Shown here piece after piece: positions 1-64,000 of a stretch of 64,000 nucleotides of DNA; positions within the stretch are counted from its first letter, which is position 1; each line of letters opens with the position of its first letter. The notes under the pieces were generated by a model that was given only the letters and a program-made list of their open reading frames with translations, ran no database searches and was not told the DNA's origin. The DNA is from a candidate division TA06 bacterium (GTDB lineage Bacteria; Edwardsbacteria; AC1; EtOH8), in assembly GCA_016235665.1 (NCBI GenBank), contig JACRJI010000012.1, positions 1 through 64,000 of the forward strand, read 5' to 3'. A program made the position numbers and the translations under genes.

Positions 1-1
1 C

Positions 2-958
2 GAAGTATCACTACGACTTTACGAAAATGACCCGTTTTGGGAAGAAAGTCATAATGATAAGATATCTTTGCCACGCCTTGTGTATCAAGGGGTTTTGCTT
101 ATTGAAGGCGGGGTCTGCTACCAAATAGTCCATACGGATTACCTGAACAGCCCCAGAGTGATGACTGATGCCAGCGGGGCGGTGGTGTGGAGGCAGGATT
201 ACCTGGCCTTTGGCGCCGATTATGGCACGGCTGCCACCGGAAACACGCATAAGTTTACAGGGCATATAAAGGACGATGCCACCGGGCAGTACTATGCCAA
301 GGCCAGGTATTTTACTACGGGGTTGGGAAGATGGAGCCAGCCCGAGCCGCTGTTGCAGGGGGTACCGGACGATGCATTTCTTAATAAACCTCAGTTGTTA
401 AACCCTTATATTTATTGCGAAAATAATCCTTTAAAATATATTGATCGAAATGGAAAATGGAGCGATCCAGCCAATGCTGATCAATTTATTGAAGCAGCAC
501 GTAATTTTCTAGATGTTCCCTATGGGCATGGGCAATTTCCAGACAAAGTTGATTGTACTGGACTTGTGTTTGGGGCATTAACAACACTTGATGATAATGG
601 TATTTCTACTGAGTTAATTGACAATTGGAATACGATTGGAAACTCACCAAGGGATCAAAGCATGGCGAAAGGTATTTATGATGAAGCTAAAAGCGGTAAA
701 AGTAATTTATCTTTTATAAATAATATTTCTGATGCAAAGCCTGGAGATTTATTAGTACAAGATAAACCAAAAGGGAGTGGCCATGTTGAAATTATCACGG
801 GAATTAAAGATAATAAAATTACATCGATTTCTGCAAGTTCGAATAAAAATACAATGAAGGTAGTTGAAAGAAAACCGTTTAACCCCTGGGATCCAAAAGG
901 ATGGTGGAAGAAAGAACATGGTGGTACACCTAAAATTGTTAGAATAAATGAGAAATAG
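2..958 (+). CDS. RHS protein C-terminal end with NlpC/P60-like toxin tip (5' cut by window edge)
   Basis: The frame is open from base 2, so the N-terminal part lies outside the window or is missing. From residue ~44 (base 131) it enters the RHS-associated core, with DYLNSPR, ATGQYYAKARYF, GRWSQPEPL and NNPLKYID. The core normally ends in DPxG; here it reads DRNG (residues ~149-152). The last ~165 residues switch to AT-rich codons and look like an NlpC/P60 cysteine peptidase: VDCTG with candidate nucleophile Cys185 and SGHVEI with candidate His261. Such tips are delivered toxins that cut peptidoglycan peptides. The next gene, 12 bp on, is a lipoprotein and the likely immunity partner. Bases 1-130 do not resemble the other RHS copies and may be a junction. 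The RHS and peptidase calls are family recognition; toxicity is inferred. Confidence 0.8.
   Translation, partial: EVSLRLYENDPFWEESHNDKISLPRLVYQGVLLIEGGVCYQIVHTDYLNSPRVMTDASGAVVWRQDYLAFGADYGTAATGNTHKFTGHIKDDATGQYYAKARYFTTGLGRWSQPEPLLQGVPDDAFLNKPQLLNPYIYCENNPLKYIDRNGKWSDPANADQFIEAARNFLDVPYGHGQFPDKVDCTGLVFGALTTLDDNGISTELIDNWNTIGNSPRDQSMAKGIYDEAKSGKSNLSFINNISDAKPGDLLVQDKPKGSGHVEIITGIKDNKITSISASSNKNTMKVVERKPFNPWDPKGWWKKEHGGTPKIVRINEK
131..445 (+). repeat. RHS core repeat, copy 1 of 3
   Basis: This GC-rich segment matches 3021-3332 and 4998-5312 almost base for base over long runs; a shared stretch begins cagccccagag. Similarity stops at the toxin tip, where composition drops sharply. Such conserved cores let recombination swap tips. 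Confidence 0.85.
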
Positions 959-970
959 AAGGAGATGCAT

Positions 971-1882
971 ATGAATAGGGTAAAATATTTATTACCAATA
1001 ATTTTACTGTTGCTTATTACATATGGATGTAATAAAAATACAACAATAAAAGAAAGTTATAAGGAGAGTATAGTAATTACTGGTGATAATGGTTCTGGGT
1101 ATGGTCAATTGTTATGGTCGGATGATGAAATGGGACAACCTGTAGGACCTGTAAGTTTTGATATAAACGGTAATAGAATATTTATTATTGATAATTTAAA
1201 TGAACGAATTAACATATATGACACAAATGGTGTATTTCATAAATCACTTAAGTTGATGGACTATATGAGAATTAATGATATAGCTGTCGGAAATGGTAAA
1301 TATTACCTAAGATACGATAATCGCATTTTGGTTTTTGACAATCAAAATGATTTACTCGATAGTATAAAATTTAAAAAAACAGGCAGTATATCATTATTAG
1401 AATTATTAGCAAATGGTAATATCATTACACAAAATCCAGAAAATAGAGGTGAAATTGTAGGTATTGTTGATCATAAGATATTACCAATAAAGACGAATGT
1501 AGATTATTTTGTTGAGACAAGGGGGATCTATTATCTGCCGTATACTGTAAGACATAATATTTACCAACCTGACAGTTTAGTTTATTCAACAATAACCGAT
1601 GATAAAATTAATATTAAATCGATAGGTAAAGTTACGGATGTTATAGGTATTGATTCCGCCAATAATATATATGCAGTTATTGGTAATGATAGTATTGATT
1701 ACAATAAAATAGTAATAATAAATCCAAAAGGTATCGTGCTTAATGAGATTAACATACCTTACGATTATGTCGGACATTCTACTTGTGCACGTTCCTTTAG
1801 GGTAACACAACAAGGGGATATTTATATATTACGTGGATGGAAAAAAGAAAAATATAAACTATATAGATATTGTAAAAAATAA
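971..1882 (+). CDS. Lipoprotein with propeller-like repeats, candidate immunity protein for RHS tip 1
   Basis: The 303-residue product starts with a lipoprotein signal (hydrophobic run, then ITYGC with lipid-attachment Cys20). The rest has NHL/six-bladed-propeller-like segments such as GNRIFIIDNLNERINIYD and NRILVFDN. The ATG at 971 is chosen over 965 because aaggag at 959-964 lies 6 bases before it. The gene is AT-rich like the tip before it and unlike the RHS core. Its position 12 bp after a peptidoglycan-peptidase-like tip, and its export to the periplasmic face, suit an immunity protein acting where the toxin acts. It could instead be a passenger lipoprotein. Confidence 0.65.
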   Translation: MNRVKYLLPIILLLLITYGCNKNTTIKESYKESIVITGDNGSGYGQLLWSDDEMGQPVGPVSFDINGNRIFIIDNLNERINIYDTNGVFHKSLKLMDYMRINDIAVGNGKYYLRYDNRILVFDNQNDLLDSIKFKKTGSISLLELLANGNIITQNPENRGEIVGIVDHKILPIKTNVDYFVETRGIYYLPYTVRHNIYQPDSLVYSTITDDKINIKSIGKVTDVIGIDSANNIYAVIGNDSIDYNKIVIINPKGIVLNEINIPYDYVGHSTCARSFRVTQQGDIYILRGWKKEKYKLYRYCKK

Positions 1883-1982
1883 AAACTGCGCACTCTAGAA
1901 GAACTACGAGAACATCTACATCGCCCTGGACACCGACCAGAAGTTCGGCTCGGGGGCCTCCTGGCTGCCGGATGACATCAAG

Positions 1983-3824
1983 GTGAGGGTCACCGCCGAC
2001 AACGCCTGGGAACGGTGCATAGTCATCTACGACGAGCAGAACTTTGGCATCTGCACGGCGGAAGGGTTCAGATTGGAGAAACTGGAGACCGCCGACGGCA
2101 AAAAGATGAAGGTGAACTACACCAGCGGAAGGAACTCCAAAGCCATCATCAAAGTGCCGGTGGCGCTTTTGGGCAACCCGGAGAAGGTCCGGTTCGTGAT
2201 AGTAAGCACCATGCCGGGGGCGGCCAGTTACAAGATCTCCACGGCCTGCGACGTCCTGCCGGGGGGCAAAAAGAGCATAGACAGCCAGCTTTTGACGGCC
2301 TATAACGAGTACACCATGCCGCTGGCCCCGGGCGCGGTGCGGAGCACCACCACCACCGAGGGCTATTTGTACGACAACGACGGGAATTTGATGGCCGACC
2401 TGGACGGGGAGAAGAACATCACCAAGCGGTATGTGTATGGCCCTTCGACTGGGCTCAGGGCAGGCTTAGGCGGCAAGCATTTGGCAATGCAGATCAACAA
2501 CACCGGCTACGGGCCGTACAGCAACGCCTGCGATGATACCGCCAACATCAGCATAGGAGGCGACTCCTCGCCCCTGACCTTTAACTTTACCACGGACAAG
2601 CAACAGGGGGCATTTGCCCTTCAGGTGAACGTGGGCAACCCCAGCGGAGTGGGCTGTAATGCCGGTAACTTTGGGCTTTACAACCAGGGTATAGAGGTGG
2701 AAAGCGCCAACTACGGGTATGTGCATATCTGGGTAAAACCACTTACCGCCGGTTCCTGGATGACCTTCCACGTATGGGACATAAAATATGGCGACTGGAA
2801 GACGCTTAAGGGCGACAAGGACGGGGACATGTATTACGAGGCGGACCAGGATATGGCGGTGGGGCAGTGGAACGAACTGTGGCTTAAGCTGGATAACAAT
2901 AACCGGGAATGGACGGGAACCACAGTAAGATCGTTCAGCATGCATGCCAGCAACAATGCTTCGTTCATAATTGACGGGGTGTATACCTGTTCCAGGGATT
3001 GGAAGACGTTTTATTATAGTTGTGACTACCTGAACAGCCCCAGAGTGATGACGGATGCCAGCGGGGCAGTCGTTTGGAGGCAAGATTATCTGGCTTTTGG
3101 CGCCGATTATGGCACGGCTGCTACCGGAAACAGCCACAAGTTTACCGGGCACATACAAGATGGTGCCACCGGGCAGTACTATGCCAAGGCCCGGTATTTT
3201 ACTACGCAGCTTGGCCGGTGGAGCCAGCCGGAACCGTTGTTGCAGGGGGTACCGGATGAAAACTATTTAGAGTATCCACAGATGTTGAACCCTTATGTTT
3301 ATAGTCTTAACAATCCTTTAAAATATATTGACCCAGACGGCAATCAGGTATTTGATAAAGTTGAAGACTTACAAAAAGCAGGTGAGGCGGCGGTAAATAA
3401 CCCTGCACTTGTCAGAAATGAAAAAACAGGAGACACCTACTGCAATACAGCTGTACAACAAATTGCTAAAGTTGGTGGTGTTGAAGACTACGCGGGCAAT
3501 GCGAATGTTATTGCGAATAAACTATCAGATCCTAAATTTGCTACAGAAGTCAGTGATGCAACTGCTGCAGATTATGCGAATAAAGGTGCAGTTGTGATTG
3601 CAGCTGCGCCAGAGAAAACAGGTCGCGGTCATGTGGCCGTGGTGGCACCAACCAAAGAATTGCAATACAGTGGAACTTTTAAGAAATCAGTGCCGTTAAT
3701 CTTTAATGTGGGTGCAAAAAATAAATTAGTTAAAGTATCTGAAGGGTTTCGCTCGAAAAACCAACCTAAGTATTACATAAGAAACGTTGATAAGAAAAAA
3801 GTTGATGAAAGAAAGGATCAATAA
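1983..3824 (+). CDS. RHS orphan tip 2 with Cys-His amidase-like toxin domain, N-terminally truncated
   Basis: The frame is open from 1899 after a stop at 1896, but no start has a ribosome site. The GTG at 1983 is merely the first start codon and the residue numbers here count from it. The beginning (NYENIYIALDTDQKFGSG) reads like the inside of a larger protein, so this is probably a displaced RHS end. A carbohydrate-binding-like segment (~170-340) is shared with tip 3. The RHS core follows from ~347 and ends in a canonical DPDG (450-453). The tip (454-613) has YCNTAV (Cys487) and GRGHVAVVAP (His550), the arrangement of CHAP/NlpC-like amidases. The stop overlaps the next start (TAATG), so toxin and downstream lipoprotein are translationally coupled. 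Amidase activity is inferred from the Cys/His motifs. Confidence 0.65.
   Translation: MRVTADNAWERCIVIYDEQNFGICTAEGFRLEKLETADGKKMKVNYTSGRNSKAIIKVPVALLGNPEKVRFVIVSTMPGAASYKISTACDVLPGGKKSIDSQLLTAYNEYTMPLAPGAVRSTTTTEGYLYDNDGNLMADLDGEKNITKRYVYGPSTGLRAGLGGKHLAMQINNTGYGPYSNACDDTANISIGGDSSPLTFNFTTDKQQGAFALQVNVGNPSGVGCNAGNFGLYNQGIEVESANYGYVHIWVKPLTAGSWMTFHVWDIKYGDWKTLKGDKDGDMYYEADQDMAVGQWNELWLKLDNNNREWTGTTVRSFSMHASNNASFIIDGVYTCSRDWKTFYYSCDYLNSPRVMTDASGAVVWRQDYLAFGADYGTAATGNSHKFTGHIQDGATGQYYAKARYFTTQLGRWSQPEPLLQGVPDENYLEYPQMLNPYVYSLNNPLKYIDPDGNQVFDKVEDLQKAGEAAVNNPALVRNEKTGDTYCNTAVQQIAKVGGVEDYAGNANVIANKLSDPKFATEVSDATAADYANKGAVVIAAAPEKTGRGHVAVVAPTKELQYSGTFKKSVPLIFNVGAKNKLVKVSEGFRSKNQPKYYIRNVDKKKVDERKDQ
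3021..3332 (+). repeat. RHS core repeat, copy 2 of 3
   Basis: Near-identical to 131-445 and 4998-5312. Upstream similarity to copy 3 continues further: 2491-3020 matches 4482-4997 (shared gatcaacaacaccggctacg), while copy 1 lacks that part. Confidence 0.85.
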
Positions 3825-4366
3825 TGAAAAAATATATTACTATCATTTTATTGAGCATTTTATTGATAGGATGTGCTCAAAGCAATAAGCCCAGTATTTA
3901 TATACGTGGCTTAAAGGGGGATATATCCATATATAAAAATGGTGACTATATTGTTAAATATGGTGATTCAACGTCAGTTTTAAAAAATGTTAGAACATTT
4001 TTATGGTTTAATGAAGAACCTTATTTTGCACTTGATGATGGAAGAATAATGAGATGGAATGTTTTGGTGGCTGATAATTCATATAATTTGCAAAAAGTGT
4101 GGGATAAATTATATTTTATTCAACAACACGGTTCTGGTGCGGAATGGGAAGAAACATCTTTGCATATTATATCCCAAGATGGAAATATTAACCAAATAAT
4201 GTTACGAAAAGGTAAAGAACCTATAAGTACTGAAAATATTGGTGTATTTAACGAAGGTTATATAGTTGAGTATTCATATGATAAATTTGGTATTGCAGAT
4301 ACTTTTGGGCAAATAATATCTCTTTATGCATGGCCCAAAAAAGTTACTGGGAAAAGCGATAAATAA
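3824..4366 (+). CDS. Small lipoprotein, candidate immunity protein for RHS tip 2
   Basis: The 180-residue protein has a lipoprotein signal (MKKYITIILLSILLIGC, Cys17). I recognise no domain after it; the body is rich in Lys, Tyr and Trp and predicted soluble. Its ATG overlaps the stop of the toxin frame by one base, the tight coupling expected of a toxin-immunity pair. Lipid anchoring would place it in the periplasm, where an amidase toxin would strike. A terminator follows at once, so the pair forms a unit. The role is inferred from position and localisation. Confidence 0.6.
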   Translation: MKKYITIILLSILLIGCAQSNKPSIYIRGLKGDISIYKNGDYIVKYGDSTSVLKNVRTFLWFNEEPYFALDDGRIMRWNVLVADNSYNLQKVWDKLYFIQQHGSGAEWEETSLHIISQDGNINQIMLRKGKEPISTENIGVFNEGYIVEYSYDKFGIADTFGQIISLYAWPKKVTGKSDK

Positions 4367-4372
4367 TACTTT

Positions 4373-4395
4373 GCCCCGCTCCATGCGGGGCTTTC
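4373..4395 (+). terminator. Rho-independent terminator after tip 2 pair
   Basis: Stem gccccgc (4373-4379) pairs with gcggggc (4385-4391) across a 5-base loop, followed by a short T run. Confidence 0.75.
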
Positions 4396-4613
4396 ACTAA
4401 TCGCTCTTTGCGTTCTCATTAAAACAAGGAAATGGTCAAGCGGTATCTGTATACTCCCGGAGGCAAGAGCCTGTCGAGGGGCAGATCAACAACACCGGCT
4501 ACGGGCCGTACAGCAACGCCTGCGACGATACTGCCAACTTCTTCCGGGGCGGAGACAGCTCACCCATCTCTCTGGCGATAGAAACTACCGACAAACAACA
4601 GGGCGCGGCCTCG

Positions 4614-5900
4614 GTGCAGGTGAACGTGGACGCTTCGGGCTACGGCAACTTTGCCTTCCCGGACCAGGGAATATACTTCTCGGCCGGCAACTACCGCTGG
4701 GTTCACATCTGGGTAAAGCCTCTTACCGAAGGCTCGTGGGTCAGCTTCCATTGCTGGGACAGCACCAAGGCCGGCTGGCGTGACATGAACGGAGACAAGA
4801 ACGGGGACAAGCTGTTTGCCGCCAATGAAGACCTTCAGCTTAACCAGTGGAACGAGCTGTGGGTAGACCTGGATAAGAATATTCAGGGCTACACCGGCGG
4901 CACGGTAAGGGGCGTGCACATGCACGCCAGCCCCGGGGCGGTGATCAGGTTTGACGGGATATATACCTGCTCCCGCAACTGGAGCACGTATTACTACCAT
5001 ACGGATTATCTCAACAGCCCCAGAGCAATGACAGACCAAAGTGGGGCGGTGGTGTGGCGGCAGGACTATCTTGCTTTTGGCGCCGATTACAGCTTAAGCG
5101 CCACCGGCAATACCCATAAGTTTACGGGGCATATAAAGGACAATGCCACGGGGCAGTATTATGCCAAGGCCAGGTATTTTACCACGGGTTTGGGCCGCTG
5201 GAGCCAGCCTGAGCCATTGTTGAAGGGGGTGCCAGGAAAAGGGTTGTTAACTACACCACAGCTATTGAACCCGTATGTGTACTGTAATAACAACCCGCTC
5301 AAGTACACAGATCCCGACGGGAAGTGGATTGCCCCCGTACTTGGTGCAGCAATAGTTGGCATAGGTATTGACTATGCGATGCAATGGCGTGCATCAGGTA
5401 AATCTTTTAGTGAATATTATAAGAGCGGTGAATATAGTACAAAAAGGGCGGCAATAATTGGTGGTTCGAGTTCTGTAGTCGCTGGTGCTGGTGCTTTGGC
5501 AGGTGTTGCACAGGGTACATTAGTCGCGAAGGCTTTGTTCGTTGGTTCTGTAGGTGCGGCTACAAGCATTAGTAAACAAGCTGCATTAGGTGAAAACCCA
5601 AGTTCGAAAACTGCCGCAATTTCTGGTGCAACCAGTGCAGCTGGCTATTGTGTCACTTCTGGCGTATCTGCTTTAGCAAATCAAGTGTCACCACCCACTT
5701 TTATAACACAACAGCCGATAGTAAACCCAAATGGTGGTACCGCAGGTTTTGAAAGTGTTTGGAACTCCACTCCAACAACTTCTGTTTTAAATGAAGGCAT
5801 TAAAGCTGCAGGTGATGTCACGGGTGAGGTTATACAGTCCGTTGTCGAACAAACAACAGAGAATAAAAAGAAAGAGGATAATACGGGAGGAGGTCAATAA
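4614..5900 (+). CDS. RHS orphan tip 3 with Gly/Ala-rich hydrophobic toxin tip, truncated and frameshifted at its 5' end
   Basis: The frame is open from 4401; the first start codon is GTG 4614, without a ribosome site. Upstream, codons 4432-4470 in another frame read KRYLYTPGGK, matching the segment before the shared QINNTGYG part, so a frameshift at about 4470-4482 has broken the older gene. From GTG, residues 1-128 hold the carbohydrate-binding-like segment, 129-232 the RHS core, and DPDG sits at 233-236. The tip (237-428) has hydrophobic stretches (IAPVLGAAIVGIGIDYAM and a long Gly/Ala/Val run at ~280-320) with no catalytic motif I can name, which suggests membrane action. The stop overlaps the next start (TAATG); that gene encodes a membrane protein, fitting immunity against a pore-former. 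Confidence 0.6.
   Translation: MQVNVDASGYGNFAFPDQGIYFSAGNYRWVHIWVKPLTEGSWVSFHCWDSTKAGWRDMNGDKNGDKLFAANEDLQLNQWNELWVDLDKNIQGYTGGTVRGVHMHASPGAVIRFDGIYTCSRNWSTYYYHTDYLNSPRAMTDQSGAVVWRQDYLAFGADYSLSATGNTHKFTGHIKDNATGQYYAKARYFTTGLGRWSQPEPLLKGVPGKGLLTTPQLLNPYVYCNNNPLKYTDPDGKWIAPVLGAAIVGIGIDYAMQWRASGKSFSEYYKSGEYSTKRAAIIGGSSSVVAGAGALAGVAQGTLVAKALFVGSVGAATSISKQAALGENPSSKTAAISGATSAAGYCVTSGVSALANQVSPPTFITQQPIVNPNGGTAGFESVWNSTPTTSVLNEGIKAAGDVTGEVIQSVVEQTTENKKKEDNTGGGQ
4998..5312 (+). repeat. RHS core repeat, copy 3 of 3
   Basis: Matches 131-445 and 3021-3332, and is slightly more diverged (for example tatctcaacagccccagag). It ends at codons for NNPLKYTDPDG, where the tip begins. Confidence 0.85.
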
Positions 5901-6310
5901 TGAATATCTATGCTAAAACAAGCGACATTGTACGGTGGAAATATTCTTATCAAATCCTGTATTTTATTGCAGCATTAAATGGTTTGGTAGGTGTGCTATC
6001 AATATTTATTACGTCTGAAATATTGATAACATTAGGAGGAAAATTTGTAATATTTTCTAGTATTTTGTTTGCATTGTTGGCACTATTTATACACAAAAAA
6101 AAGAGCAATGTTGCGGCTTGGATAGCAACCATATGTTGGTCTATTGAGATATTATCTACCATTGTTAGTGTCATATGGCTCAATAAGGAGATCTTTTTTG
6201 TCGGCATATTTATGAAAATATTTATTTTATATTATATCGCTGGTGGAATTGGTGCAGTAAAGCGCATAAGGAACGCCGAGCCTTTGGTGGCAACAGCAAG
6301 TCCGAAATAA
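5900..6310 (+). CDS. Four-helix membrane protein, candidate immunity protein for RHS tip 3
   Basis: The 136-residue, AT-rich gene encodes about four membrane helices (around residues 15-35, 45-67, 73-92 and 98-120) with a Lys-rich loop (HKKKSN). The start codon is fused to the toxin stop (TAATG), and gggaggaggtc provides a strong ribosome site inside the toxin end. A membrane-embedded partner beside a hydrophobic toxin tip resembles immunity to pore-forming effectors. It resembles the AT-rich protein at 40198-40599 in size and helix layout, ending in a similar helix plus basic tail. No family is recognised. Confidence 0.6.
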   Translation: MNIYAKTSDIVRWKYSYQILYFIAALNGLVGVLSIFITSEILITLGGKFVIFSSILFALLALFIHKKKSNVAAWIATICWSIEILSTIVSVIWLNKEIFFVGIFMKIFILYYIAGGIGAVKRIRNAEPLVATASPK

Positions 6311-6337
6311 AAACATAGAGTTAAACTTCAGAAACGC

Positions 6338-6366
6338 AAAACCCCGCTGTAATCAGCGGGGTTTTT
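6338..6366 (+). terminator. Strong terminator after RHS tip 3 pair
   Basis: Twelve-base stem (6338-6349 with 6354-6365) with a 4-base loop and TTTTT. Confidence 0.85.
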
Positions 6367-6384
6367 ATTTGGTATCTCTTTAGG

Positions 6385-6412
6385 CCCGGCTAATAGCCGG
6401 GTTTTCTTTTTT
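6385..6412 (+). terminator. Second, tandem terminator
   Basis: Stem cccggct (6385-6391) pairs with agccggg (6395-6401), followed by ttttctttttt. Two terminators in a row insulate the RHS region from pilM. Confidence 0.75.
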
Positions 6413-6660
6413 AACTGCGGGCGGCCTGTTTTACCTGGCCTACTTTGAGCTTTTCTCTTTCCAGGAAGGTGTCCAAAAACTGTACAATCTGCTTGCGCTC
6501 CTTGGCTGGGAGCTTTTCGAATTGGCTCACCCTGCGCCATAGCCTGTTGTCACGGTTTTTTGGCGTGTGTTCTATTTATCCATTCCCAAAAATTGATCGG
6601 TAGTAATGCCCAGTGCTTTGGCTAATATCTGCAATAGGCTAAAATCAGTTTGACTTACCC
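6411..6660 (-). pseudogene. Remnant of an XRE-family HTH regulator
   Basis: Two pieces on the minus strand fit one regulator. Bases ~6660-6572 translate to LQILAKALGITTDQFLGMDK followed by a stop, the end of an XRE helix-turn-helix domain. Bases 6566-6411, in a different frame, give DNRLWRRVSQFEKLPAKERK and a short charged tail, the usual C-terminal segment of such regulators. A stop plus a frameshift separate them, and the N-terminal part is gone (the pilM promoter and start now occupy that place). Both pieces are too short to score as genes. Confidence 0.6.
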
Positions 6661-6678
6661 CCCAATATTTGCTATATT
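6650..6678 (+). promoter_or_regulatory. Promoter of pilMN, placed for a leaderless mRNA
   Basis: TTGACT (6650-6655), 17 bp, TATATT (6673-6678). Transcription would start at about 6684-6686, at the ATG itself; no ribosome site precedes that ATG. Confidence 0.6.
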
Positions 6679-6684
6679 TACGCT

Positions 6685-8361
6685 ATGTTCACCGCCTTTT
6701 TCCCCAAAAAATACCTGGGCCTGGATATCGGCAATTCCGCGGTCAAGATCGCCGAGGTGGCGGTTTCCCGCAGCCGGATCACCGTCACCCGGCTGATCAA
6801 GGCCCAACTGCCGCCCCAGGACCCGGAACAGCACCGTGACATGGTCCCGGTGGCCCAGGCTCTATGCGACCTGGCCCAAAAGCACCAGCTCCGGGACAAA
6901 GGGGTCTATTCCAATCTTTCCGGGGCCTATGTGGCCTCGCGCTTGTTCACCCTGCCGGCCATGGCCCACCACGAACTGCTGGCCTACATCCGCAGCCATG
7001 CATCTGAATATTTTCCGGCCAGCGTCAAGATCAACGAAGTGGAGTTCGACTTCCATCTGCTTAAGGAGGAGTTCAAGGAGGGCCAGGAGTCGGTCCAGCT
7101 GATGCTGGCGGCCGGGCGCAAGAAGGCGGTAATAAGCCAGCTGGAGATGATCGAACAGGCCGGGCTGCTGCCGGCAGCGCTGGACGCCAGCTCTCTAAGC
7201 CTGCTGAACTCATTCGTAGCCCACCCGGCCATGCTTACGGGAAAGCCGCTGGCCATAATTGACATCGGGCATTCCCTGACCAAGGTGATGGTGGTCAAGG
7301 ACCAGATGGTGAACTTCGTCACCGAGGTCGCTCTGGGCGGCGATGCCATTACCCGGGCCATCGCCCAAAAATATTCACTGGAACACCAGCAGGCCGAGGA
7401 TGTCAAACTAAAACTCTCGCTCCTGGCCAAGATCGAAGACGAGGATGTGATCACGATCGGCGGACAGCGGATAAATGCCAGCGAGATTTATCAGACGGTC
7501 CTGCCGGTGATGAAACAGCTGGCCGGCGAACTGCAGAAGGTGCGGAGGTTCCTTTTAATTGACAAAGCCTGGCAGTTCATGCTGCTTACCGGCGGCGCCA
7601 GCCGCAGTTTCGGATTGAAAGATACGCTGGAAAGCGAACTGCTATGTCCGGCTGATATGCAGGACACCATAAACGGACTTGAGATCGGTCCGCCGCTGAA
7701 CCAGGAAGTTCCGGAGTTCAGCCTGGCCATAGGTCTGGCTCTGAAGGCTATCCGGCCCTTTGTCAACCGGATAGACCTGATCCCGGCTTCCGAACGTTTA
7801 AGGGTGGAAGACAAGATGATCGTTGCCGCCACAGGCAGGTTTGCCAAGGCTTCCGGGTTGGCTCTGGCTGTGATCTCGGCCGCTTTCCTTCTGGCCTGGC
7901 TGGGATCGGGCTATGTCTGCCGCCGGACGGACCTGAAATTCAAAACGATTTCCACCGAGTGGCAAAAGGCCAAACAGTTGAGGGACATCAACGCCGAGCT
8001 GTTGCGAGGGAGTGAGATCCTTAACGGCATACCGGCCCAAAGGGCCGGCCTGGCCCCGGCCCTGGCCGACCTGTCCCAAAGCGCGCCCCAAAACCTGTGG
8101 CTGACGGCCCTGGATATCAAGGGGCGGATGCAGCCGGGGCAGGAGGATGAAGCCGATATCTTCACTACCGTGCAATGCCGGCTGGCCGGATATTCCATAG
8201 CGCAGGAACAGGTGCTGTCCCTGGTCAAGTCGTTGGAAAAGTCAAAGGTCTTCGAAAAGCCGGAGTTGAAATACCTGGAAAAGATCGGGGATAACGCCAC
8301 CGGCAGCCTGCCCGGCACGGCCGGGAATTACAAGTTCGAGATAACGGTCAATTTGAAATAG
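6685..8361 (+). CDS. pilM: Fused PilM-PilN type IV pilus / type II secretion assembly protein
   Basis: The 558-residue protein joins two inner-membrane assembly proteins. Residues ~8-350 are PilM, an actin-like (FtsA-fold) ATP-binding platform: LGLDIGNSAVKIAEV holds phosphate-1 and LAIIDIGHSLTKVMVV phosphate-2. Residues ~355-558 are PilN: the motif RIDLIPASER, a transmembrane helix (~390-412) and a periplasmic ferredoxin-like domain. Usually these are two genes and PilM recruits PilN by its N-terminal motif; here the link is covalent. It is followed by a PilO-PilP fusion, so two genes encode the whole alignment complex. No secretin or motor ATPase gene is in the window. Confidence 0.88.
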   Translation: MFTAFFPKKYLGLDIGNSAVKIAEVAVSRSRITVTRLIKAQLPPQDPEQHRDMVPVAQALCDLAQKHQLRDKGVYSNLSGAYVASRLFTLPAMAHHELLAYIRSHASEYFPASVKINEVEFDFHLLKEEFKEGQESVQLMLAAGRKKAVISQLEMIEQAGLLPAALDASSLSLLNSFVAHPAMLTGKPLAIIDIGHSLTKVMVVKDQMVNFVTEVALGGDAITRAIAQKYSLEHQQAEDVKLKLSLLAKIEDEDVITIGGQRINASEIYQTVLPVMKQLAGELQKVRRFLLIDKAWQFMLLTGGASRSFGLKDTLESELLCPADMQDTINGLEIGPPLNQEVPEFSLAIGLALKAIRPFVNRIDLIPASERLRVEDKMIVAATGRFAKASGLALAVISAAFLLAWLGSGYVCRRTDLKFKTISTEWQKAKQLRDINAELLRGSEILNGIPAQRAGLAPALADLSQSAPQNLWLTALDIKGRMQPGQEDEADIFTTVQCRLAGYSIAQEQVLSLVKSLEKSKVFEKPELKYLEKIGDNATGSLPGTAGNYKFEITVNLK

Positions 8362-8393
8362 AACCACCAGGGCCGTCCGCGAAAAACACGCCA

Positions 8394-8406
8394 CCGCCTG
8401 TGGCGG
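8394..8406. repeat. Short palindrome ccgcctgtggcgg
   Basis: Arms ccgcc/ggcgg around a 3-base centre. It shares its core with the palindromes in the tRNA-Asn remnants (11032, 11447, 11482) and lies in the 153-bp gap between pilMN and pilOP. Confidence 0.6.
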
Positions 8407-8514
8407 GGTGCCTTTAAGACGGCAAAAAGATGCGAAATCAGGATTTATTATTTCGGATATTTAGCGTATTTCGCAGGAAAGTGGTTTATCAAGCAGAAAC
8501 AAGGAACTGAATAA

Positions 8515-9396
8515 TTGTTAGAACTCATAAAAAATAAGTACGCCCGGTACCGGCCGTTCCTGAGAACCTGGGCCATCATTGGACTGGGCCTGGTGCTGTT
8601 CTGCCTGCTTGCGGTCAGACCGCTTTACACCAGAGCCGCCAGGGGCCTTGGGCGCTGCTATGGCCTGCAGAGGCAATACGCCCAGGCTATGGGTCTGATA
8701 TCCAAAATGCCGGAGATCGAGACCGAGAACGCCAAGCTGGCCTACTTAGGCTGGTACGGGGCCGATGGCGGCCCCCAAAACCAGATGCAGTCAAAATTAT
8801 TGGCCTCCCTTTTGGAGACAGCCCAAAAAAGCCAGATAGAATTTCTGTCCCTGCGGCCCTTTGCCCTGCGGGAAGAAGGGGATTATTATCTTTTACCTTT
8901 CAAGCTGGAGCTGAGGTCCCGTTACCATTCCATCGGAAAATTTCTTTCGCTGCTTGACCAGGGGACCTGTCTGGTCAAGGCCGACGGCATCAGGATGCAG
9001 GGTGAAAAAAGCGGGGCTCCGCTGATCTCGGCCGAGGTGGAGGCCCGGGCTTATTTCATCAAAATGAAATTTACCGCCGCCGGACTAAGACCCAAAGCCG
9101 GCAAATATGCCGGAGACTCCGGCTTTGTATATAAAACGCAGAACCGGGATCCCTTTGTCCCCAGCGGGGCCACCGAGGACATGGTGGCCAGAAGCACCGG
9201 GCCAAGCTTTAGGCTTAAGGGTGTGGTCTGGGAGCCAAACAAGCCTTTGGCGGTTATCATGGACGCAGCCGGGGTAACCTTTATGCTGCGCCAGGGGGAG
9301 ACTATGGGTACGGACAAGATCCTGGCGATAAAGGAGAACGGGGTGACATTAAGACGGGCTAACGGGACCAGGTACGAGCTTAAGACCTGGGAATGA
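8515..9396 (+). CDS. pilO: Fused PilO-PilP pilus assembly protein
   Basis: The 293-residue protein starts at TTG with aaggaa 8 bases before it; no ATG is usable nearby. One membrane helix (~18-38) is followed by a PilO-type coiled coil and ferredoxin-like domain to ~185. A C-terminal PilP-like domain (~205-293) begins with RDPFVPSG and continues with LKGVVWEPNKPLAVIMD and a Gly-rich turn. PilO partners PilN under the membrane, and PilP links the complex to the secretin. Order and content after the pilMN fusion support the call. The PilP assignment rests on the RDPF start and the KGV..PLA pattern. Confidence 0.78.
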   Translation: MLELIKNKYARYRPFLRTWAIIGLGLVLFCLLAVRPLYTRAARGLGRCYGLQRQYAQAMGLISKMPEIETENAKLAYLGWYGADGGPQNQMQSKLLASLLETAQKSQIEFLSLRPFALREEGDYYLLPFKLELRSRYHSIGKFLSLLDQGTCLVKADGIRMQGEKSGAPLISAEVEARAYFIKMKFTAAGLRPKAGKYAGDSGFVYKTQNRDPFVPSGATEDMVARSTGPSFRLKGVVWEPNKPLAVIMDAAGVTFMLRQGETMGTDKILAIKENGVTLRRANGTRYELKTWE

Positions 9397-9399
9397 TCC

Positions 9400-10827
9400 G
9401 TGATATCAAAATACCAAAATAGGATGCATGATTCAACCCGGAAGAATTATTCCGGGGATTTTTTTAGGCTTGGCCCGGCCGCCGGACAAAAGGGCATAGC
9501 ATTGATCTCGGCCATATTAGTGGGATTTATCATCCTTTCTCTTGTCCTGGCCTGGAGCGCTGTCATCCTCAGCCGGGAAAAGGGGGCTACAAGGGAACAG
9601 AAACGCTTTCAGGCCAGGTACACGGCACTATCAGGGTTAGTGAAATCACGGTATAATATATCACGCGGAGCCTGGGCATTTAAACCCGGCAATCCGGAAA
9701 AACACAAGGAACAGGTCTTTCTGGAAGGCGGTGATTGCGAGATCGAACTGGGACAGGAAGCCGGTTACTATAAAATAACCAGCACCGGGATATATAAAGG
9801 CTCCCGCCAGAAGGTCACAGCTTTTTACGGGCTGAATCCGGACTCGGCTTTCCCCTGCGCCTTGATGACCTCGGACCCCAGAGGGGTGATACTCAACTCC
9901 GGCTGTCAGGTGACAGGAGATATTTCCGCACAGCAACCGCCTCAGAACCGGGGCGGTTCCTGGCAGGGAAATTACAAAACGGGAGTGGATTTCCCGGTTC
10001 TCAACGCCAAGCCGCTGGATAATTATATCGCCTACTGCCAGGACATTTTGGCCAACCCCCACCGGGCCGGGGTCGAGCTTTTTTCTCCCCAGAGCTTCAA
10101 TGGTAAAAATCCTCTGCCGGACAAAGAAGTGATATATGTCAACGACAATGTCCTGTTCTATGGCGATGACAGCGATTCCATTTTAACCCTGAAAGGGCCC
10201 AAGACTATAGTCAGCACGGCGGACATCCAGGTGTCGGGCTGGATAAAGCTGGATGGTTTTACCCTGATCGCCGCCGGCAAGATCACGCTTTTAGACAATT
10301 CCTCGCTTTACAATTCAGTGCTTTTTTCCAATCAACAAGTGGATGTAATTGATGAAGCGGTTTTTGGGGGAATGATACTATCGCCAGCCGATATCAACTC
10401 CGGGGGATCCTCAGTGGTCAAATCTGGTTCAGTCATATATTCATCCGGCCAGCCTAGGGGAAATATCAGGTTGTATGACAATGTCAAGGCCAAGTGCAGC
10501 ATTATTTCTTCCAGCAGCGATACACTAAGTGGCGTGCATATATTGGATGAAGCCGCGGTAGAAGGTTTTATATACAGCCAGTACAGGGTGGAGATAAACG
10601 GAACTGTCCATGGTCCGGTGGTGGCCGGAAAATTATACAAATCCTTTGCCGCCCCCCCGGATAATCAGTTGAGCGGGACAATCGAACGCAGGATGGGTCA
10701 GGGAAATGTACCTATGCCCGATTTGTTTAATTATGGCTCAAAACTCGGATGGTTGAAGGAGATCAATCCAAAATATTTAAACCCCATGAAAGAACAAACT
10801 GCACAAAGCGGGATAGATGGCTTGTAG
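9400..10827 (+). CDS. PilX-like pilus-associated protein with a beta-rich passenger domain
   Basis: The 475-residue protein starts at GTG 9400, 3 bases after the previous stop; ATG 9424 is an alternative. A prepilin-like N-terminus (QKGIALISAILVGFIILS, residues ~30-47, with Gly before a hydrophobic helix) matches the PilX_N family of minor pilin components. The rest (~110-440) repeats short hydrophobic/polar strands (for example DIQVSGWIKLDGFTLIAAGK), suggesting a beta-helix-like domain. The first helix would sit in the inner membrane or pilus. It closes the pil operon; a terminator follows at 10868. Confidence 0.65.
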   Translation: MISKYQNRMHDSTRKNYSGDFFRLGPAAGQKGIALISAILVGFIILSLVLAWSAVILSREKGATREQKRFQARYTALSGLVKSRYNISRGAWAFKPGNPEKHKEQVFLEGGDCEIELGQEAGYYKITSTGIYKGSRQKVTAFYGLNPDSAFPCALMTSDPRGVILNSGCQVTGDISAQQPPQNRGGSWQGNYKTGVDFPVLNAKPLDNYIAYCQDILANPHRAGVELFSPQSFNGKNPLPDKEVIYVNDNVLFYGDDSDSILTLKGPKTIVSTADIQVSGWIKLDGFTLIAAGKITLLDNSSLYNSVLFSNQQVDVIDEAVFGGMILSPADINSGGSSVVKSGSVIYSSGQPRGNIRLYDNVKAKCSIISSSSDTLSGVHILDEAAVEGFIYSQYRVEINGTVHGPVVAGKLYKSFAAPPDNQLSGTIERRMGQGNVPMPDLFNYGSKLGWLKEINPKYLNPMKEQTAQSGIDGL

Positions 10828-10867
10828 ATATTACTCTTAGCGGTCATTGACCATGTACACTCGAAAA

Positions 10868-10903
10868 AAAGCCCATAGGACATAGTGCCTGTGGGCTTTG
10901 GTA
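10868..10903 (+). terminator. Terminator of the pil operon
   Basis: agccca (10870-10875) pairs with tgggct (10892-10897), extended by gg/cc pairs, with T-rich sequence after it. Confidence 0.6.
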
Positions 10904-10957
10904 TTTAACAGGTGCTTAAATACAGGAGTTATTTTAACCGGGTTTCCGCAACACAAA

Positions 10958-10990
10958 GGGGAGAGCTACTTATGCTAAGTGGCTCTCCCC
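10958..10990 (-). terminator. Hairpin downstream of the tRNA-Asn cluster (minus strand)
   Basis: ggggagagc (10958-10966) pairs with gctctcccc (10982-10990), continued by tactta/taagtg. On the minus strand it is followed by TTTGTG, so it probably ends transcripts from the tRNA-Asn/GIY-YIG cluster. Confidence 0.55.
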
Positions 10991-10999
10991 TGCAATATC

Positions 11000-11059
11000 T
11001 GGCTCCAGCGGTAGGGCTCGAACCTACAACAATCCGCCTAAGGCGGATTAACAGCCGGA
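11000..11059 (-). pseudogene. tRNA-Asn remnant, 3' part, carrying a 17-bp palindrome
   Basis: On the minus strand it repeats the tRNA-Asn from the anticodon loop (CTGTTAA) to the 3' CCA, including an intact T-arm and GCTGGA acceptor strand. The anticodon-stem 3' strand is replaced by the palindrome at 11032-11048. The 5' half of the tRNA is absent; the GIY-YIG gene runs into this spot instead. Confidence 0.75.
11032..11048. repeat. Palindrome atccgcctaaggcggat in tRNA remnant 1
   Basis: Perfect 17-base palindrome around a central base, identical to 11447-11463. Its last base is the first base of the tta that is the GIY-YIG stop codon. Confidence 0.8.
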
Positions 11060-11308
11060 TTCAATCTTGTTTTTAATAAAAGTCCTCCCTTTTCCACTTT
11101 TAAGAAAGCGTTCTCTTTTCACTGCTTCCTGTCTGGAGGCGTATTGTTCCGAATAAACCAATAGCCAGGGGCCTTGATTGCGTTTGGTATAAAGGGTAAG
11201 CCGGTTGGCCGGGTCGTTGTGGTAAGCCAGGCGTTTCTCCATATCCGAAGTTTGCCCGGTGTATGTCTTACCGGTGGTTCGGCTTCGTATCAGATAAACA
11301 TAATACAT
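11048..11308 (-). CDS. GIY-YIG nuclease-domain protein (UPF0213/YhbQ type)
   Basis: The 86-residue protein is a bare GIY-YIG domain: YYVYLIRS, then TYTGQTSDMEKRLAYHN, with later WLLVYSEQYASRQEAVKRER. This fits the small UPF0213 family, related to UvrC and homing-endonuclease catalytic domains, which may nick DNA. It lies between two tRNA-Asn copies. Its last codons (ESGC and stop) are formed by the tRNA remnant, the stop being part of the GTTAA of the anticodon loop. No clear ribosome site is seen. Whether it moves the tRNA copies or merely landed there cannot be told. Confidence 0.8.
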   Translation of the reverse strand: MYYVYLIRSRTTGKTYTGQTSDMEKRLAYHNDPANRLTLYTKRNQGPWLLVYSEQYASRQEAVKRERFLKSGKGRTFIKNKIESGC

Positions 11309-11317
11309 AATGGTAAA

Positions 11318-11338
11318 GCCGCATAATTACTATGCGGC
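11318..11338 (-). terminator. Hairpin after tRNA-Asn
   Basis: gccgcata (11318-11325) pairs with tatgcggc (11331-11338) with a 5-base loop; read on the minus strand it is followed by TTTACC. It is probably the 3' end signal of the tRNA transcript, just before the GIY-YIG start. Confidence 0.5.
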
Positions 11339-11348
11339 CTAAGTATTC

Positions 11349-11423
11349 TGGCTCCAGCGGTAGGGCTCGAACCTACAACAACCCGGTTAACAGCCGGGAG
11401 CTCTACCATTGAGCTACGCTGGA
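11349..11423 (-). tRNA. tRNA-Asn (anticodon GTT)
   Basis: All arms fold: acceptor TCCAGCG/CGCTGGA, D-arm GCTC/GAGC, anticodon stem CCCGG/CCGGG around CTGTTAA (anticodon GTT), T-arm GTAGG/CCTAC with TTCGAGC. The body is 72 nt, discriminator G, and the CCA is encoded. Partial copies lie on both sides. Confidence 0.95.
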
Positions 11424-11446
11424 ATTAAAAAGAATTACCTACAACA

Positions 11447-11463
11447 ATCCGCCTAAGGCGGAT
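11447..11463. repeat. Palindrome atccgcctaaggcggat in tRNA remnant 2
   Basis: Identical to 11032-11048 and placed at the same spot of the tRNA sequence. Confidence 0.8.
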
Positions 11464-11481
11464 TAACAGCCGGGATCTCTA

Positions 11482-11496
11482 TCCGCCAGAGGCGGA
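11482..11496. repeat. Palindrome tccgccagaggcgga in tRNA remnant 2
   Basis: Same arms (tccgcc/ggcgga) as the other two with a different 3-base centre; it replaces the D-arm. Confidence 0.75.
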
Positions 11497-11518
11497 CTAC
11501 GCTGGAACACAAGTACTA

Positions 11519-11547
11519 ATTATATTTTATTTTCACCCAACTGTCAA
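11519..11547 (-). promoter_or_regulatory. Consensus promoter of the tRNA-Asn cluster
   Basis: On the minus strand: TTGACA (11547-11542), 17 bp, TATAAT (11524-11519). The predicted start (~11512) is 6 nt before the 5' end of the broken copy at 11506, so the intact tRNA is probably made from a transcript that first crosses that copy. Confidence 0.8.
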
Positions 11548-11573
11548 GCCGTTTTTCAATGGTTATCAAACAA

Positions 11574-11603
11574 AACCCCGGGGCTAAAATAGGCCCCGGG
11601 GTT
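11574..11603 (-). terminator. Terminator of the DUF4097/SHOCT operon
   Basis: aaccccggggc pairs with ccccggggtt across an AT-rich loop; on the minus strand TTTTGTTT follows. It lies 36 bp after the last gene of the operon. Confidence 0.8.
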
Positions 11604-11638
11604 CTTCCGCGATTCAAAGAACGCGAAGGCGGCCGGGA

Positions 11639-12043
11639 CTATTCCACGTAAACTTCCACCTTCTGGCCGGACTCGTCATCCTCCACGTCCACCATCTTGT
11701 ACTGCCCGTTGACCGCGAACTGGTCGAACAATTTCTCGATGTCCTCAAAGCTTTCGGCGTTCAGCTTTATTCCCTTGGATTCCATCTGGGCCTTGGCCTC
11801 ATCGGGCATCATCATGGAGAATTTGCCGCCCAGGCTGCCGGCTATTTTCAGCAGGGTCAGGGGGACGGTGACCCGGACCTTCGGTTTGTCCGCTCCTTTT
11901 TCGAAGACCCGGACTTTCAACCAGCGGGCCTTGCCGTTGGCCCCGCCGGGGGTGTCCATGGCGGCCATAAGTTTGGCGGCCTCTTCGGCGGTTATCTTCT
12001 TGTCTTCCACCATTTTCAATATGCGCAGTCTGTCTTCTGACAT
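11639..12043 (-). CDS. SHOCT-like-module protein of an envelope-stress-type operon
   Basis: The 134-residue protein starts at ATG 12043, preceded by aaggagaaagaac; the frame continues upstream into a repeat, which is not coding. Residues 1-32 (EDRLRILKMVEDKKITAEEA) are the short helical SHOCT-like module found at the N-terminus of YvlB-type proteins, and variants occur in three other proteins of this operon. The rest is a soluble alpha/beta domain rich in Lys and Glu that I do not recognise; it ends VDVEDDESGQKVEVYVE. Last gene before the terminator. Function unknown. Confidence 0.75.
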   Translation of the reverse strand: MSEDRLRILKMVEDKKITAEEAAKLMAAMDTPGGANGKARWLKVRVFEKGADKPKVRVTVPLTLLKIAGSLGGKFSMMMPDEAKAQMESKGIKLNAESFEDIEKLFDQFAVNGQYKMVDVEDDESGQKVEVYVE

Positions 12044-12070
12044 GTTCTTTCTCCTTTTACTTCTACGGTT

Positions 12071-12100
12071 GGTCGGGGTGGGTTTTAAACCCACCCTTAC
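12071..12100. repeat. Intergenic palindrome (gtgggttttaaacccac type), copy 1
   Basis: Same family as 13961-13989 and 13998-14026: a GGGYGGG arm, TTTAAA-like centre and an ending ccttac. It lies between two genes of the operon. Confidence 0.75.
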
Positions 12101-12106
12101 TATTTA

Positions 12107-12421
12107 CTACAGGTTCTTCAGCCTCTGGGCGGCCTCTTCGGCCGACATCTGCCCGCTTTCCACCGCCTTTAGGATCTGCTCCCGGGATTGTTTGTCACCC
12201 TCGCTCTCCAGTACCGAACCGTTGTTCTTGGACTTGCGCCAGACAAAAGAGTCTATCACTTTCATCACACCCCAGGCGATAAGCAATATCGGCCAGTCAC
12301 GGGAAAAGGAGAAATGAAAGGAATAAAGCCCGTAATTGGAAAGCAGCAGCAGGGCGCCCAAGGCGATCCAGAACAAAGCCCACAGGATCTTGCGGGGACG
12401 GTTTTGGTAATAAACGAACAT
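12107..12421 (-). CDS. LiaI/DUF5668-type two-helix membrane protein with C-terminal SHOCT-like module
   Basis: The 104-residue protein starts at ATG 12421 after aaggaggtcaa. Helices at ~11-27 (ILWALFWIALGALLLL) and ~43-57 (WPILLIAWGVMKVI) with the WP..LI..G pattern match the small LiaI/LiaF-type membrane domain linked to envelope-stress systems. The tail (REQILKAVESGQMSAEEAAQ) is the operon's shared SHOCT-like module, here at the C-terminus. A paralogue lacking the tail is encoded upstream at 12593-12772. Confidence 0.75.
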   Translation of the reverse strand: MFVYYQNRPRKILWALFWIALGALLLLSNYGLYSFHFSFSRDWPILLIAWGVMKVIDSFVWRKSKNNGSVLESEGDKQSREQILKAVESGQMSAEEAAQRLKNL

Positions 12422-12592
12422 TTGACCTCCTTGTTATGATTTGGTTTTAAGTAACTATTAAGCCACAAAGACACTAAGGCACTAAGCCAAGTCGTGAATT
12501 GTAAATATTGTTTCTTGGTGCCCATTCGGCACAATTTACCACGCCAGCATCTACGGCTCAGGGTAAACTTTGGTGGTAGAAAAGAAACTGTT

Positions 12593-12772
12593 TTAAATTG
12601 AATCGATCAGCTTGGACAGGCCGATCACGATGAATATCACCGGCCAGTCCAGCTTCAATGAAACGGCAAAGGGCAGGACCTGGTGATTTGCCAGCAGGCT
12701 GACGACGCCCAAGGCGATAAAAACCCCGGCCCACAGGATCTTACGCAGAACTTTGCTGGTTGATTTTTCCAT
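12593..12772 (-). CDS. Small LiaI/DUF5668-type membrane protein (59 residues)
   Basis: ATG 12772 to TAA 12593 gives 59 residues, MEKSTSKVLRKILWAGVFIA onward, with two helices and the signature WPVIFIVIGLSKLIDS. It is nearly the same as the membrane part of the protein at 12107-12421 and starts 24 bp after the DUF4097 gene, preceded by a purine-rich gagaggaaag. The 171-bp gap after it has no gene; it holds part of a ccacaaagacactaag-type repeat and a ctcagggtaaac fragment. Confidence 0.75.
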   Translation of the reverse strand: MEKSTSKVLRKILWAGVFIALGVVSLLANHQVLPFAVSLKLDWPVIFIVIGLSKLIDSI

Positions 12773-12796
12773 TTTCTTTCCTCTCTATGTTTACTG

Positions 12797-13948
12797 TTAT
12801 GATATTGTTATGTCGCCGCTGACGGTTTTGACGTTTAGGCTCCCCCGGCCACTGCCCAGGTTTCCCGATAAACTGCGGTTGCTTTGGCGGAGATCTTTCA
12901 GGCCCATCTCGCAGTCAATGTCTCCGCTGACGGTGGCAGCCTCGATGGCCGCCGAGGAATCAGCGCCCAGCCCGACCGATACATCCCCCGAGACGGTGTT
13001 GATGACCGCTGAACTGCCTTCGGCCACCGGACCCTGAAACTGAATATCGCCGCTGGTGCTGCGGATCTTCATTTCACCGGCCCTGTCGGCCTTGATGTCG
13101 ACGTCCCCGCTGACCGTCTGCCCCTGAATGTTTCCCGACAGGGAGATGCTGGCGTCCCCGCTGACGGTCTGGAAGGACAGGCTGCCGGAACAACCATTGA
13201 CCACGATGTCGCCGCTGGCGGTGTTGATCTTCAGGACTGTTTCAGTACAGCCGTTGACTTCGATGTCGCCGGAGGCGGAGGAAAGGTTGCTTTCACCCCG
13301 GCATCCAAATATCTCGATCTCTCCCGAGGCGGTGTTGAGCCGGCAGCCATTGAGCAGGTTTTGAACCGAGATCTCTCCGCTGGCCGAGGATATCTCGGCG
13401 GCAATGTTTTTCGGCATCACAATGGTGAAATCAACCTTGGCCCGGCGCTTCTTGGTCCAGGGCGGGCCGTCCACTTTGATCTTCAAAACCCCATTCTCGG
13501 TTTCGGTGCTGATGTCCAGGGATTTGAGTTTTTCCCTGGCTTCGTCCCGGTCCTCGGCCCAGACCTGGATGTCGGCCGTGATGGTGATCTGGTCTGTCTC
13601 GGCGCCGGTGATCTCAAAGTCGCTGCGGGGCTGGTTGATGGATATGGCGGTGATGCCGGCAGCAGGCACTACGATCTCTTTTTCCTCTTCAGCCTTTTCC
13701 GAGCCGTGGATATCATCGATTTCTATGTGAATGTCCTTCAGGCTTTCCCGGACCCCGGCCATGGCTTCGGCCACTATCCTTCCGGGGTTTATCTGGCCCA
13801 GGGTCTCGTGCAGGTCGGAAGCATCCTGCCAGTGGTGGTGCCGGTTTGGTTTACCCTTGTTCAGGGCCGAGAGCAGGGAGTCGGCTTCCTTGGAGCTGAT
13901 CCTGCCGCCTTCCAGCATCTTCAGTATTTTGATGGTTTCTTCGGACAT
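12797..13948 (-). CDS. DUF4097 (YvlB-like) beta-repeat protein with N-terminal SHOCT-like module
   Basis: The 383-residue protein starts at ATG 13948 after aggaggcccacc. Residues 1-32 (ETIKILKMLEGGRISSKEA) are the SHOCT-like module. From ~80 it becomes a DUF4097 beta-strand repeat, with some ten repeats of TASGDI, TVSGDV or SSASGEI spaced about 20 residues apart, forming a right-handed beta-solenoid. No signal peptide or membrane helix is seen, so it is probably cytoplasmic. Members sit with DUF2089 and LiaI/PspC-like genes in envelope-stress operons, as here. Molecular function unknown. Confidence 0.85.
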   Translation of the reverse strand: MSEETIKILKMLEGGRISSKEADSLLSALNKGKPNRHHHWQDASDLHETLGQINPGRIVAEAMAGVRESLKDIHIEIDDIHGSEKAEEEKEIVVPAAGITAISINQPRSDFEITGAETDQITITADIQVWAEDRDEAREKLKSLDISTETENGVLKIKVDGPPWTKKRRAKVDFTIVMPKNIAAEISSASGEISVQNLLNGCRLNTASGEIEIFGCRGESNLSSASGDIEVNGCTETVLKINTASGDIVVNGCSGSLSFQTVSGDASISLSGNIQGQTVSGDVDIKADRAGEMKIRSTSGDIQFQGPVAEGSSAVINTVSGDVSVGLGADSSAAIEAATVSGDIDCEMGLKDLRQSNRSLSGNLGSGRGSLNVKTVSGDITIS

Positions 13949-13960
13949 GGTGGGCCTCCT

Positions 13961-13989
13961 GTTGGGGCGGGTTTTAAACCCGCCCTTAC
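13961..13989. repeat. Intergenic palindrome, copy 2
   Basis: gttggggcgggttttaaacc followed by cgcccttac; the arms gggcgggttt/aaacccgccc pair perfectly. Confidence 0.8.
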
Positions 13990-13997
13990 GGTTATTG

Positions 13998-14026
13998 GTT
14001 GGGGCAGGGTATCAACCCGCCCTTAC
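13998..14026. repeat. Intergenic palindrome, copy 3
   Basis: gttggggcagggtatcaacc followed by cgcccttac, a slightly diverged tandem neighbour of copy 2 just after the DUF2089 stop codon. Confidence 0.75.
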
Positions 14027-14034
14027 TTATTCTC

Positions 14035-14400
14035 TTACTTTCCGGCTTGGTCCAGCAGCTCCACCGCCTGGGCGGCGCTGATCTTTCCCGCTTCCAAGGC
14101 CTCCAGCACTTCCGAGCGGCTCATCACTTTGGCCGCCTGCCCGGACAGGGCGGCGATGGCGTCGTCCAGCTTGTTGCGGACGGTGGGGTATGATATGCCC
14201 AGCCGGCTTTCCACTTCCTTGATGTTGCCCCGGGAGAGGACAAAGGTTCTGATGAAGTCCAGCTGGTCTTCGCTCAGGCTGCCCAGAGGGGACAGGGGGA
14301 ACTCGCCCCGGACGGTGGTGTCGCAGCCGGAGCACCGTAGTTCCGAGATCTGCATGGAGCCCTGACAGGCCGGGCAGGTGTTTGGTGTTTGTTTGGGCAT
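14035..14400 (-). CDS. DUF2089-type regulator: zinc ribbon, HTH and SHOCT-like module
   Basis: The 121-residue protein has a zinc ribbon (CPACQGS and CSGC, residues 9-26) and a sigma-region-4-like helix-turn-helix (~45-85: LSEDQLDFIRTFVLSRGNIK, then SRLGISYPTVRNKLDD). The C-terminal EVLEALEAGKISAAQAVELL is the operon's shared module. DUF2089 proteins are thought to be DNA-binding regulators of neighbouring DUF4097 and membrane genes. It lies 24 bp after the aspartyl protease gene, so the two are probably cotranscribed. Autoregulation is plausible; the targets are unknown. Confidence 0.8.
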   Translation of the reverse strand: MPKQTPNTCPACQGSMQISELRCSGCDTTVRGEFPLSPLGSLSEDQLDFIRTFVLSRGNIKEVESRLGISYPTVRNKLDDAIAALSGQAAKVMSRSEVLEALEAGKISAAQAVELLDQAGK

Positions 14401-14424
14401 GAATCGTAATCCTAAGTTTAATGG

Positions 14425-15657
14425 TTAGATCATTCTTTGCAGTTTGAATTTAATCTCCAGCGTCTGCTCTCCGCGCCTGACAGCCAGGGTGATCTTCTTT
14501 CCGTCATGCCGGAACAGGTCCTTGGCCTGGCTTAGGGATACTTTGCCGGCTTCCTTGCCGTTGATCGAGGTGATCAGGTCGCCGGTCTGGATGCCTGCCT
14601 TCTCGGCCGGGGAGCCGGGGGTGACCGCCAGCACCTGGAACCCCCTGACCGGCTGGTACTGGTCGATGATGAAAGTCCCGCACATGTCATGTTCCATGGT
14701 CTTTTTGAAATCCCGGTTGGGTTCCAGGATCATTAATTTGTTGGGGTAGTCGAAGGTTACAGTGAAGCGGCGCATGATCTCACCTCCGAAGTTCCCCTGG
14801 CTTACCTGGCCCACAGCCTTGGCTATGGGGTCTTCGGTCTCCCCGGCGGCAGCTTCAGGCATCACGGCCAACGGAAATTCGAGAGGGGTCCGGCCGAAGG
14901 AAACCGATTTCATTCTGCCCACCACGCCGCCCATTCCCGAGCCGGTGATGCCCATGGTAACGGTGTTGGGGATGGTGGTCCGGCAAAGGTCCGGAATGTT
15001 TATCTGCAGGGGCCCTATCGCTCCGGTGTCGATCAGCAGCCGGATGTCCCGGGGTTCGCCCTTCTCCGGGTCTATCCGGACGGTGATCACCGGCCAGTTA
15101 AGGTCCGGCGCCAACTCGAACGGCACCTGTTCGCCCTTGCCTTGGTATCTGAATTCTTTCGGATCATAGAAACAAATCCTGGCCCGGGCGTAGTCTATCT
15201 TGAAAACGAAGTGTTTGATGAAGTCGTAGCCCAGGATACCGGCGATGGGAACACCGGCGAAAGGCGACAGCATGGCCAGCGGCTGAACCTTGCCCGTCTG
15301 GCCCCTGGCCTCCAGCCCCGGAAGGGAGAAGGTCAGCCCGGACAGCTGGCTGTAGGAGGCTCCGGTCCGCTTGGATACCTGGCGTTTCGAGAGGTCCAGT
15401 CCTATGCCTGCGGCGAAGGCGGAGTCAATGACATTGAAGCCGGCCCCGGTGTCCAAGATGAAAACGGCTGGTTCTGAACCGTTGACGCGGACCTGAAGGC
15501 AGATCAAATTATTGGACAGTTCAAATGGTATGTTCATGGCACTGTTTCCCTGATTGAATATTACACCGGTCATTTGGGCCTGCTTTGTTTCAAAAGCAAC
15601 AAGCAAGGATCCGATCATCATGATGCAAGATATTAAGATGATTTTGATATTTTTCAT
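14425..15657 (-). CDS. Secreted retropepsin-like aspartyl protease with C-terminal PDZ domain
   Basis: The 410-residue protein starts at ATG 15657 after aaggagg. A signal peptide or anchor (residues 4-22) is followed by two Asp-Thr-Gly motifs: FILDTGAGFNVID (DTG 69-71) and LLIDTGAIGP (DTG 210-212). Both halves of a pepsin-like active site are thus in one chain. A PDZ domain (~320-405, TPGSPAEKAGIQTGDLITSI) could bind peptide ends. It probably acts in the periplasm or anchored to the membrane. Being in the operon of the DUF2089 regulator suggests an envelope-quality role, which is inferred. Confidence 0.85.
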   Translation of the reverse strand: MKNIKIILISCIMMIGSLLVAFETKQAQMTGVIFNQGNSAMNIPFELSNNLICLQVRVNGSEPAVFILDTGAGFNVIDSAFAAGIGLDLSKRQVSKRTGASYSQLSGLTFSLPGLEARGQTGKVQPLAMLSPFAGVPIAGILGYDFIKHFVFKIDYARARICFYDPKEFRYQGKGEQVPFELAPDLNWPVITVRIDPEKGEPRDIRLLIDTGAIGPLQINIPDLCRTTIPNTVTMGITGSGMGGVVGRMKSVSFGRTPLEFPLAVMPEAAAGETEDPIAKAVGQVSQGNFGGEIMRRFTVTFDYPNKLMILEPNRDFKKTMEHDMCGTFIIDQYQPVRGFQVLAVTPGSPAEKAGIQTGDLITSINGKEAGKVSLSQAKDLFRHDGKKITLAVRRGEQTLEIKFKLQRMI

Positions 15658-15672
15658 TTTCAGCCTCCTTGA

Positions 15673-15807
15673 TTATTGGACAAAATTCTGGCCGGGCAGA
15701 TGCAAGTAGCGGCAGATCATTTCTTCCCAAAAAAGGAGTCTTAGGGCTCTGATCTTTTCGGGGCTGAGTCCGTTTCCAGACTCGATTATTTGGAACGGGC
15801 TGTTCAT
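15673..15807 (-). CDS. Small protein of unknown function (44 residues), first gene of the operon
   Basis: The start is ATG 15807, 7 bases after ggagg; the frame is open further up, but the consensus promoter at 15851-15879 would leave little room for an earlier start. The product, MNSPFQIIESGNGLSPEKIR and 24 more residues, is soluble with a helical middle (RALRLLFWEEMICRYL). I recognise no family. It ends 15 bp before the protease start. Confidence 0.6.
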   Translation of the reverse strand: MNSPFQIIESGNGLSPEKIRALRLLFWEEMICRYLHLPGQNFVQ

Positions 15808-15840
15808 TGGTTTTTCCTCCATGAAAGGTTGACGATTATC

Positions 15841-15853
15841 AATTGTTCCAATT
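15841..15853. promoter_or_regulatory. Possible operator palindrome on the operon promoter
   Basis: aattgttccaatt has 5-base arms around ttc and overlaps the -10 box at 15851-15856. Short and AT-rich, so it may be chance. Confidence 0.35.
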
Positions 15854-15879
15854 ATAACAAAAATAATTGAAAATGTCAA
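15851..15879 (-). promoter_or_regulatory. Perfect sigma-70 consensus promoter of the protease/DUF2089/DUF4097 operon
   Basis: On the minus strand: TTGACA (15879-15874), 17 bp, TATAAT (15856-15851). Start is expected near 15844, 37 nt before ATG 15807. Confidence 0.85.
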
Positions 15880-15930
15880 GAGGCAACTTAAAAATATTAA
15901 TATAATAATTAACAATGTTAATATAATAAA

Positions 15931-15955
15931 AAACGACCCTCAGGGTCGTTTTTTA
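15931..15955 (-). terminator. Bidirectional terminator after the TPR gene
   Basis: acgaccct/agggtcgt palindrome flanked by A and T runs on both sides; it lies 21 bp after the stop at 15976. Confidence 0.8.
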
Positions 15956-15975
15956 ACTAATTATTACATAATGAT

Positions 15976-17397
15976 TTAGGAATTTTTGTCCAACAGCGAT
16001 ATTTTTTGTTGATATGACAGGTTCATCGTTTTCTCATATATTTTATGATATAAGGCCAAAGCATTTTGCCGGAATTCCGCATTTCCGGTAAAAATGAATT
16101 TCTGAAAATTAAGCTCTGCCTGCTCCCGGTCGCCGAACGCCAGGTCCTCGATCGCCGAAAGATCCGGGGCGTTTCCAACCTGGTTCCGGCGGTGGGACGC
16201 CAGGATATTCAAGAGACTGGTTTTGAACACTATTTCCTTGCTTTGGATCTCCCGGGCAATTTCCAGGGCCTTGGAATTCAATCTTTCCGTTTCTTCGAAA
16301 CTCTCCCGGTCATAATACAGTTCGGCCAGGTTGTGGAGGGCGTAGCATAAAAAATATTTGCTGTTTATTTCTTCGGTGATCTTGATGGCCTGCTGGTAGT
16401 AATCTATTGCTTTGGTATGATCACCTCTTTGCTTGCAGTAATTCCCCAGATGGCCCAGCACCCGGCCCTGGTCCTCCTTGTTCCCCAGTTCTTTGGCCAG
16501 TGACAAGGCAAAGTTGAAATATTCCAGGCTTTGTTCATACTTTCCCTGGTTAAGGTAAACCGTTCCCAGGTTGTCGCTGGCCAGGATCAGTCCCTGCTTA
16601 TCTGCCATCTGCCGGGAGATGGCATGGTACTTGTCAAAGCAGTCCAGCGCGTTGATGTAGTCATCCAGCTCAAAGTATATGGTGCCGATGTTGCACAGGG
16701 CGTAGCTTTCCATCTGGAGATTTCCCAACTGGCGGGCCAGTACCAGATACTTCTGGGCATACTCCATGCTTTTCTGGAATTCGCCCCGTTCCTCATAGAT
16801 CAGTCCGATGTTCCCGACCGAGGCCACCATCGATTCGGCGTCGCCCATCTCCCTGGCCAGGGTCGCCGCCCGCTCATAGTATTCAATGGCCTTGTCGTAA
16901 TCGCCCATCTGGTAATATATGATTCCCATGTTGCCGGTGGCCCGGCAGACCGTGCCCCGGTTGCCGTTATGCTCGGCCAGTTCCAGAGCCTTGTCCAGGC
17001 ATTCCATGGCCTTGGGGTAGTCGCCTTGGTTGTGGTAGATCTCGGCGATACCGTCGTAGGTGTGTCCCAGGCCTTCGGTGTCGCCGTTTCCGGTCTGGAT
17101 CTGCTCCGATTCCCGGTAAAGCTCAAAGGCCTCGTCATAATTTCCCATGTTGGTCAATAACTGGGCCAGGCGGTTCTGGGTCTCGGTCAAATAGCCGAGG
17201 TGGCTGGTGTTCTCCAGCCAGGCCAGGTTGCTCTGGAAGACCATCTCGGCGTTCTCCCATTCTCCCAGTGTCTGCAGCAGGTCGGCCTTTTTGTTCAAAA
17301 GGGCGAAAGGCCAGTACCCTCCGGCCGCCGAGGAGTCCAGGCTGGCCAGCCACAGGCTGGTCACTTTGTATCTATGTCGGCTATTGTCAAATTCCAT
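15976..17397 (-). CDS. Tetratricopeptide-repeat protein
   Basis: The 473-residue protein is an array of about nine TPRs of the Rap/LGN (TPR_12) type at roughly 40-residue spacing, for example MGIIYYQMGDYDKAIEYYER and LGNYCKQRGDHTKAIDYYQQ. No signal peptide, membrane helix or enzyme domain; it is a protein-binding scaffold, probably cytoplasmic. Its N-terminus (MEFDNSRHRYKVTSLWLASL) is not a TPR. Similar proteins are encoded at 24132 and 47041; the 24132 one adjoins a two-component system. Partner unknown. Confidence 0.85.
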   Translation of the reverse strand: MEFDNSRHRYKVTSLWLASLDSSAAGGYWPFALLNKKADLLQTLGEWENAEMVFQSNLAWLENTSHLGYLTETQNRLAQLLTNMGNYDEAFELYRESEQIQTGNGDTEGLGHTYDGIAEIYHNQGDYPKAMECLDKALELAEHNGNRGTVCRATGNMGIIYYQMGDYDKAIEYYERAATLAREMGDAESMVASVGNIGLIYEERGEFQKSMEYAQKYLVLARQLGNLQMESYALCNIGTIYFELDDYINALDCFDKYHAISRQMADKQGLILASDNLGTVYLNQGKYEQSLEYFNFALSLAKELGNKEDQGRVLGHLGNYCKQRGDHTKAIDYYQQAIKITEEINSKYFLCYALHNLAELYYDRESFEETERLNSKALEIAREIQSKEIVFKTSLLNILASHRRNQVGNAPDLSAIEDLAFGDREQAELNFQKFIFTGNAEFRQNALALYHKIYEKTMNLSYQQKISLLDKNS

Positions 17398-17521
17398 ATA
17401 GATATTTCACGTTTACCGGGGCAGACAGGATTTACATGATTTTATTTTTTCATCATTCTATATTCTATTTATCAGAACCTTAATTTAAATCCCGTTAATC
17501 ATGTTAATCCTGTCTATGGTA

Positions 17522-18487
17522 TTATTTTTTCTTCGCCAGCAGGGCTGCGCCGATGGCTCCGGCCCAGGGTCCCAGTTTGGCCGGTTTCACTTTTATTCCG
17601 AGGATATTGAAGGGCATGGCCCGTCGTTTCATTTCCTTAATGGCCGGATCCAGGATATAGTTTCCGGCCTGGGCCACCCCGCCGCCGATCACTATGGTCT
17701 GGGGATTGAAGATGTTGGTGTAGTTGGCCAGGCCCACCCCCAGCAGGGTCCCGGTCTCGGCCAGTGCCCTTATCGCGGCCGACTCGCCTTTTTTGGCTTG
17801 GTCTGAAATGTCAGCTACTGTTATTTTTGATTTTTGATTTCTTGCCCTGAGCGGGGCCGAAGGGTTGGTTTTTGAAATAAAACTGCCATAGCGCGCTATG
17901 ATGGCGTTTGCCCCTACCATTGCTTCCAGACACCCTTTGTTTCCGCAGAGACAGCGGGGTCCGTCGTATTTTATGCTGGTGTGTCCCAGCTCTCCAGCGC
18001 CCCCGGTGGAACCGCGGTACAGCTTCCCGTCAAGCACCAGGCCACCGCCCACCCCGGTGCCCAGGGTCAGGCCGACCACATTCTGAAATCCCTTTCCCGC
18101 TCCGCAAAAAGCCTCGGCCAGCACAAAGCAGTTGGCGTCGTTGTCTATGGTCAGGGGGATCTTCAATCCCGGCAGTTCTTTTTTCAGCAGGCGCTCCAAT
18201 GGCACAGCATTCTGCCAGCCGGGAAGATTGGGGGAGTTGCGGACGGTTCCCCGGTTCACCAGGCCGGCCGAACCGATGCCGATCGACCGCACATTCATCT
18301 TGTTTACCGCGGCCCAGGCCAAAAGATCACGGATAGCCCCGGCCATGGTGCCGATCACGGCACGGGCCCCGCGCCGGGCGGCGGTGGGGCCCTGCAGCAG
18401 GTGGACGGTTTTCAGCGTTTTGGCGTCCAGCAGCACACCTTTGATGTTGGTGCCGCCGAGATCAAGGCCTATTAAGGCGGTTCTCAT
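17522..18487 (-). CDS. ROK-family sugar kinase (glucokinase type)
   Basis: The 321-residue protein starts at ATG 18487, 7 bases after ggag; the longer frame to 18517 lacks a ribosome site. The ATP-phosphate loop LDLGGTNIKG is at the N-terminus; IDNDANC holds the catalytic Asp region, GTGVGGGLVLDG follows, and the ROK zinc site HTSIKYDGPRCLCGNKGCLE lies in the middle. With no N-terminal HTH it is a kinase and not a repressor. The likely reaction is ATP-dependent phosphorylation of glucose, fructose, N-acetylmannosamine or a related sugar; the substrate cannot be told. It stands alone. Confidence 0.85.
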   Translation of the reverse strand: MRTALIGLDLGGTNIKGVLLDAKTLKTVHLLQGPTAARRGARAVIGTMAGAIRDLLAWAAVNKMNVRSIGIGSAGLVNRGTVRNSPNLPGWQNAVPLERLLKKELPGLKIPLTIDNDANCFVLAEAFCGAGKGFQNVVGLTLGTGVGGGLVLDGKLYRGSTGGAGELGHTSIKYDGPRCLCGNKGCLEAMVGANAIIARYGSFISKTNPSAPLRARNQKSKITVADISDQAKKGESAAIRALAETGTLLGVGLANYTNIFNPQTIVIGGGVAQAGNYILDPAIKEMKRRAMPFNILGIKVKPAKLGPWAGAIGAALLAKKK

Positions 18488-18938
18488 AAGTTTCTCCAGG
18501 GTGAAAAAATAAACCATTATGTTCTTTTTCTTTTTTGTGCCGCCAACTAAGAAAAAGAACCAAAAAGAAAAAAGCTCGTCGCTGAAAACTCTCCTGGCGC
18601 TGCGCTTCTCGTTGCTGGCGTGCTTGTCTGAACTCGGGCTTTGGCCAAGCCCTCAAACAGGAGCAGACAAGCTTTTTCCGCCATCAACTGCGATGCTCAC
18701 TGATCGTTTTAACGCGACAACCGGGGTGGGTATCTGTGAAAAGATATATTTTATTGTTTTGTTTACCAATAAAACCCCGCCTTTAACATAGCTAAAAGAA
18801 TAGCATAAAACCAATAATTTAGCAAGGCGGTAGGGTGCCCGTTTAACATTGTTTCTGTAATGAACAGCTTTCGGGGATCTTGCTAAAAGGCAAGAGAACT
18901 GGTGCTGCTTAAAACGCTGTTTCAGTCTGCATTTTTTA
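18488..18938. other. Intergenic region between ROK kinase and valS
   Basis: About 450 bp without a convincing gene. A frame at 18519-18791 (FFVPPTKKKNQKEK, then Ser/Leu-rich) has the low-complexity look of an intergenic repeat and no ribosome site. A small hairpin (tcttgc..gcaaga, ~18878-18896) lies upstream of the valS promoter. No T-box element is visible. Confidence 0.5.
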
Positions 18939-18967
18939 TTGACTTTACAAATATTAACAGGTAAAAT
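18939..18967 (+). promoter_or_regulatory. Promoter of valS
   Basis: TTGACT (18939-18944), 17 bp, TAAAAT (18962-18967); the start would be ~40 nt before the valS ATG. Confidence 0.7.
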
Positions 18968-19014
18968 AAAAGGTTAACAGAAATCAATTTACTCATATAA
19001 ACATAAAAGGCACC

Positions 19015-21624
19015 ATGAAGAGTATCCCCGAAAAATACGATTTTTCCCTGGTGGAAAAACACTGGGTGGAGACCTGGCTGAAGCAGGGAATTTACGACTG
19101 GAACCCGGCCGTCGAGCGGGCCAAGACCTTTGCGGTGGACACCCCGCCGCCCACCGTCTCCGGCTCGCTTCACGTGGGCTCGGCCTTCGGCTACGTCCAA
19201 CAGGACGTGATAGTGCGCCAGCGCCGGATGAAGGGCCTGAACATCTTCTACCCCATGGGCTGGGACGACAACGGCCTGCCCACCGAGCGCCGGGTGCAGA
19301 ACATGTTCCACGTCCGCTGCAACCCCCATCTTTCCCATCAAAAGGACTTCGTTCCCAAAAACAATAAGAAGGAACCGGCGGAGGAGATCAGCCGCGATAA
19401 TTTCATAGAACTATGCCACCAGGTCACCAAGCAGGACGAGGAGGTCTTCAAGTCGCTGTGGCAGCATCTGGGGCTGTCCATAGACTGGTCGCTGGAATAC
19501 GCCACCATTGACGACCACTGCCGCAGGACCTCGCAGCTGTCATTCCTTAAACTGCTAAAGGACGGCCGGGCCTACACCAGCTTCGCCCCGCACCTCTGGG
19601 ACGTGGACTTCAAGACCGCGGTCTCCCAGGCCGAGGTGGAGGACAAGGTGTTGCCGGGCCATTTCCATAATATCCGCTTTGGCATCGAGGGTGGAGGTTC
19701 TTTCGTCATCGCAACCACCAGGCCGGAACTGCTGCCGGCCTGCGTGGCCGTGATCGCCCATCCCGACGACGAACGCTACAAGCCGTATTTCGGCAAGAAC
19801 GCTGTTACTCCGCTGTTTAAGGCCAGGGTCCCCATCATCGCCAACGAGAAGGCCGACCCGGAAAAGGGCACCGGCATACTGATGGTCTGCACCTTCGGCG
19901 ACATGATGGACGTGGAGTGGTGGAAGCAGTATCAATTGCCCCTGCGCCAGGTGATCGGCCACGACGGACGGATGATGGACGTCAGTTTTGGCGCCCCGGG
20001 CTGGGACAGCGCCGATCCGGCCGCCGCCGGCAAGTTCTACTCTGAAATAAAGGGCAAGACCGCCAAGCAGGCGCAGGCCAAAGTAGTTGAGATGTTACGT
20101 AGTAAAGATGGAGAGGCCCTTCCGGGGCTGGGGGTTCCCTTGACCGAGGAACCAAAGCCCATAGAGCATCCGGTGAAGATGTACGAGAAGGGCGAGCGGC
20201 CGCTGGAGATCATCCCCACCATGCAGTGGTTCATCCGAATCATGGACCTTAAGGAGGAACTGCTGGAGCAGGGGCGGAAGATCAAATGGCACCCCCAGCA
20301 CATGCGGACCCGTTACGAGGACTGGGTTAAGGGACTGAACCAGGACTGGTGCGTCAGCCGCCAGCGCTACTTTGGCGTGCCCATCCCGGTATGGTATCCG
20401 CTGGATGCCGAGGGCAATCCAATATACCAAAAGCCGATCATGCCGTCCGAAGACCAGCTGCCGATAGATCCCCAGTCGCACCCGGCCCCCGGTTACGAAG
20501 CGTCCCAGCGGGACAAGCCCCATGGCTTCACCGCCGACCCCGACGTCCTGGACACCTGGGCCACCAGCTCCATGACCCCGCAGATCGCCAGCCACTGGGC
20601 CAAAGATCCCGGGCGCCACCAAAAGGTCTTTCCCATGGACATCCGGCCCCAGGGTCCGGAGATCATCCGGACCTGGGCCTTTTACACCATCGTCAAGGCC
20701 TACCTGCACGGGAAGCAGATCCCCTGGAACAACGCGCTGATCAACGGCTGGATCATGGACCCCGACCGCAAGAAGATGTCCAAGAGCCACGGCCAGGCGG
20801 TGACCCCGGAGCACCTGCTGGTGCAGTTCTCCTCGGACGGGTTCCGCTACTGGTCCGCCAAGGCCCGGCTGGGGGTGGACACCATGTACGACGAGGCCAA
20901 TTTCGCCAACGGCAAGCGCCTGACCACCAAGCTTTACAACGCGGTCAAGTTCGCGGCCGGGCACATCCTGACCGCCGACCAGTCAAAGATCACGCCCCGG
21001 GCCATCACCGATCCGCTGGACCTGAGTTTCATCGGACATCTGAAACAGGTGGTCACCAGGTCGGGAAGATACTTTGAGAATTTCGAGTACGCCGACGCTC
21101 TCCAGGAAACGGAAGGATTCTTCTGGGAGAAGCTGTGCGACAATTACCTGGAGCTGATCAAGGTCCGGGCCTACCAGGAAGGGGACTCGGCCGGCAAGCT
21201 TTCGGCCCTGGCCACCTTGAAGTTCACGCTGAATGTCATCCTAAGGCTGTTCGCCCCGTTCATTCCCTATTTCACCGAAGAGGCTTGGAGCTGGATGTTC
21301 GCGGCGGAGTCCGGGAAGCAGCAGTCTATTCATACCTCTGACTGGCCGGATGAAACGGAGTTCAAGGATATCAAACCTTCTGCCGAGGGAGACCCCTTTG
21401 GCGCGGCCATGGAGGTCTTAAGCGCCGTCCGTAAGGTCAAGAGCGAGGCCAAGGTCAGCGTCAAGACGCCGCTGAAGGCGCTGAAGATATCTGGAAGTTC
21501 CGAAGATCTGAAGGTGTTGAAGCTGGTCTGGCAGGATGTGCTGGGCACGGTTGGCGCGCAGGAGGCCGAGGCGGTCGAGGGAAAGGCAGAGAACGGTAAA
21601 TTCGGGGTCGAAGCGGAACTTTAA
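19015..21624 (+). CDS. valS: Valyl-tRNA synthetase (short, archaeal-like type)
   Basis: The 869-residue class I synthetase charges tRNA-Val in the cytoplasm. HIGH-type motif SLHVG at 51-55 (PPPTVSGSLHVGSAFGY), KMSKS at 587-591 (DPDRKKMSKSHG). The connective editing domain spans about 170-350 (IATTRPELLPACVAVIAHPD, the usual TTRPE signature). An anticodon-binding helical domain runs from ~655 to 815. The chain ends without the long C-terminal coiled coil of typical bacterial ValS, as in the archaeal/rickettsial subtype. Ribosome site aaagg 5 bases before the ATG. The next gene follows with its own ribosome site after 19 bp. Confidence 0.95.
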   Translation: MKSIPEKYDFSLVEKHWVETWLKQGIYDWNPAVERAKTFAVDTPPPTVSGSLHVGSAFGYVQQDVIVRQRRMKGLNIFYPMGWDDNGLPTERRVQNMFHVRCNPHLSHQKDFVPKNNKKEPAEEISRDNFIELCHQVTKQDEEVFKSLWQHLGLSIDWSLEYATIDDHCRRTSQLSFLKLLKDGRAYTSFAPHLWDVDFKTAVSQAEVEDKVLPGHFHNIRFGIEGGGSFVIATTRPELLPACVAVIAHPDDERYKPYFGKNAVTPLFKARVPIIANEKADPEKGTGILMVCTFGDMMDVEWWKQYQLPLRQVIGHDGRMMDVSFGAPGWDSADPAAAGKFYSEIKGKTAKQAQAKVVEMLRSKDGEALPGLGVPLTEEPKPIEHPVKMYEKGERPLEIIPTMQWFIRIMDLKEELLEQGRKIKWHPQHMRTRYEDWVKGLNQDWCVSRQRYFGVPIPVWYPLDAEGNPIYQKPIMPSEDQLPIDPQSHPAPGYEASQRDKPHGFTADPDVLDTWATSSMTPQIASHWAKDPGRHQKVFPMDIRPQGPEIIRTWAFYTIVKAYLHGKQIPWNNALINGWIMDPDRKKMSKSHGQAVTPEHLLVQFSSDGFRYWSAKARLGVDTMYDEANFANGKRLTTKLYNAVKFAAGHILTADQSKITPRAITDPLDLSFIGHLKQVVTRSGRYFENFEYADALQETEGFFWEKLCDNYLELIKVRAYQEGDSAGKLSALATLKFTLNVILRLFAPFIPYFTEEAWSWMFAAESGKQQSIHTSDWPDETEFKDIKPSAEGDPFGAAMEVLSAVRKVKSEAKVSVKTPLKALKISGSSEDLKVLKLVWQDVLGTVGAQEAEAVEGKAENGKFGVEAEL

Positions 21625-21643
21625 TCATATAAAGGAGCTTGTA

Positions 21644-23251
21644 ATGAAGAAGGCATTATCCCTGATCCTTTTCTGCCTGCTGATGTCCGGTTCTGCTTTT
21701 GCCGCCGGGAAGAAGACCACCATCTCGGTGATGGACCTGAACACCACCTCGGGGCTTGCCCCCAAGGAGATGGCCCTGCTGACCGACAAACTGCTGAACA
21801 GCCTGGTGGAATACCGGGTCTTTGAGGTGGTGGAGCGCTCCAAGCGCGACGAGATACTAAAGGAACAGGGTTTCCAGATGACCGGGGCCTGCGACCAGAC
21901 CTCCTGCCTGGTGGAAGCCGGCCAGCTTTTGGGCGCCCAGAAGATGATCGGCGGGACCATCGGCAAACTGGGCAACGTCTATGCCATAGAACTGCGGATG
22001 CTGGACATCCAGACCGGGGGCATAGACCTTTCCTTCTCCCGCAACTACGGAAAGATCGCCGATCTGTTGAGCGCCATGAAAGAGGCGGCCGAGATCTTCT
22101 CCTCCTGGAAGCCGGGGACCGGACTATCCGCCAAACCGGGCGGGCTGTTTGTGACCACCGAGCCCGACGGGGCCAAGATCCTGGTGGACGGTCAGGAGCA
22201 AACCGGCCGGACCCCGAACCTGGTGTATCCCCTGTCCGAGGGTCTGCACCAGATATCGCTGGTCAAGGAAGGCTACAGTCTTTTCTCCACCAGCCGGCTG
22301 GTGAGCATCGGGAAAGTGGACACGGTAAACGCGCCGCTGATGAGCCTGGCCGGCAAGCTGAAGATCAAGACCGACCCGGCCGGGGCCAAGCTTTATCTAA
22401 ACAAGAAATACCAGGGCATTGTCACCGAGCAGGGCATAACCATAGAGGACCTGACCGACTCCCTGTACCAGATAAAGGCCACCAAGTGGGGTTATAAGAC
22501 CTACAATGCGAAATTAACACCCACTCCCGGCCGGGAGACAAAGATCGAGGCCAGGCTGCCGCTACGGCGCTGGAAGGCGAACTTTTTTTCGTTCGATTTT
22601 GTTAAGAACCTCGCTTCCAGTGCCGAGGATGTTGCCGCATTTGACCCCTATACCACTGCTCCACAGATCATGTCTGTTACCGAAAATGATTTTGTGGGCA
22701 GCGCATTGGGGGGCGGAGCTGGAGTGGGCTTTGCCCTAAGCCGCAACATTACCTTGGGGCTGATGTATCAGTTCCGGATCTATCCGGAAGCGGTCAAGAA
22801 AAACATTCAATCCGATTGGTTTTCGACCACGATGCAGACCGAGAACCTGGAGATCGATTTTATCACCCATGCCCCGCTGGTAAATCTTACGATTGCCGTA
22901 CCCTGGGGCCGGTTGGAACCCTATGGCGAGATCAGGTACGGCGCCATCAGCTTCTCGTCCAAGGCCGCCGTTGAGTATGAAGTTGAGTATTCATCACGGC
23001 CCACCGTGGACAGCACATTTACCACAGACAGCACCATTACCAGAACAATCGACGATAAGGTGGTGTACCGGACCCTTCAGGTGGGCGGCGGCTTTTTACT
23101 TTGGCTTAAGCCGGACCGGGAGGCCCTGAGGGTCTACTGGATGTATTCCAAGGACAGTTTTGAGGATTTCTCTCTGCCCGAGTCCCAGCAGGAGATAGAC
23201 CTGAAGGCTTCGGGCCTGCAGTTTGGCTGCGGCCTAACGGTTCACTTTTAG
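21644..23251 (+). CDS. CsgG-like N-terminal domain, two PEGA domains and beta-rich C-terminus, secreted
   Basis: The 535-residue protein starts at ATG 21644 (aaaggag upstream). A cleavable signal (MKKALSLILFCLLMSGSAFA) is followed by a CsgG/curli-assembly-like domain (residues ~23-150: SVMDLNTTSGLAPKEMALL, and LLGAQKMIGGTIGKLGNVYA). Two PEGA domains (~160-310: LFVTTEPDGAKILVDGQEQ and LKIKTDPAGAKLYLNKKY) come next, and a C-terminal domain of amphipathic strands (~320-535) that could be a small outer-membrane barrel. It is an envelope protein; PEGA domains often bind or scaffold surface structures. Its function is unknown. A strong terminator follows. Confidence 0.75.
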   Translation: MKKALSLILFCLLMSGSAFAAGKKTTISVMDLNTTSGLAPKEMALLTDKLLNSLVEYRVFEVVERSKRDEILKEQGFQMTGACDQTSCLVEAGQLLGAQKMIGGTIGKLGNVYAIELRMLDIQTGGIDLSFSRNYGKIADLLSAMKEAAEIFSSWKPGTGLSAKPGGLFVTTEPDGAKILVDGQEQTGRTPNLVYPLSEGLHQISLVKEGYSLFSTSRLVSIGKVDTVNAPLMSLAGKLKIKTDPAGAKLYLNKKYQGIVTEQGITIEDLTDSLYQIKATKWGYKTYNAKLTPTPGRETKIEARLPLRRWKANFFSFDFVKNLASSAEDVAAFDPYTTAPQIMSVTENDFVGSALGGGAGVGFALSRNITLGLMYQFRIYPEAVKKNIQSDWFSTTMQTENLEIDFITHAPLVNLTIAVPWGRLEPYGEIRYGAISFSSKAAVEYEVEYSSRPTVDSTFTTDSTITRTIDDKVVYRTLQVGGGFLLWLKPDREALRVYWMYSKDSFEDFSLPESQQEIDLKASGLQFGCGLTVHF

Positions 23252-23271
23252 CAAAAGTTACCAGGACAGGC

Positions 23272-23302
23272 AAAGCCCCGATGAGGTCCTCATCGGGGCT
23301 TT
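23272..23302 (+). terminator. Strong terminator
   Basis: aaagccccgatgagg (23272-23286) and cctcatcggggcttt (23288-23302) are perfect complements. Confidence 0.85.
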
Positions 23303-23321
23303 GGGCTTGGGTCAAGCACAA

Positions 23322-23978
23322 CTATTCCATTATTGCCGGTTTAGAGCCGGCCGTTAGCAATTTTTCCGACAGCCACTTGAAAACAAAAGCCAGGCCGTTC
23401 CAGACATGCAGGGAAAACAGGCCCAGAAACAATCCCAGGGCCATGAATATCAAGGCCTGTGGTAAGTTTAGCGCCAGGCCGTGGCCGATATCCACGTTCA
23501 CATTCTGGTAAATGAAGGGAATGGAGATGAAAACCAGGCTGAGCACGCCCAGCACTATCAGCAGAATAAAGGCCAGCAGGCCCAGGGGGAATTTCAGGAA
23601 CAGGTAGCCCAGGCCCTTCCAGGTCAGGGAGCTTGACAGCCGGGCCCGGAACCAGCGCCAGGCATTTTGGTCGGAAGACCAGCGTAAAATACCTTCGGGC
23701 TCGATCCTGGCTCCCAGCAGGCGGTGCGACTGGAAACGTTCCAGCTTAACCAACTGGCGCCAGGCCAGCAGAATCAGGGCCAGCAGGGGCAGGCCGATGA
23801 TCAAAACATAAAGCCCCACCCCCAGCGATATTCCCACCGTCAAAAAGACGAAATAGAGCAGGCCCAGGGGAAAGGCCAGGAGCAGGTAAAGGATGTTGGC
23901 GTAGGTGCGTCCCCGGAAGGCGACTCCGAAGATGTTCTTAAGGGCCGCAGCCAGCTTTGATCCGAACGTAGTGTTCAT
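23322..23978 (-). CDS. Stand-alone Sensor-domain (PF13796-type) membrane protein
   Basis: The 218-residue protein has four membrane helices in two pairs (~25-50, ~52-73, ~123-152, ~165-190). YLLLAFPLGLLYFVFLTVGI and the ER-type loop (LVKLERFQSHRLLGARI) match the putative-sensor domain usually fused to histidine kinases. Here it is separate and divergent from a TPR protein and a soluble NarL-type kinase with no membrane part, so it may supply that kinase's membrane input. That link is inferred from location only. Confidence 0.7.
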   Translation of the reverse strand: MNTTFGSKLAAALKNIFGVAFRGRTYANILYLLLAFPLGLLYFVFLTVGISLGVGLYVLIIGLPLLALILLAWRQLVKLERFQSHRLLGARIEPEGILRWSSDQNAWRWFRARLSSSLTWKGLGYLFLKFPLGLLAFILLIVLGVLSLVFISIPFIYQNVNVDIGHGLALNLPQALIFMALGLFLGLFSLHVWNGLAFVFKWLSEKLLTAGSKPAIME

Positions 23979-24131
23979 TTAAGTAAACTCCTAAAATGGT
24001 TGGTTATATGGGAATACGGAACAATCATCGAAATTGTTTCAGAAAACGGACATTATTTTGCCGCAAACCCCGGCGGTCATCAACAGGGTTTGTTGCTTGT
24101 TTTTAAATCAAATTTATGCTATCTTTAGGAT

Positions 24132-25550
24132 ATGTCTAAGAGCCTGGGAAAATACGCCAGCCAAAGTGATTGGCTCAATGCAATCTGGCACATCCGGATG
24201 GAAAGGCTTTCCATCGCCAACCTGTTGGGCGACCGCAAGCTGGAACGCGGCGAACTGGAATTCCTGGAGACCTGGTCAACCCATTTGAACCAGGAAGACC
24301 GGACGTTGCAGTTGTTGGAGTCCCGGCTCCGCTACCTGCTGGATACGGGCGACATCAGTTCTGCCGAGGCCGAAGCCGACCGGCTGGTGGGCCTGGCAAA
24401 AGAAGCCGGGAACAAGGCCTTCATCCGCCGGGCCTGCGGGTGGCGGGCGGTGGTCTACCGGGAACAGAGCCGGTATCCAAAGGCTATCGCCGATTTTGAA
24501 ATGGCCGAAAGCTGCGCCGAGAACGAACTGCAGCTGATGGAGATCTGGCTGGACAAGGGCATGACCCTGGTTTATGCCAACCGCTATGAAGAGGCCGAAA
24601 AGATGCTGCAGGGGGCCATAAGCATCGCCCAAAAATACAACGACATCAACAGCCAGGGAACCGCCTGGAACAACCTGGGGATCTGTTTTGGCCAGCAGCG
24701 CAAGAGCCGGCCGGCCATAGAAGCCTACGACCGGGCCATAGCCCTTTACCTGCAGACCGGATACAAACTGGGCAGCGCCATGGCCAGCGGCAATCTCTCG
24801 GAAATATACTTAAGCCGGGGACAGCTGGACAAGGCGCTGGAATTATCAAGGCAATGCCAGAAGCTGGGAGCCGAAGCCGAGGACATCATCAGCATCGCCC
24901 TGGGGCAGGACATCGCCGGGAGTGTCATGACGGAACTGGAGGATTTTGCGGGTGCGGCTGGATCGTATCAGGAAAGCCTGAGAATATTTTGTGAAGTGAA
25001 CGATGCCGTGGCCCAAGTTATGTGCGGATTTCACTTGATCCTTTGCCTGGCCAATTCCGGCAATATTCCTGCAGCCGGGGAGTATTACCGCCAAATGGAA
25101 GCTGTGAACTATGAAGGCGGCCAGCAAAGGAAAAATTATTATCTGGTTATGGCGATGGCGGCTATTTTGCTGGCTGAAAAAAAATATGCCCCGGCCCGGG
25201 ATTTGCTGGAAAAACAGCTGGATGAGATGCCGGCTCCAAGCCAGGAAATGGGGGAAATGATTCTGCAATTGGCGGGTATATATGTCCGCCTGGGCGACTC
25301 CACAAAATCCCTGAAGATGCTGGAACGCCTGCTAACAATACCCGAGGAAAAGATGACCGGTCTTTTTATGGTCAAGATGCATTCGGGCTGCTGGACGATT
25401 TACTCCGGGATGGGCCGGCACCGGGAAGCAGGGGAGCAGAAAAGCAAAGGGCTGGCGCTGCTGAAGGAGATGTCGGAGCGCTACACCGACCGGGGCCTTT
25501 GGGAAAAATATTGCCGGAAAAAAGAGATCCGGATCCTGTTAGATCAATAA
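24132..25550 (+). CDS. TPR protein upstream of a two-component system
   Basis: The 472-residue protein consists of about ten TPR-like repeats (for example AWNNLGICFGQQRKSRPAIE, ASGNLSEIYLSRGQLDKALE). It lacks a signal peptide and is probably cytoplasmic. It lies 15 bp before the kinase gene, so all three are likely cotranscribed and it may modulate the kinase, as TPR proteins do in some signalling operons. A promoter-like TTGCTT...TATGCT precedes it at 24093-24120 (16 bp spacing). The ribosome site agga is close to the ATG and weak. Confidence 0.8.
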   Translation: MSKSLGKYASQSDWLNAIWHIRMERLSIANLLGDRKLERGELEFLETWSTHLNQEDRTLQLLESRLRYLLDTGDISSAEAEADRLVGLAKEAGNKAFIRRACGWRAVVYREQSRYPKAIADFEMAESCAENELQLMEIWLDKGMTLVYANRYEEAEKMLQGAISIAQKYNDINSQGTAWNNLGICFGQQRKSRPAIEAYDRAIALYLQTGYKLGSAMASGNLSEIYLSRGQLDKALELSRQCQKLGAEAEDIISIALGQDIAGSVMTELEDFAGAAGSYQESLRIFCEVNDAVAQVMCGFHLILCLANSGNIPAAGEYYRQMEAVNYEGGQQRKNYYLVMAMAAILLAEKKYAPARDLLEKQLDEMPAPSQEMGEMILQLAGIYVRLGDSTKSLKMLERLLTIPEEKMTGLFMVKMHSGCWTIYSGMGRHREAGEQKSKGLALLKEMSERYTDRGLWEKYCRKKEIRILLDQ

Positions 25551-25565
25551 AATGGAAGATGTCAG

Positions 25566-26792
25566 ATGGTCAAATCAAAAACAATCAACGCCAAGGACCG
25601 GCTCCGCTGGCAGCTGGGGGAGCGGGTCAAGGAACTGACCGCCCTGCACCGCACCGCCCTGATATTGAACCGCTCCGGGCGTTCCCCGGCCCACACTCTT
25701 AGAAGCCTGGCCCAGGCCATTGCCAGGGCCTGGCAGTTTTCGGAAGTGGCGGCGGTCAAAATAACCTGGGCCGGAAAAAGCTACGCTTCCAAGGGTTTTA
25801 AAAAAACCAGGTGGAGCCAAAGGGCCGACATCAAGGCAGCCCCCGGGCAGGCCGGTTCGATAGAGGTCTGTTATCTGAAGGCCCAGCCCCCCGCCTACCG
25901 GGGGCCGTTCCTGAAGGAAGAGGTGCTGCTGCTCAATTCCCTGACCGTGATGGTAAAAACATACCTTCAGAACGTGGTTTACCAGGAACACCAGGCCAAA
26001 GCCAAGGCGTTGCTGGAGTGGCAGATAAGAAAACGGACCCGGGATCTGACCAAGGCCAACACCGACCTGCGCCGGGAGCTGGCTCTGGGGCGCCGCCGGG
26101 AGCGGCAGATCAAGACCTACCAGGAACAGCTGAAAAGCCTGGCGGAAAAACTGTCCACCGCCGAGGAGCGGGAGCGCCGGGAGATAGCCACCGATCTGCA
26201 CGACCATATCGGGCAGGGGCTGGCCATGATCAAGCTCAAGCTACAGACCCTGCAGGGCCAAAATGCAAACAGCGGCCTGGGGCGGGAGATCGAGGAGATC
26301 AAGGAACTGTCCCAGCAGGCCATCAAATATACCCGGGGCCTGATATTTGAGCTCAGCCCGCTGGTGGTCTACGAACTGGGCTTTGGTGCGGCCCTGCAAT
26401 GGCTGGCCGATCATTACTGGCAGAAATACAAGATGAGGGTGGTCATCAGAACTGCCGGCCGGTCCAGGGCCCTGGGGGAGGACCTGAGGATACTGCTGTT
26501 CAAGTCGGTGCAGGAACTTTTGATCAACTCGGTCAAGCACGGCCGGGCCACCCGGGCCGAGGTCACAGTCCGCTGGCTTCCCCAACGTCTGGAGATCAGG
26601 GTCAGGGACCATGGGACCGGATTCGGCCGGGTCACCAACGGGGAGTTCCAGCCGGACCTGAAAAGTTTTGGGCTGTTTAACCTTAAGGAAAGGATCGTCC
26701 AGTACGGCGGCCAGCTGACGGTCAACAGCCGTCCGGGGCAGGGGGCCCTGGTAACCATCAGTATTGCAACCAAAGCGGGAGTTAAGGGATGA
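25566..26792 (+). CDS. Soluble NarL/DesK-type histidine kinase
   Basis: The 408-residue kinase has a degenerate GAF-like N-terminus (~20-140), a coiled coil (~140-205) and a HisKA_3 dimerisation domain with ERERREIATDLHDHIGQGLA (phospho-acceptor His212). A GHKL ATPase domain (~300-400) shows VQELLINSVKHGRA as N box, VRDHGTGFG as G1 and GLFNLKERI as G2. No membrane helix, so it reads an internal cue or a partner's signal. Its stop overlaps the regulator's ATG (ATGA), ensuring paired synthesis. Ligand unknown. Confidence 0.88.
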   Translation: MVKSKTINAKDRLRWQLGERVKELTALHRTALILNRSGRSPAHTLRSLAQAIARAWQFSEVAAVKITWAGKSYASKGFKKTRWSQRADIKAAPGQAGSIEVCYLKAQPPAYRGPFLKEEVLLLNSLTVMVKTYLQNVVYQEHQAKAKALLEWQIRKRTRDLTKANTDLRRELALGRRRERQIKTYQEQLKSLAEKLSTAEERERREIATDLHDHIGQGLAMIKLKLQTLQGQNANSGLGREIEEIKELSQQAIKYTRGLIFELSPLVVYELGFGAALQWLADHYWQKYKMRVVIRTAGRSRALGEDLRILLFKSVQELLINSVKHGRATRAEVTVRWLPQRLEIRVRDHGTGFGRVTNGEFQPDLKSFGLFNLKERIVQYGGQLTVNSRPGQGALVTISIATKAGVKG

Positions 26793-27436
26793 ACGCCAAG
26801 ATAATAGTGGCCGATGACCACCGGATGGTGCGGGAGGGCCTGCGGTCCCTGATCGAGCGCCAGCCGGGCCTGAGCGTCGTCGCCGAGGCCCGGGACGGGG
26901 CCGAAGCGGTCAGCCTGACCAGGAAGCACCGGCCGGACCTGGTGGTGATGGATATCTCCATGCCCAACCTCAACGGCCTGGAGGCCATCCGCCTGATCCG
27001 GACCGAAAAGAACAAGACCAGGATCATCGTGCTCTCGATGCATGCCGACCGGCGCTACGTGGCCGAGGCCTTCAAGGCCGGAGCCGAGGGATATCTGCTC
27101 AAGGATTCGGCCTTCGGCGAGCTGACCCAGGCCATCAAGACCGTGCTTCAGGGAAAACGCTTCCTCAGCCCCTCCATCGCCGGCCTGCTGATTGACGGAT
27201 ACCTGACCCGGGAGGACCAGACCCAGCCCAGCGCCTACAACCTGCTTTCGGTGCGGGAACGGGAAGTGCTGCAGATGATGGCCGAAGGCCAGGCCACCAA
27301 GCAGATCGCCAAGGTGCTGAACCTGAGCATCAAGACCATCGAAACCTACCGCAAGCAGATCATGGACAAGCTCAACCTGCACAGCATCGCCCAGCTCACC
27401 AAATACGCCATCCGGGAGGGGCTGACCGACCTCTGA
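26789..27436 (+). CDS. NarL/FixJ-family response regulator
   Basis: The 215-residue regulator has a receiver domain (1-120; phospho-site Asp55 in VVMDISMPN, Lys in YLLKDS) and a LuxR-type helix-turn-helix (~150-212: LSVREREVLQMMAEGQATKQ, then LSIKTIETYRKQI). Translationally coupled to the kinase. No target site is seen in the window. About 150 bp without any gene follow before gdhA. Confidence 0.92.
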   Translation: MNAKIIVADDHRMVREGLRSLIERQPGLSVVAEARDGAEAVSLTRKHRPDLVVMDISMPNLNGLEAIRLIRTEKNKTRIIVLSMHADRRYVAEAFKAGAEGYLLKDSAFGELTQAIKTVLQGKRFLSPSIAGLLIDGYLTREDQTQPSAYNLLSVREREVLQMMAEGQATKQIAKVLNLSIKTIETYRKQIMDKLNLHSIAQLTKYAIREGLTDL

Positions 27437-27585
27437 TCACGGGCCTTCCGGCCGCTAAGGGAAATCGAAGGTAAATTCGGGTTTTCCCTGATAGCGTCAA
27501 CCCTGCTTCCGTAGTAACCTTAGAACCTAGAGAACCGAATCTTAATCATACAACCCCACAACAACCATAACGCAAGGAGACATTC

Positions 27586-28944
27586 ATGTCCCACATCACC
27601 GACGTGATCGCCAAGGTCAAGGGGAAGAATCCTGGAGAGCCGGAGTTCCACCAAGCGGTAGAAGAGGTCATGAAAACCCTGGAGCCCACCGTGGCCAAGC
27701 ATCCCGAGTTCGTTAAATGGAAGATCTACGAACGGATCTGCGAGCCGGACCGGGTAGTTATGTTTAGGGTGCCCTGGGTGGACGACAAGGGCGAGGTCCA
27801 GATCAACAAGGGTTTCCGGGTCCAGTTCAACAACGCCATCGGGCCCTACAAGGGCGGCCTCCGTTTCCATCCCTCGGTCAACCTGGGCATCATCAAGTTT
27901 TTGGGCTTTGAGCAGATCTTCAAGAATAGCCTGACCACCCTGGCCATGGGCGGCGGCAAGGGCGGCTCGGATTTTGACCCCAAGGGCAAGAGCGACATGG
28001 AAGTGATGAAGTTCACCCAGTCATTCATGCGCGAATTGTTCCGCCATATCGGCCAGGACACCGACGTGCCCGCCGGCGACATCGGGGTGGGCGGCCGGGA
28101 GATCGGCTACATGTACGGCTATTACAAGAAGATCCGCAACGAGTTTACCGGCGTGCTGACCGGACGGGCCCGGGAGTACGGCGGATCGCTGATCCGGCCC
28201 GAGGCCACCGGCTACGGTTCGGTCTATTTCGGGGCCGAGATGCTGGCCACCCGCAAGAAGGATTACAAGGGTTTGCGTTGCGTCGTGTCGGGCAAGGGCA
28301 ACGTCACCCAGTACACCATCGAGAAGATCAATCAGCTGGGCGGCAAGGCCATCTCGATATCCGATTCGGCCGGAACCATCATTGACGAAGAAGGCATTGA
28401 CGCCGAAAAACTTAAATACGTCATGAACCTGGCCGAGGTCAAACGCGGCCGGGCCAAGGAATACGCCGATACCTACAAGAGCGCCAAGTATTATGAGGGC
28501 AAGAGCGTCTGGGACGTGGTCAAGGAACAGGGCCTCAAGTTCGACTGCGCCTTCCCCTCCGCCACCCAGAATGAGATCAACGAAGAACACGCCAAGGCCA
28601 TGGTCAAGAACGGCTGCTTCCTGGTCTCCGAAGGGGCCAACATGCCCTCCAACCTGGCGGCCATCAAGATTTATCAGGACAACAACGTGCTGTACGGACC
28701 GGCCAAGGCGGCCAACGCCGGCGGCGTGGCCACCTCCGGACTGGAAATGGCCCAGCAGAGCGCCCGCTGGTACTGGGACCGCAACGAGGTCGACCAGAAG
28801 CTGCAGCGGATCATGAAGGACATCCATCAGCAGTGCCTGGATGCCTCCGAGACCTACGCCACCAAAGGAGATTACCTGGCCGGAGCCAATATTGCCGGGT
28901 TCGTCAAAGTAGCCAAGGCCATGGTGGCCCAGGGCGTGGTCTAA
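27586..28944 (+). CDS. gdhA: Glutamate dehydrogenase (hexameric, probably NADP-specific)
   Basis: The 452-residue enzyme interconverts glutamate with 2-oxoglutarate and ammonia. The hallmark segments are present: GPYKGGLRFHP (Lys89), the catalytic loop LAMGGGKGGSDFDPKGK (Lys125), and a dinucleotide-binding domain from ~215. Length and sequence style match the NADP-dependent GdhA group used in ammonia assimilation. Good ribosome site (aaggagacattc). A second, different glutamate dehydrogenase lies at 42264. Monocistronic, ending in a strong hairpin. Confidence 0.93.
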   Translation: MSHITDVIAKVKGKNPGEPEFHQAVEEVMKTLEPTVAKHPEFVKWKIYERICEPDRVVMFRVPWVDDKGEVQINKGFRVQFNNAIGPYKGGLRFHPSVNLGIIKFLGFEQIFKNSLTTLAMGGGKGGSDFDPKGKSDMEVMKFTQSFMRELFRHIGQDTDVPAGDIGVGGREIGYMYGYYKKIRNEFTGVLTGRAREYGGSLIRPEATGYGSVYFGAEMLATRKKDYKGLRCVVSGKGNVTQYTIEKINQLGGKAISISDSAGTIIDEEGIDAEKLKYVMNLAEVKRGRAKEYADTYKSAKYYEGKSVWDVVKEQGLKFDCAFPSATQNEINEEHAKAMVKNGCFLVSEGANMPSNLAAIKIYQDNNVLYGPAKAANAGGVATSGLEMAQQSARWYWDRNEVDQKLQRIMKDIHQQCLDASETYATKGDYLAGANIAGFVKVAKAMVAQGVV

Positions 28945-28996
28945 ATTTCCAGTTAACTCTAAGTAATTTCAATTATGGTGGGTGGTAATGCCGCCA

Positions 28997-29036
28997 AAGA
29001 AAAAGCCTCTTCCGCAAGGAAGGGGCTTTTTCTTGC
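28997..29036 (+). terminator. Terminator of gdhA
   Basis: Seventeen-base stem (28997-29013 with 29018-29034, one mismatch) capped by a gcaa tetraloop, T-rich. Confidence 0.85.
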
Positions 29037-29049
29037 CAAGGCCAATGAG

Positions 29050-30114
29050 CTACTCAATCGTTTGGCGATCAGTCCGGTGCTTGTCAGGCCGATACAGCGT
29101 GATATCGAAATTGGTATGATCCGCAACCAGGGAGACCGCCAGGAAGGGATGCTGTTTATCGCCGACGTTGACTACCCGTAACCCGCAACCGTTGTCGCCT
29201 ACCGCAAAGGCGTAATTACCGGAAGCAGCCACTCCCAATGTCCGTCCGGGAAGACCTAATCGACTGACGAATTTTGGGTGGAACGGGTCATGGACATCGA
29301 CAATTGTTATTCCTCCGTAACCATTGGCAATATAAAGGTAATTGTCATTGACACAGGTCTTGTAACATTCGCCATTGTATGTCGACACACGGACCGGCAC
29401 CAATGGATTGAAGATATCGATGATAGATACCTGCCCCTGCTGGCAGAGGTAGGCATAGTAGTTGTTTATTACAATGTTTTCGGCCACGGCTTCAAGGTTC
29501 AGCAGGTTGGCTACTTCGCGCGGATTGGAGGGATCGCCGACATCTATTACTCTGAGTCCGGCCCAATGATCGGCTACATAAGCGTAGCGGCCTTTGACTG
29601 CGATATCCATCGGCCAGTTTGGCAGCTTACATTGTCCAAGTTTTTGAGGCTTGGCGGGATCGCTGAAATCGTAAATCACGAAGGAATCGTTGTTGTTTGG
29701 ATGCAAACAACCGCAATAGGCCTTATTTCCTTTCAAAGCGAAAGACCAGATGTTCAACGTATCAATAGTTGAAGAGATCACCGGGTGGACCGGATCGCGA
29801 ATGTCTAAGAAATGATTGTTATCACATAAGGTTTTTCCGCTGTACTCCACATAACGGGGATATCCTCCCTGCAGGGTATTTACTACCGTTGAACTCTCTG
29901 GTTTGCTTATGTCAACCACCAGTATGCCTTCATCGTAAACGTTGGTATGAAAAGCAATAAAAGCGTAGGATCCAGAATTAATGCTTGACAATGATGGCAT
30001 TTGGGATTTTACATTGATGACTTGGGTTTCGACCACCGTTACAGCAGTTGGAGTTCGTTTTGAACAGGCAGACAGAGCCAGAACGGTAAAGAAAATAATA
30101 AATACTTGTTTCAT
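29050..30114 (-). CDS. LVIVD-repeat lipoprotein
   Basis: The 354-residue protein starts at ATG 30114, 8 bases after aaggagg. A lipoprotein signal (MKQVFIIFFTVLALSAC) is followed by six or seven LVIVD-type propeller blades, each with (L/I)xVVD or I(I/V)D followed by (D/N)P..P: GILVVDISKPES, LRVIDVGDPSNPREV, VSIIDIFNPLVPVRV, ITIVDVHDPFHPKFV. Anchored to a membrane and facing outwards; propellers of this kind are found on surface proteins, with no known catalysis. Its 16-residue tail is charged. Base composition is lower in GC than its neighbours. Confidence 0.8.
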   Translation of the reverse strand: MKQVFIIFFTVLALSACSKRTPTAVTVVETQVINVKSQMPSLSSINSGSYAFIAFHTNVYDEGILVVDISKPESSTVVNTLQGGYPRYVEYSGKTLCDNNHFLDIRDPVHPVISSTIDTLNIWSFALKGNKAYCGCLHPNNNDSFVIYDFSDPAKPQKLGQCKLPNWPMDIAVKGRYAYVADHWAGLRVIDVGDPSNPREVANLLNLEAVAENIVINNYYAYLCQQGQVSIIDIFNPLVPVRVSTYNGECYKTCVNDNYLYIANGYGGITIVDVHDPFHPKFVSRLGLPGRTLGVAASGNYAFAVGDNGCGLRVVNVGDKQHPFLAVSLVADHTNFDITLYRPDKHRTDRQTIE

Positions 30115-30381
30115 GAAGGTGCCCTCCTTAAAGTTCATATTTATTAATATGCATATTCTGTGCCTCGATGCAGGCCGTAGCTAAGTCATTGAATTGTATG
30201 GCAATAAACCAAAAATGATTTTTATGGATAAATTGTATGATATTATGCTTATACAATAATTATGACCTTGTAGTAATACAAAATGTGCACTTTAACAAGT
30301 CTAGGAGATAAACAATATATGCCAGCAATATTTCGGGATCATTGTTTGATGGGGTTGCGTCCAGTAATTAAAAAATACATA
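30115..30381. other. AT-rich divergent intergenic region
   Basis: Together with the following promoter it separates two divergent genes. It holds an inverted repeat ATTGTAT (30232-30238)/ATACAAT (30251-30257) and a 12-bp palindrome aatatgcatatt (30146-30157). A short frame at 30283-30468 lacks a ribosome site and is not called. Confidence 0.45.
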
Positions 30382-30410
30382 TTGACAAAATATGACCGGA
30401 GGGTTAAAAT
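30382..30410 (+). promoter_or_regulatory. Promoter of the 33-residue protein gene
   Basis: TTGACA (30382-30387), 17 bp, TAAAAT (30405-30410), ~90 nt before the ATG. Confidence 0.75.
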
Positions 30411-30506
30411 TGTTCAAACAAACAAAAGAGGCACTCAGAAATACTGTGAAAATGTCCGCGGCAAATAACTGCGGAAATGACATAAATATTTAAATGGAGA
30501 AGAACC

Positions 30507-30608
30507 ATGGCAAAAGATCACGACATCAAAAAGGACACCAAAAAGAAAGCCGGAAAAACCTTGATGGAAAAACGGCTGGCCAAAAAAGCCAAAAAGGCCG
30601 GGAAGTAA
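30507..30608 (+). CDS. Lys-rich small basic protein (33 residues)
   Basis: ATG 30507 with ggagaag upstream encodes MAKDHDIKKDTKKKAGKTLM and 13 more residues ending KKAKKAGK: 14 Lys, no Cys or Trp, no hydrophobic helix. It has its own near-consensus promoter and a 17-base-stem terminator, so it is probably a real, possibly abundant transcript. Similar short Lys-rich proteins occur widely among bacteria without known function; nucleic-acid or ribosome binding is a guess from charge. Confidence 0.65.
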   Translation: MAKDHDIKKDTKKKAGKTLMEKRLAKKAKKAGK

Positions 30609-30647
30609 AAGAACTGCCTCCGGTATACCAAGGCCGAAGATCCCGGT

Positions 30648-30687
30648 AAACACCAAGCCCCGCAATGATGCGGGGCTTGGTGTTTTA
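30648..30687 (+). terminator. Terminator of the small-protein gene
   Basis: aaacaccaagccccgca (30648-30664) pairs perfectly with 30669-30685; T run after. Confidence 0.85.
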
Positions 30688-30701
30688 TGGAAAGAATAGG
30701 C

Positions 30702-30730
30702 TTGACAAAAGGAATGCTTTGTACCATAAT
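30702..30730 (+). promoter_or_regulatory. Promoter of the DUF2378-like gene
   Basis: TTGACA (30702-30707), 17 bp, CATAAT (30725-30730). Start near 30737 excludes the upstream ATG at 30665 as translation start. Confidence 0.75.
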
Positions 30731-30745
30731 CAAGGCAAACATTAC

Positions 30746-31330
30746 ATGGGAGGGGGCCATGCCGGAAGTAATGGCCCGGGGGTGAATTTCGTTTATTCCA
30801 GGGAATTCATCAGGGATAAGCACGGAACCCAAATATGGGAACGTCTCTTGAAAACACTGCCTCCCCAATCCGCCAAGCTGTGGGCCGGACCACTGCTGAG
30901 CCTGAGCCATTACCCTTTTGCCGATTTTAAACTGATGCTTCAGGCCCTGAGCGATGAGTTGGGAACGGAGAAGAGGGGAAAAACGGCCGAACTTTATGCT
31001 TACATCGCCGACCGCAGTTTAAACAGCCTTTACAAGGTATTCTTTAAGTTTTCCCAGCCGGCCTTTGTGCTTAAGAATTACCCCAAATTATGGGAGAGGT
31101 TCTTCACCAGCGGTGAGGTCACGGTGATCTCGGCGGAGAAAGGGACAGCCGAGATAAGCTTCAAGCTGCCGGAGATATTTCTGGACTGGCTGCCCTCGGC
31201 CTGCTATGGGTACTCCAAGAAAGCGGTGGAAATGGCCGGGGGAAACGGCCTGGAGCAGGAGGAGGCAGAAAGGATCAAGTTGCCGGACGGCGATTGGCGC
31301 ATAACCTACAGGCTGAAGTGGAGCCAGTGA
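30746..31330 (+). CDS. DUF2378 / TIGR02265-like protein, probably frameshifted near its start
   Basis: From GVNFVYSREFIRDKHG the product resembles the DUF2378 (TIGR02265) family known mainly from myxobacteria, whose members open with a KGxxF motif and a helical domain (LLKTLPPQSAKLW, then HYPFADFKLMLQAL). The best ribosome site (gggaggggg) serves ATG 30759, which reads MPEVMARG and then stops. One extra G in the run at 30778-30782 would join it to the main frame as MPEVMARGVNFVYS, exactly the family's usual N-terminus. In-frame ATG 30746 and GTG 30782 are the alternatives. Either a sequencing slip or a real frameshift. Function unknown. Confidence 0.6.
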   Translation: MGGGHAGSNGPGVNFVYSREFIRDKHGTQIWERLLKTLPPQSAKLWAGPLLSLSHYPFADFKLMLQALSDELGTEKRGKTAELYAYIADRSLNSLYKVFFKFSQPAFVLKNYPKLWERFFTSGEVTVISAEKGTAEISFKLPEIFLDWLPSACYGYSKKAVEMAGGNGLEQEEAERIKLPDGDWRITYRLKWSQ

Positions 31331-31351
31331 TCAGGCCGATAAAGTAAAATT

Positions 31352-31384
31352 AAAAGCCCCGCATTGATTGCGGGGCTTTTTGTT
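31352..31384 (+). terminator. Terminator
   Basis: aaaagccccgca (31352-31363) pairs with tgcggggctttt (31369-31380), T run. Confidence 0.85.
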
Positions 31385-31399
31385 GGCCGGCCGGGTCGC

Positions 31400-32257
31400 T
31401 CAGGGTGCTGGTTTTTTAAGGACAAACCTGGAAAGATCTTTCACCACTCCCGTTTCCCGCCAGCCTAAACTTTGATAGAAGCCGTAGGCCCGGTTGCCGG
31501 GGTCATGCTCGGTGGTCAGCCACAGTTCATCGTGAAACTGAAAGAGCCAGTCCTGGACCAGCAGCATCAGCTTCCGACCGATCCCACGCCCTTCAAATTC
31601 CGGCAGGATTGCGATGACCCACATCTCCCCGTCGCTTTTGTTTCCGATCGAGAAGCCCAAAGCCCGGCCGCTTTGGTCCCGGCACAGCCAGCCCCTGTAT
31701 GTGGAGTTCAGCTTGGCGGTCACAGATTCCTCGGTGATGCCAATTTTCACAAGGTCCTCCGCGCTCAGCCGGTTCTCCTTTACCATGGTCCGTAAAACCA
31801 GCAGTTCCGGGATGTCCCGGGGCTCTATCTCCCGGAAGGCCAGGCCCGCCAGGCCACCTTCCTCTCCGGGGCGGCGGGTCTTAAGGGAAAGGATGTGAAG
31901 GCTGATCCCCAGGGCCACTGCGGCCAGGAAGATCCTTACGGTCAAGTTAGGCAGAAGAATAATGGACAGGCTGATGGTTCCCCATAACAAAACCAGCGCC
32001 AAGATCTTGGTCTTCAGCGGGACGGCCCGGTACTTCAGGTAATCATGGATAAAGGCGCCGAAAACCCGGTGATTGACCAGCCAGCCATGCAGGCGCTGAG
32101 AGCTGCGGAGGAAGCAGAAGGCACTCAAGAGCAGAAAAGGGGTGGTGGGGAGGAGCGGCAGGAATATCCCGATGACCCCCAGGCCCAGGGAAACAAGCCC
32201 GGCGGCGATCAGCAGATATTTTTTTACCAGCGATCCGGCAGGGTTTGGCATATTCAT
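31400..32257 (-). CDS. DUF454 (YbaN-like) membrane domain fused to a GNAT acetyltransferase
   Basis: The 285-residue protein joins two families. Residues ~8-125 are DUF454: helices ~12-32 and ~88-122, with FLPLLPTTPFLLLSAFCFLR as signature. Residues ~140-285 are GNAT: FREIEPRDIPELLVLR, the acetyl-CoA loop WVIAILPEFEGRGIGRKLM, and AYGFYQSLGWRETG. The fusion would hold the acetyltransferase on the inner face of the membrane. The ATG overlaps the preceding stop by 4 bases (ATGA), so it is coupled to the gene upstream. Substrate unknown. Confidence 0.8.
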   Translation of the reverse strand: MNMPNPAGSLVKKYLLIAAGLVSLGLGVIGIFLPLLPTTPFLLLSAFCFLRSSQRLHGWLVNHRVFGAFIHDYLKYRAVPLKTKILALVLLWGTISLSIILLPNLTVRIFLAAVALGISLHILSLKTRRPGEEGGLAGLAFREIEPRDIPELLVLRTMVKENRLSAEDLVKIGITEESVTAKLNSTYRGWLCRDQSGRALGFSIGNKSDGEMWVIAILPEFEGRGIGRKLMLLVQDWLFQFHDELWLTTEHDPGNRAYGFYQSLGWRETGVVKDLSRFVLKKPAP

Positions 32258-32757
32258 ATCTTTCTGGAATCATAGGCCCAATGAAGCAGGGCCTGGCGCT
32301 GGCGGGGCCGGCAGTCCAGTCTTTCATTTGGGCAGTTCTTTTTCAGGGCCATCACGTGCCTCCTGATCGCTTTCCACCGTTTTATCTGGCGGGCGTCCTC
32401 CTCCGGCATCCGGCGTCCCAGATAGTACCGGCAATACCACTGGAACCAGCCCCGGGGGTCGGCCGGGTGGATCCAGCCCTTGTCCCGCCATACTTTTAAA
32501 GGCTGGCTGGCATTGACCTTGAAAAAGTTCAGGGCCGGATCATGCCTTTGGGGACAGAGTTTGGCCTTTTTGAACCAGCTGGCGGGGAATTCCTTCCTGC
32601 AGTCGGTCATGTATCTGCCGCCGAAGACTCCCAGTTCCAGCATCTGGGCCGGGGTCAGCTCCGGCTTGAAGCCGGGATCAAAGTTCCTGCCCGCCGGCTG
32701 GGTCAGATGATAATAGCCACGCTGCATCTTGTCGTTAATGATGACTTTTTTCTTCAT
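32254..32757 (-). CDS. Conserved hypothetical protein, aromatic- and Arg-rich
   Basis: The 167-residue soluble protein has conserved-looking features: LELGVFGGRYMTDCRKEFPA, DPRGWFQWYCRYYLGRRMP and KNCPNERLDCRPRQRQALLH. The pattern recalls a family of unknown function found in bacteria and some eukaryotes, but I cannot name it. It overlaps both neighbours by 4 bases (ATGA), forming a tightly coupled trio with the adenine deaminase-like gene and the DUF454-GNAT gene. Confidence 0.65.
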   Translation of the reverse strand: MKKKVIINDKMQRGYYHLTQPAGRNFDPGFKPELTPAQMLELGVFGGRYMTDCRKEFPASWFKKAKLCPQRHDPALNFFKVNASQPLKVWRDKGWIHPADPRGWFQWYCRYYLGRRMPEEDARQIKRWKAIRRHVMALKKNCPNERLDCRPRQRQALLHWAYDSRKI

Positions 32758-33791
32758 TTGTCTTTTCCCAAAAAACCACTACAGTAATCGTCCACCAACT
32801 TCAGCATTCTTTTTTTCTGTTTTTCCTCCAAAAAGCTGGACAGGAATGAGTTCTTAGCCAATTGGCAGATCTCTTCCCGGCTCAGGTTCAGGGCGCTGGC
32901 CACTGCCAGGTAATTCTCATTGAGGTATCCGCCGAAATAGGCCGGGTCGTCGGAATTGACGGTGACCAGCAGGCCCTTTTGCATCATGGTCTGCAGGGGG
33001 TGATCCTCCATGGCCGCCACCACTTTCAGCCTGTGGTTGGAGCAGGGGCAGACCGTCAGCGGCATTTTGCGGCGGACCAGTTCCTTTACCAGCTTCTCAT
33101 CGCTCAAAGACCGGTTGCCGTGGTCCACCCGGGACACTTTCAGCAGTTCCAGGGCGTGCCAGACATATTCGGCCGGCCCCTCCTCGCCGGCATGGGCCAC
33201 GGTCAGAAATCCCTTCCGGCGGGCCCGGGCAAATACCCGCTTAAACTTGGAGGGCGGATGCCCCAGTTCGGAAGAATCCAGCCCGACGGCGGTTATCAGG
33301 TGCCGGTAATCCAGGGCCTGCTCCAGGGTCTTATGGGCCTCCTTTTCCTCCAGGTGCCGCAGGAAACACATGATCAGCTTGACCGAGAGCCCCAGCCTGC
33401 TTTTGGCATCCTCCACCGACCGGCCCAGTCCGTTCATCACCGTGGAAAAGGGCACTCCCCGGGCGGTGTGGGTCTGTGGGTCGAAAAATATCTCGGCATG
33501 GAGCACGTTCTGGGAAAGGGCTTTTTTAAAGTAAGCCCGGCCCAGGTCGTAAAAATCCCTTTCCTTCACCAGCACCCCGGCGCCTTCGTAATAGAGGTCG
33601 AGGAATTCCTGGAGATTGCCGAAGTCGTAGGCCCGGCGCAGCTCCGCCACCGAACCGTATCTGAGGCCGATCCGGTTGCGCCGGGCGATCTTGAACATAA
33701 GCTCCGGCTCGAAGGTGCCCTCGATGTGGAGATGAAGCTCGGCCTTGGGAAGGCCGCGGATGAATTTGGTGAGAGAAGGATTTATTTTCAT
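32754..33791 (-). CDS. Adenosine/adenine deaminase family, probably adenine deaminase
   Basis: The 345-residue protein starts at ATG 33791; a TTG at 33827 would add 12 residues inside an inverted repeat. Metal and catalytic motifs: KAELHLHIEGTFEP near residue 20, TVAHAGEEGP, VDHGNRSLSDEKLV and VTVNSDDPAYFGGY. The last, with LTVCPCSNHRLK, is typical of the Aah1/adenine deaminase branch, which converts adenine to hypoxanthine and ammonia for purine salvage. Adenosine deaminase is the alternative. First gene of an ATGA-coupled trio. Confidence 0.85.
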   Translation of the reverse strand: MKINPSLTKFIRGLPKAELHLHIEGTFEPELMFKIARRNRIGLRYGSVAELRRAYDFGNLQEFLDLYYEGAGVLVKERDFYDLGRAYFKKALSQNVLHAEIFFDPQTHTARGVPFSTVMNGLGRSVEDAKSRLGLSVKLIMCFLRHLEEKEAHKTLEQALDYRHLITAVGLDSSELGHPPSKFKRVFARARRKGFLTVAHAGEEGPAEYVWHALELLKVSRVDHGNRSLSDEKLVKELVRRKMPLTVCPCSNHRLKVVAAMEDHPLQTMMQKGLLVTVNSDDPAYFGGYLNENYLAVASALNLSREEICQLAKNSFLSSFLEEKQKKRMLKLVDDYCSGFLGKDK

Positions 33792-33811
33792 TGGCTTGAT
33801 GTTTTTCCAAA

Positions 33812-33843
33812 TCGTGCTACGAATCAATTAATTCGTAGCACGA
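33812..33843. repeat. Inverted repeat of the attcgtgctacgaat family
   Basis: tcgtgctacgaat (33812-33824) and attcgtagcacga (33831-33843) are perfect complements. A single copy of the unit recurs at 39531-39547. Confidence 0.75.
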
Positions 33844-33887
33844 ATCATATAGCCGGGACAAAGCGGGGAATCCCCAAAATGTCTTGT

Positions 33888-36185
33888 CTACCGCATCAAT
33901 GCGGCCAGGGCCTGTTCCCGGTCTCCGTCCATGTAGACCGTCAGAGTGGCGCCGTCGGCCGCCTTGGGCACGTGGATCACCTTGACCACCTGCTCCAGGC
34001 TCCGGGCCTGGGGCAGCAGTTTTCTTAAAACATTGGGCGAATTGTCGAAGAATTCCTGGTTGAAGGCGGCGCCCTTTTCGTCGGGATAAAGCGGCAGGTA
34101 GCGGATGCCGGCCTCCACCAGATCCTGGAAGAAGTGGGTGCCGAAGGAAAGCTCGGGCACGTAGTCCTTTTTCTTCTTGGCTACCTCTATCAGCATGGCG
34201 GTGTTGTTGATGTCCGAGTATCCCACCCGGACCCCCAGTTTGATGTCGCCCCGGCTGCCCCAGCGCCCCGGGCCCATCAGGATGAATTTCTGGCGGGGCA
34301 GCTTCTGGTTAAGGTCGCCCACCACCCGGCCCACCTGGATCAGTTCCTCCATGTTGGGCAGGGCGTCGTACTGGATGGGATCGACGTAGACTATGTACTC
34401 GATGTCCTTGACCAAAGCGTTGGTGACATAGCGGCTGCCGGTAAACAGGACGTCGGAGGCCGGGACATCCTTGGGAATGGTCACGCTGGAAGTGCCCCCG
34501 GCCTGGCTCTGGGGCCGGCACTGCAGCAGGTACAGCTTGTGGATGTCGCCGTCGCAGGCGAACTCGATGTCCACCGGAAATCCCAGGGCGTCCTTTAAGA
34601 TGTTCAGAATGTCCTTGATCTGGGGGATGAAGGGGCCGTGGGTCAGCAATTTGGAGAAGGTGACCACCGGCTGGCCCTCGCTTAAGTTGACCATGGTGCC
34701 GGTGGGCGAGAACAGCTGGCCCTCCTGGTAGATGGAGATCACCTGGGACAGGGCCGGGAAATCGTTGCCGATCTCCTGGAACAGCTTGTCCACGGTGATG
34801 GTCTCGAAGCGGCGGGTCTCCATGTTAAGAAGATCGATGTTCTTCTGGGAATACCAAAGCACCTCCTCGGGGCTGGCGTTGACCCTAAGGCCCGGCTGGC
34901 CGGGGCTGACCAGCACCGGGTAATCGTCGCCCACCCGGTCCACCGCCCGGGTGCCCATTCCGGCTACCAGCCGGACGATGCCGTCCTGGCGCTTGATGCG
35001 GGGCGACCAGCGGAATTCGTTGTAGCTGAATGCCACCCCGGCGTAGGCCGGAAAATAATACTTGCCCACCCGCTGGCCCACCACCTCCTGGATGACGATG
35101 GCCATCTCCTCGTTGAAGTCCAGCAAGCCCCGCTCCCGGCGGTACTCGATGGGGTCGGGCCCGAACACCGAGGCGTAGACCTCCACGATGGCGTTGGTGA
35201 GGGCCTCCATCTTCTCCCGCTTGGTGCCCTGGTTGGCCACGAACAGGCTCTTGTACTTTCCGGCGAAGGACGAGCCCAGGCTGTCCTCCAGCAGGCTGGA
35301 GGAGCGGACGATCAGCGGTTTGTCGCCGAAGTCATCCAGGCACAGGGACAGCCCGGCGATGATCTCCGGCGACAGGGCCGAGTTCTTGAATATCTGCTCC
35401 AGGTAGGGGTATTCCTGGCGGATCTCCACCGGATCGCGGTACTTGATGGTGGGCATCTCCTCCAGGGCGTTGAAATGGAGGAAGTCCAAAATCCCGTCCG
35501 AGGCGATGTACCAGGTCTTGGGGGTGACCAGGTTGCGCAGGGAGATATAGTCCTTCTTGGCGTTCATCAGGATCTTCTCGGCCCTAAAAAGCCCGGCCGC
35601 CTTGCCCCCCAGCTTGCCGTTGCCCGAGGAGGGCCCGATGGTGCGGGAGAGGGTCTGCATGAAGTCCGGCACCGTGGCGTGCTTCTTGGTGACGTTGATG
35701 TAGTGCATCTCCTCGCTCAGGAACCGGCGGATCAAAGCCACCTTGATGCCCATGTTCTCCTCGGGCGACAGGCTCTTCTGGGCGTCGGGCATGTTGGCGA
35801 AGCGCTGGACGGCGTCGGAGATCTCGGCCAGCGAGACGTCGCGCTTCTCGGAGGCCATGCCCAGAAAGCGGGACTGCTCGTGCTTAAGCCACAAACTGAT
35901 GATCCGGGCCAGCTCGTCGTCGTCGATCTCCCTGGCCGCGATCTGGAATATCTCCTCCACAATATGCTCCAGCAGGGCCTGGTTGATCTTGGGCATGGGC
36001 TGGTTCTCGCTGTACTCCCAGTCGCTGGAGGTGGTGTCCAGCCTCTGCATCAGCTCCTCCACCTGCTTGATATTGCGCTTGTAGAGGTAGTTGATCATCT
36101 TGCGGCCGATCCGGTTCAGCAGGATGGGGTTGGTGTCGCGCAGCAGGTCTACGATCACCTGCCATTCGGGCTTGTGGTGGGGCAT
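33888..36185 (-). CDS. PEP/pyruvate-binding ATP-grasp protein (PPDK_N), stand-alone
   Basis: The 765-residue protein has a helical N-terminus (~1-180) and an ATP-grasp domain of the PEP-synthase/PPDK N-terminal type (~185-560): KLGGKAAGLFRAEKIL, KPLIVRSSSLLEDSLGSSFA, MAIVIQEVVGQRVGKYYFP and VDIEFACDGDIHKLYLLQCR. There is no GGxTSHAA-type phosphohistidine motif and no PEP barrel. Instead a C-terminal domain (~580-765) carries GPGRWGSRGDIKLGV and ELSFGTHFFQDLVE. It cannot be a complete PEP synthase. A paralogue with the same C-terminal motifs lies 228 bp upstream (36414). Ribosome site aaggag. Confidence 0.8.
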   Translation of the reverse strand: MPHHKPEWQVIVDLLRDTNPILLNRIGRKMINYLYKRNIKQVEELMQRLDTTSSDWEYSENQPMPKINQALLEHIVEEIFQIAAREIDDDELARIISLWLKHEQSRFLGMASEKRDVSLAEISDAVQRFANMPDAQKSLSPEENMGIKVALIRRFLSEEMHYINVTKKHATVPDFMQTLSRTIGPSSGNGKLGGKAAGLFRAEKILMNAKKDYISLRNLVTPKTWYIASDGILDFLHFNALEEMPTIKYRDPVEIRQEYPYLEQIFKNSALSPEIIAGLSLCLDDFGDKPLIVRSSSLLEDSLGSSFAGKYKSLFVANQGTKREKMEALTNAIVEVYASVFGPDPIEYRRERGLLDFNEEMAIVIQEVVGQRVGKYYFPAYAGVAFSYNEFRWSPRIKRQDGIVRLVAGMGTRAVDRVGDDYPVLVSPGQPGLRVNASPEEVLWYSQKNIDLLNMETRRFETITVDKLFQEIGNDFPALSQVISIYQEGQLFSPTGTMVNLSEGQPVVTFSKLLTHGPFIPQIKDILNILKDALGFPVDIEFACDGDIHKLYLLQCRPQSQAGGTSSVTIPKDVPASDVLFTGSRYVTNALVKDIEYIVYVDPIQYDALPNMEELIQVGRVVGDLNQKLPRQKFILMGPGRWGSRGDIKLGVRVGYSDINNTAMLIEVAKKKKDYVPELSFGTHFFQDLVEAGIRYLPLYPDEKGAAFNQEFFDNSPNVLRKLLPQARSLEQVVKVIHVPKAADGATLTVYMDGDREQALAALMR

Positions 36186-36413
36186 AGCGCTGGCTCCTTA
36201 TTGGATGAGTTGTTATCGGATTCAACGGGACCAAACCACGGAATCACTGAAAGGCCGGACCTCTCCACTTCGATAGCATCATAACTGCTATCCTCAGTGC
36301 AGGCTCTTTATCCCTCCCCTGGAAGGGGAGGGTGGGCTGTCAGAACATTTGTTTATGTTACTGGACTTTTCAATCACAATCTGCGGGGATCTGCGTCCCA
36401 TATGAAAAACTCG

Positions 36414-39377
36414 TCACTCCTTGCTGATCAGCCCCATCCCGCTGCGGCCGTCTATCCGGGCCTCCACCGGCTGGTCCAGATGCACCCAGCGCAAATGCTC
36501 GGTGCTGTCCGTTACCTTCTGCGATTCCAGCCACTCCCAGTCTATCCTCCCGTGCTCGGGGTCGGTGGGCACGGTGAAGTAGCCGATGCGGAGCGAGGTC
36601 ATGTTCTGGAAGAAGTGCGAGCCCTGGGAGGGGTCCACGTTCATGTTGGGCAGGCAGGCCTCCACAATGGTCCGGGCCTGGGAGATCTGGTCGAACTTAA
36701 CCGGGATGCCCAGCCAGGGATCGCTGGAGCCCCAGCGGCCGGGCCCGATCAGGACATAGGGGCGGCCCTGCTCCTTCAGCTTCTTGTTCAGCTGTCCCAC
36801 CTCTTCGGCCATCTGGGGGGTGCGGGAGGCGTCAAACGAACCCGGCCGGACATAGATGATGTCGCTTAGGGTCGTGACCCCGTTGCCCAGGGCCTTGTCG
36901 CTGAAGCAGAGGGCCTGCTGGATGTCTTTGGACGAGACGTCGATCTTGACCAGCTCGTCCGAAACCACCAGCGGTCGCACCTGGAGAAAGCCGAAGTCGG
37001 CCGGGTAGATATTCTTCGGGTCCAGCCTCACCGCGAACTCCATCTCCACCGGGCAGCTCATGGCCTGGGAGGAAAGTTTAAGCAGGTGGTCCAGCAGTTC
37101 GGCCAGGGGGAACAGCTTGTATTTAAGGATATGGGCAAAGCTGACTACACGCGGTCCCCGTTCGCCGATCCCGTCCACCAACAACTGGTTCTCAAAGGAA
37201 TAGGTGGATCCCAGCCGTTCCAGCACCCCGTCCTTTTCCGCTTCCCCGATCTCCAGCTTCAAAAGATACTGGTCCTCATCGGCGTAGGCGGTGTTGGAGC
37301 GGGGTCGCATATCCACGGCGTAAAAACTCTTCTGGCTGTTGTCCAGCATGTCGTCGGCGGTGCCGAACTGGGGCAGGATCTCGGGATAGGCCGGGGTGAA
37401 GCGGAGCGAGACCCCGCCGTCCACCACGCTTTTGCCCAGCCCCAGGGCCACGTTGACCACCCCGTCCTCCGGCTTGGCGTGGCCCACCGGGTAATAGTTG
37501 TAGGAGCGGGCCACTCCGGCGAAATCTGGATAATAGCGGCCGTTCCGGTCCGCCCCCACCACCTCCTGAATGATCACCGCCATCTTCTCCTCGTCCACCC
37601 GGTGATTGGTGGACTCGATGTAGCTCTTGGCCTGCTTCAAAAAAGTGGAGGCCCAGACCAGCTTGATGGCGTTGTCCAGACTCAAAAATCTGGCGTCCAG
37701 GTCAAACTGGTTATTGGGGACCATCTTGGTGTAGTAGATGCCGGCGAATGGCTGGTAGAGCGCGTCTTCCAGCAGGCTGGAGGAGCGCACCGCCAAAGGC
37801 TTCTTGACCTGCTTGATGAAATCCCTGATGTCGCCCACCACGGTGGGGGGCAGGGAGGCGTTGAGGAAGGCGTTGGCGATCCGGGCGTCGGAATCCTCCT
37901 CCACCGCCAGCTTGAACAGCTTGTTGTGGCGCATGAAATCGTCGAAGATGTCTGCCCCCAGCACCAGGGTCTTGGGTATGGAGATGCTGATCCCGGGATA
38001 GAGCGAGTGGTCGAACTGGCTGTTGAGGATCTTGTCCACGAAGGCCAGGCCCCGGGCCTTGCCGCCTATGGAGCCGCCGCCCATCCGGGTGAAGTGCCAC
38101 TGGGGCAGGTTGAAGCGCCGGGAATAATAGACGATGCTGCCCCGGTTCTGGCGGCGGTGGTTCTGATCCAGGGCCTGTTTGAGCAGGGGCTTAAGCGACG
38201 GGATATCATCGTTGTCGGCCAAGGCCAGCTTGTTGACCTGTTCGGCCAATCCGAACTCGGTCCGGACCAAAAGCCAGCGCTTCAGGTCCCCCCGCATCAG
38301 GTTCCGGTGCAGCAGGTCCTGGGGCAGGCTGTCGATGATGGAGATGAAGGATTCCAGGTTGGGGATCCGGGCGGCCTCGCTGTTGTCGCTGTTCTTAAGC
38401 ACCAGGTCGCCGAAGCCCATGTGCTCCACCAGCAGGTGGCGGAACTCATCCGTCAATGAGAGCGATCCCTTCAGCAGGAACTCGGCCTTCAGGCCGGCAG
38501 CGATCTGTTCCGTCTCCGGCTCGCTGGACTGGATCACCAGCGGCAGGTGGGGCAGGTCCCGGCGGATCATCTTGGCAAACTCTATCCCGGCCTGGGGATC
38601 CAGCTTTCCGGCCCTGGGATAACGGACATCGGTGAACACGCCCAGCAGGTTGTCCTTGAACTTTTGGTAGATTTCCACCGCCTGCTCAAAGTTCTGGGCC
38701 AGGTGCACCCGGGGCCGGCCCCGCTGCCGCAAGGCCTTTTGGCTGAAGCCGAGGTCCTCGTTCAACAGCCGGTCGGTCTGGTCCCACAGCTCGTCGAACA
38801 GGACGTTCAGATAGCTGGAATAGAAACTGATGGAATCCTCCACCACCAACAGGTTGGGAAGCCCTAAGGCCTTGGTGTCGCTTTCGGCGTTCTTCTGATC
38901 CTCCATCAATTGGATGATCCCGGTGAGTATCTTGCCATCGCCCTGCCAGACGAAGATGCCGTCCACCTTGGTAAAATCGTTCATCTGCTGGAGCCGGGCC
39001 AGCTCCGGGGTGTTGAAGGCCAGGACCACCACCGGCAGTCCGGGCAGGATCTCCTTGGCCTTTTGGCCGAAGGTGAAGGGGTCCATGTCACCCAGCCGCT
39101 GGATGCAGACCACCAGGTCAAAGCTTTCTTTGCCCAAAAGCTCCAGGGCGTTGGCCCCGCCGGTGACCCGGGTGATGGAGGGGACGTAGCCCAGGTCCCG
39201 CTGTTTGTAGGCCTGGCCCAGCAGGTCGGCCAGCCGGCCGTCTTCCTCCAAAATAAAGGCGTCGTAAAGGCTGGCGGCCAGAAGCACCTTGCGCACCTTG
39301 TAGGGCATAAGGTTCAAGAGCTTCTGGGCAAAGGGGTCCAGGATGGCCTGCTGGTCGATGTTGATGGGTGTGGGCAT
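36414..39377 (-). CDS. Response-receiver fused to a PEP/pyruvate-binding ATP-grasp domain
   Basis: Start ATG 39377 (987 residues) is chosen over GTG 39416; neither has a clear ribosome site. Residues ~25-165 form a receiver-like fold without the acidic site. Residues ~175-335 form a true receiver: LLVVEDS, GVFTDVRYP (phospho-Asp), VIQSS, LLKGS. The ATP-grasp part (~440-830) has GSIGGKARGLAFVDKIL, PLAVRSSSLLEDALYQPFAG and MAVIIQEVVGADRNGRYYPD. The C-terminal domain has LIGPGRWGSSDPWLGI and GSHFFQNMTS, as in the paralogue at 33888. No phosphohistidine or PEP-barrel domain. It suggests a phosphorelay-controlled ATP-dependent enzyme with unknown substrate. Confidence 0.78.
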   Translation of the reverse strand: MPTPINIDQQAILDPFAQKLLNLMPYKVRKVLLAASLYDAFILEEDGRLADLLGQAYKQRDLGYVPSITRVTGGANALELLGKESFDLVVCIQRLGDMDPFTFGQKAKEILPGLPVVVLAFNTPELARLQQMNDFTKVDGIFVWQGDGKILTGIIQLMEDQKNAESDTKALGLPNLLVVEDSISFYSSYLNVLFDELWDQTDRLLNEDLGFSQKALRQRGRPRVHLAQNFEQAVEIYQKFKDNLLGVFTDVRYPRAGKLDPQAGIEFAKMIRRDLPHLPLVIQSSEPETEQIAAGLKAEFLLKGSLSLTDEFRHLLVEHMGFGDLVLKNSDNSEAARIPNLESFISIIDSLPQDLLHRNLMRGDLKRWLLVRTEFGLAEQVNKLALADNDDIPSLKPLLKQALDQNHRRQNRGSIVYYSRRFNLPQWHFTRMGGGSIGGKARGLAFVDKILNSQFDHSLYPGISISIPKTLVLGADIFDDFMRHNKLFKLAVEEDSDARIANAFLNASLPPTVVGDIRDFIKQVKKPLAVRSSSLLEDALYQPFAGIYYTKMVPNNQFDLDARFLSLDNAIKLVWASTFLKQAKSYIESTNHRVDEEKMAVIIQEVVGADRNGRYYPDFAGVARSYNYYPVGHAKPEDGVVNVALGLGKSVVDGGVSLRFTPAYPEILPQFGTADDMLDNSQKSFYAVDMRPRSNTAYADEDQYLLKLEIGEAEKDGVLERLGSTYSFENQLLVDGIGERGPRVVSFAHILKYKLFPLAELLDHLLKLSSQAMSCPVEMEFAVRLDPKNIYPADFGFLQVRPLVVSDELVKIDVSSKDIQQALCFSDKALGNGVTTLSDIIYVRPGSFDASRTPQMAEEVGQLNKKLKEQGRPYVLIGPGRWGSSDPWLGIPVKFDQISQARTIVEACLPNMNVDPSQGSHFFQNMTSLRIGYFTVPTDPEHGRIDWEWLESQKVTDSTEHLRWVHLDQPVEARIDGRSGMGLISKE

Positions 39378-39431
39378 AGAAACTAAATTAAAAATTACAA
39401 AGTTGTTTGACCTCACCCTGCCTGACGGCTT

Positions 39432-39457
39432 CCCTCTCCTAATGCATTAGGAGAGGG
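39432..39457. repeat. 26-bp perfect palindrome (ccctctcctaatg/cattaggagaggg)
   Basis: It lies in the 271-bp gap between two minus-strand genes; it belongs to the common type of intergenic CTCTCC/GGAGAG palindromes and has no T run. Confidence 0.6.
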
Positions 39458-39530
39458 GCAGGCGATGCACAGAGAAGGACAAACTTGTTTTCCTTTCGAA
39501 GTGGGAGAGGTCGGGTGCGGCCGGTGTCTT

Positions 39531-39547
39531 AATTCGTGCTACGAATT
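39531..39547. repeat. Unit aattcgtgctacgaatt
   Basis: Single copy of the unit that forms the inverted repeat at 33812-33843; arms aattcg/cgaatt. Confidence 0.7.
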
Positions 39548-39648
39548 GTATGAAATGTGATATTGGGTATGTGATAGTGATGAACTGACTACCTTACTTG
39601 GAGATAAAAAGTCCATTGTTGCAAACAGTTCAATATATTCACAATATT

Positions 39649-40146
39649 CTATAATGTGTCAATACTGTCTACTAAATGTATACGGTTTCTCAAATACGTT
39701 ATACCTTCATCAGTTAAATTGCCTTTGGTGTTCATATATTTTATTTTCAGCATGTGTGCTTTAAGCTTTGGTGATAAAACAATGTTTTTTAATTTGCTTT
39801 TAAAATCCGCTACAAGCTCTTCAGACGATAATGTGAGCGCTTGTCCAATATTAGCATTATCGCAATAAATGGCAAAATATAATTCCATATCTTTATCCAA
39901 AGTGGGATTCTCGTACTCTTTTTTCGTATGCTTTAATTTGGCAGCTATAAGAACAATGCTAAATATTAAAACGAGCCATAAAGGCAAACTAATACTTAGA
40001 AAATAAATCAACGAATCTATAAAATTAATACTTTTGTATTTACTAATAATTTGCGCCACTATTACAGGGCAAATTATGTATGGTACAATTATTTTGAACC
40101 ATAAGCTAGAAACAACTCGTTTCATTATTATAAAAACATTGCTCAC
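39649..40146 (-). CDS. AT-rich two-helix membrane protein, unknown
   Basis: The 165-residue protein begins at GTG 40146, with gagg 8-9 bases before it; ATG 8 codons later is possible. Two membrane helices (~15-33 and ~45-70) are followed by a soluble tail ending in a winged-helix-like stretch (LKIKYMNTKGNLTDEGITYL). At about one-third GC it differs strongly from its neighbours and resembles the RHS immunity genes in composition. No family recognised. Confidence 0.55.
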   Translation of the reverse strand: MSNVFIIMKRVVSSLWFKIIVPYIICPVIVAQIISKYKSINFIDSLIYFLSISLPLWLVLIFSIVLIAAKLKHTKKEYENPTLDKDMELYFAIYCDNANIGQALTLSSEELVADFKSKLKNIVLSPKLKAHMLKIKYMNTKGNLTDEGITYLRNRIHLVDSIDTL

Positions 40147-40197
40147 GGTTAATACCTCAAGTTTAAATTACGTATAATGTTGGCCAATAACATATTT

Positions 40198-40599
40198 TTA
40201 GCCTTTCAGTATTTCCTTATCCTTAAAATCGTTATGTAAAATAAATGCACCCCGTGTGCCTTGCACTAAGAAATATATGCTGGCAATAGTCAGAATATCA
40301 ATAAAAATTTCGCCCACAGTTTGCGTTTTACCCGTGACCGCCAGGACAAGTTCGAGCAATAATGCGAATAGCATTATTGTAGTGAGTATGATTAAACATA
40401 CTCGGTTTTTATTATATATGCCATAAACCAAACCCAAACAAACCCCAAAGCTACCAATTGTAATTATCCAGTCACGGACACCAACTGCGGGTGTTGAATA
40501 GATTATCCTTAGAATTTGCGAAAGCCCAATAAGAATAGATATTACTACTCCTGTGATATAGGCCCTACGCAATGCTTTTGCTGATTGTTCAATGGTCAT
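40198..40599 (-). CDS. AT-rich four-helix membrane protein, possible orphan immunity protein
   Basis: The 133-residue protein starts at ATG 40599 after agaggatcta. Four helices (~14-34, ~42-62, ~66-90, ~98-115) end in a helix and mixed-charge tail (FLVQGTRGAFILHNDFKDKE). Size, topology and composition resemble the candidate immunity protein at 5900-6310. With the neighbouring gene it forms an AT-rich island between GC-rich genes, pointing to transfer. Function is a guess. Confidence 0.55.
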   Translation of the reverse strand: MTIEQSAKALRRAYITGVVISILIGLSQILRIIYSTPAVGVRDWIITIGSFGVCLGLVYGIYNKNRVCLIILTTIMLFALLLELVLAVTGKTQTVGEIFIDILTIASIYFLVQGTRGAFILHNDFKDKEILKG

Positions 40600-40618
40600 T
40601 AGATCCTCTGTATAAAAA

Positions 40619-41908
40619 TTATTTTTTACTATTTGAATGTTTATTTTTTACTATTGGTCCCCCCAGCATTATCGCATTGCCCTTGGGCACCACATAACAA
40701 CTAAAATCCTTTCCGTGCCTTTCCCTTAAATACTCCACCGCGGCGTTCAGGTCCGGCAGGCTCTTGAACTGCATCTTCTCCACCAGGGCCGGGTCCATTC
40801 CGCTGACCAGACAAACCCGGCATTTCTTCATCACCAAGGCCGTGGCGTAGGCCCGGTGGGCCTCGGCGGTGATCTGGTCCTGGGGGGTCTGCAGTATCTC
40901 GGCGGCGGAGTAGTCGCGCATCCAGCGCCCAAAATCCAGCTGGCCCGCGCCTTCGGGGCACTGGCCCACCAGCACAATTGTCCCGCCGGGTTTAACCGCC
41001 GGGGCCAGGTTGTTAAGTATCCTCTGCATCTGGTAAAGGTCTATGTCCAGGGGGTGGCCGCCGGCCGAGGCGATCACGCAGTCCACCGGCTCTTTCACCG
41101 GCGCCGACCAGACCTGGCGGCAAAGTTCCACCCCTTCCAGCCAGGCTTTTTGCCAGTGCCCGGCGAAAACTCCGGCGATCTCGCCGTCTGGGGTGGGCAC
41201 CACGTTAAGCAGAAAGTCTATTCGGGCCAGTTCGGCGGCTCGCTCCATCTCGGCGTGAATGGGGTTGCCCTCCAGCTTGCCCGGGGCGTTCTGTCCCAGG
41301 GCTATCAGGGCGTGGTTTTGGGCGATGGTCTGCCTGGCGGCGCAGCCGGGCATTACGGCCTTGCGGCCGCCGGAGAACCCGGCCAGGTAGTGGGGGGTGA
41401 TCTTGCCGGTGGCGATGGTGAAGTCCGAGGTCAAAAGCATCTTGTTGAGCTCGATCTCCCGGCTGTTGACATTACCAACCGAGATGCAGTCCTGGTCGCA
41501 TTTGTGGGCGTACAGATTCAGCTGGTCGAACACCCGTTCCCCGTAAAGTTCCTGGCGCTCCTCGCAGGTGGGGGCCCGGTGGCTGCCGGTGGCGATCAGG
41601 GCGTGGACATGGTTGCAGTCTATCCCGGCCAGGTTCATCTGGTCGCACAGGGAGCTCAGTATCCGTGGATAATGGGGAATTACCCGGGTGTGGTCGGACA
41701 GGATCAGCAAAATGTTCTTGGGGCGCCGGGCCAGCAGAAGTTCCTTAAGAGGCGGGCTTTTAATGGGGTGCTCCAGGGCTTGGGTCACCGCCAAAGGGAT
41801 ATCGGCAAGCCCCGGGGTTGGGGGAAGACTTAAAATGCCTGACAGATTGGCCTCCGGAAGGGAAAGGCTGGTCTTCCCCAGGCCGTAATCAAGGGTGATC
41901 TCTGGCAT
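40619..41908 (-). CDS. larA: LarA-type nickel-pincer racemase/epimerase
   Basis: The 429-residue protein matches LarA, the lactate racemase that carries a Ni-pincer nucleotide. Residues equivalent to the Lactobacillus enzyme are in place: His110 (ATGSHRAPT), His173 (TPHYLAGFSGGRKAVMPG), Lys183 for cofactor linkage and His199 (AQNHA). Substrate could be lactate or another 2-hydroxy acid, since LarA homologues vary. The cofactor-making genes larB, larC and larE are not in the window. Ribosome site aggaaacc. It starts 355 bp from the divergent glutamate dehydrogenase. Confidence 0.88.
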   Translation of the reverse strand: MPEITLDYGLGKTSLSLPEANLSGILSLPPTPGLADIPLAVTQALEHPIKSPPLKELLLARRPKNILLILSDHTRVIPHYPRILSSLCDQMNLAGIDCNHVHALIATGSHRAPTCEERQELYGERVFDQLNLYAHKCDQDCISVGNVNSREIELNKMLLTSDFTIATGKITPHYLAGFSGGRKAVMPGCAARQTIAQNHALIALGQNAPGKLEGNPIHAEMERAAELARIDFLLNVVPTPDGEIAGVFAGHWQKAWLEGVELCRQVWSAPVKEPVDCVIASAGGHPLDIDLYQMQRILNNLAPAVKPGGTIVLVGQCPEGAGQLDFGRWMRDYSAAEILQTPQDQITAEAHRAYATALVMKKCRVCLVSGMDPALVEKMQFKSLPDLNAAVEYLRERHGKDFSCYVVPKGNAIMLGGPIVKNKHSNSKK

Positions 41909-42010
41909 GGTTTCCTCTAAGCAAACGTTGGCCCATTAACGGATTATAATCATTAACTATACCCTTAAAAAAGATCGCAGTCAAGAAGAAAATATAATAA
42001 TAAAGACCCT
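41909..42010. other. Upstream part of the larA/glutamate dehydrogenase divergent region
   Basis: AT-rich and gene-free. The rest of the gap holds the promoter, Rex-like site and repeat remnants listed separately, plus a ccacagagactcagaggcac repeat at 42072-42091. Confidence 0.5.
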
Positions 42011-42039
42011 TTGACTTTGGAGTTTATTTGTGATAAAAT
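42011..42039 (+). promoter_or_regulatory. Promoter of the second glutamate dehydrogenase gene
   Basis: TTGACT (42011-42016), 17 bp, TAAAAT (42034-42039), leaving a leader of ~220 nt. Confidence 0.65.
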
Positions 42040-42045
42040 TCACAT
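42028..42045. promoter_or_regulatory. Rex-like operator TTGTGATAAAATTCACAT
   Basis: Fits the Rex consensus (TTGTGAA, 4 bases, TTCACAA) at all but a few positions and covers the -10 box, where a bound repressor would block RNA polymerase. A rex gene is encoded at 49602-50234. Confidence 0.65.
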
Positions 42046-42097
42046 TCTTGTTTGTTACTTTTGGCTTATTGCCACAGAGACTCAGAGGCACAGAGAA

Positions 42098-42137
42098 GTC
42101 ATTGCGAAATTATATAATGCCTGACGAAGGAAGCAAT
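42098..42137. repeat. REP-like remnant (gtcattgcga...gaaggaagcaatc)
   Basis: Ends gtcattgcga and gcaatc match the widespread GTCATTGCGAG...GCAATC intergenic element; the middle has decayed. Confidence 0.5.
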
Positions 42138-42263
42138 CGCTGTAAATCAGTCTTTTTGTCTTTAATTTTTCCATAGTTTTCGTGCCTTTCGTGGGAAGGT
42201 TTCCCCGTTCCTTTTGTAACCAATAACCCATAATATAAATCCAAAATTCAAGGAGAAACTGCC

Positions 42264-43550
<1,287 letters not shown>

Positions 43551-43601
43551 ACTAGGGACTGGGGAACAGGGAACAGATAATAGGGTTTTAGATCACGGTA
43601 A

Positions 43602-43637
43602 AATTATAGCCCAGGCCTTAAGGCCTGGGCTATAATT
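43602..43637 (+). terminator. 36-bp perfect palindrome after the glutamate dehydrogenase gene
   Basis: aattatagcccaggcctt (43602-43619) is followed at once by its complement. The T run is offset (gttgtattttt), so it is a repeat that may also terminate. Centre ggccttaaggcc is shared with 55350-55379. Confidence 0.6.
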
Positions 43638-43684
43638 ATGGTTGTATTTTTAAGAAATTTGGAATATACTAATTACTTGGTCTG

Positions 43685-44224
43685 CTACTTTGCCTCCTTG
43701 CAGGCTCCGTTCTTAAGGCAGGGTCCGCTCTTCCCCAGCAGGCAGGCAAAACGTCTGATGGTATGATACAGTCCTATGGCAATGAAGGCGATGCTGACCA
43801 CCGTGTGCCAGTAGGAAAAATTGAAGCCCAGGGCGGGTCTCTGGTCAAACGGCAGGACAAAGTACAGGCCGCTTAAGGCCGAGCCCAGGAAACTCAGCAG
43901 TAGCAGCCAGTTCCAGGCGGTCTGCAGGACCAGGGTCTTTTTGTGGTTCTTTCTGATGAACAACTCGGTGGCCAGTCCCAGTATTCCGGTGATCACGATG
44001 ATCTCCCAAAAATGGTAGTTGACCCGGGGAGCGGCCGGGGCCACCGGTAACTCAGGTCCTTCAATCTCCGCCTGGGACAGATCGCAGAGGCTGTCTGCAT
44101 CTGCGTCCCGGTAACCGGCGCACTGGCCGGGCAGGGAGTCGTTCTTCAGCCCCAGCGGGCAGGTGTCCTGGGCCAGGGCGGTGACGGCGGACAAAAGGAA
44201 AATTACCAGTAAGGCTTTTTTCAT
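43685..44224 (-). CDS. Exported membrane protein with DUF4405/cytochrome b-like helices
   Basis: Start ATG 44224 (179 residues) follows a weak purine tract; a longer frame lacks a site. Signal peptide (MKKALLVIFLLSAVTALAQ), then a Cys- and Asp-rich segment (DTCPLGLKNDSLPGQCAGYR, DADADSLCDLS) resembling calcium-binding thrombospondin-type loops. Three membrane helices follow (~73-92, ~105-130, ~143-165). YWHTVVSIAFIAIGLYHTIR has two His that could hold heme, as in DUF4405-type cytochromes. The Cys-rich C-terminus (CLLGKSGPCLKNGACKEAK) is unusual. Role probably in membrane redox; uncertain. Confidence 0.55.
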   Translation of the reverse strand: MKKALLVIFLLSAVTALAQDTCPLGLKNDSLPGQCAGYRDADADSLCDLSQAEIEGPELPVAPAAPRVNYHFWEIIVITGILGLATELFIRKNHKKTLVLQTAWNWLLLLSFLGSALSGLYFVLPFDQRPALGFNFSYWHTVVSIAFIAIGLYHTIRRFACLLGKSGPCLKNGACKEAK

Positions 44225-44280
44225 TTTTTTATCTTTTATTTTTGGTATTTTATTTAGTATATTAACCCACAATCACCCTT

Positions 44281-45543
44281 TTGTCAACCTTGACCAACAT
44301 CAATCACGAAAATATCAGGAACCGGACGCTGCAGACCTTTTCAGCCCTAAGGCACCGGAACTTTCGGCTTTTCTGGACCGGGCAGTTCGTCTCGCTGATC
44401 GGCACTTGGATGCAGACCGTGGCCCAGGGCTGGCTGGTGCTGCAGCTGACCAATTCGGCCTTTCTGCTGGGCACGGTCAACGCCATCGGCTCGCTGCCGG
44501 TGCTTCTGTTCGCCCTGCCGGGCGGGGTCATCGCCGACCGGGTGAACAAGCGCAGGATACTGCTTTTCACCCAGATCGTAGCCATGATCCTGGCCTTCAT
44601 CCTGGCGGCCCTCACCCATCTGCACAACACCGGGGTCATCGTTCTTAAGGTCTGGTATGTGGTGGCCATCGCCGCTGTGGGCGGCACGGTCTTTGCCCTG
44701 GACGGCCCGGCCCGGCAGTCGTTCTTCATAGAACTGGTGGGCAAGAAAGATCTTTTAAACGCCATCGCTCTCAATTCCACCATCTTCAACGGGGCCCGGA
44801 TCATGGGCCCGGCCCTGGCCGGGATATTGATCGGCGTCATCGGCACCGCAGGCTGCTTCTTCCTGAACGGCCTGAGCTTTGTGGCGGTGATCATCGGCCT
44901 GCTGATGATCCGAACCGACGTTCCGGCCGCCAAAAGATCCGACTCACCCTGGGATGACATGAAGCAGGGGCTGAAATATGTCTGGAACCACAAGACGGTA
45001 AGGGCCCTGATCCTGATCGTGGCCCTGTTCAGCATCTTCGGCATGCCCTATGTGGTGCTGATGCCCATCTTTGCCCGGGACATCCTGCAGAAGGGCGCCA
45101 GCGGCCTGGGCTTTTTGATGGCCGCCACAGGTATCGGGGCTCTGACGGGATCATTAACACTAGCTGCTTTCAGCCAGATCCAGAGGAAAGGAACTTTGGT
45201 CTTTTGGGCCGGAATAATATTTTCCCTGGCCACGCTGGCTTTTTCCTTTTCCCGCAATTACATCCTGTCCCTGGCCATCCTGCCGCTGGTGGGGCTTTCC
45301 ATGGTCAGCCAGGTGGCCACGGTCAACACCATGATCCAGAGCACGGTCAGCGACCAGATGCGGGGCCGGGTGATGGGGGTGTTCACCATGATGTTCATGG
45401 GGATGATGCCCTTCGGCAGTTTCATTGCCGGGGCCATGGCCTCGCGCTGGGGCGCGCCCTTTGCCCTGCAGCTGGGAGCGGGGATCTGCTTTTGCGCCAC
45501 GGTGGCGATCTATAAGCTGGTGCCGGACCTGTGGGGGATGTGA
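44281..45543 (+). CDS. MFS exporter (EntS/MFS_3 type)
   Basis: The 420-residue protein has twelve membrane helices. RHRNFRLFWTGQFVSLIGTW is the typical start of MFS_3/EntS-like exporters, and GGVIADRVNKRRILLFTQ is the motif between helices 2 and 3. LDGPARQSFFIELVGKKDLL lies after helix 4. These move drugs or siderophore-like compounds out with protons. The start is TTG 44281 or TTG 44290; there is no ribosome site and a -10-like tagtatatt lies ~20 bp before, so the transcript may be leaderless. Confidence 0.85.
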   Translation: MSTLTNINHENIRNRTLQTFSALRHRNFRLFWTGQFVSLIGTWMQTVAQGWLVLQLTNSAFLLGTVNAIGSLPVLLFALPGGVIADRVNKRRILLFTQIVAMILAFILAALTHLHNTGVIVLKVWYVVAIAAVGGTVFALDGPARQSFFIELVGKKDLLNAIALNSTIFNGARIMGPALAGILIGVIGTAGCFFLNGLSFVAVIIGLLMIRTDVPAAKRSDSPWDDMKQGLKYVWNHKTVRALILIVALFSIFGMPYVVLMPIFARDILQKGASGLGFLMAATGIGALTGSLTLAAFSQIQRKGTLVFWAGIIFSLATLAFSFSRNYILSLAILPLVGLSMVSQVATVNTMIQSTVSDQMRGRVMGVFTMMFMGMMPFGSFIAGAMASRWGAPFALQLGAGICFCATVAIYKLVPDLWGM

Positions 45544-45560
45544 TACCGGGGGAACTACCT

Positions 45561-45611
45561 GCCACCCTTCGATACACTCAGGGTAAACTCCGACACTGAG
45601 ACACAGAGGAG
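45561..45611. repeat. Composite intergenic repeat, copy 1
   Basis: gccacccttcgataca then ctcagggtaaactccgacac then gacacagaggag; the same blocks recur at 56852-56925. Confidence 0.65.
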
Positions 45612-45639
45612 AAATATTTATAATTAGATGGGATAGAAG

Positions 45640-45963
45640 ATGGAAGAACAGAACAAGCCTTTGACCAAAGAAGAATGGCAGGACCTGAAGGACGAGCTTT
45701 TCGCCCTGCTGGATATCACCTACGACTACAGCGCCAACGTGGCCACGCTGGAACAGATCAGCGTCCGCAAGCAGAAGGAGGAGAGCGAAGCCCAGTACAC
45801 CAAGCGCTCCCACGACGTCTACAACAAGCGGTTCAAGGAGGTCAAGGCCAACAGCTACGACCGGGTGGTGAAGCTGGTGGGGTACGTCAAGCGGCTGGGC
45901 CTGCCCAGGGAGCTTTGGCCCAAGGAAATGGAGGTCGGCGGGGATAAGCAGGACAAGGATTGA
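45640..45963 (+). CDS. Small charged protein of unknown function
   Basis: The 107-residue protein is soluble and helical, rich in Lys and Glu (TKEEWQDLKDELFALLDITY, SHDVYNKRFKEVKANSYDR). No family recognised. Codon use matches the GC-rich neighbours. It starts 29 nt after a repeat and ends 61 bp before the asparaginase gene, so the two may be cotranscribed. Confidence 0.6.
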   Translation: MEEQNKPLTKEEWQDLKDELFALLDITYDYSANVATLEQISVRKQKEESEAQYTKRSHDVYNKRFKEVKANSYDRVVKLVGYVKRLGLPRELWPKEMEVGGDKQDKD

Positions 45964-46024
45964 CCGCTGCAAACTGTGTAAGGGCGACCGGCCGGTCGCC
46001 CCAACAAGTAGATAAAAAGGAACC

Positions 46025-47029
46025 ATGAAAAAACCTAAGATCACAATCATCTTTACCGGCGGGACCATCGCCATGAAAGCCAGCAGGAAGAAGGGCGGGG
46101 CGGTGCCGGCCCTCAAGGGAAAAGACCTGCTGCGCCAGGTGCCGGAGATCGCCGGGATCGCCGCCGTCACGGTCCACGACTTCGGCCAGTATCCCGGGCC
46201 GCACATGACCCCCGGGCTGATGCTGGAGCTTTCGCAGCTGGTCAAAAAATACCTGTCCCAAAAGGACACGGACGGGGTGATAGTCACCCACGGCACCGAC
46301 ACCCTGGAGGAGACCGCCTTCTTTCTGGACCTGTGCCTCAATTCCCAGAAGCCGGTGGTGGTGGTTGGCGCCATGAAGGACTGCACCGAACTGGGCTGGG
46401 ACGGGCCCTCCAACCTGATGGGCGCGGTGCGCACCGCCCTTTCCCCCCAGTCAAAGGGCAAGGGGGTGCTGGTTTTTCTTAACAACACCATCAACTCGGC
46501 CGGCGAGGTCACCAAGACCAGCACCGATTCCTTCGAGACCTTCCGCAGCCCCGACCTGGGACCCCTGGGCTGGGTGGACCGGGACCGGGTGCTGTTCTAC
46601 CGCCAGCCGCTGTACCGGGAATATCATCCGGTCAAAAAGATCGAGCCCCGGGTGGACCTGTTCAAGATGGCGGTGGGCATGGATGACAGGCTGATCAGGT
46701 ATTCTGTTGACTCAGGCGCCCGGGGCCTGGTGATAGAGGGCATGGGCCGGGGCAACGTGCCGCCTTCGGTGGTGCCGGGGATAGAATACACCGTAAAAAA
46801 AGGCCTTCCGGTGGTGCTTTGCACCCGCTGCATCGGAGGCCGGGTGCTGGACACCTACGCCTACCAGGGCGGCGGGGCCCAGCTCCGCAAACTCGGGGTC
46901 ATCCTGGGCGGGCACCTGCCGGGGCAGAAAGCCCGGATCAAGCTGATGATATTGCTGGGGCAGGGCTTGAACAACCAGAAAATAAAGCAGGCCTTTGAAT
47001 GCCAGGAATACGGCTGTGTTTCGAAATAA
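46025..47029 (+). CDS. ansA: L-asparaginase, type I (cytoplasmic)
   Basis: The 334-residue enzyme hydrolyses asparagine to aspartate and ammonia. First active-site motif FTGGTIAMK near residue 10, second VTHGTDTLEETAFFLDL near 90, and GAMKDCTELGWDGPSNL after it. With no signal peptide it is cytoplasmic, the type I arrangement. In context it feeds amino-acid catabolism. Ribosome site aaaaggaacc. Eleven bases after its stop a TPR gene begins. Confidence 0.9.
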   Translation: MKKPKITIIFTGGTIAMKASRKKGGAVPALKGKDLLRQVPEIAGIAAVTVHDFGQYPGPHMTPGLMLELSQLVKKYLSQKDTDGVIVTHGTDTLEETAFFLDLCLNSQKPVVVVGAMKDCTELGWDGPSNLMGAVRTALSPQSKGKGVLVFLNNTINSAGEVTKTSTDSFETFRSPDLGPLGWVDRDRVLFYRQPLYREYHPVKKIEPRVDLFKMAVGMDDRLIRYSVDSGARGLVIEGMGRGNVPPSVVPGIEYTVKKGLPVVLCTRCIGGRVLDTYAYQGGGAQLRKLGVILGGHLPGQKARIKLMILLGQGLNNQKIKQAFECQEYGCVSK

Positions 47030-47040
47030 GCTGACCTAAA

Positions 47041-48096
47041 ATGATCCCGGTTAAAGACCAGAACAAGATCAAGGACCTGTTCGTCCGGGCCTTGTGGGGC
47101 TACAGCGACATGCAGGAGAAGCTCCGCGGGTTCAAACCGGCGGTGGACGGCTTTCTGCGGTTGTCCCGTTATGCCAAATCCTGGGGCGATCCTCTTCACC
47201 AGGGCCTGGCCCTGGCCGAGGCCGGTTACCGGGCGGCCAAAGGGGCGGAATACGGCACCGGGGAAACCAGACTGCTGGAAGCCCTTTCGATCCTTGAGAA
47301 ATCAGGACGCGACGCCGACCTGGCGGTCTGCCGCAAGTATCTGGCCTTTGTGCACACCATGCAGGGAAGGTTTGCCCAGGCTTTGGAGGATACGGAAGAT
47401 TCGCTGGCGGCCTACCTGAGGGCGGGCGACCGGGAGGGTTGGGCAGCGGTGGTCAACAACAAGGGGAACATCCTCCAGCGGACCGGGCAAACTGAGGAGG
47501 CCGGGCAGTGCTTCCGCGAAACATTGGAAAGCAGCCGGGCCATAGGCAACATATTCCTGGAATCCGCGGCCCTCAGCAACCTGGCCATTTTTCATGCCCG
47601 CCAGGACCAGAACGAAGAGGCCCTGAAGTACCAGTTGGAGGTCATGGTCCTGAGGCACAAAATGGACGATCTGGTGGGTCTGGCCAGCGGCCTGCTCAAT
47701 CTGGGAAACATCTACCACATGTTGGGCCGCCGCCAGGAAGGCATGGAGTGCTGGGAACAGGCCGAGGCCACCAGCGCCAGGCTGGGAGACTTCTCCACCG
47801 TGGCCAGCATCAAGTTCAACCGGGCCGAGCTTTGCGACGCGCTGGGAGACCCGGACAAGGCGTTCGGTCTCTATGAGCAGGCGATGACCATCCGGATTGA
47901 ACGGGGCGAGACCCAGGACCTGCCGCAGTCAGTAATCATGTGGGCGGAGACCGCCGCCAAACTCGGAAAGCTTGACGAAGCTCTCAAAACCAGGGCTGCC
48001 GGGCTTCTCCAGGAGGTGCTGAAGATGGAGAACATCAGAGATGGATACGGGGAAAAAGCCAGAAAACTTTTGGAAGAGATAAATGGATCAAAATAA
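47041..48096 (+). CDS. TPR protein in the asparaginase-GlcD cluster
   Basis: The 351-residue protein is an array of about seven TPRs (LAFVHTMQGRFAQALEDTED, LSNLAIFHARQDQNEEALKY, LLNLGNIYHMLGRRQEGMEC). Soluble, no other domain. It starts 11 bp after ansA and overlaps the next gene by 14 bp, so the three are an operon. What it scaffolds is unknown; similar proteins are at 15976 and 24132. Confidence 0.82.
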   Translation: MIPVKDQNKIKDLFVRALWGYSDMQEKLRGFKPAVDGFLRLSRYAKSWGDPLHQGLALAEAGYRAAKGAEYGTGETRLLEALSILEKSGRDADLAVCRKYLAFVHTMQGRFAQALEDTEDSLAAYLRAGDREGWAAVVNNKGNILQRTGQTEEAGQCFRETLESSRAIGNIFLESAALSNLAIFHARQDQNEEALKYQLEVMVLRHKMDDLVGLASGLLNLGNIYHMLGRRQEGMECWEQAEATSARLGDFSTVASIKFNRAELCDALGDPDKAFGLYEQAMTIRIERGETQDLPQSVIMWAETAAKLGKLDEALKTRAAGLLQEVLKMENIRDGYGEKARKLLEEINGSK

Positions 48097-49495
48097 ACAT
48101 TTTAATATGCTAAGCCCGGACTTCGAAAAAAAGCTAAGGGCCATCGTCGGGGAGAAATACCTGATAACCCTGGACGACGACAAGGAGCCCTATTCCCACG
48201 ACGAGACCCTGAACCACAGGTTCATGCCGGCGGCGGTGGCCAAGCCGGCAGACACGGCGGAGGTCTCGGCCATAATGAAACTGGCCAGTTCCGAAAAGAT
48301 CCCGCTTACTCCCCGGGGGGCCGGCACCGGTCTGTCCGGCGGGGCCCTGCCGGTCTGCGGCGGGATCGTGCTTTCGCTGGAGCGGCTGAACAAGATACTG
48401 GAGATAGACGAGGAGAATCTGATGGCGGTCACCCAGCCGGCGGTGATCACCCAGACCCTGCAACTGGCGGCGGAGGAGAAGGGTTTGTTCTACCCCCCGG
48501 ACCCGGCCAGCCTGGATTCCTGTTCCATCGGGGGCAACATCGCCGAGAACGCAGGCGGGCCAAGGGCCTTCAAATACGGGGTCACCCGGCACTACCTTTG
48601 CGGGCTGGAGGCGGTCTGGCCCAATGGTGAGGTCTCGCGGCTGGGGGGCAAGACCATAAAGAACGTCTCGGGCTACGACCTGATGCACCTGATCTGCGGA
48701 TCGGAGGGGACGCTGGCGGTGGTCACCGAGATCACCCTCCGCCTGGTGCCCAAGCCGCCGCTGGCGGTGGACCTGATGATCCCGTTCTCCTCCATCGAGG
48801 ACGCCGTGCGGGCCTGCACCGCGGTGATCAGGGGCCGGATCATCCCGGCCACCATGGAATTCATGGATCAGAGGGCGGTGCTGGCGGCGGAGAAATTCCT
48901 GGAAAAGCGGGCGCCGTTCCGGGAGGCTGAGGCCCACTTGTTGGTCCAGCTGGACGGCGACGACAGGAAGGCGCTGACCGCCGATTACGAAAAGATCGGC
49001 AGAATAGTGTCTGATTTCGGGGCGCTGGACGTGCTGGTGGCCGAGGACCGACCGTCGCGCGACCGGATATGGGAGATGCGGCGCTGCATGGCCGATGCCC
49101 TGACCCGGATGAGCCCGGTGCGCGAGCGCGAGGACGTGGTGGTGCCGCGGGCCGCCATCCCGGCCCTGTTCCGGAAGCTGAAGGGCCTGTCGGAAAAGCA
49201 CGGGTCGGAGATCATCTCCTACGGGCACATCGGCGACGGCAACGTCCACGTCAACATCATGAAGCAGGGGATGGCGCCGGAGGCATGGGAGCGGATGCTG
49301 CCAGGCTTATTGGACGAACTGTTTCGCGAGGTGATGGCGCTGGGCGGAACCATCTCCGGCGAGCACGGCATCGGATATGTCAAGAAGAAGTACCTGCCGC
49401 TGGCGGTGAACGGCGCGGCCCTGGAGATGATGAAAGCGGTGAAGAAGGCCTGGGACCCGGAGGGGATATTGAACCCGAAGAAGATATTTTTATAG
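48083..49495 (+). CDS. glcD: FAD-linked oxidase, GlcD / D-lactate dehydrogenase type
   Basis: The 470-residue flavoprotein has an FAD-binding PCMH domain (~40-220: PLTPRGAGTGLSGGALPVCG, SCSIGGNIAENAGGPRAFKY) and a C-terminal FAD-oxidase domain with GHIGDGNVHVNI and SGEHGIGYVKKKYLPL. It oxidises a 2-hydroxy acid such as glycolate or D-lactate; the substrate is not fixed by sequence. Iron-sulphur partners GlcE/GlcF are absent here. D-lactate would link it with LarA. The start overlaps the TPR gene, with ggaagag as ribosome site. Confidence 0.88.
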   Translation: MDQNKHFNMLSPDFEKKLRAIVGEKYLITLDDDKEPYSHDETLNHRFMPAAVAKPADTAEVSAIMKLASSEKIPLTPRGAGTGLSGGALPVCGGIVLSLERLNKILEIDEENLMAVTQPAVITQTLQLAAEEKGLFYPPDPASLDSCSIGGNIAENAGGPRAFKYGVTRHYLCGLEAVWPNGEVSRLGGKTIKNVSGYDLMHLICGSEGTLAVVTEITLRLVPKPPLAVDLMIPFSSIEDAVRACTAVIRGRIIPATMEFMDQRAVLAAEKFLEKRAPFREAEAHLLVQLDGDDRKALTADYEKIGRIVSDFGALDVLVAEDRPSRDRIWEMRRCMADALTRMSPVREREDVVVPRAAIPALFRKLKGLSEKHGSEIISYGHIGDGNVHVNIMKQGMAPEAWERMLPGLLDELFREVMALGGTISGEHGIGYVKKKYLPLAVNGAALEMMKAVKKAWDPEGILNPKKIFL

Positions 49496-49601
49496 CACCA
49501 GCCCACGAAACACACGAAAAGGCGCGAAAACACTGGGATCTCTTAATGTCTGTCTAAAGTGGGGACATGGCATGCCTTGTCCCTGCAAGTAAAAAGGAAA
49601 T

Positions 49602-50234
49602 ATGAAAGACAAGATAAAAATACCCGAATCGGCCATCCGGCGGCTGTCCCTGTACCACCGGCACCTGGCCAGCCTGCAGTCTTTGGGCGTGGAGACAATC
49701 TCCTCGCGTGAGATCGCCACGGTCTACGGCCTGGCCCCGTTCCAGGTGCGCAAGGACCTCTCCTATTTTGGCACCTTTGGCCACCGGGGGCGGGGATATT
49801 CCATCATCAAGCTCAGGGAGAAGATCGGGAAGATCCTGGGGCTGGACCGGGTCTGGATCATGGCCCTGGTGGGGGCCGGCAACATCGGGATGGCAGTATT
49901 CCGTTACCAGGAACTGCAAAGCCAGGGTTTTAAGTTCGCGGCGGTGTTCGATTCCGACCCTAAAAAGATTGGCAAGAAATTAGAGAGCGGAGTGGTGGTA
50001 AAGGCGCTGGACCAGATCCCGCACGAGGTCCAAAAACTGGGGATCGAGCTGGGGGTGCTGGCGGTGCCGTCGGAGGCGGCCCAGGCCGCGGCCGATTCCC
50101 TGACGGCCGCCGGGGTCAAGGCCATCCTGTGCTTCCCCAGCGGGCAGATCAATGTTCCCAAGGACGTGGCGGTCAAAAGGGTGAACCTGGGGGTGGACCT
50201 GGAGACCCTGAGCTATTTCCTGGCAAACAGATAG
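49602..50234 (+). CDS. rex: Redox-sensing transcriptional repressor Rex
   Basis: The 210-residue regulator has an N-terminal winged helix (~10-60: PESAIRRLSLYHRHLASLQS, FQVRKDLSYFGTFGHRGRGY) and a Rossmann domain that senses the NADH/NAD+ ratio (ALVGAGNIGMAVFRYQELQS). NADH releases it from DNA. A fitting operator overlaps the promoter of the glutamate dehydrogenase gene at 42264. It precedes lpdA. Ribosome site aaaaggaaat. Confidence 0.95.
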   Translation: MKDKIKIPESAIRRLSLYHRHLASLQSLGVETISSREIATVYGLAPFQVRKDLSYFGTFGHRGRGYSIIKLREKIGKILGLDRVWIMALVGAGNIGMAVFRYQELQSQGFKFAAVFDSDPKKIGKKLESGVVVKALDQIPHEVQKLGIELGVLAVPSEAAQAAADSLTAAGVKAILCFPSGQINVPKDVAVKRVNLGVDLETLSYFLANR

Positions 50235-50370
50235 CGGAGCAAGATGCAGATTTTTATTAGGAACCCATGAACCCATGAAAATTCCTTCTTTCCTGGCTTC
50301 CATATAAAATTGCTCCGGTTACGGCAGAATAACATTTCACACATAATATATCATCGGAGATTTGTACAGC

Positions 50371-51756
50371 ATGCAAAAGCACATCGTCGTTATTGGCGGG
50401 GGGCCGGCCGGGTACGTGGGGGCCATCCGGGCCACCCAGCTGGGGGCCAAGGTAACATTGATCGAAAAAGAAACTTTGGGCGGTACCTGCCTTAACGTGG
50501 GATGCATACCCACCAAGGCTTTGCTAGCCTCGGCTGCGGTCTACAGCCAGTTCAAATCGGCCGGGCAGTTCGGATTGAAGGCGGACAATATCAGCTTTGA
50601 CTGGGGAGCCGTGCAGAAGCGCAAGGAACGGGTGGTCAAAAAATCCACCGCCGGGGTGGGCCTGCTGCTTAAATCCAGGTCGGTGGAAGTGATCGCCGGG
50701 CATGCTAAATTGCTGGCCGGTAAAAAAGTCTTGATCACGGACAATTCCGGCGGGCAACAAACACTGGAGCCGGACATGATACTGATCGCCACCGGCTCGG
50801 AACCAGTGGCCTTGAACATTCCCGGAGCCGGCCTGCCCGGCGTGGTGGACAGCACCGGGGCCTTGGCGCTGTCCGAGGTTCCCAAGGAATTGGTGATCAT
50901 AGGCGGCGGGGTGATAGGCTGCGAGATGGCCGGCGTCTATTCCGCCTTCGGCTCCAAGGTCACCATCGTGGAAATGATGTCCCAGATCATACCGGGCGAG
51001 GATGCCGAGGCGGCCAGGGTGCTGCACCAGGCGCTGTCCAAGCACGGGGTGGACATCTATTTGGAAGCCAGGGTGGAGGAGATCAAGCAGGCCGGGCCCG
51101 GCCTGGCGGTCATCGTCAAATTGAAAGACGAGAAGGCGCTGGAGATACCGGCCCAAAATGTTCTGATGAGCGTGGGGCGCAGGGCTTCCATCAAGAACAT
51201 CGGACTGGAGGAGGCCGGGGTGGCAATCGAGCGTAATTTCATCAAAGTGGACGCCAGGATGGAGACCAATATCACGGGGGTTTATGCGGCCGGGGACTGC
51301 ACCGGGGGATGGCTGCTGGCACATGTAGCCTCGGCCGAGGCCGAAGCGGCGGTGGAGAACATGATGGGGCATTCGGCCAGGCTGGACTATGCCGCCATTC
51401 CCCGCTGCGTTTACACCCACCCCGAGATCGCCTCGGTGGGGATACTGGAACGGCCGGAGAATAAAGACGACATCCTAGTGGGCAAGTTCCCATTTTCGGC
51501 CAGCGGCAAGGCCAGCTGCCTGGGCCAGCCCGAAGGCTTCGTCAAGATCATCGCCGACAAGCTCTCCCAAGAGATCATCGGCGGGGTGATCGCCGGGCCG
51601 CAGGCCACCGAGCTGATCGCCGAGCTGGGCTTGGCGGTAGGCTCCAAACTTAAACTGGAGGAGCTGATCTCCGCCATCCACGCTCACCCCACCCTGCACG
51701 AATCGGTGCGCGAGGCGGCCCTGCAGGCCTTGGGCCGGGCCATACATTTACCGTGA
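50371..51756 (+). CDS. lpdA: Dihydrolipoyl dehydrogenase
   Basis: The 461-residue flavoprotein reoxidises dihydrolipoamide with NAD+. FAD-binding IGGGPAGYVGAIRATQLGAK, redox-active disulphide GGTCLNVGCIPTK, NAD-binding IIGGGVIGCEMAGVYSAFGS, and the C-terminal HAHPTLHES with the catalytic His-Glu pair. The ATG 50371 is chosen; TTG 50362 lies nearer the ggag. No lipoyl acyltransferase or glycine-cleavage genes are in the window, so its complex is unknown. Confidence 0.93.
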   Translation: MQKHIVVIGGGPAGYVGAIRATQLGAKVTLIEKETLGGTCLNVGCIPTKALLASAAVYSQFKSAGQFGLKADNISFDWGAVQKRKERVVKKSTAGVGLLLKSRSVEVIAGHAKLLAGKKVLITDNSGGQQTLEPDMILIATGSEPVALNIPGAGLPGVVDSTGALALSEVPKELVIIGGGVIGCEMAGVYSAFGSKVTIVEMMSQIIPGEDAEAARVLHQALSKHGVDIYLEARVEEIKQAGPGLAVIVKLKDEKALEIPAQNVLMSVGRRASIKNIGLEEAGVAIERNFIKVDARMETNITGVYAAGDCTGGWLLAHVASAEAEAAVENMMGHSARLDYAAIPRCVYTHPEIASVGILERPENKDDILVGKFPFSASGKASCLGQPEGFVKIIADKLSQEIIGGVIAGPQATELIAELGLAVGSKLKLEELISAIHAHPTLHESVREAALQALGRAIHLP

Positions 51757-51937
51757 GGTGTTCTATTCATTCCCCGGATCAGACAGGAGTGCCTTCGCTA
51801 AAGTACTGCACTCGAGGGGGACAAATAATAGCATAAGCGATTTAACATGATTAACCTTTAGAACGCAAACAATTTCCGAGGAATCACAATCCGATACAAA
51901 GTTCCCAACATGCAGCAAATATATTTCAACAAACATC
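51757..51937. other. Intergenic region after lpdA
   Basis: No gene with a ribosome site. A minus-strand frame at 51763-51972 overlaps the promoter of the downstream gene and is not called. No terminator for lpdA is evident. Confidence 0.4.
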
Positions 51938-51966
51938 TTGACATCACATGTTTTTAGCATTATCAT
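51938..51966 (+). promoter_or_regulatory. Promoter of the GGDEF protein leader
   Basis: TTGACA (51938-51943), 17 bp, TATCAT (51961-51966); start at ~51973, giving a 175-nt leader before ATG 52148. Confidence 0.75.
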
Positions 51967-52000
51967 AATCACGTAACCCGATGGGATATATACATAACGG

Positions 52001-52113
52001 CCTGTTTGTGATCATTCCTTGCACAAAGACAACAGGAGAGCGGCGCGTACACCACCTAGTCATCTGAGGTAAAAAGAGACCGGGGCTAAAGCGGCTCTCC
52101 TGTTTTTGTTTTT
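52001..52113 (+). promoter_or_regulatory. Structured leader with competing hairpins: candidate riboswitch or attenuator
   Basis: A first stem pairs tttgtg (52005-52010) with cacaaa (52022-52027), and cctgtt (52001-52006) can pair with aacagg (52031-52036). The same aacagg begins the arm aacaggagagc (52031-52041) that pairs with gctctcctgtt (52094-52104), followed by tttttgttttt, a terminator. The two pairings exclude each other. The 52-nt loop of the terminator could fold separately. No known riboswitch class is recognised. Confidence 0.55.
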
Positions 52114-52147
52114 CGGGAATCGGAAATCCCCAAATTCAAAATATCAT

Positions 52148-55100
52148 ATGATCCAAAGCGAACAAAATAAGAAACGCCTCATCCGCCTGGCGGCCATTCA
52201 TCTCTTGCTGGGTCTGTTATTTTTGCTGTTTACCGAGCTGGTCCTGCCGCGGTTGGAGGACAGTCCGGGGAGATTGTTCCTGTTTTCGGCCATCAGCTGG
52301 GCGGCCTTCCTGGCCGTGGCCTTTGTGCTGGTCTCCCGCCATCTAAGGCACCCGTCCCTGACCGACCCGGATCATTTCTGGGACGAGAACCTGGAGATCA
52401 GCCAGACAGCCCTAAAGCGGACGGTTGAGGACATGCAGTTGGGGGTGACCGTCTCCGACCTGACCGGAAAGATAATCTACGCCAATCCGGCCGAGGCCCT
52501 GATGCACGGCTACGAACAGCGGGAATTGACGGGAAAGGACATCGGTCTGTTTGCCGCTCCGGAGCAAAGGCACCCTTTAAGCATGGACGAACTCCAGAAA
52601 TTCAAACGCTGGAAACGGGAGAGCTTCAATATCACCAAAGAGGGAAAACAGTTTCCGGTGTTGCTGCTGTCCGATCTGATATATGACAGCCGGGGGCGGC
52701 CGGCCGCCATAGTCACCACCTGTCAGGACATTTCCGACCGCAGGCAGATCGAGCAGGACCTGATGGAAAGCGAACTGCAATACCGCCAGCTGGTGGAAAG
52801 CGCCCACGAGATGATCTTCAGCCTGTCCCCTGCCGGGTGCTTTACTTTCGTCAACCAAGCCTGGCTGGCGGCCATGGGATACAACTGGGATCAAAGCCAG
52901 GACATGTCCTTCTGCGATACGGTGGAAGCCGGGTCAAAACAGGTCTGCCACCAGGCCTTTTCCCGGGTGCTGACCGGCGTCACTTGGCACAACCTGGAGA
53001 TGACCTTCGTGTCCGCCGATGGAAGGGAAATAGTGGCCGAAGGCAACCTGACCCCGCAGTATCACAACGGAAAAGTGAAAGGGGCGCTGGGGGTCTTTCG
53101 GGACATCACCCAGAAGAAGGCGATAGAGGATCTGCTGCGGCGCAGCGAGAACCATTATAGGATGCTGATCAAGAACGTCAGCGACATGATACTGGTGCTG
53201 GACGCAGACGGCACCATCCGGTACCAGAGCCCCTCGGTGGAGGAGATCACCGGGTACCGGGTGCAGGATAACAAGGGGCGTTCGGTCTTTGATTATATCC
53301 ATCCCGAGGATATATCAGCGGCGGAAGGAACATTCAAGACTTATCTTAAACAACCGGGCCCGATTCCCGCCCTGGAATTGAGGATAAAAAGCAAACAGGG
53401 GCAGTGGATCTTCGTGGAGACCCTGGCCAACAACCTCCTGGACGATCCTGCCATCAGCGGGATAGTGGTCAACGCCCGCGATATCACGGGCCGCCGCCGG
53501 ATGGAGCAGACGGTCAAAGAAAGCGAGGAGAAACACCGCCGACTGCTGAACAGCATCCAGTCACCGGTGCTGGCCTTAAAAAAGGACTTGAGCATTTATT
53601 ACTGCAATCAGGCTTACTCCGATTTCGTGGGGCGTCCGATCCCGGAATTGGAAGGCCGGAGACTGACGGAACTTTTCCCCAATTTTGCCAAGACGCGGTC
53701 CTATGCCGCCTATCTTAAGGCTATAAAAACCGGACAGGATCAAGCTGTCGAAGGGTTGATCAACGGCATGTATTTAAGCGCCCGGATATATTCAATGGAT
53801 TGGGGGATCCTGGCCATCTCCGAGGATATTACCGCCCAGCAGGCGGCGGTGGAATCGGTTAAATACAGCGAGGAGCGTTTCCGTCTGCTGGCCGACTCGG
53901 CGGCCGACGCCATCATCAGCATCAACCAGCAGGACGAGATAATCTTCTGGAACAAGGCGGCCGAAAAGATCTTCGGTTATACCGCGGCCCAGGCCCTGGG
54001 CCGTGATTCGGACATGCTGATTCCCGAGCGTTTCCGCAAACCAAACAAGCAGACCTTCAGACAACTGATCGAGGAGGTGCCGGCCGGAAGCCGGGCGGAA
54101 ACCAACAACCTTAAGGGTTTGCATCAGAGCGGCCGGGAGATACCAATGGAATGGGCTCTTTCGACTGTTACGGTGGGCGGACAGAAGATCCATACCGCCA
54201 TCATCAGGGACATCACCGAACGGGTGAAGAACGAGGAACAGCTCAAGTACCTGTCCTTCCACGATTCGCTTACCGGGCTTTACAACCGGGCCTATTTCGA
54301 GGAGGAGATGCAGCGGTTGTCCAAGGCCCGGCTGGATACGGTGGGCCTGCTGATCTGCGACGTGGACGGGCTGAAATTGGTCAACGATACCATGGGGCAC
54401 AAAACCGGGGACGGCCTGCTGGTGGTGATAGCCGGGATCATAACCGACGCCTGCCGCCAGGGCGACGTGGTGGCCAGGATCGGCGGGGACGAGTTTGGGG
54501 CCATCCTGCCCAACTCCAGCGTGGAAGCCATCGAACAGGTCTGCTCCAGGATCCGTCAGGTCACCGCGGCTTATAATTCCAAGAACCCGGAGCTTCCCGT
54601 GAGCCTTTCACTGGGCTGGGTGGTGCGTCCGGTCAAGGATCTGGACGCCAACCGGCTGTTCCATACCGCCGACGACGAGATGTACCGGGAGAAGGTCAAG
54701 AACCATGAAACAATGGTCAAGAACTTCATCCAGGCCCTGCAGAATAAGAACCTGATCAGCGAGGAACAGATAGGCCGGATGGGGGACCTGATGAAGGACC
54801 TGGCCAGAGCGGCCGGGCTCAAGGGAAATTCGATTTCGGAGATGGAACTGCTGGCCCGTTATCATGACATAGGCAACGTACTGGTGGCTGACAAAATCCT
54901 GCTGAAAGCCGGGCATCTGGACCGGACCGAAGAAGACGAGATGAAACGGCACTGCGAGATCGGGTATCATATAGTGATGTCCACCCCGCATTTGATGCCT
55001 CATGCCGAATGGATACTAAAGCACCATGAACGCTGGGATGGCAAAGGTTATCCCCAGGGGCTAAAGGGCGAAGAGATACCGCTGGAATCGAGGATCGTGG

Positions 55101-55282
55101 CCCTGGCTGCGGCCTATAGCGCAATGCGCCAGGACCGGCCCCACGCCAAAGCCATGAGCCACCATCAGGCGGTGGAGGAGATAAAGAAGGAATCGGGCAA
55201 GCAGTTCGACCCGGACCTGGTCGACAGGTTCCTGAAACTGGCCCACAAGTGGAAGGACCAGCCGGCGGGCAAGAACAAGTGA
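52148..55282 (+). CDS. PAS-rich diguanylate cyclase with degenerate HD-GYP-like domain
   Basis: Start ATG 52148 (1044 residues); an upstream TTG lies inside the terminator T run. Two membrane helices (~10-30, ~42-62), then about five PAS domains (~90-215, 215-340, 345-470, 475-575, 576-695; for example GVTVSDLTGKIIYANPAEAL). GGDEF domain follows (~700-860) with intact GGDEF at ~779 and an RxxD inhibitory site (RQGD). The C-terminal HD domain (~880-1040) has YHDIGN and HHERWDGKGYPQGL, but the metal-ligand Asp of the usual VDAYDA is Ala (LAAAYSA). So it probably makes cyclic di-GMP in response to PAS signals and may not hydrolyse it. No ribosome site is obvious. Confidence 0.85.
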   Translation: MIQSEQNKKRLIRLAAIHLLLGLLFLLFTELVLPRLEDSPGRLFLFSAISWAAFLAVAFVLVSRHLRHPSLTDPDHFWDENLEISQTALKRTVEDMQLGVTVSDLTGKIIYANPAEALMHGYEQRELTGKDIGLFAAPEQRHPLSMDELQKFKRWKRESFNITKEGKQFPVLLLSDLIYDSRGRPAAIVTTCQDISDRRQIEQDLMESELQYRQLVESAHEMIFSLSPAGCFTFVNQAWLAAMGYNWDQSQDMSFCDTVEAGSKQVCHQAFSRVLTGVTWHNLEMTFVSADGREIVAEGNLTPQYHNGKVKGALGVFRDITQKKAIEDLLRRSENHYRMLIKNVSDMILVLDADGTIRYQSPSVEEITGYRVQDNKGRSVFDYIHPEDISAAEGTFKTYLKQPGPIPALELRIKSKQGQWIFVETLANNLLDDPAISGIVVNARDITGRRRMEQTVKESEEKHRRLLNSIQSPVLALKKDLSIYYCNQAYSDFVGRPIPELEGRRLTELFPNFAKTRSYAAYLKAIKTGQDQAVEGLINGMYLSARIYSMDWGILAISEDITAQQAAVESVKYSEERFRLLADSAADAIISINQQDEIIFWNKAAEKIFGYTAAQALGRDSDMLIPERFRKPNKQTFRQLIEEVPAGSRAETNNLKGLHQSGREIPMEWALSTVTVGGQKIHTAIIRDITERVKNEEQLKYLSFHDSLTGLYNRAYFEEEMQRLSKARLDTVGLLICDVDGLKLVNDTMGHKTGDGLLVVIAGIITDACRQGDVVARIGGDEFGAILPNSSVEAIEQVCSRIRQVTAAYNSKNPELPVSLSLGWVVRPVKDLDANRLFHTADDEMYREKVKNHETMVKNFIQALQNKNLISEEQIGRMGDLMKDLARAAGLKGNSISEMELLARYHDIGNVLVADKILLKAGHLDRTEEDEMKRHCEIGYHIVMSTPHLMPHAEWILKHHERWDGKGYPQGLKGEEIPLESRIVALAAAYSAMRQDRPHAKAMSHHQAVEEIKKESGKQFDPDLVDRFLKLAHKWKDQPAGKNK

Positions 55283-55313
55283 CCGGAAAAAAACGAACCT
55301 GATCTGCCACCAC

Positions 55314-55350
55314 AAGCCGCCCCGTGAACAAGGACGGCTTATTGTTTTTC
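55314..55350 (+). terminator. Terminator of the GGDEF gene
   Basis: aagccg (55314-55319) pairs with cggctt (55335-55340), extended by cc/gg, then attgttttt. Confidence 0.65.
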
Positions 55351-55379
55351 ATAGCCACGGCCTTAAGGCCGTGGCTATG
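55350..55379. repeat. 30-bp perfect palindrome with ggccttaaggcc centre
   Basis: catagccacggcctt (55350-55364) and its complement. Same frame as 43602-43637: TATAGCC or CATAGCC ends with a ggccttaaggcc centre and a 3-4 bp variable part. Confidence 0.75.
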
Positions 55380-55417
55380 TTGTCTCCGCTGGCTGAAATG
55401 GAAACCGGAATCATGGG

Positions 55418-55446
55418 TTGATTTTACCGGCAAAATATGATAAAAT
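55418..55446 (+). promoter_or_regulatory. Promoter of the class III aminotransferase-fold gene
   Basis: TTGATT (55418-55423), 17 bp, TAAAAT (55441-55446), ~58 nt before ATG 55511. Confidence 0.65.
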
Positions 55447-55510
55447 GATATGTTTTAGCAGGCTTTTGAAAATCGGGAAAAATTACAAATATAATCAGGA
55501 GGTAACCGCC

Positions 55511-56848
55511 ATGTCTTCCATCAAAAGGCCGATCTTAAAAACCGCCCTGCCGGGACCGCGGGCCAAGGCCATAGTCAAGCGGGACCAAAGTTCGCTTTCG
55601 CCCTCCTATACCCGCGACTATCCGGCGGTGATCGACCGGGGCCAGGGAGTCTGGCTGACCGACGTGGACGGCAACGTGATGCTGGATTTTTGCGCCGGCA
55701 TCGCGGTCAACTCCACCGGCCACAGCCATCCCAAGGTGGTGGAAGCCATCAAGCGCCAGGCCGAAAAGTTCATCCACTATTCCGGCACCGATTTCTACTA
55801 CGAGCCTGAAGTGGCCCTGGCCGAGCGGCTCAATTCCATCTCGCCTACCGGCAAGGACAATCGGGTGTTCTTCTGCAACTCCGGAGCCGAGGCGGTGGAG
55901 GGCGCGCTTAAGCTGGCCCGCTATCACACCGGCCGGCCCCAGTTCATCTCCTTCATCGGAGCCTTCCACGGGCGGACCATGGGGGCGGTCTCCTGCACCG
56001 GCTCAAAACCCACCCAGAAGAAGGGGTTCTTTCCCACCATGCCCGGGGTCACCCACGTCCCCTACCCCAACTGTTACCGCTGCGTATTCAACAAGACCTA
56101 TCCCGGCTGCAGCCTGGAATGCGTCAAGTACATAGAGGACACCGTCCTTAAGACCTTCCTGCCCCCGGAGGAAGTGGCCGGGCTGATCATCGAGCCCGTC
56201 CAGGGCGAGGGCGGATACGTGGTGCCGCCGGTGGCGGCCATGCAGGCCATCCGCAAGCTGTGCGACAAGCACGGGATCCTGCTGATAGCCGACGAGATCC
56301 AGTCGGGCATGGGCCGGACCGGAAAATGGTTCGCCGTCGAGCACTGCAAGGTGAGGCCGGACATCATCACTGTGGCCAAGGGCATAGCCAGCGGCATGCC
56401 GATGGGGGCCATCATCGCCTCGGTCGCAGTGATGAACTGGAAGCCGGGCAGCCATGGCAACACCTTCAGCGGCAACCCGGTCTGCTGCGCCGCCGGCATC
56501 GCCACCTTCGACCTGATCCAGGGCGGCCTGATGAAGAACGCCACCGCCGTCGGGGCCTACATGATGGCCGAGTTCAAGAAGATGCAGAAGAAATACGACA
56601 TCATCGGCGACGTGCGGGGCCAGGGACTGATGATAGGGGTGGAGATGGTGGAAAGCAAGAAGACCAGGGTCAAGTCCCACGACAAGATGGAGGCCGTCAT
56701 CCAGATGGCATTTACCAAGGGACTGCTGATGCTGGGATGCGGCACCAACACCCTCAGGATCTGCCCGCCCCTGATCATTACCAAAGAAGAGGCCAAGGTG
56801 GGGATGGAGATCATGGAACAGTGCATCAAGAAAGTGGCCGGAAGGTGA
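55511..56848 (+). CDS. Class III PLP enzyme: aminotransferase (GABA type) or amino-acid racemase
   Basis: The 445-residue protein starts at ATG 55511 after aggaggtaaccgcc. PLP-enzyme marks: NSGAEAVEGALKLARYHTGR, FHGRTMGAVSCTGSKP, LLIADEIQSGMGRTGKW, VAKGIASGMPMGAI with the Schiff-base Lys, and GNTFSGNPVCCAAG. It resembles 4-aminobutyrate aminotransferases. The insert YPNCYRCVFNKTYPGC is typical of the archaeal/lactobacillar branch, several members of which are amino-acid racemases or epimerases. Either role fits an amino-acid fermenter. Confidence 0.85.
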   Translation: MSSIKRPILKTALPGPRAKAIVKRDQSSLSPSYTRDYPAVIDRGQGVWLTDVDGNVMLDFCAGIAVNSTGHSHPKVVEAIKRQAEKFIHYSGTDFYYEPEVALAERLNSISPTGKDNRVFFCNSGAEAVEGALKLARYHTGRPQFISFIGAFHGRTMGAVSCTGSKPTQKKGFFPTMPGVTHVPYPNCYRCVFNKTYPGCSLECVKYIEDTVLKTFLPPEEVAGLIIEPVQGEGGYVVPPVAAMQAIRKLCDKHGILLIADEIQSGMGRTGKWFAVEHCKVRPDIITVAKGIASGMPMGAIIASVAVMNWKPGSHGNTFSGNPVCCAAGIATFDLIQGGLMKNATAVGAYMMAEFKKMQKKYDIIGDVRGQGLMIGVEMVESKKTRVKSHDKMEAVIQMAFTKGLLMLGCGTNTLRICPPLIITKEEAKVGMEIMEQCIKKVAGR

Positions 56849-56851
56849 CCA

Positions 56852-56925
56852 GCCACAGAGACACCCTTCGATAAACACTTCGGCCTTGCTCAGTGCATCG
56901 CTCAGGGTAAACTCCGACACAGAGA
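56852..56925. repeat. Composite intergenic repeat, copy 2
   Basis: gccacagagacacccttcga, a variable middle, then ctcagggtaaactccgacac and agag; compare 45561-45611. It lies ~30 bp upstream of a start codon in both cases. Confidence 0.65.
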
Positions 56926-56952
56926 ATAATTTATTTTAAGGAATACAGCTTT

Positions 56953-57495
56953 ATGGAAAAGATCCTGACCATGCCGGTCATTCTAGATAAGAAGTTGTCA
57001 GTAGTTCTTGGAGTGTTCCTGTTTGCGGCCCTGACCGCCCTAGGCGCTTTCGTGCGGGTGCCTCTGCCGTTTACCCCGGTGCCCTTGACCCTGCAGGTCT
57101 TCTTTGTTTTGCTGTCGGCCATGGTGCTGGGACCGAAGGCGGTATTCAGCCAGGTTTTGTACGTTATCATGGGATTGACCGGACTGCCGGTATTCACTGG
57201 GGCCTCGGCCGGATTTTCCCACCTGTTTGGACCTACAGGAGGATACCTCCTCGGGTTTATAGCAGCGTCCTGGGCAGTATCCCGGATCGCCACCAAAGGA
57301 GCAGGCGCTTTTAAAACTGCTTTGGCCCTTATGATTGGGTTGGCCGTGATCTATCTCCTGGGATCGATCCAACTGGGATTATGGCTGGGATTGGGACAGG
57401 TCAAGACCATTCAACTGGGCATCCTGCCCTTCATCGTGGGCGATCTGTTAAAGCTGGCAGCGGTGCTGGCATCGGCCCGTCTGCTTGAACGATAA
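56953..57495 (+). CDS. bioY: Biotin ECF transporter S component BioY
   Basis: The 180-residue membrane protein has six helices. Typical BioY stretches: FVRVPLPFTPVPLTLQVFFV, GLTGLPVFTGASAGFSHLFG, GPTGGYLLGF. It binds biotin and works with the shared energising module EcfAA'T, which is not in this window. Biotin import suits biotin-dependent decarboxylases or carboxylases of fermenters. Ribosome site aaggaa 10 bases before the ATG. Confidence 0.92.
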   Translation: MEKILTMPVILDKKLSVVLGVFLFAALTALGAFVRVPLPFTPVPLTLQVFFVLLSAMVLGPKAVFSQVLYVIMGLTGLPVFTGASAGFSHLFGPTGGYLLGFIAASWAVSRIATKGAGAFKTALALMIGLAVIYLLGSIQLGLWLGLGQVKTIQLGILPFIVGDLLKLAAVLASARLLER

Positions 57496-57563
57496 TCAGT
57501 GCATCCAGGATATTGATAAAAACTACAGAGTCATAAAAACCATATAAATATAGGAGCGGCGAT

Positions 57564-58796
57564 ATGTCCAAAAGCAAGGATATGATCCGGATGACCGAGA
57601 AATACGGAGCCCACAATTACCATCCGCTGCCGGTGGTGATCAGCAAGGCCCAGGGGATCTGGGTCTGGGACGTGGAAGGAAAGAAATACTTAGACATGCT
57701 TTCCGCCTATTCGGCGGTGAACCAGGGGCACCGGCACCCGGCCATCATCAAGGCCATGACCAGGCAGGCCGGCCGTCTGACCCTTACCAGCCGGGCCTTT
57801 CACAACGACCAGCTGGGGCCGTTCCTGAGAAAGCTCTGCCAGTTTTCCCAGATGGAAGCAGCCCTGCCCATGAACACCGGGGCCGAAGCGGTGGAGACCG
57901 CCATCAAGCTGGCCCGCAAATGGGGCTACGAAAAAAAGAAGATCACCCGGAACCAGGCCGAGATCATAGTCTGCGCCGAGAACTTCCACGGCCGGACCAC
58001 CACCATCGTGGGTTTCTCCACCGACCCCGACGCCTACGAGGGCTTTGGGCCGGCCACCCCCGGCTTCAAGATAGTTCCCTATAACAACCCCGAGGAAGTG
58101 GAGAAGGCCATCACCCTCAACACCGTGGCCTTCATGGTGGAGCCGATCCAGGGCGAGGCCGGCGTCATCGTTCCCGATAAGGGCTATCTGACCAAGTGCA
58201 AGGAGATCTGCCGCCGCCACAACATCCTCTTCATCCTGGACGAGGTCCAGACCGGGTTCTGCCGCACCGGCAAACCCTTCTGCTGGCAGCACGAGAACGC
58301 CAAGCCGGACGTGATGATAGTGGGCAAGGCCCTGGGCGGAGGCATCTACCCGGTCTCGGCAGTGCTGACCCGCTGGAACGTGATCGACGTGATCAAGCCC
58401 GGCCAGCACGGCAGCACTTTCGGCGGCAACCCGCTGGCCTGCGCCATCGGCAACGCAGCCCTGGACGTCCTTAAAAAACAGGCCCTGGACAAGAAGGCCC
58501 GGGAGATGGGCGACTATTTCCGCAAGCAGATCAAAGCCATCAAGACCACCAAGATCAAAGAGGTCCGCGGTCTGGGCCTGCTGACCGGGGTGGAGCTGAA
58601 GGTGGAGGCCGGCAAGGCCCGCCCATACTGCGAACGGATGATGAAGCTGGGGATGCTGGCCAAGGACACCCACTCCCAGACCATCCGCTTTGCCCCGCCG
58701 CTGGTGATCACCAAGAAGGAAGTGGACTGGGCAGTCAAGCTGATAGCCAAGGCGCTGGAGCTGGATGTGCCGGTCACCAAGAACGCCGGACACTAA
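57564..58796 (+). CDS. rocD: Ornithine aminotransferase
   Basis: The 410-residue class III aminotransferase transfers the delta-amino group of ornithine to 2-oxoglutarate, giving glutamate semialdehyde and glutamate. Marks: GAHNYHPLPVVISKAQGIWV near the start (the RocD pattern YxPLPVV), LPMNTGAEAVETAIKLARKW, NFHGRTTTIVGFSTDP, FILDEVQTGFCRTGK, IVGKALGGGIYPVSA with the PLP Lys, and HGSTFGGNPLACA. Glutamate formed feeds the glutamate dehydrogenases. Ends in a terminator. Confidence 0.92.
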   Translation: MSKSKDMIRMTEKYGAHNYHPLPVVISKAQGIWVWDVEGKKYLDMLSAYSAVNQGHRHPAIIKAMTRQAGRLTLTSRAFHNDQLGPFLRKLCQFSQMEAALPMNTGAEAVETAIKLARKWGYEKKKITRNQAEIIVCAENFHGRTTTIVGFSTDPDAYEGFGPATPGFKIVPYNNPEEVEKAITLNTVAFMVEPIQGEAGVIVPDKGYLTKCKEICRRHNILFILDEVQTGFCRTGKPFCWQHENAKPDVMIVGKALGGGIYPVSAVLTRWNVIDVIKPGQHGSTFGGNPLACAIGNAALDVLKKQALDKKAREMGDYFRKQIKAIKTTKIKEVRGLGLLTGVELKVEAGKARPYCERMMKLGMLAKDTHSQTIRFAPPLVITKKEVDWAVKLIAKALELDVPVTKNAGH

Positions 58797-58814
58797 ACAA
58801 AACACCGAATATCT

Positions 58815-58853
58815 CAAGAAGCCCGGACCTAAAAAAAGGCCGGGCTTCTTGTT
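58815..58853 (+). terminator. Terminator of rocD
   Basis: caagaagcccggacct (58815-58830) pairs with aggccgggcttcttg (58837-58851), one bulge, loop of A residues. Confidence 0.8.
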
Positions 58854-58877
58854 GACTAAAATAATTTGATTTATTGG

Positions 58878-58905
58878 TTGACTTAGTCAAAAATATCAGT
58901 ATACT
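58878..58905 (+). promoter_or_regulatory. Promoter of cheC with a palindrome on its -35 box
   Basis: TTGACT (58878-58883), 16 bp, TATACT (58900-58905). The -35 box is half of the palindrome ttgacttagtcaa (58878-58890), a possible operator. Confidence 0.55.
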
Positions 58906-59038
58906 TAAGGTCTAGGAACGATTTTTATAAGGAATCCAGGGAAACAGGAATTAAATGAAAATTACCTCATTCATATTTCACGGCTTCATGGTTTCCTAAT
59001 TATAACACCACCTTACCAATAACTTCATATCGCGGCTG

Positions 59039-59662
59039 ATGTCCACTCTCCAACAACTCTCCCCGGTCCAGCAGGACGCCTTAAAAGAGGTGTTCAACAT
59101 CGGGTCGGGCCAGGCGGCCACCACCCTGGCCGAGGTATTGGGCGTTAAGGTGATGGTCTCGGTGCCCATGATCGGCATCAAGCCGGTGGACGAAGTGCTG
59201 GAGGCCCTGGCCAAGCCGGGCATCCCGGTGTTGAGCCTGGTCAACATCTTTGCCGGCGATGTCTCCGGGGCCACGGTCTGGCTGATGCCGGGCGACAAGG
59301 CCAAGGGTTTCGCCGAGCTTTGCTGGCAGCACATGCCGCAGGCCCGGAAGTCGGAGGAGTTCAACTTCGGCCAGATCCATCGGGAGATCTCGGAGATCAT
59401 GAACAGCGCCTACCTTAACGCCCTGGAGGACATGCTGAACCTGATGACGGTGCCCTCCACCCCGCTGATGCTTTCCGGGGTGATGAAGAACATCCTGGGA
59501 AAGATACTGGCCGAGCGGACCGAGGCCGGCCTGGTGGCCTACGTCCAGAACAAGTTCAGTTTCGGGGAGAAGGAGCACGGCTTCAGCGGGTTCTTCATGA
59601 TGATGCCGGAGGCCGAATCGCTGAGGAAGATGCTGGAGATCCTGAAGGTGGCCGGGGGATAG
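59039..59662 (+). CDS. cheC: CheC-type phosphatase / chemotaxis adaptor
   Basis: The 207-residue protein carries two CheC active-site helices: DALKEVFNIGSGQAATTLAE (Glu17, Asn20) and REISEIMNSAYLNALEDML (Glu119, Asn122), each supplying the Glu/Asn pair that dephosphorylates CheY-P or other receivers. No cheY, cheA, cheD or flagellar gene is in the window, so it may serve another receiver protein. No clear ribosome site before ATG 59039. Confidence 0.88.
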   Translation: MSTLQQLSPVQQDALKEVFNIGSGQAATTLAEVLGVKVMVSVPMIGIKPVDEVLEALAKPGIPVLSLVNIFAGDVSGATVWLMPGDKAKGFAELCWQHMPQARKSEEFNFGQIHREISEIMNSAYLNALEDMLNLMTVPSTPLMLSGVMKNILGKILAERTEAGLVAYVQNKFSFGEKEHGFSGFFMMMPEAESLRKMLEILKVAGG

Positions 59663-59681
59663 TACCTATCTGCCACAGAAA

Positions 59682-59707
59682 GCCTGCCCTGAGCTGTGTC
59701 GAAGGGG
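59682..59707. repeat. gcctgccctgag...tcgaaggg repeat
   Basis: Its reverse complement (cccttcgac, 3 variable bases, gctcagggcaggc) matches 22 of 25 bases of 2441-2465 inside the RHS tip 2 frame. Confidence 0.6.
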
Positions 59708-59752
59708 CACATAATTCACATAGGGATTATCTGAAGCCTCCATCAATATATG

Positions 59753-59781
59753 GCCCCGGAACAGGAAAGGCCGGGGTTTTT
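59753..59781 (+). terminator. Terminator of cheC
   Basis: ccccgg (59754-59759) pairs with ccgggg (59771-59776), then ttttt. Confidence 0.65.
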
Positions 59782-59877
59782 GCGTGTTGCGTGAGGCCGG
59801 AAAATGTATAAAAAGTACATCAATGCAGTAACCTAATCCCCGTTACTCCCGGGCAGAAAAAAGGGGGCGGTCTAACC

Positions 59878-59906
59878 TTGACAAATAATTGTAATTACAT
59901 TATAAT
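59878..59906 (+). promoter_or_regulatory. Perfect consensus promoter of mazEF
   Basis: TTGACA (59878-59883), 17 bp, TATAAT (59901-59906). Confidence 0.88.
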
Positions 59907-59921
59907 TACATTGTAATTACA
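59890..59921. promoter_or_regulatory. Operator of mazEF: three palindromic units 11 bp apart
   Basis: tgtaattaca (59890), tataattaca (59901) and tgtaattaca (59912) repeat every 11 bp, about one helical turn, across the spacer, -10 box and start. This is the arrangement expected for cooperative autorepression by the MazE-MazF complex. Confidence 0.7.
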
Positions 59922-59936
59922 TTACAAGGAGAACAA

Positions 59937-60185
59937 ATGAAAGCCGAGATAATAACCATAGGGAACTCCAGGGGGATCCGCATACCCAAGCTGGTGCTGG
60001 AACAATGCGGGATCAAGAAAGAGATATCCCTGGAAATAGAGGATGACAGGATAGTGATCACACCGGCCAAAAGAAAACCCCGGGCCGGCTGGGACCAGGC
60101 TTTCGGGCTGATGGGACAGAACGGCGATGACTCCCTGCTGATAGACGACCAGATCGGCCTGGAAATGGAGCACTGGAAATGGTAG
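59937..60185 (+). CDS. mazE: MazE-like antitoxin (AbrB-type DNA-binding domain)
   Basis: The 82-residue protein has a swapped-hairpin AbrB domain at its N-terminus (KAEIITIGNSRGIRIPKLVL) and an acidic C-terminal tail (GQNGDDSLLIDDQIGLEMEH) that would block the toxin. Ribosome site aaggag 5 bases before ATG. The stop lies 7 bases inside the toxin gene. It probably represses its own promoter through the repeats at 59890-59921. Confidence 0.9.
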   Translation: MKAEIITIGNSRGIRIPKLVLEQCGIKKEISLEIEDDRIVITPAKRKPRAGWDQAFGLMGQNGDDSLLIDDQIGLEMEHWKW

Positions 60186-60502
60186 TGCGCCAGTACGACA
60201 TCTTTCTGATCTCGCTGGACCCGGCCCGGGGGCACGAAATAAAAAAATCCCGGCCCTGCCTGGTGATCTCGCCGGACGAGATGAATGGGAACATCTCCAC
60301 GGTCATCATAGCGCCTATGACCACAGCCTCACATCCCTATCCCAGCCGGGTGCCGCTCCAGTTCGCCGGCAAGCAGGGATGGGTGGTGCTGGACCAGCTG
60401 CGGACGGTGGACAAGGTCCGCCTGGTCAAACGGCTGGGGGCCGCGGACGAGACGGTGGTAAAAAAAGTAAAGGCCGTGATCAAGGAAATGCTGGTGGACT
60501 GA
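60179..60502 (+). CDS. mazF: MazF/PemK-family mRNA-cleaving toxin
   Basis: The 107-residue protein has the MazF motifs: DIFLISLDPARGHEIKKSRP (basic substrate loop), CLVISPDEMN, VIIAPMTTAS with the catalytic Thr region, and GWVVLDQLRTVDKVRLVKRL. It would cut mRNA at a short specific sequence unless bound by MazE. Overlaps mazE by 7 bases, so the two are translated together. Confidence 0.92.
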   Translation: MVVRQYDIFLISLDPARGHEIKKSRPCLVISPDEMNGNISTVIIAPMTTASHPYPSRVPLQFAGKQGWVVLDQLRTVDKVRLVKRLGAADETVVKKVKAVIKEMLVD

Positions 60503-60595
60503 ACCCCAAAACAGAATGCGAAAAACAAAAACGAATAACGGGGAACCGAGATTGAACAACATAGCAACTATCATAAAGCAACTGGAGTCCATTTG

Positions 60596-62365
60596 ATGAA
60601 AAAACTCTTATCCGGCAACGAAGCCGTGGCCCGGGGGGCCTGGGAGGCCGGGGTCAACGTGGTTTCGGCCTATCCCGGCACGCCCTCCACCGAGATCCTG
60701 GAGAATCTGGCCAAGTACAAGGAGATCTACGCCGAGCTGGCCACCAACGAAAAGGTGGGGCTGGAGGTGGCGGCCGGAGCCTCGTTTGCCGGGGCCCGGG
60801 CTTTGACCTGCATGAAGCACGTGGGTCTTAACGTGGCAGCCGACCCCCTGTTCTCCATGGCCTACATCGGGGCCAGCGGGGGGTTCGTGGTGGTCTCGGC
60901 CGACGATCCCGGTATGCATTCCTCCCAGAACGAGCAGGACAACCGCTACTACGCCAAGATGGCCAAGATCCCCTGCCTGGAGCCCTCCGATTCCCAGGAG
61001 TGCCTGGAGATGACCAGGCTGGCCTTCGAGCTTTCGGAGAAGTTCGATACCCCGGTCCTTTTGCGGCTGACCACCAGGATCTCCCACTCCAAGGGCGTGG
61101 TGGAGCTGGGCGAAAGGAAGGAACACAAGCCCACCGGCTACGTCAAGAATATCGCCAAGAACATCACCATCCCGGCCCACGCCCGCAAGATGCACGCCAT
61201 GGTGGAGGAGCGGCTGAAGAAGCTGGCCGAATACGGCGAAAGCTTCCCCTTCAACCGGGTGGATAAGGGTGACAGCAAGCTGGGTATCATCACCAGCGGC
61301 ATCTCATACCAGTATGCCAAGGATATTTTTCCCGGAGCTTCTTACCTGAAGCTCTCGCTGACCTTTCCCCTGCCGCAGAAGCTGATCGCCGGTTTCATCA
61401 ACTCGGTGGACGAGGTCTACGTGATCGAGGAGAACGACACCTTTTTGGAAGAACAGATAAAGGTCATGGGGTACCAGGTCAAAGGCCAAAGCGCCTTTGA
61501 GAAGGAGATCACCGGGAAATCCAAGGTGCCGATACTGGGCGAGCTGGACCCCACCGCGGTGGCCAGAAGTTTTGGCCTGCAAAAAGATCCGGCCTATCAG
61601 AACATTCAAGTCCCCGGACGGCCGCCGGTGCTCTGCCCGGGATGCCCGCACCGCGGGGTGTTCTTCGCCCTCAACAAGCTCAAGCTCACCGTCACCGGAG
61701 ACATCGGCTGCTACACTTTGGGGATGATGGAACCGCTGAACGCCATGGACACCGTGATCTGCATGGGCGGCAGCGTCACCGCGGCCATGGGCCTGGAGAA
61801 GGCGCTGGGCGTTGAGATGGCCCAAAGGACCGTGGCGGTGATCGGCGATTCCACCTTCTTCCATTCCGGGATCACCGGGCTGATAGACATGGCCTATAAC
61901 AATTCCCAAGGGACGCTGATCATCCTGGACAACCGGATCACGGCCATGACCGGGCACCAGGAGAACCCCGGCACCGGCAAGACCCTGCAGGGAGGCGAGG
62001 CCCCGATAGTGGACTTGGAGCCGCTGGTCAGATCATGCGGCGTTAAGCATGTCCAAATGATAGATCCCCTGAACCTGAAGCAGACCGAGGCAGCCGTCAA
62101 GGAGGCCATCAATAACCCCGGGGTCTCGGTGATCATCGCCAAGTCGCCCTGTATCCTGATCGAGAAGAAATTCCAGCCGGCATTGAGGGTCGATGAGACA
62201 AAATGCGTGGGATGCAAGCTCTGCCTGAAGCTGGGATGCCCGGCCATCTCGTTCGACAAGCAAAAGAAGAAATCCCGGATAGATCCGCTGTACTGCATCG
62301 GCTGCCAGGTCTGCGCGCAGCTTTGTCCCAAAGGGGCCATGGGCCGTGGCGAAGCAGTAAAGTAG
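60596..62365 (+). CDS. iorA: Indolepyruvate:ferredoxin oxidoreductase, alpha subunit
   Basis: The 589-residue subunit oxidatively decarboxylates aryl 2-keto acids from aromatic amino acids to acyl-CoA, reducing ferredoxin. N-terminal pyrimidine-binding domain (VVSAYPGTPSTEILENL), TPP-pyrophosphate domain at ~345-520 (TGDIGCYTLGMMEPLNAMDT, AVIGDSTFFHSGITGLI), and two [4Fe-4S] clusters at the C-terminus (CVGCKLCLKLGCP and CIGCQVCAQLCPKG). ATG 60596 with ggag 9 bases upstream. The beta subunit follows after an unrelated small gene. Confidence 0.95.
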   Translation: MKKLLSGNEAVARGAWEAGVNVVSAYPGTPSTEILENLAKYKEIYAELATNEKVGLEVAAGASFAGARALTCMKHVGLNVAADPLFSMAYIGASGGFVVVSADDPGMHSSQNEQDNRYYAKMAKIPCLEPSDSQECLEMTRLAFELSEKFDTPVLLRLTTRISHSKGVVELGERKEHKPTGYVKNIAKNITIPAHARKMHAMVEERLKKLAEYGESFPFNRVDKGDSKLGIITSGISYQYAKDIFPGASYLKLSLTFPLPQKLIAGFINSVDEVYVIEENDTFLEEQIKVMGYQVKGQSAFEKEITGKSKVPILGELDPTAVARSFGLQKDPAYQNIQVPGRPPVLCPGCPHRGVFFALNKLKLTVTGDIGCYTLGMMEPLNAMDTVICMGGSVTAAMGLEKALGVEMAQRTVAVIGDSTFFHSGITGLIDMAYNNSQGTLIILDNRITAMTGHQENPGTGKTLQGGEAPIVDLEPLVRSCGVKHVQMIDPLNLKQTEAAVKEAINNPGVSVIIAKSPCILIEKKFQPALRVDETKCVGCKLCLKLGCPAISFDKQKKKSRIDPLYCIGCQVCAQLCPKGAMGRGEAVK

Positions 62366-62416
62366 GCCAGTAGTAGAGTAGACCAGTAGACAAGCAGGGA
62401 TGAGAGGACCGTTGAG

Positions 62417-62776
62417 ATGAATAAGTTTCGCGATCTTAAAGTGTATCAAAAAGGAATAAGGTTTTCGCATCATGTGTATGACCTTACCGCTTGTTTTCCC
62501 AAGAGCGAGATATTTGGCTTAACCTCCCAGTTACGAAGGGCATCATACTCCATCGTGTTGAATATCGCCGAGGGGGCAGGAAGCGATTCCAACCGGGAGT
62601 TCGCCAGATATCTGGAGCACAGCCAAAGATCAACCTTTGAAATGATGGCCGGAATGGATATTGCCAAGGAGATCGGGTATGTAACATCCAGCGACTACGA
62701 TGCTTGCCAACAGGAACTAACAGAAATAAGCGTGATGTTGAAGGGATTGCAGCAAAGTCTAAAGAAAAGGCTGTAA
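62417..62776 (+). CDS. Four-helix-bundle protein (23S rRNA intervening-sequence type)
   Basis: The 119-residue protein belongs to the S23/IVP four-helix family: FRDLKVYQKGIRFSHHVYDL, LTSQLRRASYSIVLNIAEGA (the NIAEG signature) and REFARYLEHSQRSTFEMMAG. These genes are found inside rRNA insertions and, more often, scattered singly through genomes; function unknown. Here it sits between iorA and iorB. Flanks are repetitive: gtagaccagtagac before it and an AT-rich ttactacattactactatat after it. Confidence 0.88.
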   Translation: MNKFRDLKVYQKGIRFSHHVYDLTACFPKSEIFGLTSQLRRASYSIVLNIAEGAGSDSNREFARYLEHSQRSTFEMMAGMDIAKEIGYVTSSDYDACQQELTEISVMLKGLQQSLKKRL

Positions 62777-62839
62777 TCGTCTTTACTACATTACTACTAT
62801 ATTACAACTATATTACACTAATACTTACCAAGGAGAACA

Positions 62840-63412
62840 ATGGACACAGTAAATATACTTATCTGCGGAGTGGGCGGCCAGGGCGTGCTTTTGGCCGGGG
62901 ACATCATAGCCGAGGCGGCCATCGCCGCCGGCTTCGACGCCAAGAAGAGCGAGGTTCACGGGATGGCCCAGCGGGGCGGAAGCGTGGTCAGCCACGTCAG
63001 GTACGGGGATAAGGTGAACTCCCCCCTGATCCAGCAGGGCCGGGCCGACGTCATCCTGTCGTTCGAGGAGATGGAGACCGCCCGTTACCTGGATTTCCTC
63101 AAACCCGGGGGGATAGCCGTCATCAACCAGCAGCAGGTGATGCCCATGACGGTGGCCACCGGGGCCGCCGAGTATCCGATGGACATCGTGGAGCAGATCA
63201 AGAAGCAGGGGGTGAAGGTGGTGGCCTGCCCCGGGGTGAAGCTGGCCGAGCAGGCCGGAAGCCCCAAGACCATCAACATCGTGTTGCTGGGCGCGCTGTC
63301 CAAGCACCTGGGCCTGCCGGCCGAAAAGTGGATCGAGACCATAATGGGCCGGGTGCCGCCCAAGACGGTGGAGATGAACAAGAAGGCCTTTGAGCTGGGG
63401 CAGAAGGGCTGA
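62840..63412 (+). CDS. iorB: Indolepyruvate:ferredoxin oxidoreductase, beta subunit
   Basis: The 190-residue subunit has the gamma-type 2-keto-acid oxidoreductase fold: ILICGVGGQGVLLAGDIIAE and SEVHGMAQRGGSVVSHVRYG. It completes the enzyme with IorA at 60596. Separated from iorA by 474 bp holding the S23-type gene. Ribosome site aaggagaac. Confidence 0.93.
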   Translation: MDTVNILICGVGGQGVLLAGDIIAEAAIAAGFDAKKSEVHGMAQRGGSVVSHVRYGDKVNSPLIQQGRADVILSFEEMETARYLDFLKPGGIAVINQQQVMPMTVATGAAEYPMDIVEQIKKQGVKVVACPGVKLAEQAGSPKTINIVLLGALSKHLGLPAEKWIETIMGRVPPKTVEMNKKAFELGQKG

Positions 63413-63425
63413 CCGCCCCCTCGAT

Positions 63426-63478
63426 CCCCCTCCCACAAGGAGGGGGAGGCAAACACCCCTTCCCCTGCGGGGAAGGGG
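63426..63478. repeat. Two adjacent GC-rich inverted repeats
   Basis: ccccctcc/ggaggggg (63426-63446) and ccccttcccc/ggggaagggg with tgc loop (63456-63478). Typical intergenic palindromes; they may also stop the iorB transcript. Confidence 0.6.
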
Positions 63479-63546
63479 CGGGGGTTAGGTCAGTGCATAT
63501 TAGCGCCTAAAGGTCTTCTATGGCTTCTTGAAAGATAAGATAAAAC

Positions 63547-64000
63547 GTGACTGAAAATACTAGCCTCACGCCCTACGGGCAGATAGCTCCCATCTACGAC
63601 ATCCTGATGTCGGACGTGGACTACAAGTCATGGGCGCAATACATCCTGGAACTGTTGGAACGGGCCGGGGCCAAGCCCGGACAGAGCCTTTTGGACCTGG
63701 CCTGCGGCACCGGGGCCATGACCTTGCTTTTGGCCCAGGCCGGGTATCGAACCTCGGGAATGGACCTATCCCCGGAGATGCTTAAACTTGCAAGGCAAAA
63801 GGCGGCTGAGCAGAAACAGGAAATGGAATTCTTTCAGGGCGACCTAAGGAATTTCAAAACCGAAAGTAATTACAATGTAATTACCTGTTTTTTTGACAGC
63901 GTCAATTATCTTTTAACCCCGGAGGACGTGGCCGCCTGCTTTTCCTCGGTCCACCGGGCGCTGGAGCCGGGCGGAGCCTTCGTCTTTGACGTAAATACCA
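63547..64000 (+). CDS. Class I SAM-dependent methyltransferase (3' cut by window edge)
   Basis: GTG 63547 opens a frame that runs to the window end (151 codons). Motif I LLDLACGTGAMTLLLAQAGY, motif II region MDLSPEMLKLARQKAAE, motif III-IV GDLRNFKTESNYNVITCFFD, and later EPGGAFVFDVNT mark a small-molecule type methyltransferase (YxxB/UbiE-like). Substrate cannot be told. The ribosome site (gaaagataag) is weak. TGTAATTAC at about 63873 within the gene resembles the mazEF operator unit, probably by chance. Confidence 0.85.
   Translation, partial: MTENTSLTPYGQIAPIYDILMSDVDYKSWAQYILELLERAGAKPGQSLLDLACGTGAMTLLLAQAGYRTSGMDLSPEMLKLARQKAAEQKQEMEFFQGDLRNFKTESNYNVITCFFDSVNYLLTPEDVAACFSSVHRALEPGGAFVFDVNT

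Follow-up and report, generated by a model that had tools for sequence, protein, structure and literature searches.

A GIY-YIG nuclease gene built into a tRNA-Asn locus: a candidate homing-like module recurring at tRNA genes

The window (the whole stretch of 64,000 nucleotides analysed here, from a candidate division TA06 bacterium) contains a tRNA-Asn gene lying between two partial copies of itself, both interrupted by short palindromes. What assembled this locus, and what maintains it? The original prediction attributed it to a small palindromic family invading tRNA stems. Inspection base by base confirmed the intact gene (11349-11423) and the two partial copies that flank it (11437-11506 and 11000-11058). 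It also confirmed a palindrome following CTGTTAA in both copies (TCCGCCTTAGGCGGA) and another in the D arm of the 5' copy (TCCGCCTCTGGCGGA). A GIY-YIG ORF of 86 codons had been overlooked; it lies downstream of the intact tRNA and ahead of the 3' partial copy. On the minus strand the locus runs from promoter to broken 5' copy, intact tRNA-Asn, hairpin, GIY-YIG ORF and broken 3' copy. Its parts, together with a related hairpin elsewhere in the window, are as follows.

11519 to 11547, minus strand: promoter predicted from the sequence, with -35 TTGACA (11542-11547), a 17-base spacer and -10 TATAAT (11519-11524)
11437 to 11506, minus strand: broken 5' copy of tRNA-Asn, from acceptor strand to T-stem, with two palindromes
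11482 to 11496, minus strand: D-arm palindrome of the 5' copy, TCCGCC-TCT-GGCGGA (TCCGCCTCTGGCGGA), substituting for CTCAATGG
11448 to 11462, minus strand: anticodon palindrome of the 5' copy, TCCGCC-TTA-GGCGGA (TCCGCCTTAGGCGGA), substituting for CCGGG (3' strand of the anticodon stem)
11349 to 11423, minus strand: intact tRNA-Asn(GTT), the sole complete tRNA-Asn found in the genome
11317 to 11341, minus strand: terminator-like hairpin GCCGCATAGTAATTATGCGGC, 3' of the intact tRNA
11048 to 11308, minus strand: GIY-YIG nuclease ORF, 86 aa (PF01541, E 8.5e-15)
11000 to 11058, minus strand: broken 3' copy of tRNA-Asn, from anticodon stem to CCA, with one palindrome
11033 to 11047, minus strand: anticodon palindrome of the 3' copy, TCCGCC-TTA-GGCGGA, positioned as in the 5' copy
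8391 to 8410, plus strand: related hairpin CCACCGCCTGTGGCGGGGTG, an intergenic dispersed repeat different from the tRNA-Asn palindromes

The TTGACA/TATAAT promoter abuts the broken 5' copy and is also found before the single tRNA-Asn of relatives with an empty site. The two broken copies share 37 identical nucleotides around the anticodon palindrome, while the intact tRNA-Asn and the broken 3' copy share a 44-nt direct repeat. The nuclease gene stops at a TAA that is at the same time the end of the anticodon-loop sequence CTGTTAA in the broken 3' copy (CTGT-TAA). An ORF ending on the TAA of the tRNA fragment is present in three genomes (that of the window, G002 and G007). The remnant fold of the broken 5' copy is more stable than those of its shuffles (z -3.5). 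An assembly artefact is excluded, since G008 and G002, two other species that were assembled independently, have the same structure.

Each of the ten genomes of the phylum carries one complete tRNA-Asn (10/10). In G001, G003 and G004 the site is empty and consists of promoter, tRNA and terminator. In G002, which belongs to a genus other than that of the window, it is filled with the same succession of promoter, broken 5' copy, intact tRNA, GIY-YIG gene and broken 3' copy. The palindromes of G002 lie at the D and anticodon positions of the 5' copy and at the anticodon and T-loop positions of the 3' copy. Its 5' flank matches G001 and G004 and its 3' terminator region matches G003, so that empty and filled alleles of the target locus exist within homologous flanks. 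The intact tRNA-Asn is identical between filled and empty sites. Two further genomes show partial states. G008, from the genus of the window, keeps the broken 5' copy and the intact tRNA and has neither the nuclease gene nor the 3' copy, a state that recombination across the 44-nt direct repeats would produce. In G007 the nuclease gene lacks its 5' end and the remainder is separated from the intact tRNA by about 2 kb of other sequence.

The PF01541 match of the window protein places it in a homing endonuclease superfamily. Its closest solved relatives by sequence are the UPF0213 proteins (PDB 1zg2 and 1ywl, E 1.7e-15), and the subfamily profile also matches SLX1, a structure-specific GIY-YIG nuclease. 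The group I intron endonuclease profile TIGR01453 is matched by 9 of 18 aligned relatives; the window protein itself has no match. Searches for catalytic intron RNA around the ORF gave no family above threshold, either in the window region or at eight related loci, and a group I or II intron with its endonuclease was rejected as an identity for the locus. The nucleases of the window and G002 are 67% identical as proteins, with dS 1.85 and dN/dS 0.12. This pair is one of five, out of seven tested, with dN/dS between 0.08 and 0.24. The other two are the near-identical L017/L028, with a dN/dS of 0.40 based on very few changes, and a pair saturated at synonymous sites. The nuclease is under purifying selection. 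Between the same two genomes, 63 of 69 positions of the broken 5' copy are identical and the palindrome arms are unchanged (24/24 positions); the 3-nt loops differ (TCT/TCA and TTA/AGA). Gene conversion from the intact gene could keep the tRNA-like parts of the broken copy similar but not the palindrome arms, so that this copy behaves as a maintained part rather than as decaying debris. Independent re-insertion of palindromes at identical bases would be a less parsimonious explanation.

The palindromes themselves are distributed differently from what was predicted. The pattern TCCGCCNNNGGCGGA, whose chance expectation is 0.00 in 64 kb, occurs at 5 places in the 2.7 Mb genome, against one for the reversed pattern used as a genome control. 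Three of the five are at the tRNA-Asn locus and only these are convincing; one of the other two is the core of a hairpin with 16-bp arms directly behind tRNA-Ala and the last is unremarkable. The family is larger in sister genomes (19 copies in G003 and 14 in G007, controls 0). The palindrome is therefore nearly absent elsewhere in its own genome and abundant in relatives. A taste for tRNA stems does not hold: most copies in the sister genomes are away from tRNAs, and no preference for hairpin loops could be demonstrated outside tRNAs, where the flanking stems of 35 sites were not above those of random positions. A general rule of insertion into hairpin loops was dropped for the same reason. 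What does stand is a short palindrome family in tRNA-derived sequence, unrelated to rickettsial elements. It is the GIY-YIG nuclease gene, and not the palindrome, that is linked to tRNAs; the palindromes were probably recruited from a pool of dispersed REP-like repeats.

The same core had also been reported at 8394. A related hairpin does lie there, but CCACCGCCTGTGGCGGGGTG lacks the TCC/GGA ends and is part of a longer hairpin repeat. In G008 its 20 bases are also present within a broken tRNA-Ser copy, where they occupy the anticodon loop. The intergenic repeat, CCACCGCCNNN(G)GCGGGGTG, is found at 8391-8410 of the window and at L122, L127 and L130, and has the appearance of a MITE- or REPIN-like family belonging to this genome; L122 and L127 share AT-rich flanks (TTTGAAA..GTTTG ... 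CAAAATGTTGGAAA). Three other observations were made in the genome of the window. At L131 (G000:C16:160885), a 5' fragment of tRNA-Arg (GCGCCTGT|hairpin|AGCT, with a hairpin of the same type) stands beside an intact tRNA-Arg with no nuclease gene nearby, and is possibly a module that has lost its nuclease. At L102 (G000:C16, about 620-655), 36 nt from the 3' half of tRNA-Arg(TCG) are repeated exactly at a distance of about 4 kb from the gene itself (G000:C16:4612-4685), resembling the distal end of a small integrated island. At L010 (G000:C1:69875-70087) a housekeeping-type GIY-YIG gene lies amid four copies of another palindrome, ATTCCTGCGAAAGCAGGAAT and variants.

The nuclease subfamily is linked to tRNA genes across phyla. 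Relatives were called strong at 80 bits or more with the subfamily profile, and linked when a tRNA or tmRNA gene lay on the same strand no more than 400 bp away. Most members from which this profile was built are themselves tRNA-linked; in the first set it gave 38 strong relatives, of which 34 were linked. The same profile, applied to a second bacterial class, gave a sample that was not chosen by linkage, and here 24 of 29 were linked. Taking about 46 tRNA genes per 2.7 Mb, we estimate chance linkage at about 1-3%. Housekeeping-type GIY-YIG genes, which score weakly, are seldom tRNA-linked in the same genomes. The named linked matches include Alphaproteobacteria, Bacteroidota, Omnitrophota, Dependentiae, Marinimicrobia, Kiritimatiellota and Patescibacteria. 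Members of the subfamily also lie 104-184 bp downstream of tmRNA genes in several phyla (L014, L016, L199 and L216). Nuclease lineages cluster by tRNA identity, with 40 changes against a shuffled mean of 56.1 (0 of 200 shuffles as low), in a count that includes the label 'no tRNA', on a tree of only 79 columns and with a contribution from near relatives.

Many of these loci carry a broken tRNA copy upstream of the nuclease gene, with hairpins at D-, anticodon- or T-loop positions. Many of the inserts are tandem double hairpins. The hairpins often enter without loss of a tRNA base, as at 9|10, 12|13, 13|14, 17|18, 21|22, 22|23, 23|24, 37|38 and 38|39, for example in tRNA-Glu (12|13 and 38|39, L230), tRNA-Asp (23|24, L226), tRNA-Ser (37|38, L244) and tRNA-Asn (21|22, L241). 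An interrupted tRNA copy was picked up automatically in 18 of 59 tRNA-adjacent or added loci, by a scan that does not see replacements or degenerate copies. The 5' junction of the nuclease lies in or beside the anticodon or T loop in most of the 16 measurable loci. At many tRNA-linked relatives in other phyla neither broken copies nor palindromes are detectable, and hairpins just upstream of the nuclease gene are not enriched above other tRNA-adjacent loci, which have terminators. In two Flammeovirgaceae, tRNA-Ala 5' halves in which TCCCGAAAGCATTCGGGA replaces the anticodon arm stand upstream of an intact tRNA-Ala and a GIY-YIG gene; there is one half in L017 and two in tandem in L028.

We consider it somewhat more probable than not that the locus is the filled site of a minimal homing-endonuclease-like selfish module which targets tRNA genes and supplies an intact tRNA. 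Directly observed are its architecture, its recurrence at tRNA-Asn in another genus, the empty orthologous site, purifying selection on the nuclease, a broken 5' copy conserved together with its palindrome arms, and a nuclease subfamily linked to tRNA genes across phyla; mobility and a role for the hairpins we infer. A stand-alone GIY-YIG nuclease gene would have become built into a tRNA-Asn gene. The nuclease would cut tRNA genes around the anticodon or T arm, and repair from the filled copy would install the module, which amounts to homing. The host would survive thanks to the complete tRNA-Asn placed between promoter and nuclease gene, both flanking copies being broken. Palindromes in the D, anticodon and T arms may stop the broken copies from folding as tRNA. 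Most likely they disable these copies, which could otherwise compete with the intact tRNA on a common transcript, or protect them from being cut. The unchanged intact tRNA is the weak point of this homing scheme. Since it is the same in filled and empty sites, a nuclease reading the tRNA sequence alone would cut its own host, and recognition would therefore have to include flanks or junctions.

The main rival is a REP/RAYT-like system with a GIY-YIG enzyme, which we hold to be rather improbable. The nuclease would recognize the flanking palindromes as cruciforms and mobilize both itself and the dispersed palindromes, single and double hairpins being its non-autonomous copies. The presence of palindromes on both sides of the gene in the window and G002, their fixed arms and variable 3-nt loops, the resemblance of the tandem double hairpins to REPINs and the profile match to the structure-specific SLX1 are all consistent with this. 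Across 147 genomes palindrome number also follows nuclease strength (rho 0.39). However, it follows Y1 transposases as well (rho 0.27), and these are present in 7 of the 10 genomes of the phylum, including that of the window. Both correlations are weak and confounded by shared ancestry and base composition, and the idea of one mobilizing enzyme behind palindrome number was rejected. Moreover G065 has 30 palindromes and no strong nuclease, the hairpin arms vary among loci (TCCGCC, CCCCGCC, CCTGCC, TCCCGAA) and palindromes are absent at many tRNA-linked nucleases. In its boldest form, a single-domain GIY-YIG nuclease that recognizes hairpins and installs itself and short palindromes in tRNA-gene loops would be an undescribed class of mobile element present in several phyla, a non-HUH counterpart of RAYT/REPIN with tRNA genes as home sites and a replacement tRNA on board; we regard this too as unlikely.

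The locus might also be passive debris, in which broken copies of a duplicated tRNA gathered palindromes through an unrelated Y1-family transposase and the nuclease is a chance or hitch-hiking neighbour. Palindromes are indeed dispersed in relatives and the genome of the window has three Y1_Tnp genes. The recurrence of nuclease-tRNA linkage across phyla, the stop codon common to nuclease and tRNA fragment in three genomes, the purifying selection on the nuclease and the conservation of every palindrome-arm position at such a dS nevertheless make this quite improbable. Finally, the nuclease could act on tRNA itself, in an RNA-level addiction where hairpin-bearing tRNA mimics bind and neutralize it. 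The conserved mimics would fit, as would a broken 5' copy that folds stably and immediately follows the promoter, but the known relatives (UPF0213, SLX1, group I intron endonucleases) are DNA nucleases or uncharacterised and G008 keeps its broken copy without a nuclease; such a decoy seems very unlikely.

As a GIY-YIG nuclease situated at tRNA genes, SegB of the T-even phages is the closest precedent. SegB of T4/T6 is a free-standing GIY-YIG homing endonuclease whose gene lies next to tRNA genes and is thought to spread by cutting relatives that lack it (PMC2988022, PMC13096335). The likeness is that of a small stand-alone nuclease gene at tRNA genes. Here, however, the gene resides in bacterial chromosomes, encodes only a catalytic domain of about 86 aa and is fused to hairpin-bearing broken tRNA copies. 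UPF0213 proteins share the single GIY-YIG domain, but the housekeeping-type copies in the same genomes are rarely tRNA-linked. REP/REPIN sequences are short dispersed palindromes, single or paired, with RAYT (Y1) transposases (PMC8266576, PMC3733652). Such palindromes are likewise tied to a nuclease gene here, but the enzyme is GIY-YIG and not HUH, the arms are 6 bp with a 3-nt loop and the site is a tRNA gene. By eye, no GTAG/CGTC tag is common to the flanks of dispersed copies; the GTAG preceding the D-arm palindrome is tRNA sequence and not a REP tag. Nor does a Y1 transposase stand beside the palindromes, the three Y1_Tnp genes being on C8, C9 and C13 and none on C12, the contig of the window.

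Rickettsia palindromic elements, about 100-150 bp long and inserted in frame in ORFs, may also disrupt RNA genes. The present palindromes resemble them in this last respect; being 15 bp and lying in tRNA copies, they were not assigned to that family. Like tRNA-integrating islands, the locus retains an intact tRNA and has the 3' half of the tRNA repeated where the insert ends, but the insert is below 400 bp and hairpins interrupt the tRNA arms. An island was rejected, as the GIY-YIG ORF is the only substantial ORF in the stretch of less than 350 bp between the tRNA repeats and there is no tyrosine recombinase or other site-specific recombinase.

No description of a nuclease arranged with broken tRNA copies was found in the open literature searched. 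In the passages found in a survey of the GIY-YIG superfamily (PMC1564403), tRNA appears only in relation to the RNA methyltransferase domain, tRNA splicing EndA and the like, and no linkage to tRNA genes is reported there. We take the module to be a form of free-standing homing endonuclease gene; that it constitutes a distinct class is the less probable view. Its recurrence in other phyla points to an undescribed kind of small selfish element living off tRNA genes. UPF0213-type small GIY-YIG proteins occur widely, and we found no role for them. A subfamily residing at tRNA and tmRNA genes in many phyla, fused with hairpin-interrupted tRNA copies, would explain the existence of such genes and show how a host can survive the invasion of an essential tRNA gene that it has in single copy. 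It would also account for some tRNA pseudogenes and GC-rich palindromes by giving one origin for them. The module moreover gives directly testable predictions of cut sites.
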